From Thamnidium elegans (lineage: Eukaryota; Mucoromycota; Mucoromycetes; Mucorales; Mucoraceae): DNA of 64,000 nucleotides. The position numbers were made by a program, and so were the translations under genes. The stretch spans positions 558,001 through 622,000 of the forward strand of contig JAIXMG010000012.1 of the NCBI GenBank assembly GCA_025201345.1, in the 5' to 3' direction. Below, in pieces: positions 1 through 64,000 of this stretch. The notes beneath the pieces are model-generated. The model worked only from the letters and a program-made list of their open reading frames with translations, was not told the DNA's origin and ran no database searches. The number at the start of each line of letters is the position of its first letter. Positions within the stretch are counted from its first letter, which is position 1.

Positions 1-85
1 TATACTTTATTACAATGGATACAATATAAATATATATATTCTTTAAGAGAGCATGACAAAATAAAAAACAAAAAACAAAAACAAC

Positions 86-3000
86 TCACATAAATTGTGG
101 TTTGTTATTTAACTGAGACACGCTTTGAGGCGAAGTACCAAAATAAGGAACCGAAGAATTAGGCCACGTAGAATCCGCCAGTGGTCGAATACATCTGAGT
201 ACACCTTCTTTTGTCACCGGCTTATTAAGAGTATAATAAAAGATCCCTGTGAATTGCAGAGTCCCTTCATACGCGGTTACTGCAATAATGGGAGTATGCT
301 TATTAATGTTATTTGTAGATTTGATCATCCTTGAAGCTGCTTCACCATCAACTAATTTTTTTTTAAATTTTTTTTTTTAATTAGTTACTCGATACATATA
401 TTCATACAAAATCTCACTTACTAATAGGCATTCGTATATCCATAAATATAAAATCAAACTGAACTTTATCACCCATAGCACATCGAATAGCTTCAGCACC
501 ATTCCTGACAATAACACACCTACACTGCAACAACTGTAAAATAGTTTCTAAAATCTTACAACTGATCGGATTATCATCTGCAATCAAACAATTTAAAACC
601 TTGACTGGTCTATTAATATCGATTCTTTCGATATCTAAAGGGTGTGTTTGAAAAGGTATGGGTATTAATCCAGTATTATGATGAGATGATGATGATGATG
701 GTGTGGATAGTATAGCAACTCGATTCCCAGGAGAAGAAATAGATCTTACTCGTTGTGGAGCAGTATCTTCTTTACGGAACTTTTCAACGTGACTTAGTAG
801 ATGATGTACGGTATCTATAGATTTACGGTACGAAGGTGTAGTGACGGTACTTGAAGAGCAAGATGGAGATAGTGTTTGTGGAGGCGTACTGGGTAAAGAA
901 ATTGAAACGGCTGGATGTGATGACAGTAGGGGTGAAGCGCTACTACTAGACGAACTTCTCGAACTAAAAGTATCTGCAATTGAGCTTCTCTTTCTCATCG
1001 AGATACCTGGGGCTGAACGATGCAAAGCAGCTCTCTCGGCTGAAATAGACGAAGAAGAAGAAACAACTGCTGTTGACGAAGTACTTGCTACTATCCTTTC
1101 ATGTCTAATCTTTCGAATCGCATCTTCATTGGCCTTTTCCAAAACAGGTAAATTCTTATACACGAATGTTCCAAAATCGGCATCATCCAAAGCTTTTATT
1201 TCCTCTGAATCAATTAACGAAATTTTGTCTGGGTTTTGTTCATGAATAATAGCTTTAGCACGTTTAATTTCTTCCATGACTAGATTTTGCAAGTTGTCTT
1301 GGCCCATCATCGTAGCGCCTCTGGTATCAAAATAATCTGTATCTTCTTCATTTACAGGTTGCGGTATAAAGGAAGGGGATTCGTTCAGCAGTTTATTCCA
1401 ATCCAGGTCCTTAAAAAACGGATGTTGTCGTACTTCTTCGGGTCCATTTCGACCTAGCCGTTTATTAGGGTCCAGTGTAAGCAACCGTTCCATAAAGTCA
1501 TACGCTTCATCTGGTAAATTTACTTCATCTTTATGCCAGTCGATATTTCGGGACAAGATGTTTTCAAACACTTTATCAGGTGTCTCTGCATGAAACGGAG
1601 GATACCCGTACAAAAACTCGTAGCAGATAACACCTAGTGCCCACCAATCCACCATGGAATCTTGGCCAGTACCTAAAATACTTTCAGGCGCTAAATAATC
1701 TGGCGTGCCAACCGCTTGTTCTTGTCTTACTTCATTATCACCTTGTTGCTCCATCATCATTACCGGAGGTGACGCATGTACAAAGGCAGGTGTTGTTAAA
1801 CCTGAAGACAATAAACCAGAACTAGTCCTTTGGCGTCTAGCACCTACAGTTGCAATATTATTTGCACTATTGTTCAGTTCATCATGCATGTGTAACGGTA
1901 ATATGGGTGCACTACCACTACTGGCTGTATTACTACTGGAAGAACTATTTTCAACGGGTGTACTTACAGGTTCGCCACCCGAAGTAGAACTAGCAAGCGA
2001 TCCACGTCTATTTCTATCTCTATCAAACAGCAGACTGAAATAAGAATGCTTGTATAGTTTTCCATTGGAAATGGCAGCAATAGTAGAAGGCGATTGAGGC
2101 GGTGTACCGGATCGAGAAGGAGCAGGTGATGAAGGCAATAAAGAGACGGGACCACTGCATAACTCGTCACGAACTCTGCGGTCTAAAAAGCCTATTCTAG
2201 ACAACCCAAAATCAGTTAATTTCAAATGACCGTTTTGATCGATCAGCAAGTTATCTGGTTTAAGGTCTCTGTGTATAATTTGTTTCTCGTGCAGATACGA
2301 TAATCCCAAGGTAACTTCCGCTAGATAATTACGTGCCCAATCACACGGTAAATTACCCAACACTTTTATTAACGAAGAGCAATCACCGCCGTTCAAGTAC
2401 TCTAGAACCAAGTACAGATAATCCTTGGATTGGAAAGTGTAGTAGAGTTTGGTTACGTACGGACTGTCTGTCTGAGCCATCAAAATCATCCTTTCGGCTT
2501 TGACGTTGGTTACTTGGTTTTTGGCAATCATGTCTGACTTTTTTAAAAATTTGATAGCGTAATAATCACCAGTAACTCTTTTTTTGGCCAAGAACACGGA
2601 TCCAAATGCACCTTTACTGATCGGTTTGATAATATCAAAGTCTTTAATACTAGGAGCAACGGGTCGAGTAGAGGTAATGGAGCCTGGTAAAGGAGACAGT
2701 GGAGATTTTCCAAGCGGTGTACTGCTCCCAGAAGACTGGATCCGTTGCTGGTTTGTGATACTGCTCTTTCTTGGTGGCGGTATACTGTTGGTAGACTGAA
2801 AGCGAGGTGAAGCCGAGGGTGTCTCGATGGTTTCCATTTCCACAATCTTTGGTGTAGAAGAAGTCTTTGTAGTAGTGGAAGCAGCAGTCGTAACAGGTGG
2901 CGGTATACCGTTCTTACGTCTAAGTCGTTTTGATTGCTTACCGTTATTGTTACGTCTTCCTTTCGACTTCCAATCCTTGATTTTTTTAAAGATAGTTTTT

Positions 3001-6000
3001 TTAATGTTATAATTTCCTTTTTCTTCTTCAATAACGTCTTTCAACGGAAGAGAAGGAGGTTCTGGTTTTGGTTCAGTGTCTGCAAGATCAGAAACAACGT
3101 TGTGAGTTTGTTCGTTCTTTTGCGGCACGAATTCAGACCACTCGTTATCTCCAATCACGTTTTGTTGAAAATCGTTTCTTGTTCTTTCATTGTACTCTAA
3201 ACAATCTTGCATTCGATTCACGGCATCTACTTTTGATTTAATAATCATTTCAGTATCCAAGATTAAAGAGGCTGTATCTGTATCATCAGCAGAAGGAGCT
3301 CTCCAGTACAAGATGGAAATGATTTTTTTCTTGGAGAGAGGAGATTGTTGAAGTCTAGGTGAATGATGGCCACAAATGTCTTCTTCTACGGTCTCACTTG
3401 GATTTTTTAGTTCATCTTCGTCGTCATGACTACCGGGCGTAGCAATTGATAGAGCGACGTTCATAATATCCAATAGCGAAACGTATTTCTCTAATTCAGC
3501 TCTTTTACGTTCAAGCGGTAAGACTTTATCTTCATCCAACGGTAACATTTCACCAAAGATAGAATCCTGGTCACTATTGATACTAGCTAAATCATCCTCT
3601 TCGTCATTGGTTTCCACTAGCTGAGGGTTACTTTCAAGCTCGACTACTTCAGATTTAGTTAAATCACATAACCTCTGTACATAGTGTTTGAGTTCAGTCA
3701 AGCTATCATTACAGTTTATGACATCCATTTCTGCTCTGTGTATCTCTACACACAGTTCTGAATGTTGTTCAAAGAACGAAGCAACCACCCATCTCTCACA
3801 AATATTACAAAGCGCAGGTGCAATCAGCAACAAATGAGCTGCATCATCCAAACTTCTTGAAACTGGTACACCGCCTTGCGACACGGCTCTTCTCATTGCA
3901 ACATTCTGAATGTTTTTAATAGCAGGAGAAACAGGCGAATCGGCAAATAAAGGATGTGTTTGTAAATTGGGAACGGTATCATCGATAATAATATCGTCAT
4001 GTGGTAAATTGATTTGGTTTGGCTCCAAGATAGACCACCTTCTGGAGCCTAAGGACTTTACAACCCACATGGTATGACTGGGCTCACTTGTGACACGGTT
4101 GTACATCAGCATGCCTTTACCTTCCATTTCAAAAGGTTTCTTGGGATCGTTTGTAAGCACTCGAAACATAACTTCTACGGTTTTAGATTCATCGTCTATC
4201 ATTTCTTTGGTGGCTGTTGCAAATACGTTTTTATCGTCGTTGGAAAGTAATTGAGAAATATCTAAACCGACCATGGACTGAGGTTGCGTACTATATATTA
4301 AAAAAAAATTTGTTTTAAAAAAAAGGAATGAAGATACTTCCTTTTCTCCCTTACCCGATAACATCGTGCCAAACTGGACTTAGGTACTGAACGGTAATTG
4401 GAGTAAGAGATAGTTCCATAACAATAGTACTGCTTTGACCGATTTCAGCCTCTTCTTGTAATTGACATTCATCATCATTTTGCATAAATGTGGACATGAC
4501 ACTGTTGTCACGTGTACGAGGCACTCTTGCTGCTGTTGTGCGACCATTATCATCAGAAGCAGGAGTAGTAGTAGTGTTCAAGATACCAAACGAAAAACTA
4601 CTATCTTGCTGAACTGGCAGAGGTAACGAATGAATGGAGAGAGGTTTAAATAGCGGTGTTACTGTGGTTGTAGTACTTGCAGAGTTGGTAGTAGTCGGAG
4701 TCAGAGTGGAAGAAGGAGTAGCCCAAAAGTCTCTTTCCATCTGCCACCATTCCACGATTCTATTAAACGCGGCTACGCCTAGCAACAAACGAAGATGCCA
4801 TTCTTTACACGGCCATTCCTTATTATAATCCCACTCCATGCCAACCTCTTGTATACTTGAAACGGTATCAGCACAAGCACCGGGGTTATCCAAAAAGATT
4901 TCTAGATCAGTATCTAGTACACTTTGAGCCAAGCAAATCAAGTCTTGTAACTTCAATATAAAAGGAGTTGGTTTATAAGAGTCTTCAGTCACGATCGATA
5001 AAACATCTTGTCTTTGTTGTTTATTATTATTATTATTATTATTATCTTTTAACTCATCCCATTTTGCCAAGTCTTGATCTATAAAGGGTTCAAATTGTTT
5101 TAGGTCTTCATCTGACTCGTGATTGAATACATCATCTACTGTTTCAAAATAAAGTAGTCCATTTTCAACGTACTCGTTTAAGCCATCAATAATACGACGT
5201 AGTTCAGAATTACAAGCGTATTTAGCAGATTGTAATCTAGATTTAATTGTATGTCTGGGACAGTTGATATCATTTGTTTTACGTTTTCCGTGAAAGGAAT
5301 CAAAGTTATCGCCAAAATGAGAGAATGGGTGTTTGTTTGTATTAAAACGATAGCCAATACCACCACCGGTACTAGTAATAGCGGGTGGGAAAGAAGATCG
5401 GAATGTAGAACGAGTTGGCGTTGTTGATTTTAATACAGCAGGAGCTGGTGTAACATCATCCGAAATATAGTCATCGTCACTGTTGTAATCAGGAAATTGA
5501 TAATGAGAATCGACCATGTGATTGTTATTGCTGTGTTGCGCAGGTGGTGGTTCTTGTAAATTAAAGGCTTTGCTTTGTTGAATAGAGTTCCACCAACCTG
5601 TAATTTTAGGATCAACCATTAGTGATTCATCTATCCAATTTATCCATTTTGGATCTGCCTGATCATAGCCTGACCATTTTCTAATTTTAGTGGACCGTGA
5701 TAGCTTTAACTTGCTGGCGAATGAATTTGAACTAGGTAAAGTTTTACGTCTAATAGGTACACTTTTTGACTCTATATCTATTTTATAAGTAATACAGTAA
5801 AACAATATATATATATATATTTAGTTTTTTTTTCTCTACCTTGTGTGTAGGTGCATAAACTAAAATAATCTCCTTGTTCTCCTTCATAAGCAGACGTACA
5901 TCCATAAAAAATATCTGTTTCACTACTGGAATCCTCATCATTATTACCAATCATATCATTTAAAAATAAGGCTGGGTATACAGGAGATTGATAGCCGTCA

Positions 6001-7059
6001 TTTGTTGTACGATTTTCATTAAACAATATATCCTTTCTTTCTTCATCAAGATCAATTTCAATCACATCTTTATCAGCTTCTAATAATGCTGATGCTGCTG
6101 CTGCTGTGCTATTATTTGATAATTGTCGCTTTACAAAATTTTGAATTGATTGTTGGTATTCTGGTAATCCATCGATCAATTGTGTCGTATTATCGTCGAT
6201 AAAATCTGCGCTTGACATATTTCGAAGCACACTTCCAGACGACTTACGCCTTTGTTTACAGACTTAAAAAAAAAAGGAATGAGTTTTACTATAATAACCA
6301 CGAAAGAAAAAAAAACTCACACTTGTTGGACATGGAATCATAGTCATTTGAAGATTCATATCCATCTGAAGAAATATTACTGATATTATCTGTTAATATA
6401 GAAGATATAGAGGAGTTTCTGTTATGCTGCATATGATGACCTTCTTCAAACAACTTTGGTGATGGTAATCTATTTTCACGTAACTTAGAAATAGAACCGG
6501 ATTTATTATCATCAATACCAGACAATCGTTTATCTATAACAAGATTTCTATTATTATTAAATTTAATTGATTCAGGTAAACTAATTGGAGTATTTGGTAT
6601 AGAATCAGTTTGGCCATCTACAATTAAACTCGTTCTTTTTGATTTCCTCATAAATTTGGCACCACTTCCAGCAGGAGGAGGACTATTGGCAAACCTTTGA
6701 GCAAATACAGAAGAAGAATGTGGTGGAGTTTTTGATAAGAATAAAATATCGGATTCGCTACCAGGGCTAGAAGCACATTCGTCACTGTTATTGGTTGGTA
6801 TAAAAAAATACTTTTTCTTTTCGTTTAATGGTGGTAATTGAGAAGAATGATCTTCAGAAGAAGACATTGAGGAAAAACTTTGTTGTCGTTTGGATAGGAG
6901 GAGTGGTATAGGTATGTTGGTTATTTCGGCAGACGTAGTAATATGACTGACAGAAACGAACGCGGAGTGGGTATGAGTAGACTTGAGAAATCGCTTGACA
7001 GAAGGTGTTGAGTTGTTAATAGGTGTTACGTCGTCTGACCGAGGAGCTACTTGTTCCAT
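86..7059 (-). CDS. rim15: Rim15/Greatwall-family kinase: PAS, zinc finger, AGC kinase, response regulator
   Basis: Five exons (6321-7059, 5840-6262, 4355-5777, 422-4290, 86-351) join in phase to about 2239 residues. A long Ser-rich N-terminus is followed by a PAS domain (about 845-935, split by the 4291-4354 intron), a Cys-x2-Cys/His/Cys finger (about 1023-1042), and a kinase domain from about 1413 with glycine loop, AIKFLKK lysine, HRDLKPDN and TDFG. About 175 residues separate DFG from APE, the activation-segment insert typical of Rim15/Greatwall kinases. A receiver domain ends the protein, with the acidic pair ADD, phospho-acceptor Asp in FMDIRMP, Thr in VTA and Lys in NKP. Family knowledge: Rim15 acts downstream of TOR/PKA in starvation and quiescence and phosphorylates endosulfines. 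The protein is longer than yeast Rim15 (1770 residues). The acceptor at 5777 could instead be 5771, removing two residues. Confidence 0.93.
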
Positions 7060-7724
7060 GTATCACTTTTCATCGACTTTCCTTTTTTTTTTTTTTTTGT
7101 TAAAAAAGAAGTATATTTTTTCTCTAATAAAAAAAAGTAATGAAAAAGGTGTATGTATTTACTAAAGAAAAAAAAAAAAAAAAGGGAAAAAAAAGAGAGA
7201 AAAAAGAAAAAGCAAATATAAGGGCATACTTTACGTCACACAAGCCCCTTTGATTGGTTCAATGTATTTGCATAAGAGAAAAAGGAGGTCTACATTTGAG
7301 TAACCTTTTAGTGTGAGTGTTTGTTGTTTAAAATAAAATATATCTTTTTTTTTTGTAGTGTGACACTACACTTATATAATATACTTAGTGAGAATATGTA
7401 TTTTAAACAAATAATTACTTGCAGTTTGAATTTTTACTTATCAGCTGATAACGCTTACTATAAACCTTTTTTTCTCTAAATGCAAACTTGTAATACCATT
7501 TAAAACTAGACCTTTAAACTTGGATACCCTCTTTTTTTGTTTGTCAAATGCATAGAAGCAATTCCTTTTTATGTTATGCATTTGATATAATACTACACAC
7601 GTACCTTTTTTTTTCATTTAAATCTCAGTACTTTTTTCTTTTTTTTTTTTTTTTAAATCAGCCTCAAAAAAAAATATATATATTATCTTTACCCTTTTTC
7701 TTTTCGAAAAAAAACTTTTTTAAA
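7060..7724. other. Divergent intergenic region between kinase and C2-protein genes
   Basis: A gap of about 665 bp between two divergent start codons, so it should hold both promoters. It contains A/T homopolymers, a cluster of promoter-like motifs at 7231-7256 and a TCAGCTGATAACG stretch near 7440. No convincing gene is seen. Confidence 0.6.
7231..7256. promoter_or_regulatory. Candidate CRE / STRE / CCAAT cluster
   Basis: TTACGTCA (CRE/ATF-like), CCCCT (STRE-like) and ATTGG (inverted CCAAT) lie within 26 bp, about 175-200 bp upstream of the kinase start codon. The motifs are short and chance occurrence is possible; the stress-response reading is inferred from the kinase's known role. Confidence 0.3.
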
Positions 7725-9367
7725 ATGTCGAAGCCTAGAATCATTGGCGAATTAGTTATTGTTGCTTATAAAGCTGTAAGTAATAAACAACAATTTTATA
7801 CTGTGTCAAAAAAAGTTATTTAACAGGAGTTTCTCCCCTTTTTCCCCCCTTTTTTTTTTATTATTATTAGAGACATCTTCCAGAACGCGAGGTAATTTCA
7901 TTATTTTTATTATTATTATTTTATGTAGTTCTCATCTCTGTTATAGATTGTTGGTAAACAAGATCCTTTTGTTGTATTTCGTTTAGGTGAAACCACCAAA
8001 AAGACTAAAACTGATCTTAGAGGTGGACAACACCCAACTTGGGATGATCAGGTACGTTTAAACCCAACAATACAATCAAACAAAAACTTTAAATATTTAT
8101 ATTCGTAATAACTACTTAGGTCAATTTACCCGTACCAGAGAAAAAGACGCTCGTCATTGTCCAGGTTTATGATGAGGATGCAAAGAGACAAGAGTTAATC
8201 TCTGAATGTGAATTAGACATTACTAAAGTATTAGAAGATGGTGAAGCTGACGGTAAATATGTACATGTAAAAAAAAAACTCCTTGAAACTCGTATTTATT
8301 GTTTATTTTTATCTATTTTAGATTGGTATCCTTTACAATATAAAGGCCGATCTGCAGGTGAAATTTACTTGGAATTGACATTTTATACCGCTGTAAGTTT
8401 TTATGTTTTTAATAATAAAAAAAAAAATACGTACTAAAATTTTTAGTTTCTATAGAAACCTCCTCCTAAACGTCAACCTACGAGATATGGTGGTAGACAT
8501 CCTAAACCAACTGGATTTTCACAACCACCTCTTCCTCAACAAACTCCTTTACAAACACCTCAACAAAGTAGACCTTATAACCCTTCACCATATCCACCTT
8601 CCAGTTTTGTAAGACCTGCTGGCCCTATTCCTGTTGAATCTCATTCAACTCCAACTTATCAAGGTAGTCCTTACCCACCTCAACAACAGCAACAACCACC
8701 TCAGCAACAACAACGTCCTCCATTCAATATCAATTCTAGTCCTTACCCTCCTCCTGTTCCTACACCTTCCATGTCTACCGGTTCTCAACACGTCTATCCT
8801 CCTCAACAACAACAACAACGCCCTAGTCGTCCCAATTCATACATCCCACCCCCTACCAACAGTAGACCTACCTCTCCTCCAGGTCCAGGAAGTTACGGCA
8901 GCCACACCTCTGCCTCCCTTTTATCATCTTCTTACAACCCATCCAACCCCAACGGACCTCCTCGTCCCAACAGCGGTTACGGCGGATACCCACCTGTATC
9001 CGGAAACAACCCTAACCGAAACAGTTTCCCTAACAGCTATGCTAGTCCTCACCCTCCACAACAAAGCCAACACGGATTCAACGTGGGTGGGTTCCCTGAA
9101 CCTCAACAGTTTTCTACTGGATATGTTCCTCATACAGAGGCTTTAGGTACTCCTTTTGCGGCTCACCAAGGAACTCCGTTTGCGTCTCATCAAGGTACAC
9201 CTTTTTCGGCTCATCAAGGTACGTTTCATAACGCTGCTCCTCATGGCACTCCTGGGTACCCTCCTGCCAACCCCAATTATCCCCCTCAACAACAGCAACA
9301 ACAGTACCAAGGTTACCCTCCTAATGGTGGCTACGGTGGTGGTCAAGCCCCTTACCCACCCTATTAA
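7725..9367 (+). CDS. C2-domain protein with proline/glutamine-rich tail (Inn1/Fic1-like)
   Basis: Six exons (7725-7775, 7871-7891, 7947-8051, 8120-8252, 8322-8392, 8456-9367) give about 430 residues. Exon 2 is only 21 nt and supplies RHLPERE inside the C2 fold. The C2 domain occupies about residues 5-125 (GELVIVAYKA, VGKQDPFVVFRLG, HPTWDDQ, VYDED). The remainder is Pro/Gln/Ser/Gly-rich with many PxxP-like sites and three 8-residue repeats near 9146-9217. An N-terminal C2 domain plus a PxxP tail is the architecture of the cytokinesis proteins Inn1 (budding yeast) and Fic1 (fission yeast), which bind SH3 proteins at the division site. That assignment rests on architecture; a generic C2-domain protein remains possible. 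Confidence 0.85.
9146..9217 (+). repeat. Three tandem 24-bp coding repeats (GTPFxxHQ)
   Basis: Within the tail of the C2 protein the units GTPFAAHQ, GTPFASHQ and GTPFSAHQ follow one another in frame. Synonymous differences between units show the array is not brand new. Confidence 0.8.
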
Positions 9368-9491
9368 ATAATTAAAACACAATGAATTAGAAAAATACTA
9401 TTTATTATTATATTATTATGTTATTATTATCCCAAAGTACAAAAAAAAAAATGCTGAAAAAATAAATAAAATATTTATAACTAAATATAGA

Positions 9492-11396
9492 TTAAATGCG
9501 TCCACCTGTAGGTGTTCTGGCAGTACCTAAATAATCAAATGAACTTTCTTCTAATAAAGGATCAAATCTAAAATCATCTTGGTTACTAATACCAACACTC
9601 ATGGTTTGCATTGGATACTCTTGTGGCGAGGTAGGTCTACTGTCAAACGAATCTCTTTTGGGTTGGTTATTCTGAAATCGAGTGGTAGGACTCTTGGGGT
9701 CCACCATAGTAAAATTAATAGGTGTGTTGGTATAAGGATCCTCTACAGCAATACTTTTAGAAAACGAGCTCTTTTCAGGGCTAAGTGTAAATTGATGTGT
9801 TGGTGTAAACGATCTTGTTGTCTGCGACGCGTAATCTACTTCAACTGGACCCATAGGTCTTAAAAAGTTACCGGCTCTAGTATTCTCTTGATCATACCGA
9901 CCTGCGTTTTTATTCTCTATGAAATTTGTCATACGTTGACTTAGTCGTTGACCATTTACTACTATTTTTGCATCTGAAAACGAACCATTATTAAATTTAT
10001 CGGATATTTCTAAATCGGTTCCGTGAGAGGTCTTGGTCCTTCTCATACCGTTGGAGTCTTTACTAGAGGTATCTATCTCCTCGGTCGAACGACGAGGATG
10101 GAAGATAGAGATCTAACACTAGTTATTAACATATGATAATCAATTAACGAGATAATACATACACTGACTAACCACATTAAAATAGCGGCTGCGTTACAAT
10201 TGGCAATTAAAAAATCAGATGCAAATTTACTTTGGTTCACCACTTTGGCTACAGTTAACCCGTCAATACAAAGTGTAGCTAAACTAATTCCGTATGAAAA
10301 CAAAACAACCGTCAAATAAATATTCATGTCTTTAAAATACTCAAGTTTTTCAATCACAATGCTTCCGTTTTTCAAGTTTCTGGACATCTTTAAAAGTCTC
10401 TTGAAACGTGCGTTGGATCGAAGACCTAAAACGGATGTAAACAGCACTAGTTGAAAAAAATTAATAAAATTTATCTTGTGAGTATACTTTTTTTTTTTTT
10501 TTTTTTTTTTTTTGCTTACTTTCAATAGAGTATGCTAATTGAGGTGCAGTTTCTCTTAAGGAAGGGTCGTGTCGGAAATACCACTGTAAAATGGGGAAAA
10601 TGGCAGAACTCCCAAGCGCCCTATATATAGTAATTAAGTACACATTTTACGCACACAAAAATAATTTATGCTAATTAATTACCAAAAGATATAAAACTTA
10701 AATTCCCAAGAACTCATAAACGATTTCTTTGCTACTGCATTGGAGAGGTAGTTCCAAAAGCATTGAAGTAAAAAGAATACACTTACTTGCATAGACAAGT
10801 TTACACATTCAACATAATCAATAGCCTATTTTTTTAAAAAAAAAATCCCAAAAAAATTAAAAAGTTACACAGGTAAAAAAAATACAGATGATAGTACCTG
10901 AGCAATATGTTGATGTTGTTCGGTCCAAGTAGAAAATGGTTTATTAATGATTTTTCCATTTGGCAAAATATAAAATTTCTCTTCGTATTTAATCCAAGTG
11001 GATATGAAATCTATTTTATATAAGTTAATACAAACGTTTTATTTAGGTGAAATTTGACAGGTTTTTACCCCACGCCATTTGCATCGCTAGCATCATAAAG
11101 AACAGTATAGTAATTACACTTCTTAATTCTCCCTTGATAACTTTCTTTGGATGAAGACATTGGAATTTATCATTCAAGTATACTCTCACTAAAATAAAAA
11201 GGCCTATATATACTTCAATAGCGCATCTTTCTATTTATAAAAAAATTTAGTTTGCGCGTACATTTTTTTTTTTTTGAATTTTCACGTTACGAAGGTATGA
11301 AAAATCACTATTTTTTAATTGATGAAAAATGTGGTTTTTTAGTTAAAGGGTACAGGTAAATAGGAATCAATTGCAATACTACCTCAAGTGAGTCAT
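9492..11396 (-). CDS. Multi-pass membrane protein with long cytoplasmic-type tail, family not recognised
   Basis: Seven phase-compatible exons: 11069-11184, 10898-11010, 10787-10825, 10683-10726, 10520-10620, 10163-10446 and 9492-10112. A tentative first exon at 11383-11396 (five codons) would give about 443 residues, but that exon and its acceptor are weakly supported; an alternative acceptor leaves the 5' end open. Hydrophobic segments include SVITILFFMMLAMQMAW, FYIFWALGSSAIFPILQWYF, a stretch around MLFTSVLGL, NIYLTVVLFSYGISLATL and NCNAAAILMWLVSISIF, so at least five membrane spans. The roughly 200-residue C-terminal tail is polar and rich in Ser/Thr-Pro sites, suggesting phosphorylation. 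The topology recalls a heptahelical receptor, but no family motif is seen. It converges on the C2 gene, with about 120 bp between their stop codons. Confidence 0.65.
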
Positions 11397-12270
11397 TGTT
11401 TAAGAGAGAGAAAAAAAAAGGGCAATTGAAAAAAAATTATAAAAGCAAAAGAAAGAGAGACTAGGGGTCCCTCTTTGTCTTTTCTATTTAGGTGGATAAA
11501 CCGAAAATGCGGAGAACAATCTCTTCTGTCCAAAATAATGATCTGTTCTTATAAATGTAACCCATCGATTGTCATTTAACAAAAGCAATATTTTCGTACA
11601 ACCCACAAGCTGGAATACAGTTTTTCTCTGCATGGCCCCTATGTAACTCAAAAAAAAAAACTGAGTTTTTTATGGTTCGAAATTTAACTCAGAACTTCGT
11701 ACATGTAGTAGACCAACTTATTGTAATTCTTTCCCACCAGACCTATACTTGCGTTTCTATTATATATATAAAAAAACTCGAATGATTTTGAAAGGTTATA
11801 CGATGCCTCCTTTTAGTTTGATAGGTTACCATCTCCTTTATTGGAAATAGAAATTGTGAGATTAAAAACCGAAAAAAATAGCTATTTAATCTTTTTTTCA
11901 TGGGTGCTTGGTTTTCTTTTTATATATCTTTTAACATTTTCGAAATATGTCACGCTCTCTTTTTTTTAATTGTAATCAATTGATTTTTTTTAAAAAAAAA
12001 CATTTCCAGTCTAAAAGACCCTGATCTAAAACGTTTTGCTCTGTTTAAATATATATTCCAAAAAGCGTTGGGGAATAAAATAAAAAAAAATTGTTTATCA
12101 GATCGGTCGGATTATACACTGTCTGTATGATAGTAATCAAATAATATAAAATATCCCAAGTTACACATCGAACTGGTTAGTTACGAACATAGTAACTAAA
12201 CTATGTACATTTAAAGAAATATACATTATGTCAATTCATTGAGGAAACAAGATTCTTGACACCTTTCTTT

Positions 12271-12308
<38 letters not shown>

Positions 12309-12786
12309 ATTCATGTTTCCCTCGTACAGACATTACCTGTACTACATAAACCAATGTCCAATCAATAAGCGAAGCACTTTTATATAAAAATAATCCTATT
12401 CAGTCGTTCCAAAGGGCGGTTTTTTTTTTAAAAAAAAGGGCGGGTGATAAATTTTTCCAAAAGGCGGTTTTTATTTTTTCAATAGAATTCAGTGTCAGTT
12501 CCCATCATACAATTGAGGACCGTGATGCATATAGATCATAAAATTCAGTTCAATGAATTTAGAGTATTTTATAGATTGAAGTCAGAATATTCAGATCATA
12601 ATAAATTTAGGATTTACAAAAAAAAATAATAGCCAGTATAAACGAATTTTATTACTATTTTTTTTTTAAAAAAAGAAAGAGTGGTTGCTATATACACAGA
12701 ATTATGATAAAGTATCACCGGATATATCCTATTATAAACATTTTTTTAGCATATCAATAAATGTGCTAGTGTACTTTGCGTTATCT
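11397..12786. other. Gene-free AT-rich interval
   Basis: No supported gene. It contains a (TA)n microsatellite at about 12277-12306, a T/A palindromic tract near 12420-12437 and many short homopolymers. Confidence 0.5.
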
Positions 12787-14174
12787 TTATTTACTAGTAC
12801 GGCGGATTCGAAGGGAAGAACGGCGGATGGCAACAGTGGAACGAGGAACAGAGGAAATATAAACAACACCAGCAGGAGATACAGTGGAGGTACCATCACA
12901 TGTAATTGTAGTATCCGTAGCGGATGGTAAAGAAAAAGAGTAAGGACTATCATAACGTGCATATTCACTACTGTTTTCCTATAATGGGAACTAAACTAAT
13001 TAATACATATTAGACACACACAATAAAAATAACTATTTACTTCATGTAATTGAACTTCAAGCTCGGATGATGAGCTACGCATTAAATGGTTTTTTGGTAG
13101 TCGAAATAGTAGTATCATTTGTAAATAGTTACCTTCTTGACAAAATTTTTCTCTGTTTTGATAACTTCTTTTAAGCAGGTGGAAGATAGATACGTTTTCA
13201 CGTAGATGATCTAAACTAGCCGCGTTTGTTTTACCTAATTCTTCTATTTGATTGACTATGTGATCCAAAATAACTTTAGATTCCCTCAATACCTTCAAAT
13301 AGTCTGAGGTAAAATTTGACGGCCCGAGTTTGCTGTTAGAAAACTCATCAGCCATAACATCGTACACACTACCATCAACACTCGTCATAACTCGGAGATC
13401 TATCCTATCTTCCAAAACGTTTTCCTAGGGTTGTGTTTTTTTGGCTGAAGCTGAAATGGGGGGGGGGGAGGAGGAGGACAAAACCATCCCTTTATACATA
13501 CGTTAGCAACAGGATATGATTTCAATTTCAATAAACAGCCCTACCACTTCAAAGCCAAGTCTTCGTCACTAAAAATGGCTGCCATTATCGGAGTCCAGGC
13601 TTCGTTGACGAAATCCTGCTCTGTGGCATTTTTCGATCTGTCATTTTCTAAAATTGCATTTTTCCTATGCAACAATCGAAGCCTAGTAAAAGTGTCATAT
13701 CAGATAGAACCATGCTTATACGTTTTGTCAGACTTACACATGCGCATAGATTTCGAAATAATGCTCTTCGGGAATGAACGCGTGTTTCGCCTGAAGCCTC
13801 AAGCATAATTGGTAAGAGTGTTTCAAATTTGAAACGGCCATCTATCAATATAATCAACTTAATGATGATCGAAGTTATAAATAGAAAAAAAGACCTATCT
13901 GCTCAATCTCCCTCAAATCCTCTTCAACGTTTTCAGGTAGCGGTAGCATCGTACGAGATTCGTATACCAAATTCTTTAATTGTTGCCATGCCGACCCTGG
14001 GAAAAATGATATTTGTGTACCTGGAGCAGAACTGTTGTTCGAAAGACTCAGATAAACCGAGTCTTTCTCTTCTTCACTTAAGCTCGAAAATGTCTTTTTA
14101 GCTTTAGCTAATTTTACAGCTTCTATCTTTATAGTGAATCCATCACTCTTTTCCATTCCGTTGTAGCTTTGCAT
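12787..14174 (-). CDS. Spliced gene of a probable Mucorales multicopy hypothetical family
   Basis: The supported exons are 13738-13841 (reading through PEEHYFEIYAHV), 13545-13682 (FVNEAWTPIMAAIF), 13041-13404 (IDLRVMTSVDG, LKVLRESKVILD) and 12787-12978, the last ending in a Ser/Thr/Arg-rich tail; their phases agree. The first block (about 13884-14174, starting MQSYNGMEK) is open but does not join exon 2 cleanly: the natural donor there is a poor GTCTTT, and an earlier GTATAC donor would drop about 20 good codons. From memory, this W-x-PI / DLRV / LRESK pattern occurs in hypothetical proteins repeated in Mucorales genomes; I know no function. The gene may be intact with an unusual 5' splice or a copy beginning to decay. 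A transposase remnant lies immediately upstream. Confidence 0.5.
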
Positions 14175-14375
14175 TACTGAATCGCCAAATTGTGAAGTGG
14201 AAGCCTCTTATATATCAATTGCATTTTTGTTTGCTGCCTTCTTTAACTTAAGTACGTTCCAGTAATTATTAACTGGTTCGCTTCGAAGATTCTAAAACAG
14301 AAACTTCAGTATCCCAATAACAATCATTTAAACAATTATTTACGCGAAAATCACTGTTAGTGGATGTTAAATTCT

Positions 14376-14590
14376 TCATACTATGCATGTAGAAGGGACG
14401 ATCGCTTTGACAGGTGTACCCTTTTTGGGCCGTCCTCTATTACGAGTGATGTTGATATTAAAGTCAGCCTCATCTATAAAGACACTTTTTTTTTTGGAAA
14501 GCCAATATTATCATCGGCTATCCATTTTCTACTTTTGTTTTTCTTTGTTCGGTTACTTAAATATGATTTCTTCTGGCAGGAAAGAAACTA
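14376..14590 (-). pseudogene. IS630/Tc1-mariner transposase remnant
   Basis: Reading the minus strand gives a conserved patch around VFIDEADFNINITRNRGRP followed by KKGTPVKAIVPS. This matches the second catalytic Asp region of IS630/Tc1-type DDE transposases, where FIDEAGF is followed by a GTPA-like motif. The upstream part (KWIADDNIGFP) is one base out of frame across an A10 run, and a stop follows soon after the patch. No N-terminal DNA-binding part, no C-terminal acidic residue and no inverted repeats were seen. It is a dead fragment of roughly 70 codons. Confidence 0.7.
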
Positions 14591-15578
14591 TTATATTTGG
14601 GGGGGGGGGGTTTCTTGGTGCACATTCTATTTACACAGTTAGAAAAAAAAGTGTGGGTGTATTACATTTTTACTTACCGTTATAAAGTGCAAAAAAGTAG
14701 TTTTGATACATCATCCCAGTCAGGTGGAGCAAGAAGTGCTCTTATGCACGGATGTTACTTTTAATCGTATTCGTTTGTATAAGCGTAAAGAAAACAAAAA
14801 CGCTAAAAAAAAAAAAAAAAAGCAGAATAATCAATACAAGATATAAACTTCGTTAAAAAAGATGGGCACATAAAAAAATATGTACTGATATACATAATAA
14901 AAAAAGGAGAGAAAGAAAAGTGTTTTATCTTTTTTTTAAAAAAAAAGAGATACTTAAAATAGCGAGTCTATCGGCTCATGTGATCTATTTAATCATTTTT
15001 ATATAAATACATGTCCACAACTTGTTACAATTTATTTTCTTATTATGTTTTATACAATGTTTATAATAATTATTTAAGGTATAAAGGTACATCGTATATC
15101 TTAAAACAAGAAATGATAATACCTCAAACAGTCATTCATATGCCTATTTATATGCCTGTTTACAAGACTATCTGTTAGGTCAGGTAGGTCTGATAATAAG
15201 GCTTGATAACTGCTACAATCATGCCAAAAAAAAAAAGAAGCCTTTTTATGACTATGGTTCTTTATTTTTACTGTGCTTTTGCATCCAGAAATTCCATGCA
15301 TTCAAATAATATGAACTCAGTTTTACTCAGATCTAAACGAGATACACTCACTTTGCAATGTATTGACGTTTTACAAACTATCTCTTTTAACTTTTTAAAG
15401 CTCTTTAGCGCGCGTGACGTGACAATCGCAGTTAGGTCGGAGATCGATAAACTAACATCAAACATGATATTTGCAGTGTATCATCCCCCTTTTTTTTTGC
15501 AAGTGTTGTTGATACGTTTTATCTTTTTTATTCTCTTTTTATTTTGCGTGTTCATCCTATTTTAAAGAAGAAAAAGCA
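14591..15578. other. Intergenic region upstream of the V-ATPase subunit D gene
   Basis: It holds G9 and A17 homopolymers and a T/A palindromic tract near 14928-14946. A 65-codon minus-strand frame at 15268-15465 is open but has no recognisable product. The 3' part must contain the promoter of the following gene. Confidence 0.4.
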
Positions 15579-16894
15579 ATGTCTGGAAATAATCAACGTC
15601 TCAACATTTTCCCTACGCGAATGTATGCAATCTGTTATATATATATATATATATGTACTCATTTACAATTTTTTAATTTATTTTTATTCATTACAATTAT
15701 ACTTATAATTTTAGGGCCCTTACCAACATGAAGCTCAAGTTGAAAGGAGCTCAAACTGGTCATTCACTTTTGAAGCGTAAATCTGAAGCTTTAACCAAAC
15801 GTTTCAGAGGTATTACAGTCAAGATTGATGAGGTATTATTTATTTTGTTTTCTCGGGGTTCCATTGAAATATTTTTACGAGATTTCGGTTTATATGTTTT
15901 AGCTTAAGCGCAAGATGGGTCAAGTTATGCAACTTGCTTCTTTCTCCCTTGCTGAAGTTCAGTATATTACTGGTGATATTAGGTACATTTTCTTTTTTCT
16001 TTTTTTGTTACGTTTTACTATTTATACAGGAAAACAAAAACAAAAAGTCAGCAGACGAGATTAACTTTTTTTTTTTTTTTTTTAAAAAAAAAGTTACCAA
16101 ATTCAAGAATCTTCCAAGTCTGCTCAATTACGTGTTCGCGCTAAACAAGAGAATGTTTCTGGTGTTATGCTTCCTGTATTTGAAATGTATAACGAAGGCG
16201 GCAACGGTAAAAAGAGAAATTTAAATTATCTTATATAATTCATGTTACTGAAATATTTTGTCATGTACCTTTTTTTTTTGACAGCTTTTGAATTCACTGG
16301 TCTTGGTCGTGGTGGCCAACAAATCCAAAGAGCCAAGGAAGTTTATACCAAGGCAGTTGAGACATTAGTCGAACTTGCTAGTTTACAGGTAAGATTTTAC
16401 ACAGGAACAAAAATGTACGGAGTATACTTATTTTTTTTTCCGTGGTGTAGACAGCCTTTGTCATTTTAGATGAAGTTATCAAGGCAACTAACCGTCGTGT
16501 TAATGCTATTGAGCATGTTATTATTCCTCGTTATGAAAATACCATTAAATATATCACTTCTGAATTGGATGAACAAGACAGAGAAGAATTCTTCAGGTAA
16601 AAAAAGAAAAAGAAAATAGTCTTTCTTTATAGTTGTACTGATTTGATGTACATATAGATTGAAGAAGGTTCAAAGTAAGAAGAAGGAGCGTGCTGCTGTT
16701 GAAGAGGCTATTAGATTAAAGGATATTGCTGCCGCCGAAGAGAAGGGTCGCGAAGGTAAAACATAACATACACACATAAAAATAAAAGATAACCTAAAAG
16801 ACTTTATATTTTATTAGCGCCAATACTTCAAGCAGCAGAAGAGTCTGGTCATATTGATATCTTGGATCACGAAGATGAGGATATTATTTTCTAG
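15579..16894 (+). CDS. vma8: V-type ATPase subunit D
   Basis: Eight exons (15579-15622, 15715-15832, 15903-15982, 16094-16206, 16285-16388, 16451-16596, 16658-16755, 16818-16894) give 259 residues, about the usual length. Diagnostic stretches are [49 protein letters not shown] and [15 protein letters not shown]. Subunit D forms the central rotor stalk of the V1 sector, coupling ATP hydrolysis to proton pumping into vacuoles and Golgi. Two long coiled-coil helices at the N- and C-terminal thirds fit that role. The dense short introns are typical of conserved genes in this window. Confidence 0.97.
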
Positions 16895-17734
16895 ATATTA
16901 AATTATCGCTTAGCTTGAAACAAAAAAAATGTCTTGCCTACATAAACAAAACAAAAAAAAAAGAATCGTGTGTCTTTCCCCTTAAAACGTTTTTTTTTTC
17001 TTCCATTTTTTCTATGAATGAAATACAAAAAAAGTTTTGATAAAAATAAAATAAAATAGGTGTAAATTCGGTAGTCAATAAACACACACAACAGCAACCC
17101 TCTGTTTACTGATAAGAGCAAAAGACCTTTTGGATAATAAGTAAAGTCGACGATCCAAAGTATTCAAGCCCAGTGTATAAGATTAATTAAAAAGGAGAGT
17201 TTACACTTCAGCATAATATTCAATAGGCTAATGCTTTTATAAGAAAAACGAGATATATATATATATAACGCCCTCCTCAAAATTACGCTGACAATTGAAG
17301 AGAACGATACGATAGAACTAGCACAGTTAATAGAACGAGACGATATTTTTTTAAGACAATCTAGACTTTTGTATTACTTTAGCATCTTGCCTCGTGTATA
17401 TGTATCGAGCATGTTGTTAACTTTCCAAAATAAGAGTGTATTACAACAATCGATACATATTAAATTAAAAAACTTTTTTTTTTTTTTCAAGTCGTATTAA
17501 GGATATTATGTAACTTGTATTATTGAAAACAGAGAGGGCGAATTAAAAAGAAGTGATAATGTAAATAATGTAAAAAAAATAAAAAAAAAGGAGGAGGGGA
17601 GTAATGATTTTTTTTCTTTTTTTAAGAATTAAATAGTAACAAATATAATATCACCTCCCCTTTATAAGAAAATGGAGTAAAAAAAAAAAAAAAAAAAGTA
17701 CAGAGAATTATTATAGCAAAATATTGGGTAATAT
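16895..17734. other. Intergenic region downstream of subunit D
   Basis: It contains T/A-rich 3' flanking sequence, a short (TA)n stretch near 17253-17268 and several homopolymers. No gene is supported. Confidence 0.4.
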
Positions 17735-18591
17735 TTATGAAGATCCTGCCTGATAATTGCCAACATAGGAGTGTCTAGGTGGAGGAGGCGCGTTGACACT
17801 TGACATATCAGGATAATCACTTGGTGCTGTACTAGACCATGTATTGTCTTGGTGCATAGGCTGATTATATTCCTCATCATCTTCTTGTGGTCTAAATACT
17901 TCTTGGTCATTTGAATTGGCCTTTCTCTTGCGAATAAAAAAGAAGACAACTGCTGCAATAATTGCTACACCTGCTACACCTCCAACTACACCACCTGCAA
18001 TAGCTCCCACATTTGTTTTACTGCCTTGAGCAGATTCAATAGTCGATGTAGGTGTTGAGGTAGGCATATCTGTAGGTGTAAACGTCATTTGGGTTTCAGT
18101 TGATGTGTATACTTCATCGGTAGTAGTTGTAGGGACGATATCTTCAGTAGATGAAGGTAAGAGATCAGTGGATGTAGTTAAAATGTCGGTAGTAGGTAAA
18201 ATGTCGGTAGTTGTTGTATAAGATTCGTCTACACTAGTAGTAGTTTCGTAATATTCAGTAGAGGTAGTTGAATCTGGGTTATCAAAAAAGATATATATAT
18301 AAATAACCTGATTGATGTACGAAATTTCATTTATGTTTTTTATTATTACCAGATGTATACTGGCCATCGTCATATGTTGTTGTAGTGGTATAGTCTTCTT
18401 CTTCATCTTCTTCATCATCTATTAAATTTAATATTAGTATATGCTGTCATTGAATATCTAAACAATAAAAAGATCGACGTACCAAAACCATCATCTTGGG
18501 CATTTACACCGGTCCATAAATTTGATACAGCAATAATAGTAAATAAACCATATGAAGACAGTGATCGAGTAAATTGCTTTAATGCTACCAT
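17735..18591 (-). CDS. Thr/Ser-rich single-pass cell-surface protein (Mid2/Wsc-sensor-like layout)
   Basis: Three exons (18483-18591, 18350-18418, 17735-18273) give 238 residues. A signal peptide (SYGLFTIIAVSNLWTGVNA) is followed by an acidic stretch, then about 100 residues dominated by Thr/Ser and Asp-Ile-Leu-Pro repeats, expected to be heavily O-mannosylated. A glycine/alanine-rich membrane span (GAIAGGVVGGVAGVAIIAAV) is followed by a basic stop-transfer (IRKRK) and a short tail with DNTWSS and PPPPRHSYVG. This is the layout of fungal wall-stress sensors such as Mid2 and the Wsc proteins, but no WSC cysteine domain is present and similarity beyond composition was not tested. Confidence 0.8.
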
Positions 18592-19570
18592 TTTATTCTT
18601 CTTTTAATAATAATATATATAAAAGAGAAAAGAGAAAGAGAGAAAAGGAATTAAAAAGGAGGGGGGGGTCTAAAAGTATATGCCTGGATATAAATATCAC
18701 GTTTTTCAAAAGTATAAAAAAAGAGTGTGTACAACTCGAAATACCGAGTTAGATTGGATAGTTTTTTCTGGATTCTCAAAGGAGACTTAAAAATAAAATG
18801 GTTAAGTGTAACGTGCTATTTTCGATTTGTTATTAGCTACTTGGCATTTATTTAGAAATAAAAAAAAAAGCTCTTTTGTTCAGCCACGCTCGGCATATTT
18901 CAAAAACTATTTATTTAGCATAACTCTGTCAAAAAGAAGAAATATAAAAACCCTCCAAAAAAATATATATCTTTATAAAGATTCATATCCAAAAATACTT
19001 TTTGCTTTACCTAAAGCAAGGCCTGTCATGTGCATAACTACACTTCTTTTTTCTTTCTACTAAGCCCATGATCAGTAATAAAAACAATGATACTTTTATA
19101 GTGTGGGGAGTGAACTTCAGGCGTTTATTTGTTTATTTTTTTTTATTTTTCGCTGCAAGATCGCCGTACTCACTTCTTTCGTATGATATTTCCGGTACTA
19201 TCCGAATGATTCTAGCGTGTTAAAAAAAAATATAACTCAACTTTAATCTCGTTAAAAAAACTCTAACTTAAAACCTATATAAATGCTAAGGTATCACTAG
19301 ATTTTTCTGCTATTCAGAGTATACTATTTCCATATTTAATTGTATTCTTTTCTCTATTTCAATTGAAAATATATACTAGAAGAAATTTCGTAAACCTGTC
19401 AAAAATAAAAATACACGCCGGTATTTCAATTTGATCCTCCGGCTGCAATAAAAAAAAACAATACATAACAGTAACATAGATAGTAATTCATGTGAATAAG
19501 TTAATAATTTATTAATAGTACAATTTTAAACTAATTGAGATAAGTGTTTAAAAAAGCTGTTGTGGTTGCT
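18592..19570. other. Intergenic region, no supported gene
   Basis: The divergent 5' flank of the surface-protein gene and the 3' flank of the beta-glucosidase gene. It is AT-rich with a G8 run near 18661. A 78-codon plus frame at 18827-19063 shows no recognisable features. Confidence 0.4.
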
Positions 19571-21854
19571 TTAGAGAGTGAAGCTAGAAGACTTGCGGAT
19601 ATCACGACTGGAGGCACCAATGTTAATAGTGAATTTACCGGAAGGAATGACCCAAGACTCAGTACCTTCATCCCAGATACTAAGCTCGGTCTTGGTAAGT
19701 TCAAATTTAACAGTTTCCTTCTTACCCTTCTTCAAGAAGACCTTTTCGAAACCACGAAGTTGTTGAGGAGGAGAACCAGCACTCTCGGGGAACGAAAGAT
19801 AAGCTTGAACAATTTCAGCACCTTCAACATGACCAGCATTCTTGATGGAGATAGATGCCTTAACAGTAGCATCCTTAATAGTCTTCTTGTCCTTCTTGTC
19901 ATAAGAAGCTTTGGCCTTAACACTTAACTTACTATAGTCAAACTTGGTGTAAGATAAACCGTGACCGAAGGGGAACAAAGGTTCAATCTTGGCGTGGTCG
20001 AACCACTTGTATCCCAAAAGTAATTTCTCTTTATATTCATACGCAGCTTCTTCATCGATACCGGTATTATAATCTTCTTCCTTTTTGGCAATAGTGTAAG
20101 GGAGACGGCCAGAGGGGTTGACCTTACCAATAACTACATCGGCAAGAGAGTTACCGGATTCTTGACCGGGGAGACCGGGCCAGAGGACAGCCTTGATGTT
20201 GGGATGGTCAATCCAAGGCATAAGGACGGAACCAACAGCATGAATAACAACAATGGTATTCTTGTTAGCATCAGCAACAGCCTTAATCTATAATACAAAA
20301 AAAAATTGTTTAGCATTTTTTTCTAAAGTAAATCTCTTTTTTTTTAAAAAAAAATCTTACCAAGTTATCACCGTTGTGCCATAAAGTAAGGTTTTTACGA
20401 TCACCTACGTTACCATCAATATTAATATATTCTTCTCCAGAATCAGCGTTAGAGAAAACAAAAGCGTAGTCAGAGTCCTTGGCAACTTCAGCAGCCTTTT
20501 TGAGATCCCAGTCATCGGCAGTAGATGCAACAGCAACCTTCTTACCAAAAGCATTGGAGAGACCAGTAAGAGGATCGATGAGGTAAGGGTAGAAAGAGGT
20601 ACCAGAACCCCAACCTTGAGCTAAAGTATCACCAACACAGCCATGATCGGCACAGTTGAATAACTTGGGATCAGAGATAGAATCAGAACCGATAACAGCA
20701 ATCTTCTTGACCTTCTTGGGATCAATAGGGAGAGTATCCTTGACGTTCTTGAGGAGAACGTTAGAGGCAGCACCCATCTCACGAACGAGCTTACCGTGAT
20801 TTGACTGAACGTTAACGTAAGGAGCTTTGTCCAGGTGGAAGGAATCAAGAGAGACGTCGGGGAAGTTTTTGTCTTGGTTCATCTTGTACCAAGAGGCAAC
20901 AATACGCATGGCCATATCGGTAGCACGGTCGTCAGAGACTTTACCAGCTTCGACAGCATCTGTCAAGTTCTTACCGAAATAAGTACCAGTGTTTTCATGG
21001 TCCATATCAACATCACCAGGCATATTCATATCGAGACCATTGTTAGCAGCGTCGACAGTAGAATGAGTAGCACTCCAATCCGATTGAACGAAACCTTTGA
21101 ATCCAAGTTCTCCCTTCAAGACAGTGTTCATGAGGTACTCGTTTTCACAAGCATAGGTACCATTGGCCATGTTATAAGAGCACATAATGGAACCAACACC
21201 AGCTTCAACGGAACGGGCGAAAGGCCAGAGATAGATTTCATGCAAAGTTCTGGAATCAACATCGGTAGAACTCTTTTTTCTGTTGGTTTCTTGTTCGTTA
21301 AGAATGTAATGCTTGGAAGTAGCAATAACGCCTTGGTCTTGAATACCCTTGACGGTTTCTTCAGCCAAGACGCCCATAAGGAAAGGATCTTCTCCTCCGG
21401 CTTCCCAACCACGACCACCACGAGGATTTCTCATAAAGTTCATAGCAGGTCCCAATTGAACATGGACACCTTTGCCGCGGAATTCTTTGCCCATATATTC
21501 GGCACGTTCACGAATGGCCTTTCGGTCGAAAGAGGCAGCGGCGTTGATACCAGAGACACCAGAGGTGACATTATAGGCAAAACGAATACCAAGAGGAGCA
21601 TCTTGCAAGCAGAGTGCGGGGAAGTCGGGGCTAGAAGTACTGTACGTGTTACCAACACAAGCACCCTTCATCCATCCAGTACCAGTTGTAATGCCAACCT
21701 TTTGTTCAAGAGACATTTGGCTAACAAGAGCCTCGGCCTTGCTATAGGCAGCATCCCAAGAAAGAAGCTTCACCTTGGCTTCAACAAGAGTAGTAGCAGC
21801 GTTAGCGGCAAGTAAAAGTGTAATTGCAGTTGTAGAAAGAGATGGAAGATGCAT
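19571..21854 (-). CDS. Secreted beta-glucosidase, glycoside hydrolase family 3
   Basis: Two exons (20361-21854, 19571-20287) separated by a 73-bp intron give 736 residues. A signal peptide (SLSTTAITLLLAANAATTLVEA) precedes the GH3 N-terminal barrel (GWMKGACVGNT, LQDAPLGIRF, GRGWEAGGEDPFLMG, SKHYILNEQE) with the nucleophile Asp in GFVQSDWSATHS (about Asp259). The alpha/beta sandwich (WPGLPGQESGNSLADVV, GRLPYTIAK) and a C-terminal fibronectin type III-like domain (FPFGHGLSYTKFDY, LRGFEKVFLKKGKKETVKFEL) follow. It should cleave terminal beta-glucosyl residues from cello-oligosaccharides or beta-glucans outside the cell. Codon use is more G+C-rich than its neighbours, consistent with high expression. 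Confidence 0.95.
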
Positions 21855-24132
21855 TACTAGATAGAATTGTTTTTGATAATAATAATAAAAAAAAATTAGG
21901 GAAAGAGGAAAAAAATTGAATTCATTTTATATGGTTTTTTTCTTTTTAGGGTTTAACTGAATGTTCAGTATAGTTCCCACATTAATAGGTGGTTATTAGG
22001 AATTATTTTTTTTAAAAAAAAAAAGGGTTCTACAAACCCGAAAAAATTGAATGGATTTTTACGAGGACTCGCAGCAAAAGACAAATTACTAGTAGGACCA
22101 AAAGTTTTTTTTTAAGTGAGTACAAGACGTGATTTTTGTTTTGTTTGCAAGGATTTTGTTTCCCTTGTGATCATTTCATCGGTAAAGAATCTCTTGTCTG
22201 CTATTTTAATAGTTTTATATACATTGTTTTTCATGGAAATACAACAAGCCTTAGTATATTAGAGCTTATATCAAACAATCTATTCGAGTATTAGATTTTT
22301 TTTTTCAGGTTAATAAACTAAAATTAATGCGGGTTTAAAATCCTTGCCTGATTTCTCCAAGGGGAAAACCCAATATAAGCGTGTAACAATAAAGCGGGAC
22401 AAATAAGAAATGTTGGCTCCTGAGAAAACAAAACAGCGGGTCCAAAGCTCTTCCAGTAAAGTCCAGGCATGAAAAGAAAAAAAGTCTGCTAAAAGTTAAC
22501 ACTATTTATTCTCATACAATAAGCCTCGTCATCTTATATTAAACCTCTGGGTACCGCCCTTGTCTGCTTTTTTTTTTTATCGATTATTAATGGAGAAGAT
22601 GTTACATTTGTTTAATTTATGGTTATTCGCTAACAAGCCAAAAAAAACATTAACACCGTATTATACTAGAGAAAGGCTATTTTTTTTTTTTATTATTATT
22701 CTCTTGCGGTAAATTAATAATCAAAAGTTGATCCGTATCCTTGGATTTGAATATAGCTATTGTGTACGACGTTAGGGATTACGGGTTATATCATATCTCT
22801 AAGGGTCTAAAATAGTAAATCAATTAGATTCTACATCATCCAGCTTCCCGCAACATAAAAAAAAAAGTGATCGATATACTCTAGTGCACTACTATCGAAG
22901 CTCCGTAAACTTAAAGTAACAGTTTATCTATCCGGAGATATTATGCTCTGGAGTATGAACTTTAATTATGTTCTTCGTAATAGCAACCTCCCACAGGCGG
23001 TATTTTTTTTTCAAAAAAAAAAAAAAAAAAAAATCCCGAAAGGAAGAAATGTAGACTAGACAGGGAAAAACTTCCATATGAAGCGAAATAGGTACCGAGT
23101 TATAGAATTAATAGATGTTCTCCTTTGTATTTCATCAGCATTTAAGCTAGAAATTATATGTCTATGAAGGCGTAAGCTAACAGCTGTCGTTTTTAACTAC
23201 AGGTTATCATCCGTCGTATTGTAGGTACTTTGTTTTACAACAAAATAGAAAGGGTCTTTACTGAACTAGAATATAAGGGTGCATTATTTCGATCTCTCAA
23301 GGAAAAAAAGTACCGCAGTGTAATATCATATGAGAACCAAATGTTAAGATCATCTTATTTATTCCCGACTTTACGTAATCGTGTGGGTAGTTTCGGTAAT
23401 CCTTTGCTTTCAGCGGTAGAAGTTTTTGTGGAGTAATGTAATACAAAACCTTATTATATCTTTTAATAAGCTTATAAGCACAATAAATAAGTTTTTAGAA
23501 ATAATATCAGGTACCCTGAAAAAAATAAATTAGACCGAGCCCGTCAACTTACTAGCTATGAGCATGATGAAGTTGGGAGTAATAGTGTTATATCATTTAA
23601 GCAAAGGCAATGTCGTTATATTCTGTATTAGTTTTACCTGAAATCAAATAGGGCTAGTTTTGCTTGTCAAAAATCTCGATAAATTCCACCGAAACTTGGC
23701 TCCGAATTTTTACAGGTATCAGTGCTCACAAACTATCAATATGCAAGCTCCAATTTGTATCTTTATTTTTTCTTTGAAAGTCTTACGTCTCACCTAAAAT
23801 ACAAAAGTATACTAGATTAAGTTTTTTTTTTTTCAGAATGAAAAACATGAATAGCCTAACCAAGTAAACTGCTGAACTTAGTTTGGAAATCCGCAATATA
23901 TATATATATATACATATCATAGTTACTTTGAAAAATAAAACTTTAATTTTCTATGATTTATATATGCAACTATTTACATAGTTGACCATAGTAAATTTCC
24001 TTTTTGGAATGCAATGAAGAAAAAAAATAGTCACGCAGAAGTGCATGTAGAACTGTCACTTTTTTTTTTTCTTCACTGAAGTTTTTTTTTTTTTTTCTTC
24101 TACTGCATACTTTGTTCTTTGTAAATACATTA
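21855..24132. other. Long intergenic region
   Basis: About 2.3 kb without a supported gene. It includes a T/A palindromic tract at about 22006-22024, a T/A-rich tract near 23005-23032, and one open 68-codon plus frame (23230-23436) with an acceptor-like CTACAG before it but no partner exon found. Confidence 0.4.
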
Positions 24133-26089
24133 ATGACTTCTCGAGAGTATCCAAATCCCGTCAAAGATTTCAAAGGATTCCAAGAATCTTTATATAAGTC
24201 TCTCATTGCCGCTACAGCAGCAGCAAATAGTATCCCTGTAGAAGAAGTAGGATTTTACAGATCATTAGATAGAGACTTTGCTAAAGATCTTGATCATGCT
24301 GGATCAAGCGCTTTAGCTATTGGTAACTCTTTATTGCAACAGTGTGCTAATGATACCGGTATTGAAGTTTTGAATTTTGAGGATGTCGATGATGTAATTC
24401 AACGTTACGGTATGACTACTGACGTTTGTGATGGGTTACTTGAAAAGGCTGTAAGTTCTTTTCTTCTTCTTTGTGTGTATGTTTTGAGTCATTTACTTAT
24501 TTATTTCTTTAAATAGGATCTTTGCTTAGATCAAATGCGTGGTAAGGGATTTCAAGAAAGTATGAAGCAAGACGCTCCTGAAGTCACACAAATTGCAACC
24601 AAGGTAAACTCGAGATATGGAAAGAGTTGAGGGGAAATGAACCAAAAAAAAACCAACGTTTTGTTTTGTTTTTTTTTTGTAGGATAAATTGGAGTACAAG
24701 TTTTTACATGCCAATAATGTGGTTCGTCCTCAAATTCATTTCAAAGACGCTGTAGATAACTCCAACTCGACACCTTTTGAAAGAAAGATCAAGTACAAGC
24801 CTCATGCTCTTGTTCCTCTTGATTTCACTGCTTCCAACGACGAAATTCCTAGATCACTTCCTCACCCTTATGTGCATGAGATCACTCATATCGAATATCC
24901 TCAACGTATGTTTGAAACTGTCGAACCAGAAATGTATAAACCATACGATACCACTTCACCTACTTGGGTTGATACAGAGGAAAAATTATTAGAAATGATG
25001 AAGCATTTGGAAGGCGTAGAGGAGATTGCTGTCGATTTAGAACATCATAACTACCGTAGTTTCCAAGGTTTTACATGTTTGATGCAACTTAGTACTCGTG
25101 ACGAAGATTTTGTAATTGATACATTGGAGCTTAGAGATAAATTATGGATGTTGAATGAATACTTTGCTGACCCTAACATTGTTAAGGTTCTTCATGGTGC
25201 TGATTCTGATATCATTTGGCTTCAACGTGATTTTGGCCTTTATATTGTTAACCTCTTTGATACATACTTCCCCACCAAAGTACTCGAGTTCCCTCATCAC
25301 AGTCTCGCTTATCTTTTGAAAAAGTATTGTAACTTTGATGCTGATAAAAAATATCAATTAGCAGATTGGAGAATTCGCCCTTTACCAGTGGAGATGTTAG
25401 AGTATGCTCGTTCTGATACTCATTTCCTTCTTTATATTTACGACTGTCTTCGTAACGAGTTAGTAAATAAGTCAACTACTGATGGTAACCTCGTTCGCGT
25501 CTGTCTTCAAAGATCAAATGAAGTAGCTCTTCAAAAATACGATAAAGAAATCTATGATGCCGCTAATGGTACTGGTCCCGGTGGCTGGAAAAATATGTTG
25601 TCTAAATGGAAATACGCTATGAACCCTCAACAACTTGCTGCATTTAAAGCACTTCATAGCTGGCGTGATCACACAGCAAGAGAAGAAGATGAATCGTGGC
25701 GTTATGTGTTACCTAATCATATGCTTTTTGCCTTGGTTGAACGTATGCCTGTAGATTCTAGTGGCGTTATTGGTTGTTGTAACCCTTGTCCTACTTTGGT
25801 CCGTATGAATGCTCAAGCTATTGCTTTTGATATTCAAAAGGCAAAGAGAGAAGCATTACAAGCACCCAAAGAAGATGCATTCAAGGAAGAAGATACATCA
25901 AAGTCAGAAACAATTACAGTTTCTACGTCTGGTTCCTCTACTACAAAAATGCAAGTTCAAAGCATCAAAAGAAGTAATTCTAGTGTTGATCCTGCATTAT
26001 TCGATTTGAAAAAGGCTAAAAAGCTTAGAACTGAGACTGCTGCTAAGTTGGAGAAAAAGAGCTCTGACTTATTTGGTTCTTGCTTATAA
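24133..26089 (+). CDS. rrp6: Exosome 3'-5' exoribonuclease Rrp6 (EXOSC10 homologue)
   Basis: Three exons (24133-24450, 24517-24603, 24683-26089) give 603 residues. An N-terminal PMC2NT region (YKSLIAATAAANSIP, DVIQRYGMTTDVCDGLLEKADLCLDQMRG in pieces) precedes a DEDD-Y exonuclease with DLEHHNYRSFQGFTCLMQLS, LHGADSDIIWLQRDF, NLFDTYF and YARSDTHFLLYIYD, and then an HRDC domain (FKALHSWRDHTAREEDES, ALVERMP). It trims and degrades rRNA, snoRNA and aberrant transcripts with the nuclear exosome. The protein is somewhat shorter than yeast Rrp6 (733 residues), with a reduced lysine-rich tail. The start chosen is the first ATG in this frame. Confidence 0.95.
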
Positions 26090-27609
26090 ATAACATAAAA
26101 TAAAAGTGTTTCGTATATATTCAAATGTTCATATGATGTACAAAACATAACAAGATATACAAGTGAGCGATCAAATATATTGTGCTTATTAGTTTCTTGC
26201 AAACGGAAATTATTCTTGTAAATACATAGGCAACAGCATTGCATATTTTTTTATTTATTTTTTTTTACTGTTTGTTTGCCATTTAAAGTGGCAACTCCTC
26301 TTTTTTAGACGTTGCTTCATTGATGTCAAATATATGCTATTTGTTTGGCAAAGTATACAAAGATATTGCGTATAGATAATGTAAATGAGAAGAAATCCAT
26401 AAAACCTTTGTAAATGAGCGGGTTTATTAAATGCCTAAAATATTAAACAGATAGCAGACATTTATTAACTGTCAACTGATAATAAAAAGGATCTTATAAA
26501 ATATTGTTCTATTCCCACTCCCTTCGAATAAATCATCATCAGCTACGTAAAGAAAAAAAGCATACTTGAATCGAAAATGTCAAATACTCTCTTATAGCAA
26601 ATAATATATTTTGTCTTACACAAATCCCTAACTTTTATCATAAGTGGGTTGTTAATAATACTCCCTGATAGCTATTTTACAGTTTGTATCGTCATTTGAT
26701 TTTATAAAATGGATATATGATTAATTCGAAAAGCTCTCACTCAATAACTAAACACCGTTTTGGTCTTACTACGTCATTAAAGGCTAACTATTACATTTGT
26801 CGTATGTTAATACTTACTTTTTGTATTTGAGGGGGAAAAAAATCATCGTACGAATTTCCCTTTATTTTCACAAACTTGGTAGCCTGGTTAAAATGACTAC
26901 ATTTTGAGCTTATAAACGTTTTGGATAAGACTCCCCCTTATCAGTTTGGAACTATTTTAGATCATCTCACGCTTTGATAGAATTGAGATAATTAGTAGTT
27001 TGTACGACAAAAGGTTATATGCGATCAAGGAGAAAAAGTCCGGGAAATATCATAGTATTACAACATAAAAAGGTTTTTATAGTATATCAGGTGAAGCACC
27101 ATAAAAAAAAAATCATGTGTATACTTACATCTCTGTCATGTACCTTAATTTAATGCTGCTTCTTTATTTTGCCACCTGAAGGTTTCCCGCTATGAAAAAA
27201 AAAAAAAAATATGCATGCCAAATAAACGAACGAAACGTTTGTACAAGACAATCTTAATTGTGTGTGTGTGTGTGTGATGTTACTTTTTTTTAAAAAAAAA
27301 TATTAGTCATTCTAATTCTTAAAAGCAAATCATGCGAATTGTCTAATACACATTTTTACAGTACCCATTTTTGGCCGCGTCTTTTTTTTTCCGTGAAAAC
27401 ATCACAATTGGTAAAGAAAAGGTGTATTTTTATGAATAATTTGAAAATGTTAGGGTACAAATTAATTGAGACGTAGAATATGTATGCCACTGTACTCTTC
27501 TGCTTAAAGGTCAGACGTTAATCGTAATAATTTGGAAGACGTGTTTTCGTTTCCATAGGTGGCGTGTAGTATGTTGGTCTTGTTCAGTAGCGTACTTCAG
27601 ACGACTTAC
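26090..27609. other. Intergenic region, no supported gene
   Basis: AT-rich sequence with a short (GT)n run near 27260 and a T/A palindromic tract near 27283-27300. Confidence 0.4.
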
Positions 27610-27611
27610 CG

Positions 27612-28501
27612 CTAGAAGTGCCGAAGAAGTTCTTGTATCGATAGTTTTTCTATTTTTCTGTATGATTGTTTCTTCTGTAAAAAGTGCATAACTATAAGAC
27701 ATACGAATTCATATTGATAATCCAACGAAAATAACATTTAATGAACCAAGTACTTACATTTAACGTCAGTAAACCAACTATTAAATCAGGAACCACTTTC
27801 TGCTTATTTAATTATAGTTCCTATTGATTTAGTACAGCCGTCAAGGAAAACATTGTCATTTTCAATACTATTATCCTATGAAGGCAGAAATGAAAATATA
27901 AGATATTTTAATATACGAGTTAAAAACTATAATTACTTCATTGGTATTGTATACCTATTAAGATGATATATTATCGCTAAAAAACGAAGAAGCTAATAAA
28001 GCAAAATAAATTAGTACCAGATAAAGTACAGATAATAATAATATACTTACCTTCACGTTCGGTCATTCGCTTGACTCTTTCTGGCATAGTACTATCCAGA
28101 TGTTGCTACAACAATAGTGATATAACCGTTCAGAAAAAATAATTCGAAGTTTTTTAACAGATACAAACCTTCTTCTTTTTACTTTCCCACAAAGCGTAAT
28201 CTGAAGAGTTTCTACTAGAGGCATTATAATGTTACTATATTACGTTTAGCCCCCTTTTTTAGTCTTGGTGTTAGTTTAGCTATTTTCTCATCGTCTGAAA
28301 ATGGCTCAACAAGAGTATCCGAATCCAAAGAAAAGTGTTTTTTTTTCGTGTTTTAACTCAAAATTATTGAGGTTCCACTTACGAGAAGGGGTTTCTTACA
28401 AATGGACGTATAAGAGACTAGTACTGGGGTGGTAATGATGATTATATAATTCTGATATAGTTACCATCAAAGTCTTTGAATTCAGGAGTTTCGAAGTTCA
28501 T
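27612..28501 (-). CDS. Candidate gene of very small exons, product not recognised
   Basis: Several exon-like blocks chain together on the minus strand. They are 28465-28501 (ATG, MNFETPEFKDFD), about 28169-28212 (SSDYALWESKKKK), 28051-28105 (QHLDSTMPERVKRMTERE), roughly 27835-27868 (LKMTMFSLTA), roughly 27757-27800 (KVVPDLIVGLLTLN) and 27612-27674 (KKQSYRKIEKLSIQELLRHF, stop). Most junctions have GTAAGT- or GTTTGT-like donors and phases agree over the last five blocks, except that one intron would be only about 36 nt. The link between the first ATG and the second block was not resolved. The amino-acid composition looks like a real helical protein. No family is recognised. Confidence 0.4.
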
Positions 28502-29891
28502 AATAGCCCTTGATACATTTTATTCTGTCGATATTTGTTAGTGTATCGTAGAATACCAGTTAATAAAAAGCTTGTAAATGTTCATAAATGTTCAATAGCG
28601 TTAGATCGTAGAACTGAATATGTGTTTTACGGATATATATATATATATATATATCAGTTCCCTCTCTGTATTCGCATACTTTTTTCTAATAAAAACAGAT
28701 GTCGATAAAGAAATACGTACCACTAGGCATTTTTTTTTTTTTTAAAAAAAAGAACAAAATTGGCTTTATTCGTCATTAAAAAGAAATAAATAGCAAGTTA
28801 AATTAATTATCAGGATAAAAAAAAACGTCAATTCATCTATTGTTTGAAATAAAAATATTACGGCCTATAAGTCGATAACTAAAACATAATATATACAGGC
28901 ATCCTACAATATTCTACTTTTTCGATATTGGTAAAATTACTCGATTTGAAATCCGCTCCTTGGACCCGTCAGTACCGTATTGGATAATATTGCTATATGC
29001 AGATTAGATCAAGTTATCAGCAAAATGCAACAAAACACAAAAAAGATCGGTCATAGTTTGATTCTCTTATGAAACGAGTTTCATTCAAGTGGTTATATTA
29101 CGAAAATCAAAACAGGCTTGGTAAGCAAATAAGTTGAGGTGATTTACGAAATATAAACCTGAAATGGGGAATATTCTTGCGACTTTTTGTCAAATGGTTA
29201 AACAAACTCTATCTACTAATTTAATTGATCTCCCGTTTTACTTTCCCAGTATGGTTTTTAAGGTTATAAGTGTATCCGGAGGAGAAGAAGGTTTTTTTTT
29301 TTTTATATATATATTCTGATTTAAAACACTAGTTATTTCCATACTTGTGACAATCCGTATATACTAATCAGATATGTTTATTCCAGAATAAATGAGTTGC
29401 TTATACACGAAACAAATATAATCCTTTTTTTTTTAAAAAAAAAAAAAGTTAAAAATAACACTATCGTGTGTTCACACAAAGCATAAATATTTCCGAATAA
29501 TATTAAGGGATGGGAAAATTCACACAAAAAGAGTCATAAGGATTTCAATGGCTAATTGTACTTTTCTGGAGTAATTATGATAGCATGACTAAAAGATTAG
29601 ATTGAACCGCGATATTGAGATCACAAAAACCCGCCTTGTATAAATTGCATTTTGTGGTACACTAAACTGCAATTGTATATGTGGGGAAAAAAAAGCATCT
29701 CTATTTGTTTATATCTTATTCAAATGCGTATATACAAATTTTTTTGTGACACTAGTTTAAACCTTATCTTCACATATAAATGCTAAAGGAGAATCATGAA
29801 AATCCTTATAAACATATCCCTTTTTTCCTCGATTTATTTATTCCTTTTCATCTTTTCTTTTTTATATTTTTTATCTAATTATTAAAGAATA
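28502..29891. other. Intergenic region upstream of the carboxylate transporter
   Basis: It contains a (TA)n microsatellite at about 28633-28654 and T/A palindromic tracts near 28729-28750 and 29426-29447. The last few hundred bases should hold the transporter promoter. Confidence 0.4.
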
Positions 29892-32004
29892 ATGTCTCGT
29901 AATACTGGTGAAAAAGCAGAGATTGAACAGGTTGAGAGTATACACTCTGATAACCCTAGTGATGGTGACTTGAGTTTCAAGCAGTATACAGAAAAAGAAG
30001 AAGAAAGACTTAAAAAGAAAAATCTGTTGGTTCGAATCAAGAATGCGGTTTACCAGAAACCTGAAAAAACACATAACGCGTGGCATTTATTAACAAACTT
30101 GACAAATACTCAAAGAATCACGTTTGCTGCAGGTAAATATATACGAATTCTACCTGATTTCGTCTTTTTTTTTTTTTTTGCTGATATGAAATATATAGCA
30201 TTTTTTGGATGGACGCTTGATGCGTTTGATTTCTTTTCTGTCTCTCTGTCTGCTACTCGTATAGGTAAGTTATATGAAAGATAAAAAATATTACCTCGCG
30301 TCTAATTGTGTCGTCTATAGCTGAAACATATGGTGTTCAACCATCAGATGTTACTAGTAAGTACAATTTTCCTGTTTTTGTACAATTTAAAGCTAAATGT
30401 ATGTGTTACTTTTTTTTTTTTTCAGGTGCTATCACAACTACTTTGGTAAAAATAAAATAAAAAAGTTTTAGATCGAAAATTACTAAATTTCTATTTTTTT
30501 TTCTTAGATGTTACGTCCTGTTGGTGCTTTAATTTTTGGGTAAAAAAGATTAATTGAAATCTGTTCTTTTTTTAAAATACTTACTTTATAATTTTAGTGC
30601 TTTAGCAGATAAATATGGTCGTCGTTGGCCTTTAATGATAGATATTGTATTATTTTCAGTCATTAACATGGCCAGTGGTTTCGCTCCTAATCTTCCTACT
30701 TTTATCGGACTTCGTGCACTTTTTGGAATTGCTATGGGTGGTGAATGGGGTTTAGGCGCTAGTTTGGCTTTAGAAGCTCTTCCGGTGGAAGCAAGAGGTT
30801 TATTCTCCGGTATATATCAGGAAGGTTACGCATGTGGATACCTTTTGGCAGCTTTAGCCAATTACGCGGTGGTAGAAACAGATTCTTCCTGGCGAGTTCT
30901 TTTTTGGGTTGGAGCTGCCTTCGCCCTCTTGGCTGTTGTGATACGTATCTGGGTACCTGAATCAGAAACGTTCGAAAGACAACAAGAAGCGCGTAAAGTT
31001 TTGGGGCGGTCGTTATGGTCTGAAGCTAAACTGGCTGTGAAAAACCATTGGTTACGTATGATTTATATGGTGATTTTGATGGCTTTTATGAATTTTTTCT
31101 CGCACGGTAGTCAGGTAACTAGAGTTTTTTTTTGTATTACATATATTTGATATTTACTTTTTTTTTTTTTTTTTTTTTTTTCTTAGGATTTATACCCTAC
31201 ATTTTTGACCGCACAATTAGAGTACACATCAACTCAACAGACGGTGACAAGCGTCATCATGAACATTGGCGCTATCATCGGCGGTACTCTGTTTGGTTAT
31301 CTTTCTAATTACTTTGGCCGTCGTTTCATTATATTTCTTTGTGCTATCTTTGCTGGCGCGTTTATTCCCTTATGGATCTATGCTCCTAATATTTACGCGC
31401 TTCAATTTGGAGCGTTTGTCATGCAGTTCTTTGTTCAGGGAGCATGGGGATGTAGGTGTTTTTTAATTAGTAGTGTACATTAATCTAAATTGATTGATTT
31501 AGGTATTCCTGCTCACATTAATGAATTATCTCCAGCTGCATTCCGCGGTTTGATGCCAGGTTTAGCCTACCAACTTGGTAATTTGGTAAGGGGGAATTTT
31601 TTTTTTGATCATGACGACATAAAAAAAAAAAAAAAAAAAACTCACACGTTTCCTAGATAAGTGCGGCTTCAAGTCAGATCGAGGCTACGATCGGTGAGAA
31701 GTACCCCATTCAAAATGAAGATGGAACTTATCGATTGAATTCAAAGGGTCAGCGTATAGCCGATTACGGCTTAACACAAGCCATCTTTATGGGTTGCGTG
31801 TGCGTCGGATTATCTATAGCCAGTAAGAAATTATCTTTACAGATCTTAAATCATGTACTAAATTTTTTTTTTTTTTTTGTAGTTCTGGTTGGCAAGGAAG
31901 AACGCAATAAAGATTTTACAGAATACCTTACTGAAGACCTAAATGGCCAGGCTATTGCTCCAGAAGATATCAAAGCCCATAAGACAGAACAAGGAAACTT
32001 GTGA
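29892..32004 (+). CDS. Jen1-type monocarboxylate/proton symporter (MFS)
   Basis: Ten exons (29892-30132, 30199-30264, 30321-30356, 30426-30445, 30508-30539, 30598-31114, 31187-31451, 31503-31585, 31657-31822, 31883-32004) give 515 residues. Exon 4 is 20 nt. The protein has a polar N-terminus and about twelve membrane spans, with the MFS loop-2 motif ([12 protein letters not shown]). The stretch [13 protein letters not shown] matches the Jen1 family signature NxxS/THxS/TQDxxxT exactly. Family members import lactate, pyruvate or dicarboxylates with protons at the plasma membrane and are usually glucose-repressed; the substrate here cannot be read from the sequence. Confidence 0.94.
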
Positions 32005-33253
32005 AAACAAACACACATATCTATTTAGCTATATAATGGCATTGTATAAATAAATTATTATTATTATCACGATAATCTCTTGCATTTTTATTTTGAAAAA
32101 AAGAAGAATCGCTTTTTTAAAAAGGACGCAGACATTTTTTTTTTTTAAATCCAAACAAATTTGATCCATCATGTTGAATTGCTTCTTTTCGTAATCATTA
32201 GTTACAAAAGTTAAATGAAGTGCTTTGAAACAGGCCCAACCAGATTTTTCATCGAGATTTGGTACTACCTTAGCTGTGCAATAGCATTACTTTATTCTCA
32301 GATTTATAATTATATATGTCGACTTGCGCAGTAGACATTTAAAAAAAAAGTATTGCCATCTTATTAAGTAGTGAAGCTATGAAAAGATCACGAGCTGTCA
32401 GTGTGTGTGTGTGTGTGTGTACTATTAAGTAAAATAGGACCTGTCATTTTTTTAATTTTATTTTCTAATTTTTTTTTTTTTTTTTAACTTAAATTTGAAG
32501 GTGCCTGGTACAACTATTCCATCTGAGGAGGGTAGTTTTCTCCGCCAAATTAAGTCCCCTTTCTTAATACTCTCCTGCAGCACGGATAAAAGATAGACTT
32601 ATAAATCGAATTTGGACAGAAGAGAAGCTTGCTTTAATAGTAAACAAAAAGAAATAAAGGTTCTATATTTAATTTTAGAGAATCTATCCAAAAATAGACT
32701 GGTGATTATTTATGTATGATCGAAAATGATGTATGATCCATGAGCCACACTTTTTTTTATATTAAATTTAATGGAATTTATAGCAATGGACTATAAGTCG
32801 ACATATTTGTTGTTAAATCCACGCTTATAATACTAAACAATTATCTTAAATAAAGGATAATTGCTTATAATCCATAAACTACGTTTGGCACAGTAGAAAT
32901 GAAATCTTCCCCATTTGTGCAACGGTAACCTGGTAACTATAGAGGCCACGCTTTGATTATAGATGACATTGGTAGTAAAGGAAAATAAATACTTTCTAAT
33001 GCACCTTAAACTCGTAAAACTAATTCAGATAGACGGTTTTTCTATTTGATAATAATGTTCTCTTCTATTTTTTTTTTTTTTTTTTTGTTCATTTTAAAAT
33101 TCATGCAATAGTTAAATCCTTTATACTTTTCTTTTTTTGAGATAAGAATTTGTATGGGGTAAGTATCTTTTTTGTTGTAAAAAAATGTGAAACAACCCAA
33201 TTCACCAAAATTAACCATCTTTCCCGACTTTTTGATAAACCGCAAACGAATCT

Positions 33254-33288
<35 letters not shown>

Positions 33289-33366
33289 TTTATTGTTTTA
33301 TTCTATTTGGGAGAGAAGAATCGATCTTTTTATGTTCTATGTAAACATAAACATATAATTTAATGC

Positions 33367-33398
<32 letters not shown>

Positions 33399-34568
33399 GT
33401 GTGTGTACAAGTATATGTATATGTATATCAATATGTGTGTGTGCGTGTGCGTATGTATTTGTTCTACAGATTTTCCTATAATTCCCTTCTTAACTCGATG
33501 TACCCGTGATATTCTTTTCAAGTTGTACTTCTTCTAATTCCTTAGCTTATTTGTTAAGTTTTGCATTTTTACTAAAAAAAAAAAAAAAAAAAAAAAAAGT
33601 GTACAAGCTTTGACAATATGTTTATATAATGAGTTAATCGAGTAGAAATAAGATAGAAGAAACATTAGATCTCTTGATTTGATCGATATATTTATTTGTA
33701 ATGAGTTTCTTCTGCTTACATTTTTTTTTTAAAATAGAAAACAGGTCTATTTTTTTTTTTTACAAAAGAAAATCAACGCACGGAGCATAATTTTAAGATA
33801 CCGATCTTATTGCATTCCGAGATTAACATCAATCCAGGTCAAAAACCCAAGCGGGCCCATGGTTTCACCTTTTTAATGTGTCAAAAAAAAAACAAAAAAA
33901 AAAGGCAGGCTATTCATCTAGTCTATATTGAACCTCCTCCATTTATTACATATTGACATATGTACTTTTTTTGATTTAAATTCAAAAATCTATTTTTTTT
34001 TTTTTTTTTAATTCGGGGACAGGTTAGAGCTTTAGATGTAACACTAAACTGTAAACGTAAAGCCATTTCAGCTTCGTTCGTTATAATTGGCCTTGTTTCA
34101 TTGAGTATGTTCCTCTCAATAAAAGGCTAAATAACATTTTTATTTAATGATAACTGGATTGCTCAACGAGCACAAATATTATGGATTAAAAATTATTCTA
34201 ACCTTTTTTTTTTTTTTTTTTCCTCACAACCTTCCCCCCCTCCTTTTTTTTCTCTTCTTTTTGTTTTTTCTTTTCCCTTTTTCCTTTTTTTTTTTTTTTT
34301 ATCTGACGAAAATAGAGTAGTGATTTCATTTAAAATCCCGTGCCTGAATTGCCCAACTTAACAAAAAGAGAGAGAGTGAACAAAATCAACTTTCTACGCT
34401 TTGTGTATAATTGTTTTCTTATCCACCTTTCTTATTGTTAACCCAATTTTGACAAAAACAAAAATAAAAATATAGGGCTGGAAAAAAAAAAAAAAAATCA
34501 CACTGAAATTTTTTTAGCAAACCACGCAATTTTTTTATAAACAAAAAGCTACTCATTTCGACAACGAA
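32005..34568. other. Long intergenic region with microsatellite and homopolymers
   Basis: About 2.5 kb with no supported gene. It carries GT microsatellites (about 32399-32420 and 33366-33455), T/A palindromic tracts (33256-33288), poly-A/T runs and pyrimidine-rich sequence near 34200-34300 upstream of the next gene. Confidence 0.4.
33366..33455. repeat. (GT)n microsatellite, interrupted
   Basis: Two blocks of GT dinucleotides with occasional C interruptions (33366-33407 and 33433-33455), separated by a TATGTATATG stretch. Confidence 0.9.
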
Positions 34569-37174
34569 ATGTCAACTGGAAGGAATATAAGAACTTCAGT
34601 TGATTCTGGTAGCCCTGTTCCTACTCAAAACCATAGTCCAGAACAAGCATATTATTCAGTAAAGTACAAGACTTTTTTATATATATAAACATATATGTAC
34701 TTTTTTTATTAATTATTTATTTTAGTTGGATGCATTTTATGCTACGTTGTTATCAAGGACGTTTATTACAAGTACAGAAGCTATTACCTTCTGTAGAGAC
34801 CTTTGCTCCAGTCATGGGTTTACGGTGAAACAAGAACAGAGTACTCACAAGGTGAAAAAAAATAAAATAATAAAATAAAAAAACATTGTAGTGTATATTA
34901 AAATACTAATATTCATTGTAGAATATTTATGTTTATTGTTCCAGAGAAGGACTTCCCGATTCTCATCGTAATCCAAAAGTCAACCCACAAAGAAACAGAC
35001 ACTCTCAACGCTGTGAATGTCGATGGCGTATTGTCCTGTTTGAAAATTTGAAAACTACTTGGGAATTTCGTAAATCACAAAATGCAGAAGCTTTCATTCA
35101 TAACCACCCATTATTACGACCCGATGAAATTAAAAAGGAATGGCCGCGTGAAGTATCAGAAAAAATCTTTGAATTGGCAAGACAACGATTACCTACGAAC
35201 GAGATTAGACAACTAGTACGCGAACAATACCCTGACATCTCTTGGGATGACAGAAGATTTTACAATCGACTTTCTGAAGAACGTCAAAAGATGAAGCAGA
35301 GAGACACTGCAATGAGAACGATTCGTCTTGTTAACTTGAGTGCCCAAATCTGTATGGTTAATTCTGGAAGTGAAGACTTGTCTCATTACGTAGAAAGTAA
35401 ACTACTAAGTTTATTAGAAGATACTTGTAAATTTGCTAATGTCAATAGTAATTCCATCGCCATGCCTATTCCCTTGCCGACATCTACTGAGACTTCCACA
35501 CCACAGCAACATACGTTTTCTGCACGGCAGGAAGAAAAGAGAAGCACTAACTCGGTTAAAACTGAGATTAAACGCGAAAGTGAAGGTAGTATGGGTGGCC
35601 CTAGCAAGACTTCCAATAGATCAATAAAGCCAGACGATAACAATCATGATGTAAAAAAAAAAAAAATGTTTTTAAAAAACATGGAATTTGTTACTAATTG
35701 ATATTGTGTAGCTAATCGAATCTAAATCAGCACCGACATCATCGATTAATACAAGAAAATCGTTTGAAACGTTACCAAAAGGGTACCTTGCTGTGCCTAT
35801 TCCGGAACATACGTTTCACGTTAAAATGTACAGCCAGAATTCAGCAGGAGATATAAGACGAGCTATATTCGATATGCAAAGATCTTCGGCAAATACGAAC
35901 GTTAATAATAATATAATTGGAAATAATTCGCATTTGCAATACGTTGCTCAGCATCGGGAACCCAGAAGAAGGCGCTCGAGGGCGTTGTTTGCCCCTGAAG
36001 AAGACACAGACTCGATGGATTTAGATACGCCGCCTAGAAAGTTATCGAGACAAGTAACGTCTTCAATTATCGACGATGAACTAGATGATATGTCCTCACA
36101 ATCTTCACCTTCTAACTCGCAAAGCATTTTATTTTCTACGACGACGCAAACACATGATCGTCAATTGATCAATGCTCCCAACTTTAATCGCGCCCCTTCG
36201 ACGGCTACTGTACAGGATAACAATACTATATTTTATGGAGGAAACAGTGGAAGCGGTGGAAGTGGTGGTAATACAGAAACACATTACTTGAACCAACATA
36301 CATTTGCGCCACCTGCCGATAATACCAATATATACCCTTCTTCAGGAAATATGAATCAAAACACAAGTACGAATCGGTCAATGCAGCAAGTGATGTATGA
36401 CCCGTTTGTTCAACAGCCGTCTACAAACGAGATGGGCATCATTCAACACGGTATCAGCGAGAGACCGCATTCAATGACGTTCGGCGCAGCTATCCCTACT
36501 TCCATTAGAACACCATCTAGAATTCCAATGGAGCATCCGTCGATTGTACGTCCTAATGGTTATCCTGCCAATTTTACCCAATTGCAAAATATGATTGAAG
36601 AGAATGACGGTAAGCTTCTCTTTTTCGAGGGGGGAGGGGGTTAATTGTTTCTAATTTTATCGTTCATATAGGTAAGCAAAGATTTTATTCGTCTTTTAGG
36701 GATACCCTTGCACAGCCTTCTAGCCCTGTTCCTCCGAGAACTTCCACGGCAGTCGTGCCTCAGATAATGTCGCAACAAACGCAATATATAGCTCAACAAG
36801 CAAATGATAACTCGCAAAACATGTTTCCCTCCTACCCTTCTCATCCGCCACAAAACATATTCCCCACGCCTTATATAACAAATGATCAGATTTTACAACA
36901 ACACTCACAATCACAACCGCAACAACAACACTCACAATCACAACAACAACACTCACAATCACAACAACAACACTCACAATCACAACAACAACATTCGCAG
37001 CCACAACAACAACAACAACAACAACAACTCTCCCAACTTCATCTTCAACAACACCACCAACAACAAAAAAGGAAGCAACAGTATAACTTGAACTTTCAGC
37101 AACAGCAACAACAACAGCTTGAAAGACAACAACAAGAACATCAATTATATCGTAGAGCAAGTGGCCCAAGCTAA
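34569..37174 (+). CDS. FAR1-type zinc-finger regulator with glutamine-rich C-terminus
   Basis: Five exons (34569-34658, 34726-34851, 34922-35650, 35712-36609, 36672-37174) give 781 residues. Residues about 45-130 carry a FAR1/WRKY-GCM1-type DNA-binding domain: ITFCRDLCSSHGFTV, then YVYCSREG, CECRWRIVL and the closing HNHPL. A helical block (PREVSEKIFELARQRLPTNEIRQLVREQYP) follows, then a low-complexity Ser/Asn-rich middle and a C-terminal region with long Gln runs and repeated QQQHSQS units. FAR1-type domains are plant- and transposon-related (MULE) DNA binders that also appear in fungal transcription factors. No transposase domain is seen here, so a regulatory role is inferred. The Q-rich tail could be an activation domain. 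Confidence 0.85.
36897..37035 (+). repeat. CAA/CAC-rich coding microsatellite (QQQHSQS repeats)
   Basis: In-frame tandem units of roughly 18-21 bp encode QQQHSQS-type repeats, followed by a pure CAA run, in the last exon of the FAR1-type gene. They are likely length-variable between strains. Confidence 0.85.
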
Positions 37175-38097
37175 CCTTTTTAAAAAAAACGATAAACAAG
37201 ACAAAACAGAAAAAAAAATCCTAATATCTTAATACTTATTCATATATAACATAATGTAGTAGATATACATTATTCTATTTATTTTTTTGTTACTATTTTC
37301 CTAAAACACTCCTATGTATTGTTACAGTTATTCCACCATATACACAACTCACCCGCCCTCTCTCCCCCTTTTTTTTTTGTAAAAAAGAAAAAAAAAAAAA
37401 AAAAAAAAAAATGAAAAAAAAAACTACAAAAAAAAAAGCATGATTTTATGAAAATTAAATATACAACAAGCACTATGCCTTTTTTCAACCTAGACTATTT
37501 TTTTTAAAAAAAAAAAAAAAGAAAAAGGTATTCATTACTTTACAAAGCTTTAACGTGTTCGTTCATTATCATTATTGATGTCCTACATAATCGTATATTT
37601 GCACAAATTAAATATGAACATAATAAATAAGATTTAAACAAATTCTCAGTTCGACTAATTCTATTATTGATTAATAGTTTTTTCTTTGTTTGTTTTCAAA
37701 GATCTTCTTTTAGAAAAAAACTATCTCCCTTGTTTCGATGCAGAACAAAATAAAAAAAAAGGGTACTCGATTTTTGGCCAGAAGGTTGGATGTGAGTTGC
37801 TAGGGATTTTTTTTTTTTTTTTTTTTGTTTAACGCATGTGTTAGTTTGTCGCGTTAAAATAGGCTATTTGTTTGCGGATATAGCTTTTTTTTAAAATTGC
37901 CCCTCATCCTTTTTTTTTTGTGGTACGGTCAGAGTGCATCATTGTTAAGGGTTTTTTTTTAATATATACTCTAAATACGAAATCAGATTTGTTAGAGAGG
38001 GGGGAAGCGCGAAAAATATGCAGTTTGGTTCGTGATAAGCTTATCTTAACATATATTTAGAGTTATTTTATTAGACTAAGTTATAAATATTTACAGT

Positions 38098-38140
<43 letters not shown>

Positions 38141-39306
38141 TTCTTAACTTTTTGTCGTCAAAATATAAACATAATCCCTTCAGCAATAGAATAAAAAATT
38201 TCGATTGTTAAAGGTATATAACTATCTTTGAATAGTTTATAAAAAAAAAAGAAAAGAAAAAGAATATATCAGTTGTTTGTTATTATATGTTATTTTCGAA
38301 AATATTTTTTTATTTTTTTTTTAAAAAAAAAAATACACTAAAATCCCTCCTTTTTATATATCAGTGTCAAAAGAGTAATTCCAACAATAATGTGTGTTTA
38401 ATATATACTCATGCAATGTTATAATCGATTACTATCACTCAATTCTCCTGTTTATTACTTCCTTTTTTTTTTACTCACTTTTTTTTTTGCGAAAAATTAA
38501 CTAAAATAGAATTTTTCTTTTGTATTTCTTTGCACTATACTTAACTGACGAAACGTTCTAAATAACGAACTACGGCTTATAAAAATGATCAAGTTGTCTA
38601 CATATCGATGATATTGGCAATAAAAATAAGTTTCTCACTCGGTATGTTGAAAAACAAACCTTTTCTCCCCCTGTTTTTTAAAAAAAAGTCGACTGTTTTC
38701 GCTTTCTTCTCTATTAGCAAATCTCTCCTGACGATAAACTTGATTTAAGTATGATTAGTAATATCCATTTTTAATTGATTTGTACAAGGATATATAAACT
38801 ACTTGCGCTTATTATTGGTGAGAGGCGAGCGAAAAAAAAAATTTTTTTTTCAAAAATAAAAAATATTCTCACCTGTCTTTCGTACAAAAAACAAATATAA
38901 TACGCTATCTCGGAACATAAGTTGCACAAATGGGTTGCTTGAATAGTGCTCGTTGTAGTTGTTGACTTAGTGATACTCCATATAAGCAAAATTTGACAAT
39001 TACTTTATTGTTTCGAAAAATATAAAATACCTTTTTTTGTATCTAGTAGAATTCCCTCTTATCTAAGCGATAGGCTTTTTACGTATCTAAAATATTCATC
39101 AATTGAATAGAAAGTAACTTTTCTGCATTTAATGGATACAAGATACGGTAAAGTTTCTGTTTTTTTTTTCAAAAAAAAAAAATCGCAATTGGTTTTATAC
39201 AGGGTAAGTACTACAAGCTATTTCCCCAGTCTGGCTAAAACTATCGACTTTACTGAATCGTTTTTTCTTTTTTTTTCTCTTCTCTTCCCAGGCATTCTAT
39301 CGTTAC
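37175..39306. other. Intergenic region with very long homopolymers
   Basis: It contains a poly-A of about 35 at 38103-38137, others near 37390-37410, and T/A palindromic tracts near 37499-37520 and 38315-38334. A minus-strand frame near 38870-38989 ends at a GTGAGA donor and may be a downstream exon of the candidate gene at 39307-39877, but the link is unproven. Confidence 0.4.
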
Positions 39307-39877
39307 CATAGATTTTAACTGAAAGAATGGGTTAGAATAATGTTTTTTTTTCGAAAAATAAAAAAGGAAAGAAAGAAGACGTTATTTTTATTTTACTCGG
39401 TAATGGTTACGTATGACAGTCATCATATTGCGATTATATTGTGACTGACAGTAGATATAAAAACTTACTTTGCTTTTTATGTACACGAAGTATAGAATTC
39501 TTCTTACTAAGGTAAGACATATTCTCGGTTCCTAAAACAGACGATTATTATCGAACCTTATTGATTTGAAAAAGTGTGAGAAAAGCGTAAAAAAAACCCT
39601 TTTTTTCGGTTACTAATACCGAAATGCTTCTTCGATTGTTTTTGTATTCTACGTCAAAACGTTTTGAACCTGCGGTAATCGAGATAAACAGAAAAGACTA
39701 AATTTTAACGGTCACGGTGACGAAGCTAGTAAGAGTACGCTTACCTCCTTGATCCCATTACTACCAGATACTTTCTCTTCAAAAAAAGAAAAGAAAAAAG
39801 ATATAGAACGATCTAAAGATATGTATTGAATTGGGTGAGTAATATAAAATACTAGAACTGTCGCTATAAACTTCCAT
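39307..39877 (-). CDS. Candidate small-exon gene, partial, product not recognised
   Basis: Five phase-consistent exon blocks follow an ATG at 39877: 39853-39877, 39745-39776, 39670-39697, 39469-39531 and a 12-nt block at 39307-39318. They read MEVYSDSSKKVSGSNGIKE, SFLFISITA, GTENMSYLSKKNSILRVHKKQ and IKIY. Donors include GTAAGC, GTAAGT and GTAACG, with CTAAC-like branch points before the last block. The 3' continuation was not found. Composition is coding-like, but no family is recognised, and chance chaining in AT-rich DNA cannot be excluded. Confidence 0.3.
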
Positions 39878-40612
39878 TGATACTTGATATGGCTGGCACT
39901 GAATTATCCGGAAAGTTTTGCTTCGGTAAACCCAAGAATAAATCATTTCTTTTCTCTTTCTAACAATAGCACGCCATTTAAGAATAAAATATATATTGAG
40001 TGTTACTTATTTTTAACCTCCTTCAACTTTTTTTTTTTTTTTTGTAACAAGAAGCCATCAGCCCCCAAGTAATAGAGTTTCCGTGGAACACTAAGTTATA
40101 CCGGTCGTATATATGTGATAATTTCTATATACAAATATATTCTTTTAGCACCAATGAAAAAAAAAATTGTAGGGAGCATTTAAGCTTTTTTAAAGCTTTA
40201 AACCGTCAAACCATCTATCCTAAAAGTATATATTATCGATATTTTAGATCGGTTAGGTCTAGGTTTAGATAATTCATATTCATTTTATTCGTATCTTTTA
40301 TTAAATGTGTCGATACCAGCCTGGTGAGAGGTATTCGGAATTGCCTACTAGTAACAATGGTTTTTTGAGGTTTAGTGATACCGGTGGCTCGGTCATAGTT
40401 TACATTTGGCGATTTTCGCTATTTTGCGTGTATGACAGCACAGACCCTTCAAACGTTTAATACTCAGATACCAAAGTTTATATACCGTTTGTTTTTTTTC
40501 TATATCCAGATGCCTGTTTACTTTTAATAGTTCAATTGTTATTAGATCGACTATCACAGATGTATACGTTAAGTTTTCATTCGAGGTTTACGAGGCAATT
40601 GAAAACCTATAT

Positions 40613-40906
40613 GAGTAATAATACACATAGAGAAGCTTATTTTCCTACATGTATTATTGTTACTGTCACCTATTATCGTAACTCGACTATCAACTAATGT
40701 ATCTATTAAACTTTTCAATTGGACGTTTATAATAACAAAGGAACAGGTAATAAATACATTTGACGAGATTTTCTCCTGCTTTTTATAGTGCTGGGAAACG
40801 TAAAACAAGAAATTTAATTTAGTCTTACAGCAGACACAAAATTTCTTGGCAAGATTAAAAAGTAAAACCATTTATGAAGCGAGTCGATGATAATAGCTGA
40901 AGCCTG

Positions 40907-40953
<47 letters not shown>

Positions 40954-41146
40954 AGCGAACTGTGAGTAATATAATACACTTAAAGAAGCTTTTCTCCTGT
41001 TTTCTAAGGCTAGATACATAAAATAAGATATTAGTTTAGTCTGACGGCAAGCATAGACTTTCTTGACAACATTTAAAAGTGAAACCAGATCGTACAAATG
41101 TTATAACACGAGTCGATGATGGTTGCTGAAACGAAGCCTGTAGCGA
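40613..41146. repeat. Diverged direct duplication separated by a long poly-A
   Basis: The segment at about 40762-40910 and the one at about 40985-41146 share a series of blocks in the same order: TTTTCTCCTG, AAATT/ATATTAGTTTAGTCT, the AGCAGACACA / GGCAAGCATA region, GAGTCGATGATGGTTGCTGA-like sequence and GAAGCCTG. An ATAATACAC...GAAGCTT block precedes both (about 40618 and 40970). A run of more than 30 A residues lies between them (about 40910-40951). On the minus strand the two copies translate to related but stop-containing peptides (VVKKVYACRQTKL and LAKKFCVCCKTKL). Confidence 0.6.
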
Positions 41147-41356
41147 AAAGCTGAGCATTATTTGGAAGTACAACTATCGGTGATTCAAAAAATATGATTC
41201 TTCAACATCCTATGAAAATAAAGTACGCAAAAACCTGTACAAAAAAAAAAAAAAGAGTCACTAGGTACTCCTTTAATACCTCCTTTGTTTATACGTGGCT
41301 AACAACAACAAATGAAGAATATCAACCCCCCTTTTTATTCTTTTTTCCTTTTTTAA

Positions 41357-41859
41357 ATGACTTTTGATTTTGAAGAAAAGCAAGGCGATCTATTTGAATC
41401 GATCGTGCCTACTGATAGCGTCGTATTATGCGTAACTGAGGATTTAAAATTAGCAAGTAAAGGTGTGACGGGTTCAATTCGCCAAAGATTAGCTAATCAA
41501 CTATCACAAGCTCATAAGAAATCGGTTGGACAAGTAGGATATTTCACTTTGCAACAAAAGCGTCATGTATTTTATCTGGTTACTAGACAGAAATCGTATA
41601 ATAAGCCTTCTGTTAATGATATTGAAACTTGTTTGATTGAATTAAGAAAAGTTTGTGAAAAATTAAATGTGTATAACTTGGCTTTACCGCGTGAGTTGGA
41701 AGGATTACAAGAAAAGTATTTAAAAGACGTGTTATTTAACGTATTTCAAGGTAAATTTTGTTTTTTTGTTTTTGCTTGTAAAAAGTTTATTAAATCATCT
41801 TCCCTTGGAATTTTTTAGGTTGGCCTGGTAAGATGGTCATGTATCAATCACCAGAATAA
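41357..41859 (+). CDS. OARD1/TARG1-like macrodomain protein with altered active-site loop
   Basis: Two exons (41357-41750, 41819-41859) give 144 residues, a single macrodomain. Start QGDLF and then VVLCVTEDLKLASKGV match the ADP-ribose-binding first loop of OARD1-type macrodomains. GQVGYFTLQQKRHVFYLVT and KSYNKPSVNDIETCLIELRKVCEKL follow the same fold, including the lysine-rich loop used by TARG1. The segment that in OARD1 is GCGLD, carrying the catalytic Asp, reads ELEGLQ here. The protein may bind ADP-ribose derivatives; whether it still hydrolyses ADP-ribosyl bonds is doubtful. The alternative is a Poa1-like phosphatase branch. Confidence 0.7.
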
Positions 41860-42094
41860 CAAGTACTCTTACAGATAAAAAATAATGATTGACCAGTTGC
41901 ATCTTTTTTAATTGAGGTTTAAAAATAAATAAATAAAAAAATTCCAGATATGTACTCCATCAGTACTTTATCTCACATCATTTTATGAGGAAGGGTTTCT
42001 TACAATGTACAAATAGAAAAAAAAAGAGAGAAACCGGAAAAAGGTATTATATGCGTAATGTCGATATGAGGGGATCTATGTCCCAAAAGCAGTA

Positions 42095-42393
42095 CAGTGC
42101 GGCTGGTAAATATTGTCACTTTGTGAAAAATAAATGTCGCTAAGCCAAAAACATATGGCAGTTATTGAAATCTAATTATCGGTTTGGGCAAAAATATTTG
42201 CAAAAACCATTCAGATCACTAACTATTACATTGGAAGAGTTCCAAAACTCTAACACCCTGCATTACTAAATACCTTAATGAAATCCTAATGAATAAAATT
42301 AAAATACAGCCAATCATAAATGTGTATGCACATTTAGATTATTTGTACGGTTACGGGTACGGTTACGGGTACAGGTACGGGTACTTTTTTTTT
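42095..42393 (+). repeat. Left terminal inverted repeat
   Basis: It begins CAGTGCGGCTGGTAAATATT and ends in the GGTTAC/GGGTAC array and a T run. Relative to the right arm it has an extra GCATTACTAAATACCTT after CACCCT. Confidence 0.9.
42345..42384 (+). repeat. GGTTAC/GGGTAC array at inner edge of left TIR
   Basis: Forty bases made almost wholly of 6-bp units GGTTAC, GGGTAC and AGGTAC, each sharing a GTAC or TTAC core. The array ends 30 bp before the start codon of the plus-strand gene. Confidence 0.85.
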
Positions 42394-42413
42394 ACTCTTC
42401 AGTTTTCATTACA

Positions 42414-42991
42414 ATGAGTGAAAGTAGGTAAACTTGTAAAGTCAATTAGACTACTTTGCTGATAGCTCTTTAGTTGTGAAAGTTTTACAAAGCTCTACAT
42501 TTATTAAATTGCTTACTGAATCCATTATAAAAAAGGATTGTCCTAATTTTAGTTTTGTTCAAGTAGAATTTTTGGGTAATGGTTCTTATTTTGTTCTTTA
42601 CATGGCTCAATCATGTGCAATCCTTTTGGAGATTCAGTCAAATATTACAAAAATTTCGATGAAACAGTCAGCCAAAAAATGTTTGGAGATATTCTATCGC
42701 TTTGACATTCAACATTTGCTTGTTATTCTTTGTACTGACAAGATCTCCTCGTCAGTAAGATCACTGCTATCAGCCACTTTGGAAAATTCTCATTGGCAGA
42801 TACTCGATAGTACTGTATGGGCGGAAAAGTGCTTAATCGTCCTCAAAGATGCAATTAACTCTAGTGAAGACGAATCAAACAAACTTGACCCATTAGTGGT
42901 ATTTGCGATCTATTTTTCAGATGATAAAATGCAGAAACAAAAGCTGCGAGATGCTGGCAATCCCATTATGAGGGATATAAGTGATTGTTAG
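42414..42991 (+). CDS. PD-(D/E)XK-like protein with altered active site (element gene 1)
   Basis: Two exons (42414-42423, 42474-42991) joined at GTAGGT and TTTAG give 175 residues starting MSEIVKVLQSS. It aligns with the first half of the other gene in this element: AILLEIQSNI with PLIVEIQHTI, CLEIFYRFD with CLQAFTRYH, LLVILCTDKI with PIILIICAEKL, and AEKCLIVLKDAI with AEQCYIISKESI. Glu57-x-Gln59 is retained, but the position of the partner's catalytic-type Asp is Tyr42 (SYFVLY against SDMVLE). It lacks the C-terminal half of the larger protein. Likely a nuclease-dead partner or a decayed paralogue. Confidence 0.7.
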
Positions 42992-43237
42992 TCGTACTTA
43001 TGACTTTATCAAAATTGGTCCTTCTTGAGTGCCGCTCATCAGTTATAGACTATTACAACGATTTAAATGTTATGTTTTTAATAAGAATTCTAACGAGTTT
43101 TCTCATCTTTTAAACTAAAGATATATAGACATTTGTTATTTTTTTAGCACTTTTTACAGCATGTTACATATTAAATTAGTGACTGATAAAGGAATCACGG
43201 ATGGTTAGTTGATACCCAAACGTAGAGAAAGGATTAT

Positions 43238-44287
43238 TTAATTTGAATTATCAGGATTTGTTTCTTTTGACTTTCCTTTTTTGATATACTTGAAGAATTG
43301 TTGGCGTAATGATTCAGAATTTTTATAATTTAATATATTTAAATTCTCCCCTTCTTTTAGACAAGCGATCCAACTCATTCTTTTCCCTTGCTCCATTGTC
43401 TTTTGTTTAAATTCGGCGACAAATTTCATGGCTTCTTCATACATGTTACCGTTTCTGTCAATTGTGGTGGTGGCTGTGGATGTTGTTGGTGGTGGGGGGA
43501 CACTCGTATTTTTTTTATTTGAAGAAGATTCTGCAGTAAATAGCTCTTCATATTTCCTTTTCATCGTCAGAGCTCTTGACTTTGCACTGTTTACGGCTTC
43601 TCCCAACTGTGGTTGATTAAGTGAATATGTGAGTGCCAATAATTTATCATATTCCACAAGTTGAAAATCTATAAATGAAAGCGGCGTATCTTTGTTAATG
43701 GTGCTAATTTGATGCTGGAATATTGTTGAGGTGTATAAGTATTGAATGGTTGAATCAATTTTGAATGGATGATCTGTTAATGAGAGACTACGGTTTATAA
43801 AAAAAGAACCAAGTGCAATTAATGGGTTCAGGGGAGTCAGCAAATTATCTTCGATACTTTCTTTAGAAATAATGTAACATTGTTCTGCCCATGGCTGTGA
43901 AAAGTATGAAAAGACACCTGGGAGCTTGCTTAGTTTCACATGTTTATGTATATCTTGATTAAGCTTCTCTGCACAAATAATCAATATTATAGGATCATTA
44001 TGGTATCTTGTAAACGCTTGTAAGCAATAGTTGACAGTTCTTTTCATGAATGATTTGTTGATTGTATGCTGAATTTCCACGATTAGAGGAGGGAGATCTG
44101 AGAGAGCGTTCTTTGGCTCAAGAACCATGTCGGAGCGTGTACCGTCTGTCCATTCGCAATTTCCAATAAAATAATCGTCTGTTGTTTTTACCAGAGAATC
44201 AGTGATAAGATTTACAATTTTGGGATCTCTTAGGATTCCTTTGGCCATTTGATCTTTTCCAGACTTTAATTTCGTAGGTAAACTCAT
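43238..44287 (-). CDS. PD-(D/E)XK-like protein, Rpn/YhgA-type core (element gene 2)
   Basis: A single open frame of 349 residues. Residues about 20-165 form the core: ITDSLVKTTDDYF, then Asp53 in TRSDMVLE and the Glu71-Ile-Gln73 motif in LPPLIVEIQHTINKSFMKR, and then IILIICAEKL, AEQCYIISKES and LNPLIALGSFF. The D-xn-ExQ pattern with the helical block after it is that of PD-(D/E)XK enzymes of the Rpn/YhgA transposase-associated group. From memory, similar proteins are abundant in Mucorales. The second half is polar, with a Pro/Thr-rich linker and a Lys-rich tail. The start codon lies about 20 bp inside the right TIR. Confidence 0.75.
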   Translation of the reverse strand: MSLPTKLKSGKDQMAKGILRDPKIVNLITDSLVKTTDDYFIGNCEWTDGTRSDMVLEPKNALSDLPPLIVEIQHTINKSFMKRTVNYCLQAFTRYHNDPIILIICAEKLNQDIHKHVKLSKLPGVFSYFSQPWAEQCYIISKESIEDNLLTPLNPLIALGSFFINRSLSLTDHPFKIDSTIQYLYTSTIFQHQISTINKDTPLSFIDFQLVEYDKLLALTYSLNQPQLGEAVNSAKSRALTMKRKYEELFTAESSSNKKNTSVPPPPTTSTATTTIDRNGNMYEEAMKFVAEFKQKTMEQGKRMSWIACLKEGENLNILNYKNSESLRQQFFKYIKKGKSKETNPDNSN

Positions 44288-44307
44288 AAAAATTTAACAA
44301 CTAAAGG

Positions 44308-44596
44308 AAAAAAAAAAGTACCCGTACCTGTACCCGTATCCTTACCCGTAACCGTAACCGTACAAATAATCTAAATGTGCATACACATTTATGATTGGCT
44401 GTATTTTAATTTTATTCATTGGGATTTCATTAGGGTGTTAGAGTTTTGGAACTCTTCCAATGTAATAGTTAGTGATCTGAATGGTTTTTGCAAATATTTT
44501 TGCCCAAACCGATAATTAGATTTCAATAACTGCCATATGTTTTTGGCTTAGCGACATTTATTTTTCACAAAGTGACAATATTTACCAGCCGCACTG
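44308..44596 (-). repeat. Right terminal inverted repeat
   Basis: Inverted copy of the left arm. It ends (outer side) in CCAGCCGCACTG followed by TA. The inner GTACCC/GTAACC array at about 44318-44363 mirrors the left array with slightly different unit order. Confidence 0.9.
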
Positions 44597-44747
44597 TATA
44601 TATACAAACAAAAACTTTATGTGGGGCCCGGTTCTTCAATTTTTCTCACACTAAAGTAAAACATGTATTAAAACTTTCACAAATGACGTTCCTGGGGGGA
44701 GGACTTTCTTTTCTCTCTTTTTTAATTTTTTTTAGAAAAAAAAAAAA

Positions 44748-46189
44748 ATGAGTTCTGACGAAGAACAAACATCTTTACTTAACAATAGGGCAGGCTATCA
44801 TGGTCAAAGCCATTGGAATCGATTAAAGAAAAGTACTATGGTAATTTATATTCCTTATACTGTTAAAAATAAATAAATAAAAACTTAATTATTCGTTAAA
44901 AGATTATTCGTGCTTTCTGTGTATTTTCAGTTTTGATTGCTTTAGCTGGTGGTACTTGGATTATTCAACGGTGCTTAAATACAAATAAAGAAATCGACTT
45001 TAGCTCATTAAAGGATTACTGTAAACACATTCCTTCCATTCAATCGGATGAATACACAGGACGTCATAAACGATTAGCCAAAACTTTAGAAGCTGAAAAC
45101 GTCGATGCTTTAATTATGGAAGGTGGAGCTTCTATGGTCTACTATACCAATATTGAATGGTCGTTATCCGAAAGAGCATTTATGGTTATTCTCCGTGTAA
45201 ATAGTTCTGAACCAACTGGTATCCACACCACCATCGTCACTCCTGCGTTTGAAGCAACTCGTGCTCAAGAGAGTTTAAAACATGCTAATTTACCCTCAAC
45301 TATTCAACCCGATATTGTTGAATGGCTTGAACATAAATCTCCTTTTGAATCTGTAAAGAGTTTGTTTCAAAATGATAAGCCTGAGAGTGTGATTATTGAA
45401 CAAAACGCTAGATTGTTTATCTATGAAGGCGTTTCGAACGCATTAAAAGATACTCGTGTAGTTATGGCTCCTCAATCGATTCGTAAATTACGCATGGTCA
45501 AATCTTCAGCCGAATTAGATATTATGCGTTGCGCCAATACAGTCACTGATTTAGCCATTCGTGCGGTACGTCCTCATATCCAAGTAGGCATGACCGAATT
45601 CGACATTCAAAAGATCATGTCGAGAGCACTTGAGGTTGCTGGACTAACAAATACTTGGGTGCTTGCTTTGGTCGATGAAAACGCAGCTTTGCCTCACGGT
45701 TCTTCCAGCACCAAGAAAATTACAAAAGAAAGCACGGTTTTGATTGATACCGGAGGAGAAATTTTAAAGTATCAATCGGACGTTACCAGAACTTTCTTTA
45801 TGGGTGAAAGAGGTACGAATCAGACTATCGAAGATGCTTGGTATCTTGTGCGCCGTGCACAAGAAAATGTATTGAATCGTACAGGAGCTGGAATGAGCTG
45901 TGCGGAGTTGGATTTAACGGCTCGTCATGTTATTGAAAGTGGTGGGTTTGGAAGGTATTTTACGCATAGACTTGGTCATGGCATTGGGCTGGAAGGTCAT
46001 GAGGAGCCTTATTTAAACCAAGGGAACACAGACCAGTTTGTTACGCCAGGTATGACGTTCAGTGTTGAACCGGGAATTTACGTCACTCACCAGTTCGGTA
46101 TTCGTCTCGAAGATGTGGTGGTCGTTGGTCAAGACGGAAAATTAGAATTATTGACGAGTGGGTTAGCTCAGAACCCTTGGACACTTTAA
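44748..46189 (+). CDS. Membrane-anchored M24 metallopeptidase (Xaa-Pro aminopeptidase-like)
   Basis: Two exons (44748-44840, 44903-46189) give 459 residues. A short polar N-terminus is followed by one hydrophobic segment (FCVFSVLIALAGGTWII, about residues 36-52), suggesting a type II membrane protein. The creatinase-like N-terminal domain (RHKRLAKTLEAENVDALIM) precedes a pita-bread catalytic domain with all metal ligands: IDTGGEILKYQSDVTRTF (two Asp), HRLGHGIGLEGHEEP (His), FSVEPGIY (Glu) and IRLEDVV (Glu). It should release N-terminal residues before proline or cleave X-Pro dipeptides, probably in an endomembrane or surface compartment. It lies directly right of the TIR element. Confidence 0.93.
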
Positions 46190-46686
46190 TAAAGAATACA
46201 TAGATAATAACTGTTGTCATTCTCTCTTACTTTATGCCTTTATACAGTAAATGCAATACCGATATGTGTGTGTGTTTTTTTTATATAAACAACAGGGCAT
46301 TTTTTTTTAAAGTCATAAATAACACTTATCATCATCATGAAATAATACATGGACATTATCACATACGCTATTTATTATAGACAGCTAAACGAAGCAAGAG
46401 GGCGTTTAAATAACCCGTTGACCACAGAAATGGCTTTCGTTTTCATGGTAATGTTTTCTTTTTGCTTTGCGCAAAGTTGAAAAGTAATAATAGATTTGTT
46501 TCTTCCAAGAGCCAATATTAGATTATAGATACTTGAATGTAAATCGTCAAGGCGTGAAATGACATTAAACAATATCCGGTTTGATTAAGAAAATAACTAT
46601 CGTCGTCACTTCGAGCTTGACATTCATATGGCCCTTTTCTTAAAAGGATATAAAATGTTGGGACCTGTACAAAATAATAGGTTATA

Positions 46687-46687
<1 letters not shown>

Positions 46688-46719
<32 letters not shown>

Positions 46720-46754
46720 AACGCGTGTATTCATTTGTCCCTTACCAGTAGCCT

Positions 46755-46789
<35 letters not shown>
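46688..46789. repeat. Poly-A (about 30) and poly-T (about 32) facing each other across 40 bp
   Basis: An A run at 46688-46717 and a T run at 46758-46789 are complementary and could fold with a 40-base loop. Homopolymer lengths may be affected by sequencing. Confidence 0.8.
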
Positions 46790-46790
<1 letters not shown>

Positions 46791-46912
46791 AGGAGTTGTA
46801 CTGTCATCATAATCGATGATACAGAGTAGAGACCGTCGTTCGTCATTTCAGCGGTTAACAAGAAGGCCAATCGATAAAAATTTAATAGACGTGGCGGTGA
46901 TATTGTCACGTT

Positions 46913-46948
46913 TGATCGCCACCTCGTAAACTGCGTTGGTGGCGATCA
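46913..46948. repeat. Perfect 11-bp stem-loop
   Basis: TGATCGCCACC and GGTGGCGATCA are exact reverse complements separated by a 14-base loop. The stem is GC-rich in a very AT-rich setting, with a related GTGGCGGTGAT just upstream (about 46891). Confidence 0.75.
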
Positions 46949-47786
46949 TAACGGCGTGATCAGGCTGCTTTATTTTTTCATTTTCATTCATGCTTATATT
47001 TGCACTGAAGAAAAAACATCGTGAAAAACAAATAAAAAATACAAGTAAATAAATGAGACAAAGTTAGTACATACCAGCGCGCTAATCATTCCTCATCATC
47101 GTCCTTATGATCAGTCGTTAGTAATCCTTGTAATAAGGGATGCACGAAGGAGGAAGAGAGCTCACTTTCATGATTAGTTTTTTTATAGTGGTTATGGACA
47201 ATTGAGTGAAAAAAATTCAATTTTCTTGCACAAGTGTTTCGTATACTGCATTCAGAGTTCGTACACAGAAGCAGTCAAGTGCTTTCATGAGAAAATCTTT
47301 GATACACGTTAAGAAAAAAAGTGTTGCGTATTATTTTTACATACCTTTTATGCACGACGGTTGCTCTAAGAAAAACTGTATTCGTTTGTACAGACATAAA
47401 GAAAAGGAAAGGGAGATAAAAAAAAAAAGAAGAGAGAGAGCAATAATAAATGAAAAAAACTTTACGAAAAAAAAATTTCTTAAAATTGGTTAATTTATCA
47501 TATATTATATGCTGTATTTATACGTGTTTTAATTGTTAATCATTGTTCCAACTTATTTCATGCATGAACGTGTAACAAGATTTTCCCTTTTTATTTTCCA
47601 AAAAGTCGATTTTCTATATCGGCGGATGTTCTTATTAAATTGATTTTGGAAACAGTAAAGAAAAACACTTCTCTAAATCAAAAAGCCTGTCTCTAAAAGT
47701 ACTATTACCATTTCTTTCTTCTTTTTGTAGATTAGTTATGGACGAAATGACCGGGACGCCTCATAATAATAGATAACACACCTCAT

Positions 47787-48311
47787 TCATGCTGAAGGGT
47801 ATATGCACTGTGGATCTCAAAAAAAAAAAATTAGTAAAACCGACAAATATTAAATAAAATTGAACTCTTACCGGAAAAAAAAATTGAAAAAATATGTATA
47901 AAGGAAGGTAGAAAACGTACGCGTTTTCTCTTCATTATAATCATCAACTTCATCACTATCGTCATCGCCATCTCCACTAACCTGGTTTTTGCTCTCATCT
48001 TCAACTTTTAAAAGAGATTTTTTTATATCTTCAAAATTACCTTTGACGAAGTCTTTCCAATAATTTACACTTTTCTTTTTTTCCTGGCATTAATTCCTCA
48101 ACATTTGGAGCCTTGAGATTTTTTTCAGCAGCGTCAACAACACCTTTTGGAACCCGAACCCCTTGAAGTAGCATATGTTTAAGTTTATCTAAATGTTCAT
48201 TTTTACCACAATTTTTTATTTCACTTGAAAGTTTTATTTTAAATTGATCAATCATATATCGAGCTTTATCATCAGCTGTTTGTACCTTGTTTCTAATACT
48301 TCTTTTTTTTT
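47787..48311 (-). pseudogene. Broken or oddly spliced small gene, product not recognised
   Basis: A minus-strand frame reads RSIRNKVQTADDKARYMIDQFK through to EELMPGKKEK (about 48300-48070). It then continues convincingly only in the next frame, as VNYWKDFVKGNFEDIKKSL followed by an acidic stretch ending NEEKT (about 48060-47922), with a GTACGT donor and a possible last block CIYPSA before a stop at 47787. The frame change falls in an A7-G-A4 run, so a one-base indel there would repair it. The 5' end may follow a CAATAG acceptor; the first exon was not found. No family is recognised. Confidence 0.4.
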
Positions 48312-49226
48312 TGGTCTATTGAAAGAAGGAGGAGGATTAATCGCTGTTGATCCATGGGTGTACGTGTCTATTTGTTCTTTTTTTTACGTCTCATCCTTGA
48401 TAATACTGCAAAAGAAAAAGAGTTGTCAAATGTAGTTTTTTTTTTCTTTGATTAATTAAGTGATACGATATGGCTTAAAATTAACGCAGTTTTACCAACA
48501 GGCTGCCATTTGAACACCTATTCTGATAAGTAATACATCATAAAAGAAAGAAAGAGATATATTGCTGTTTTATAACGGAAAAGGAATATTAACACCTCAT
48601 TGATAAAAGATTAAGTAGGTTGTTTTGAAGAAGAAGTGTAAGGGGGTAATTTTGCATATTTTCGGTATGAAATCTGGCAAACAAGTATAAGATAAAAAGT
48701 TTAATATTTTAGAAAGAAAAAATTTGTGCTAAAGCAGGTGTCTTTCTATTATTACTTTTATAACAAACTACTTTGTCCTACCTTTATCATATAAATAATT
48801 GGGCTAGGACGATAGTTCAGGAACAAAAGTTTTTTTCGTCTCGAAATTGATCTCTCCCTGTGATATCAAAAGCCAGAATACAAGGCAATTAAAAAAAATA
48901 CTATAGTATTCTAGTATTTGGGAAAAAAAATTCAATTTTCGCAAAGGGATTGGTGGGATTCATTTATGATCCAAATTTACGATACTGACGATGCAATTGT
49001 TGCTATGGTAACAGAGAGAATCAACTGTTTCTATGGTAACAGAAAGAGGAAATAAGTGTGTTTATCTCACCCGAGCTTAATCCTATTGAGTTATTCCGCG
49101 TCCAGCACACTCAGTAGATCTATCTGAAGCAGTTCAAATACCGACTTCTTTTCCAGTGGCTTGGCACAGTTTTTTTTTAATAATAGAGTTTTTTTCCAGT
49201 AATTAATTCTTTTCTTAAGGGATACA
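48312..49226. other. Intergenic region upstream of the Rio1 gene
   Basis: Contains two copies of a CTATGGTAACAGA(G/A)AGA-like motif (about 49003 and 49031), a direct repeat of roughly 16-18 bp, then the presumed promoter of the following gene. Confidence 0.4.
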
Positions 49227-51041
49227 ATGTCTGATTTAAAAGAACAAGACGCAACTATTCAACTAGAGACAGTTGTTGATCAACCTGTCGAGGAGTACGA
49301 GGATTATGATGATTATGACGATTATCTCGACGATGAACTTAATGACACTGACATGTGGGATGATGCTACAGGAGGTAAAGTTTTTTTTTTGTATATTTTT
49401 AGGCCTTTATTTAACCTGTTTCTTGGAATAGATTTTACTAAACAGTATAATAAGCTTCGTCAACAAATTGCTCCTACTAATGCGGCAGATAAACCGGCGC
49501 CTGCAGTCAACCGAAAGCTCGCACCTGCACCTGTCCGTCGTCCTGCTACTGAAGAAGGAGCAGTAGCTACAGCTACTTCTGAAAAGAAGCAAATGTTGGA
49601 AAGTCAAATTGATAGTTTGGGACATTTTGCTAGCCGTATTCATATCGGCGAAGACTATAACCCTTCCAAGCTTTCATCTTCTGTTGCTAGTGATATTAAA
49701 TTGAGTTCCAAGAAGGCTAGTGGAGACAAAACTACGCAAAAGGATAAATCTGATCGTGCTACTGTTGAACAAGTACTTGATCCTCGTACACGTATTATTC
49801 TTTTCAAAATGTTGAATCGTGGTATCTTTTATGAGATTAACGGGTGTATCAGTACGGGTAAAGAAGCCAACGTGTATCATGCTATGACCGAAGATGGTGA
49901 GCACAGAGCTATCAAGGTCTACAAGACTTCTATCTTGACATTTAAGGATCGTGATCGTTATGTCACTGGTGAGTTCCGTTTCAGACACGGGTACTCCAAG
50001 TCAAATCCTAGAAAGATGGTCAAGGTGTGGGCAGAAAAGGAAATGCGTAATTTAAAGCGTATTCAACAAGCGGGTATTCCTTCCCCTACAGCTATTATTT
50101 TAAGAATGCATGTTTTGGTTATGGAGTTCTTGGGCGATAAAAATGGTTGGGCATATCCTAGATTGAAGGATGCTCAAATTGAAACTTCTAGATATCCCGC
50201 ACTTTATTATCAGTTGGTTAAGAATGTCCGTACCATGTATCAAGTTTGTAAGTTGGTACATGCTGATTTAAGTGAATATAATATCTTGTAAGTAGAAATG
50301 AGGTTGTACATTATTTGGTAGAGAGACTGATTTTAATTATAATATAGGTACCATTCACGTAAATTGTATATTATCGATGTCTCTCAATCTGTTGAACACG
50401 ATCATCCTCATGCCTCTGAGTTTTTAAGAAAGGATCTTTCGAATGTAACAGATTATTTCGCTAAAAAGGGAGTCAGAGTGATGAGTATTATGGAATTATT
50501 TAAATTTGTTACGGATGTTTCGTTCAGTAACGAAGAAGCGGTTGTAGATGCCCGTTTAGAAGAAATTCAAGAAGAAATGAATGCTAATCCTAACCTTGAA
50601 ATTAATACGATTGAAGATGAAATCTTTATGAAGTCTTATATACCAACTACCTTAGAAGAAGTCATTGATATTGATAGAGATACTTTAATTGTAGAAGAAG
50701 GTGGTGGTAAAAACTTGGTTTATGCTGATTTACTCGGTACTGGTGTCACAAAATCTATGAAGCAATTGGAAATTGAATCTGATCAAGAAGAAAATGAATC
50801 AAAGAGTGATAATAATAGCGATGAAGATAGTAACGACGAGGATGATTCAGATGAGGATTCAGAAGATGAAAATGGTGAACGAAAGCCTAGAGTTCCTAGA
50901 GGAAAAAAGAATGAAGACAAAGATGACAAGAAGGATAGAAAGAAGAAAACTAAGGAGGAAGCAAGAGAGCGTAGAAAACACAAACTTCCCAAGGCTGAAA
51001 AGAAGAGAAAGATCAAGACAAGTTGTAAAAAGAAGAAATAG
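49227..51041 (+). CDS. rio1: Atypical protein kinase/ATPase Rio1
   Basis: Three exons (49227-49374, 49432-50287, 50348-51041) give 565 residues. After an acidic N-terminus (EEYEDYDDYDDYLDDE) the RIO domain shows the nucleotide loop ISTGKEANVYHA, AIKVYKTSILTFKDRDRYV, the flexible-loop region FRHGYSKSNPRKMVKVWAEK, hinge VLVMEFLG, catalytic LVHADLSEYN and metal-binding IIDVSQSVEHDHP. The C-terminal tail alternates acidic and strongly basic runs. Rio1 acts in final 18S rRNA maturation and release of factors from pre-40S particles. Length matches fungal Rio1. Confidence 0.96.
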
Positions 51042-52027
51042 TGATTACTAGACAGGAAGAAAAAAAAATATTTGTATATATACTTTACATCACACACTTT
51101 GGTTAACTTTTTTGTGTAATAAAAAAAACAGTAAAAATCACAATCCTTTTTTATTTGTACTACTTTCTCTACAAAAAAAAAAAAAAAAAAAAAAAAAGAG
51201 TTATTTTACAGAAAAAACTTTTTTTTTTTTTTACGTCAATTTATAAGCATAGTTTGAAGTATGGCTGGTTAATTTACAAACAAACAAAAAAAAAGTAAAA
51301 TATGGTTTTTTTTTTTTAAGCGTGGCTGAAAAAAGGAACAGCAAAAAAGTTTCATCATTTTCCTTTTTTAAATCAAAGATCTTATCCTTTTCAGTGATAG
51401 CACGGTATAAATAGAAATGTTTTTTTTTAAAAAAAAAAAGCCTCTGCCAAGATATATACATTTAAGCGCGATTTATCTTGCAAATGCATGTATGTACTTA
51501 TACGGGAACAGTAAAAAAAAAAAAAAAAAAAATGTTGTCATCCTCATTATTTACAACCATCATATCGCATACTATTCATGATCTAGTAAATAGATTCATC
51601 AAAAATAGCTACGGATCTTTTTTTAACGGCATTTAGGATAAACCAATGGTAAATACAATGTTTCATAGGTTGTACTTTTATGTATCAATGTTACACTAAT
51701 GGCATTTTAGTTCTTCTAACAAATGTCCTTTTTCTTTTTTTACTCTGATGTATAAAGCAGAATAAAAAAGAAAGATATCACGCTACTGCAAACTTAATAC
51801 TATACAAAGTTGTTTTTAATTAAAAAAATATGTCAGCAAATTATGATAAAAGTTTAACAAGATGCGCTATTTGCTTAAAATGGATGTATTATAAAAGATG
51901 GGGTAACACACTGTCCTCTTTAAAATGGGTTTAAAATAAGACACATCAATTTTTTTTTTTTTTTTTTTTTTTTGTTCCTCTTTTTCATTGCCTCTTTTTT
52001 CTTCTTCTTCTTTCTCTACTAGTAATA
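51042..52027. other. Intergenic region, no supported gene
   Basis: Poly-A/T runs (about 51174-51197, 51514-51531, 51951-51973) and a T/A palindromic tract near 51421-51440. A pyrimidine-rich stretch immediately precedes the next start codon. Confidence 0.4.
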
Positions 52028-53895
52028 ATGAAGGCATCCTTATTAAACTATCCGTTTGAGTTGGTTGCTCCTATGGCAGCTATAGGATCTGTTCTGTTGT
52101 TACCTTTGGGACCTCTTTTGATACCTAGAACGTATATTTGCTTTTTACTGGTGTACTTTACAGTGTTTTTATATACTCAAGTTAGCCATCTCTTCAAGTT
52201 TTACATTACGGCAACAAAGATGAAGAAGAATATTCGTGCTTGGAATCAACGTTCTGTCACTGAAGAGGAAGACGAAAACAAGACAGGCAACGTAAACATC
52301 AATAAAAACTCTACTCGTGAAAGAATTACTTCGACTGATCAAGACTTGGAAGATATGGAAACTTCACTTAAATTATATGATGATTCTCATTTTATTCATG
52401 CTTTTATCGTACCTAATTATGCAGAACCTGAAGCTCTCTTGAGAGATACTATCAAACGTATAGCCAATCATAAGTAAGTGATATATTTGCAGGAGAAAAA
52501 AAAAAAAAAAAAAAAAAAGGGGATGGTTTATAAAGGGGGTTTTGATACTAAAAAAACTTTTTTCTTTTCTTTAAATAGGAATGCTCAAACTAATTATGTC
52601 ATTATCTTAGCTATGGAGGCTTCCGAGTTAAATTATGAAGTAAAAGCTAATAGTTTAACTGAATATTTCAAGGATAGTTTTCTTCATTTTATTGTAACTG
52701 CTCATCCCGCTGATATTCCCGGTGAAGCTCGTGGTAAAGGTTCGAATGTTTCTTTTGCTGCTAGACATGGTTGTGCTCAAATGATTCAACATGGTATTGA
52801 TAGAAGAAGAGTTGTAATCACTGTTTCTGATTCGGATTCTTCTATCCCTGAATTATATGTCAAAGAAGTAAGTTCTCCCTCGCCCTCCTTTTTTTTATTG
52901 TGTATAATAACCTTTTTTCGTTTTAGGTTGAAAAATCATTTACTCAGGCTGAAGATCCTTACTTTTTATTATTTGCTCCGCCTATTTTCTTTTCTCGTAA
53001 TTGCTTTGATGTACCTGCAGCTGTTAGAATGACAGATATTACATGGTCAGCTATGGTAATGTCTAGTTTAAGTAATAGCCGTGGATTGGCTTTCCCTTGT
53101 TCTACTTACAGTCTCAGCATGGTTTTGGCAGAAAGAGTTGGTTATTGGGATACAGACGCAGATGCAGTCGGAGAAGATATGCACATGATGTTAAAATGCT
53201 TTTTCAAAACGGACGGTCTTGCTCGTTGTTGTCCAATCTTTGTGCCTATTAACTTGACGAATGTTCAAAGCGATGGTTACTTTTCTAGTATGAATGCCAG
53301 ATTTGTTCAAGCCAAGAGACATTATAACGGAATAGCCGATTTAGCATACACATTAAGAAATGCGTTTGGAGTAAAAGACACAACTGAAGTTGGTCATGTA
53401 TTTGCTTCTAAGAAGACATCGATGTATGCGGCACCAAACTTTTGGATAGATAAATTGGTCATTTGTATTAAAGTAATGGAAGCTCATCTGATTCCTGTCA
53501 CTTCAGGTTGGCTTATGTTTGCTGCAGTACCTTTGATGCAGTTTATTTTGTTTCCTCCAAGTAGTTTTTCGGCGTTTGTCCAACCTGAAGATAATCCTAT
53601 CCTCACCTCCGAGTTTTATTCCAATTTGTGGAATATTGTTAGAGTAATCACTGTGCTTTTACCGTTTCCTTTGTTTGGTACGTTAGCAGTCTATGAGGTA
53701 CTTCATCGGGTGGTTGATCGGGAACTCTATCACAAGTCACACACTCGTACCTGGCGTAACACATTTGATTATATCTCTTTACCTGTCGCTGCTTGGGCTT
53801 TCTTGACCATACCCTCTACTATCGCTAGTATTAAACGCCTCTACAAGACCAATAATGAATATATCGTTGCTGAAAAGTTCTTTGATGAAGAGTAA
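52028..53895 (+). CDS. Membrane GT2-family processive glycosyltransferase
   Basis: Three exons (52028-52473, 52579-52867, 52927-53895) give 567 residues. Two N-terminal membrane spans (APMAAIGSVLLLPLGPLLIP, CFLLVYFTVFLYTQ) precede a GT-A domain (HAFIVPNYAEPEALLRDTI, GKGSNVSFAARHG, VVITVSDSDSSIPELYV with DxD, DADAVGEDMHMMLK with the acceptor-site acidic pair, FVQAKRHYNG in place of QxxRW). Three or more spans follow (WLMFAAVPLMQFILFPP, VITVLLPFPLFGTLAVYEVL, VAAWAFLTIPSTIASI). It should polymerise or transfer sugars across the plasma or Golgi membrane. The altered QxxRH motif separates it from chitin and hyaluronan synthases; the product is unknown. Confidence 0.85.
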
Positions 53896-55160
53896 AGCAA
53901 AACAAAATACAAACAAATTGTACAACAATTATAATCTCCCTTAGCTATAGCTTCTTTTTTAATATTTTACCTCCCTTTCCCCCTCCCCTAATTCTTTTTT
54001 TAATAATAATTTTCTTAAACAATAATAAAAATGTATATCGAGTTTAAAAAAAAAAAAATGTTTCTCAGTAATAAGTTTTAAGATTCTTTTTTAATATCGC
54101 GGTTTTTCTGTATGTTCCACACGCTAGTATTGAAACTACGATGGCATCATTGTTAACCTGATTTTTACCTTTAGACCCAACTCTAGAGTCCACCACGCTA
54201 AACTGTCTACTACCAATACATCTTAATTGAATCAAAAGGTATACATATGATTCATTTAAAGAAAGATATTACCGTTTGGATGACAAGTGCAAAAAGTAAA
54301 TTAGATGCTTTCGCCTTTGTACACAATGATAGAAGAGACTTTTTTTCTTTTTCTTTTAAAAGTGAATTCATCTATAAGCAACTATAGTAAATAAAAGGTG
54401 AATGCATCACACTTTTTTAATCGACCGTGCAAATTGAGCCGTGTAGATTGCCAATACGCTCAAAAGCGCACCTTTATCAGTACATGAATTACGCGAAAAA
54501 AAAAAAACTGTATTGTACCGGATTTCATGCAAATTTTGACGTCGTCACTATTAAATTTGATGGTACTATGTATAGAAAAATCGACGTAGCTATTGAAATC
54601 CCAACGATCTTTTGCATGGAAATCAGGCTGTAATAAACCACGTAATTGGCCTAAATTAGTACATCCAAAGTTTTCAATTGTATATATCAACCATTAAAGA
54701 AATAAAGCCAGCTTTGAGTATAGGACACCCACTATTTATACTAGTAGTTTTATTTATTGTAGCATCTAATGTTCTGGATTGTTCCGAACTAACATAAGAT
54801 ACACTCGTTAGCAGCTGAAATGGTCCTACAAAAAAAAGTGTTATATAGATGAGAAGAGGTATTTTACCCCAACTTTTTTTGATCGTTGTTTTTGTAACTT
54901 GTTCCATCCCTCTCATATTTTACTTTTTATGAAGATCCTGATAGACTTTTTTTTTCATGTGCCGCGATTATTTACCAATGAACGGCGGGTTTTATTGCTT
55001 TTCAATTACGAAACTATTTTGTAATGTTACTTTAGTAAGGTGCAAAAAGTATACAAATGACAAATGCATTTTGGTGTATTTGTTTAAAAGTTTTTTTTTT
55101 TTTTTTTTTTGCATTATTTTCTTTCTTTTTCTTTTCTGTTTTTTTTTTTTTTTTTTACAA
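53896..55160. other. Intergenic region, no firmly supported gene
   Basis: An 80-codon minus frame (54674-54916) starts MRGMEQVTKTT and has one hydrophobic stretch (IPLLIYITLFFVGPFQLL); with nothing else to support it, it is left unannotated. Confidence 0.35.
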
Positions 55161-55682
55161 ATGAAGTTTCTACTTATACTACTGTTCTTTGTTACAAACG
55201 TAATATGTTATTTAGGAGAGAAGAATGCTCCTTTTACTGTGTCGGTCGATAAGACTGAATTGAAACGAGGAGATACTGTCCACATTACTTGGTAATATAT
55301 CACAAATACATTTTGATGTTGTCTTTTTTTTAAAAAAAAGAATTATTAAATAGGACGCTTACACCTGGTTTAAGATTTCCGTTGTACGGTTATGCTTCCG
55401 CTAGAACCTCAAAAACTGACCGTAAATAATAAACCTTCCCCCCCCCCCCTCATATACGCATTGACTTTTTATATACTAACATTCTGTTTCTAATGGTTAG
55501 TTGGATTGTTAGTACCTGACTCATCACGTACAGAACTGTATTTGTATACCCTTAGCACAGATGTTTCAGTACTTGACTATACGTATATATGGACTATTGA
55601 AGAACATGTACCGACTGGGAAATACCAAATTGGTATAGGGTTTTTTTATCATGAAGTTTCTCCTATCATTAATATAACGTAA
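55161..55682 (+). CDS. Small secreted protein, Kre9/Knh1-like beta-sandwich
   Basis: Three exons (55161-55291, 55354-55421, 55501-55682) give 126 residues. A signal peptide (MKFLLILLFFVTNVICYLG) is followed by FTVSVDKTELKRGDTVHITW, which resembles the start of the Kre9/Knh1 (Ser-Thr-rich GPI-anchored family) N-terminal domain, where a VxxGxxVxITW pattern is typical. The C-terminal half (YTYIWTIEEHVPTGKYQIGIGF) also fits that fold. There is no Ser/Thr-rich tail or GPI signal, so it is a stand-alone secreted domain. A role in wall glucan assembly is inferred from the family only. Confidence 0.65.
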
Positions 55683-57789
55683 TAACTGTAACATAACAAA
55701 CAAAAAATATACCCTCTTTGTTTATAAAAAAAACGCTCTTTCATATTACTCAGCCTTTTTTTTTTTCACCAAGACAAAGGCACGTTTTATTATCCACTTT
55801 TTTTTTGGGGTCAATTGATACGATACAAATTCATTAGATTCAAAAAGTAATATGATCTTCGATATATATCATCATACATACTACATAGTACCTTTTCGAA
55901 CACTTGAACTAATTAAAATTACACAACACTAAATAACTGCAAAGTGTTATAAATTCGACGTAATTTCGTATCACATGCAAGCAGAGTTTTATTTATTTGC
56001 ACTTTCTAAACCAAATACTAAACCTCGGATACTTTTTAGTTATATATAGCTGCTAAAGCTTTTTTTTTTTTTTTTTTTTTTTAGTTATTGCGATAGTTAT
56101 TAAAAGTAGTAAAGAAAAAAAAAATCATTTTAATACAGATGAAACACGAAAAAGTTGGCAAAAATATTACATCAATTTTTTTTTTTTTTATTAGTCGTCA
56201 TCTAATAATATTGACACCATTCGTAGAAAAGTTTAGAAGGAAACTTTATTAAGATTTCATTAGAAGGCTTTTGTGTGTCACGAGAAACTCTTCTATGCAT
56301 GAGTAGCATAGCCGTGTAATTATTAATAGAGTAAATAGTCTGCGTGCACTTAAAACACAATGTAGTATGAGGATATTACTAGCTTCATATATATGTAAAA
56401 AAAAAAAACGATATAAGAGCTGGTTTTATATAGTAACTACAAGTACTTTGCTAAAGATTTTCTGATAGCATTCTCTCTTGTGTTAACCCAACTTGTCAGT
56501 CCGACTTTATAAAATAAAACTACATATTAAAAGATCAAGTGTATTAATTTTATGAACAAGTACGAGAATTTCAAAAGGTTTTATCGCGGATAAGATACAC
56601 TCTATTCATACCAATGGATGAGCAATTCAGGACTTTAGTTAAAAATCTGGACCAAAAAAAAAACGTCAAAAGTTACACACTTGAAGCTAGAATAATTCAA
56701 GCTGCATACGGATACTCCTGCTAAGTATCTTCTGGGAAGAGAGCAAAGGCATATTTTATTTCAGTGCCGGTCAGGTGCTGCGATACTTCTTTTGTTGCCC
56801 TTATAAAAAAAAAACGAAAGAAAGAGAATCAAGCTATAAAAACAATTTAACATTCTGTACTTTGTTATATGCTACGTTTACTGGACTATTTCCATTCACG
56901 AAGTTACCAGAAAATGAAGCAATTCGGACTAGATTACTAACAGTTTGAAGGGGACCGGCGGGAGAAGAATTATGAGAGGTTGGTCGTTCTGTGGAACATT
57001 GAGCAGAAGGTTAATCGTTAACCGTATTGCGAGGCACGGCTTGTTCTTCAGATTCTTTATTACATATATGACAATTTAATTTGGAAAGTATCTTTACGTA
57101 AAAAAAAAAAAAAAAAAGTTAATGAATATAATCAAAACAATAAAAAAAACATATCTTACGCTAATACTCTTAGGAATATTTTTGAGAAAAAAACTGTGCT
57201 TTCCTTTTAAAAAAGGGGTACACGGTCTACAATCGACTTTCGATCCCCTAATTGTACATGCATGAGCTATATAACAACGTGACCTCACATGACTAGCTTC
57301 GCAAATATACAATTGGCTGATACGGTAGATTCTGTTATCAATTATGTTTATCATTGACAGTACACAGTAACGAGATACGAGAAGAAGAAGAAAAAGCTTT
57401 CAGTAACTATATGGTTCTACTTTTTTTTTAAAATCACAGAGAGAGAGATATAAATGGCAAGCAAAATGAACTGCACAATATCCTTTAAAAAAAAAAAGAG
57501 TCATTTCTTTTAAATTAGTTTACTATCTCATAATTTTTAAATGTATATTTGGTTAAAGCAAATATAAAGTGGTATCACTTTGTGTGTTTCACAAAAGAAG
57601 CAAAATATTTTGAAAATCAATGAATATACTAACAATTTTTTTTTGTTTATTTTGACTGTATATATATATATATATATTTAAAAAAAAAACAAGTTTTTAT
57701 TATGGAATATTTAGATTGATAGAAGAAAGAAAGAAAAATTACAAATATAAATAAAGTGGGTAACAAAATAAAAATTATAGTTATTTAGG
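55683..57789. other. Long intergenic region
   Basis: About 2.1 kb without a supported gene; poly-T tracts (56059-56082, 56178-56189), a poly-A near 57102 and a (TA)n run near 57660-57676. Confidence 0.4.
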
Positions 57790-59121
57790 TTACATAAGTA
57801 AAATAGCAATTGTGCCAAGGAAAACAGGGGCGTAACCTGAAACTGGCAAGTTGTGAACTGCAGAACTTGCAGGTGAAACGTCAGAATTTGAAGTTATATC
57901 ACTTTTTTCTGACACAGGGGCACTATCTGTTGAAGAAGGCATACTGGAGGGAATTGCAGAAGAAGTAGTTGCGTTGCCTGCTGGAATAGTTCCGTTACCG
58001 ATAGGATAAACAAAGTTGGTTTCCCAGTAAGGTTCTGAAATATCGAAACACTGGTTCCAAGGAACTACATTGAATGCTTCCTTCACTTTAGGGAGCCATT
58101 TTTCTGCCATAGAAACAGTAGCGTTATTTAACTCGTGTTGAAGTACCATATGACCCGTTTTGTTATCAGTGCCATTTTGTCTTGCTGCAATCCAGCCTTC
58201 AAAGTAACCATCTACAGTTTCAGGAGACAAGTTTCCTCCACCGTCACCAGGCATATTCCAATCATCGGTATCAAGATCCCAAAGGACGGTGGTAAGACCC
58301 ATTTGCCATGCGATAGCTCTAACACGGTCATCAACATCGCCATAAGGAGGTCTCCAACACTTAGAAGTAACCCCCGTAACTTCTTTAATTGCTTTCAAAG
58401 TCCAATACAATTCAGCCACAACGTTATCATTAGCAAGAGAGGTCATGGCAGGATGAGACCAGGTGTGTACACAAAGCGTATGACCATCCGCTAAGGCTCT
58501 TTGAGCTGCGGCTGGGGCAGCAATCACATTTGATCCGATATAAAAGAGCCCGGCCTTTTGATTTTGCTGAGCCAAAAAATCGTAAAGGTGAGGTTCGGCC
58601 CATTCTCCTGCGTCGGCGGTCAATGGACCATCGTCGTAGGTTAAACCCCAATCGCCTGCTTTGGGGCAGGCTGATGCGTCGGCGGGGACCAAGGGGTTCT
58701 TGGACTTGACACATCCGCTGGCACTCCACCAACAATCTGGATCCGTTTCTGAGTTGTAGCCGGTAAATGTAAGGTCGCCTTTGGAATCGGCTTTGCGAAC
58801 CGCGGAATTAGGTACAAGTGTCCAGTCAAGGGCTTTGACTACTGCTTGCACTTCGGCGCTGGTGGCAGGTGGGGATTTCCAGCCTTCAGGGTAGCCGGCG
58901 GTGCTAAAGGTAAGCGCTGCTAAAGGTCCTGTAGGGACGGTGCCCGAAGGGTATGCCTTGGCGTTACCAGATAATGGAACTACAGTTGAGAGCCAAACAG
59001 GAGAAACTTGAGCAGGAGGACCACTTGATGTAGCGGTAGTGTTGGTTTGAGCACTAACAAAGGCAGCAGCAGAAAGGATTAAAGTTATTGTAGAAGTTAT
59101 TGAATAAAACATTTGCTGCAA
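57790..59121 (-). CDS. GPI-anchored chitin deacetylase (CE4)
   Basis: A single exon of 443 residues. A signal peptide (STITLILSAAAFVSA) precedes a chitin-deacetylase-type N-terminal extension and a NodB domain with all five motifs: TYDDGP (161-166; catalytic base and metal Asp), HTWSHP (His219 and His223, metal ligands), RPPYGDVD, DTDDW and a closing LQHEL. A Ser/Thr/Pro-rich stretch and a hydrophobic end (GYAPVFLGTIAILLM) indicate GPI anchoring. It converts chitin to chitosan at the wall, an abundant polymer in Mucoromycota. The coding sequence is richer in G+C than its surroundings. Confidence 0.95.
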   Translation of the reverse strand: MQQMFYSITSTITLILSAAAFVSAQTNTTATSSGPPAQVSPVWLSTVVPLSGNAKAYPSGTVPTGPLAALTFSTAGYPEGWKSPPATSAEVQAVVKALDWTLVPNSAVRKADSKGDLTFTGYNSETDPDCWWSASGCVKSKNPLVPADASACPKAGDWGLTYDDGPLTADAGEWAEPHLYDFLAQQNQKAGLFYIGSNVIAAPAAAQRALADGHTLCVHTWSHPAMTSLANDNVVAELYWTLKAIKEVTGVTSKCWRPPYGDVDDRVRAIAWQMGLTTVLWDLDTDDWNMPGDGGGNLSPETVDGYFEGWIAARQNGTDNKTGHMVLQHELNNATVSMAEKWLPKVKEAFNVVPWNQCFDISEPYWETNFVYPIGNGTIPAGNATTSSAIPSSMPSSTDSAPVSEKSDITSNSDVSPASSAVHNLPVSGYAPVFLGTIAILLM

Positions 59122-62100
59122 TAGAAAATAATAATAATAATAATAAAAAAAAAAAGTAGAGAAAGAGAGTCTACTCTCTTTTTTTTTTTATATCAAAAAA
59201 AAAAAAAAATCCTGGTGTACAGATTGAACGATAAGTGTTATAGTTTTCCCTTTATTCATATTTTTCTGTATGCGGTCAATCATACGTGTAACCCAAAGTT
59301 TTTTTTTCGATCTAAAAAAAGATATATCTCCCTAACTTGGATGATTATTGTTTTTTTTTTAATTTTCTAAAATGGATAAATGAATTATTTTTGGCCAAAA
59401 TATTCATTTTAAGCTTTTTTTTTTCGAAGCCACGCAACCCAGTAAAAGCATATTTCAGCCCATATACTTTTTCTTCCAGCAAAAAAAGAATTATAAGCGG
59501 TTTTCCTAAATTAGACATAATGGGGACGGTAAATTATACTCCCATGTCTATGGACTATTAATAATATAATGATCTTCTTTTTTTGAAAGGCAGACGATGA
59601 ATAAAAAAACGGGAATGATATTACTCTGTTGTAATACAAACGGAATAAAAGGTGGTTTATAAGTTTAGTACTGACGTGTTTTCTTTTTTATTGTTTTATT
59701 AAAAGACAGATTCTATCAGATCACTTTTATTGATCAAACTTCACATCATATGAGTGATTCGTTTTCGCGAGTGAATTTGCCTTGGTATTTATAAACGTTG
59801 ACTTGATTCGTTGTGATACAAATTAGATGTCTCATAATGCTTCAAAAAAAAAAAAAAAAGGGTTACAAGTTGAATGGCAGCTATTATAGAAATAATAATG
59901 ATGATGACTTTTATTAAACAGTGACTAAACGAATAACTATTAAATGACTGCAAGGATGATGAATGTAATAATGATAAAAATATACAGGAACAGCTATGAT
60001 ATGACCCACGCAAAACAGCTACAATGGCGACTCCATTTAAGGGTATATTTCTCCAGGATATCTTCAGACCCTCGCATTTTATTCCACTATTATCACTATT
60101 CGATTTAAAGGCCAAAAAATTCATTTTTCTTAGTCATATTTGAAATGATTTTTACTAATGTTTGGGTTCTTGCAGAAAAAGATACGCAATAGATTTTTCT
60201 TTACAGTAACTTGAAAAAGTTTGAGAACTATGTAAAGTATTGCAATACATCATCACTTGCTCACTATCCTGTTCAAACACTTGCTTGTAGATGAATATTT
60301 AGACATTACTTCTAAAAAAGGTCATTTCTACAGTGATCAAAATAAGGCGTTTTCTTTGTATAATTAAATGCCAGAAAATAATTTTTTTGCCCAAGTTGCT
60401 TAGTGAAAGTTAGTCGTTAAAAAAACCTCTTTCATATCAAATATTAAAAACTGCCATTTTTGATCATTTTGGGGGTCAACCCTTTTTGTTCTTCGGATTT
60501 TTTTTGCAATTATTCACGGCCTACTTTGCTTCTCTTTGTAAAAAAAACCAATGCCAATAAAGTACTCTTTTAGGCGCATCTAATCCATCTAAAAGTATAT
60601 TTTTACTATAAACACTGAGCGAGTAATCAACGTTTAAAAAACGTTTTTTTTTTTTTTTTTTTTTACTAAAATTCGAGTTAAGCGGAACTTAAAAGGGCGT
60701 TTTCTTTAAAACGCGTTCTCTCGCTCAGTTTTGGCTTTAGCACTTTTATTTATAAGTAAACAATAAAGGGTTTTTAAAGATCTATAATCTTTGCTATAAC
60801 CAAAAACAGTAATAAAAAAAATATATTTTACGTAATCACGTAAATGAAAAAATCGAGAAAAATCGTTACACAAAAAACGCGTGTCATTTTTTCCAAAAAA
60901 AAAATATACATATTTTTAAACAGTGATTACTCTTTCAATTTTTTAGTTAAAAATTTGATTTAAAATGGATTAGATACGTCTAAACGAGTAAGTTACTATC
61001 CTATTCTTTTTTTTCCACAAAGAAGGCAAATTGGATCCATAGTAATTGTAAAAAAAACCGTGATTTTTGGCCGAAAAACAAAAGGGGTTGACCCCCAAAA
61101 ATGAAAATTGAAAAGAAAACCCTTTTTATTTTTTTTATCTAAAATTAGATGTTCAGATTCATAATTCATACAAGTGTCTTATTTTTTTTTTATAAGTAGG
61201 TTCGTATATATATTTTCAAGTTAATAATAAACTCTTGTATTCCTGTTCCTAAATACTAACTTAATCACAGTGATAAAAACCATAATAAGGTCTGATAATC
61301 ACTGTAAGAAAAAATTTGCATAGTAACATTTTATTAAATACACTTATAACTAGTGCTACGAAGTTCAAAATAACAAATTATGATCTTTCATCTTTTTTTT
61401 TTAAAGAGCAAAGCCTCTGCCACAAAAAATAAATGAAACGCCATCGTTTTATATGATTGTGTGATATATTTACTCCTCATGTCGTATTATACCACTAATT
61501 GTTTCATATACTCGTACTTATACGTTGGTCAATCATTTTATTACGTAGTAGGTACTTGTTGCTCCAACTTGATTCATGCAAGATCCTTTTTATGCGAATA
61601 CGTCCCACTTTTTTTTCCCTGTGCGTGTAAATAGAACGTGTGCCTAAAAAAAAGAAAAAAAAAAGATTAACCAATGCATTTGTGTTGTATCTTTTAAGGG
61701 TAATACTATTCTCGATGTTTTAAAGTCTACAGATGCTTTGTTTTGACACCTAGCACGGTCTGGTTAGCGTATACGCAGATCATACGAAACGTGTCTACAG
61801 AAGATTGTTATTCCAAGTCAAACGAGGAAACAGCTAGTTCAAGTCACTGAGCAAGTTGGAAGTTGAAGTCAATAGGAAATGAGCGGAAAAAAAAAAAGAT
61901 AGACCTGAATTTTATCTTTCCAATGCATTGTATAATCATAAATTCACCTTTCTCCCATATATATATCTGTAAAAATAAAATAAAATATAAATTGTTAAAT
62001 ATCGCTTTTGCCTTGTAAACTTCTGTAATAAAGAATACCGTGACATCTTAGTTTAATGCGTTATTTTTTCGCCCCGTACAAAACTGTCACATTGAAAATA

Positions 62101-62146
62101 AATTACTTTTTTCCCCTTTCTTTACCTTAACAATAAAAAAAAAAAA
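59122..62146. other. Long intergenic region with MITE-like element
   Basis: About 3 kb with no supported gene. The inverted-repeat unit at 60466-61101 is listed separately. The final part contains the promoter of the Rer1 gene, ending in a T/C-rich stretch and an A run before the start codon. Confidence 0.4.
60466..61101. mobile_element. MITE-like non-coding inverted-repeat element
   Basis: The left end contains GGGGGTCAACCC followed by T-rich sequence and TTCGG (60466-60497). The right end is the inverted match (61070-61101), about 30 of 32 bases identical. The core GGGTCAACCC is itself palindromic. Inside is a second inverted pair, CTGAGCGAG (about 60616) and CTCGCTCAG (about 60720). There is no open frame of note. 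No clear target-site duplication was found, so the exact ends are uncertain. Confidence 0.5.
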
Positions 62147-63002
62147 ATGGACGATATTGAAAATGAAAATCAAACTGGTAGTTTTGCTACTCGTAAAAAT
62201 GAACTAGAAGTAGTAAATATATAAATATGGACTTTGTAAAAAAAACAAAACAAAAAAAACTAATGTTGATCATCTAGAGATGGCAAACTTCAATCGATAG
62301 ATTAACACCTTATACAACTTATCGATGGATTGCGTTTGGTGTCTTGTTAAGTTTATTTCTTTTACGTATTCTTATGGCTCAAGGATGGTATATTGTTTGG
62401 TAAATAACATTTTTTTTTTTTTTTTTTTTTTTTTTTGTTATGTATTAATACCCTTTTTTTTTTGTTTTACAGTTACGCATTAGGTATTTATTTTATTTTC
62501 CCAGCTTGAAATATTTTACCCTAATCCGCAATTTTTTTTTATAGGCATATATCTTTTAAATATGTTTTTAGCATTTTTAACACCTAAATTCGACCCCTCT
62601 GCTCAAGAAGACGAAGAAAACGAAGACGGTCCTTCATTACCTACCAGAAACGATGAAGAATTTAGGCCATTTATCCGTCGACTTCCCGAATTTAAGTTTT
62701 GGTAAGTTATTTTCGTTGTACCTAAAACCCTATATACTGACAAATTTTTTATTGTAAATAGGTACTCTTCTACAAAGGCTACTATTGCCGCCATTTTCTG
62801 TAGTTTCTTTACATTTTTTGATATCCCAGTCTACTGGCCAATTTTATTAGTTTATTTTTGTATTTTATTTGCGTTAACTATGCGAAGACAAATTCAACAT
62901 ATGGTAAGGTATCGCTACGTACCTTTTGATTTCGGCAAAAGAAAGTATAAGAAAGCCGCCACGGATAACTCTTCTGAAGAAATAAAAATGCAAGCAAAAT
63001 AA
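62147..63002 (+). CDS. rer1: Rer1, ER-Golgi retrieval receptor
   Basis: Five exons (62147-62209, 62278-62399, 62473-62483, 62545-62701, 62762-63002) give 197 residues. Exon 3 is only 11 nt. Diagnostic blocks are [61 protein letters not shown] and [15 protein letters not shown], followed by [22 protein letters not shown]. Four membrane spans are expected. Rer1 retrieves escaped ER membrane proteins from the cis-Golgi in COPI vesicles by reading polar residues in their transmembrane segments. The length matches family members in other fungi. Confidence 0.97.
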
Positions 63003-64000
63003 AACTTCTTAAATTAAAATATATATATAAAAAAAAAAGAGAGAGCTCCGATGATCTGGCAAAAATGGTCGTCCTCCTCAGTTTACCTATTTCGGTTGTG
63101 TTACTGAAATTAAAATCCATGGCAACGGAAGACAGATGTCTTTTTTTTTTAAAAAAAAAAGGGACCCCCTTCCCCTTCTCCTGGATAAACTCGGAGCATA
63201 CTATAGCTTTATTTGTCGTTTTTTACCTAGTTAAAATTACAAACTAAATTATATAAGCAAATTAGGGTGTGGGGTGATGTAGTTCTCTTAAACCCAAGAA
63301 GGGGGGGGGGGGGTTAGGGGCATCCTGACTCAATATAATATGACAAACTATTTTGAAGTTGTAAAATGGGACGATACATAGCTACAGTAAACCCCCCCCC
63401 CTCCCCTGGCTTGTTAACTATACCCTGATTTTGTGATTGAAAAATATGTACGGCACGTGAAAAGATCTACAGATGAAGGGTTCAAGCAAAAAAAAAAAAA
63501 AAAAAACTTGAAACTGCCAGCACGTTACTCCCATGAAAAAAACACATTTATACAGGATCTGTCTTATTTCAAAACGAAAGCTTCATTTTGAAAATTCTTT
63601 AAATAAAAAGCTATTAATATTCTTGCCCCACTGGAACTTTGATTTGAAACGGCATTTGTATAGAAGATGGTTAGAGTAATGGGATATGGCGTGGTTTATC
63701 AAAGTACACTCATTTACGCTTGTTCAATATTACTATCTTTTGACCGCGTCCTCGTGAATGTATATTTTTCGGATACGTTACTAGGTATAGTAAACCGAAA
63801 AAATATACAAGTTTTTATTTTCTGAAGATGTGTGGCGATCCTCCTCTTTTTTTTCTGCAAAGCCTCAAAAGAAACAGAGAGAAAAAAAATGACAGCAATA
63901 TGTGTAACAATGTCTCTACAGGGAAACGATCGAAATAAAGAAGCAATTAATAAGAGAAAGAACACATGTATAATAGAATGATCCGTTGTGAGCGGATAAA
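63003..64000. other. Intergenic end of window
   Basis: It holds a T/A palindromic tract (63137-63160), a G12 run (about 63301-63314) and a C-rich run (about 63392-63408). A 60-codon plus frame (63065-63247) has no recognisable feature. No gene is supported to the end of the window. Confidence 0.4.

Follow-up and report, generated by a model that had tools for sequence, protein, structure and literature searches.

A TA-flanked element with Tc1/mariner-type ends in Thamnidium elegans carries a predicted Rpn-like nuclease gene facing a putatively dead paralogue

Contig C4 of the 34.1-Mb Thamnidium elegans genome carries a 2.5-kb element at positions 42095-44596 of the window (the whole stretch of 64,000 nucleotides that was analysed). 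Between its inverted arms lie two convergent genes, a short one on the plus strand and a full-length one on the minus strand, and neither is a transposase gene. The reading that we put forward, with about an even chance of being correct, is that of a TA-flanked element with Tc1/mariner ends that would be moved in trans and whose cargo, judged from its sequence, is an Rpn-like nuclease restrained by a catalytically dead paralogue.

The element and its two convergent genes

The element lies between two TA target-site duplications (42093..42094 on the left and 44597..44598 on the right). The left arm, which begins CAGTGCGGCTGGTAAATATTG, spans 42095..42393 (plus), and the right arm, with its CAGTG terminus at 44596, spans 44309..44596 (minus), both as delimited by an inverted-repeat search and arm alignment. 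The preliminary description of near-identical arms of about 290 bp that start with CAGTG and are flanked by TA is borne out: positions 42093-42259 are perfectly complementary to 44432-44598 (167 nt, TA included), and the inner portions match at 92% (42269-42384 with 44324-44439) and 96% (42346-42393 with 44309-44356). An end-to-end alignment of the two arms shows three kinds of difference: a single 17-bp indel, one substitution, and variation within a 6-bp tandem array. When 41500-45200 was shuffled 20 times, no inverted repeat scored above 14, versus 167 for the real sequence. Each arm stops about 20 bp ahead of a start codon, so that the stretches upstream of the two genes are nearly identical. 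The 6-bp array (approximately TACGGT/TACGGG) lies at 42345..42384 (plus), inside the left arm and immediately ahead of the plus gene, and is mirrored in the right arm at 44318-44363 (TRF period 6, 7.7 copies). Arrays of 6 or 9 bp also lie just upstream of several other nuclease start codons in T. elegans, and an upstream array of any kind was present at 11 of 17 nuclease loci versus 91 of 380 unmatched control stretches, several of the arrays being merely T-rich; the difference is no more than suggestive. The absence of a transposase, also reported earlier, holds as well, as none of nine DDE pieces matched within 42095-44596 at E ≤ 0.01, and no DDE/D gene of the element's own was found there. 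Small DDE_3-like remnants occur elsewhere in the window, at 14388-14492 (minus) and 49030-49096 (plus).

The minus-strand gene (43238..44287; coding 43241-44287) encodes 349 aa plus the stop codon. The predicted active-site residues D12, D53, E71, Q73, and R83 are all present, and all five active-site residues of RpnA (D11, D63, E82, Q84, R94) align with this gene, which is the case for the full-length gene only. The window protein has no match to Pfam PF04754 above the curated cutoff, and one family member (L025) passes it, with 22.1 bits against 21. An hhalign comparison with Escherichia coli RpnA, RpnB, and RpnC gave an E value of 1.3e-4 and a probability of 54% over 59 columns around the active site. 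By these alignments, the minus gene belongs to a family that is probably a remote relative of the bacterial Rpn (PF04754) nucleases of the PD-(D/E)XK fold. Foldseek searches with the whole model returned no match at E ≤ 0.001 in the PDB or among viral structures, with PD-(D/E)XK proteins among the weak matches to the latter; PADLOC gave two weak matches, both unrelated. A TnpB or Fanzor cargo was considered and rejected, as the active site aligns with that of Rpn and Pfam searches with the window protein and with 28 family members turned up no TnpB-type family.

The plus-strand gene is predicted to comprise exon 1 (42414..42427), a 38-nt GT-AG intron (42428..42465), and exon 2 with the stop codon (42466..42991), for a total of 179 aa. 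The ORF spans 42440-42991 and is 100% identical to the annotated T. elegans protein P0017; with the predicted intron, its start codon is the ATG at 42414. The spliced protein begins MSESS, a start found also in the Pilaira and Rhizopus microsporus homologues, with MSES recurring in P0019 and P0022. An hhalign comparison of the ORF with the nuclease family covered 161 columns at a probability of 98.8%. In active-gene numbering, D53 is replaced by F and R83 by Q, and E71 and Q73 are kept; the protein spans the catalytic domain and is missing the C-terminal region of the family. The structure model of the short protein has a poor fold. On its sequence, the plus gene is a paralogue of the same ancestry as the minus gene and is putatively catalytically dead. 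The earlier view of two nuclease-fold genes fits the minus gene, which agrees with PD-(D/E)XK; the plus gene shares this ancestry, but the catalytic Asp is missing from it. That one of the two genes is a putatively dead paralogue, and that pairs of this kind recur in the genome, had escaped the preliminary description.

In four other Mucorales genera the short gene has homologues with identities of 83% (Benjaminiella), 85% (Pilaira), 82% (Cokeromyces), and 71% (R. microsporus), and in all six aligned rows the D53 position is F and the R83 position is Q or K. Between Thamnidium and Benjaminiella, the dead gene is 83% identical and the active gene 63% (81% and 66% in the multiple alignments). 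Both Benjaminiella genes lie on one contig of 3,453,436 bases, with the locus tags 574968 and 574972. Among the matches listed, Parasitella and Mucor mucedo have a close relative of the active gene only, and Pilaira and Cokeromyces have a close relative of the short gene only, Pilaira with a distant family member in addition. The peptide DWSKFVFVNHPNSLWHHPKF, which precedes the short gene of R. microsporus (P0022), was also seen by eye in T. elegans at L018 910-1125, where it adjoins a nuclease fragment and a DDE remnant; its recurrence hints at element sequence common to different genera.

The terminus family and its link to Tc1/mariner transposons

The terminal sequence CAGTGCGGCTGGTAAA has 13 exact matches in the genome, versus none for the reversed control, and TA directly precedes 12 of them. 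With the TA included, the 18-mer has 74 matches at ≤3 mismatches, versus 6 for the reversed control. A genome search with the 290-bp arm found partial relatives at C34 (102 bp, 95%) and C63 (107 bp, 86%), with others at C56, C30, and both ends of a 3.9-kb element at C22. Many of the aligned ends have CAGTGCGGCTGGTAAAT(A/T)TTG in common, together with a subterminal AAATGGCG-like unit. DDE_3-type remnants were present in 6 of 30 inner flanks of related ends versus 0 of 30 outer flanks (the 30 matches with fetched DNA; one piece of the query panel came from C1 itself). These represent four loci, namely, C1 (both ends), C7 (two ends), C18, and C25, and the remnants are oriented outward, with their nearest edges 122 to 344 bp inward of the 18-mer. 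The DDE match at C1 comes from a search separate from the flank test; at C1:1417752-1421179, a DDE C terminus lies in both arms, and this element has 20 of the outer 21 bp in common with the window element. The outer 16 to 21 bp are common to the window element and the elements with DDE_3 remnants, in some cases with one or two mismatches, and the genome holds at least 165 DDE_3 matches. Because related ends enclose DDE_3 remnants, the terminus family is assigned to the Tc1 type, and, with such ends and no DDE gene inside, the window copy is best read as nonautonomous. By its termini, it is probably a nonautonomous relative of Tc1/mariner elements that would be moved in trans.

The dispersal of the termini after TA and the DDE_3 remnants behind the outer 16 to 21 bp are what the preliminary description had proposed to look for in support of movement in trans. 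It had also held that related copies with an ordinary DDE transposase would reduce the element to a simple internal replacement. That view applies in part, since the ends come from an ordinary Tc1-type family, but the genome search found no DDE gene between full-length 290-bp arms, the best arm relatives measuring 102 to 107 bp. In the Mucorales genomes described in PMC7928374, no group of transposable elements is larger than Tc1/mariner, and the window element resembles the Mucorales members in its TA duplication, CAGT terminus, outer 16 to 21 bp, and AAATGGCG-like subterminal units; it differs from them in its lack of a DDE gene and in its long arms, which reach both cargo genes.

Other cargo also occurs on these ends. 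The closest relatives of the window arms, about 100 bp each (L010 from 4307 at C34; L011 1641-4677 at C63), adjoin neither a DDE gene nor a nuclease. They are accompanied by two small ORFs that resemble each other (L010 5283-5597, minus; L011 3316-3606, plus) with no clear Pfam match, which is further cargo on the same kind of ends. The C22 element (C22:84208-88094; L009 2208-6094) is flanked by TA, has CAGTGCGGCTGGTAAA at both ends, and contains ORFs of 99, 126, and 209 aa; it gave no DDE match, and its 99- and 209-aa ORFs have no Pfam match above the cutoff. A second terminus type, CAGTCGCTCC, bounds nuclease-carrying elements at L080 1532-3709 (C62) and L031 368-2982 (C23:254302).

The preliminary description had also allowed that the nuclease-like proteins themselves take part in transposition, a role unsupported by direct evidence here. 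In its explicit form, the nuclease would be an accessory transposition subunit that works alongside a Tc1-like DDE enzyme and cuts the DNA at the ends or close to them, with the dead partner making an asymmetric, nicking heterodimer. The model is TnsA of Tn7, a PD-(D/E)XK transposase subunit (PMC10327210). TnsA is a nuclease associated with a DDE transposase. We regard this possibility as unlikely. In its favor, a DDE C-terminal remnant and a nuclease lie together at C62 between one pair of CAGTCGCTCC-type ends (17 of 24 bp matching), and, among the matches listed, a DDE_3 match lies within 2 kb of a nuclease in 11 of 67 clusters versus 1.8 expected and within 1 kb in 4 clusters versus 1.1 expected, assuming uniform placement (75 of the 91 nuclease matches were used, the other 16 being second pieces near included ones). 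A preceding count, based on a smaller set of DDE places, put 7 of the 67 clusters within 3 kb, versus 1.8 expected. However, uniform placement overstates this enrichment because mobile elements nest, and 56 of the 67 clusters have no DDE match within 2 kb among the matches listed. Tc1-type enzymes, moreover, cut both strands themselves. PMC10327210 reports no sign of a transposase function for rpn.

Recurrence and origin of the active/dead pairs

Eight convergent pairs were read, at C1, C4 (the window), C12, C26, C29, C30, C32, and C42. They were found through opposed matches within 4 kb or inverted repeats with ORFs, in a nonexhaustive search over 67 clusters, and the set leaves out a divergent pair at C45 and a 10-kb inverted pair at C25. 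Seven of the eight contain a short partner from which two or more active-site residues have been lost: R83 in all seven, D53 in six (with an alignment gap at C30), and E71 in six. Among 14 other Thamnidium copies, some of them fragments, D53, E71, and R83 are all kept in 12; D53 is lost at C12 and R83 at C32, and the supposed active partner is therefore doubtful in these two pairs. The full-length partner at C29 is known from database matches only. The eighth pair, at C1, has a dS of 0.14 and keeps the catalytic residues in both copies. It is an inverted duplication whose arms measure at least 664 bp, with two facing nuclease genes (L022 1286-3510; C1:2211970-2213764), and this may represent the starting state of the active/dead pairs.

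In a 33-row tree, in which some branches are weakly supported, the dead partners fall in several lineages and lie near their own active partners for C26 and C42, for C32, C12, and C29, and for the window group; C30 forms a long branch of unsure placement. The tree does not favor one common origin for all dead partners, as it implies four changes and one origin appeared in 0 of 200 bootstrap trees. By the tree, the predicted dead partners have more than one origin. At C26, inverted DDE fragments (393023, plus; 401365, minus) enclose the nuclease pair in the interval C26:393023-401365, which by eye also contains an ORF resembling a reverse transcriptase.

The repeated loss of the same residues in a short copy that is nevertheless retained argues for a useful dead partner. 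The opposite reading is that of a passive cargo, in which a nuclease gene was caught by a Tc1-type element, underwent inverted duplication, and decayed, leaving the short copies as pseudogenes. Such decay is evident in the genome, where many nuclease matches are fragmentary or contain stops, nuclease genes are often surrounded by inverted duplications, and dN/dS between the decayed copies at C34 and C8 is about 0.7. Three comparisons between other dead partners, however, gave dN/dS values of 0.33 to 0.46, and the window dead partner has remained 82 to 85% identical in Benjaminiella, Pilaira, and Cokeromyces and 71% identical in R. microsporus, with F at the D53 position throughout the six rows, and we consider passive cargo quite unlikely.

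Proposed function and relation to known systems

In the reading that we prefer, the element would be moved through its common termini by a Tc1-like DDE enzyme produced from another locus of the genome. The full-length protein is predicted to cut DNA, a reaction that RpnA carries out weakly and with little specificity (PMC5350276), and the short protein would pair with it in a heteromer and restrain it, the dead copy being kept for the sake of that restraint. The near-identical upstream arms could coordinate the two. A precedent by analogy is found in bacterial Rpn, where a short protein derived from the nuclease itself acts as the antitoxin, although there it is the C-terminal part (PMC10327210).

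A nuclease that cuts DNA could instead drive recombination at empty sites or between copies, in a homing-like copying through break repair that the dead partner would tune. Overexpression of Rpn in E. coli increases RecA-independent recombination (PMC5350276), and gene conversion would fit arms that are near-identical despite the age of the genes. We hold this to be improbable, however, as RpnA has little if any sequence specificity according to the same source and the TA flanks and dispersed ends indicate cut-and-paste movement. A settled pair of host genes at an old, immobile locus, with the arms kept alike by gene conversion, would suit two genes that are old in Mucorales and stand four locus tags apart on one Benjaminiella contig, but this and any rearranged host locus without mobility rank very low because the terminus is dispersed and preceded by TA in 12 of 13 exact copies, and the distribution across Parasitella, M. 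mucedo, Pilaira, and Cokeromyces is patchy among the matches listed.

Returning to the restrained nuclease, the window pair resembles the bacterial RpnL/RpnS toxin-antitoxins by analogy without being one. The domain is probably remotely related, with the same five active-site residues, and in both systems a full-length nuclease is accompanied by a shorter derived protein (PMC10327210 and PMC5350276). RpnS, however, arises by internal initiation within the nuclease gene and corresponds to its C-terminal part (PMC10327210), whereas the short protein of the window is encoded by a separate convergent gene, spans the catalytic domain, and has lost catalytic residues; here, moreover, a fungus is the host and the genes travel between Tc1-type ends.

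The layout had been described as one with no known named fungal counterpart, but the Fanzor elements supply a precedent. Some of them, such as PUl-4, have mariner ends and TA and encode only a bacterial-type protein, and related ones carry both Fanzor and a transposase; the Fanzor table of the same source also includes Rhizopus, Phycomyces, and Mucor (PMC3627910). The window element is like the Fanzor-only mariner elements in having a bacterial-type gene within Tc1/mariner ends, a TA duplication, and no transposase, and unlike them in its cargo, since Fanzor is TnpB-like and the window cargo is a predicted Rpn-like nuclease facing a putatively dead paralogue (PMC3627910). Among the matches listed in open-licence papers, no fungal Rpn-like family is described, and neither is a nuclease-carrying Tc1 element of Mucorales or a dead-twin nuclease pair on a Tc1-type element. 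Mariner ends without a transposase are already known from Fanzor, and the part that appears new is the Rpn-like nuclease with its dead twin on a Tc1-type element.

A further and more speculative proposal, which we advance tentatively and think rather unlikely, is that Tc1-type transposons of Mucorales carry a eukaryotic poison-antidote pair of the Rpn type and that the element persists by addiction as well as by jumping. The nuclease would harm nuclei or spores without the element, and those that keep it would be protected by the dead twin, which would have arisen repeatedly through inverted duplication.

These observations link the bacterial Rpn group, members of which were once called putative transposases, to a gene family carried on eukaryotic DNA transposons, and they indicate that the pairing of a full-length nuclease with a facing short copy that has lost active-site residues arose more than once. 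If the dead twin does not restrain the nuclease, the strong conservation of a dead paralogue needs another explanation. If it does, fungi would have transposon-borne toxin-antitoxin pairs, which could be tested in yeast with two small genes.
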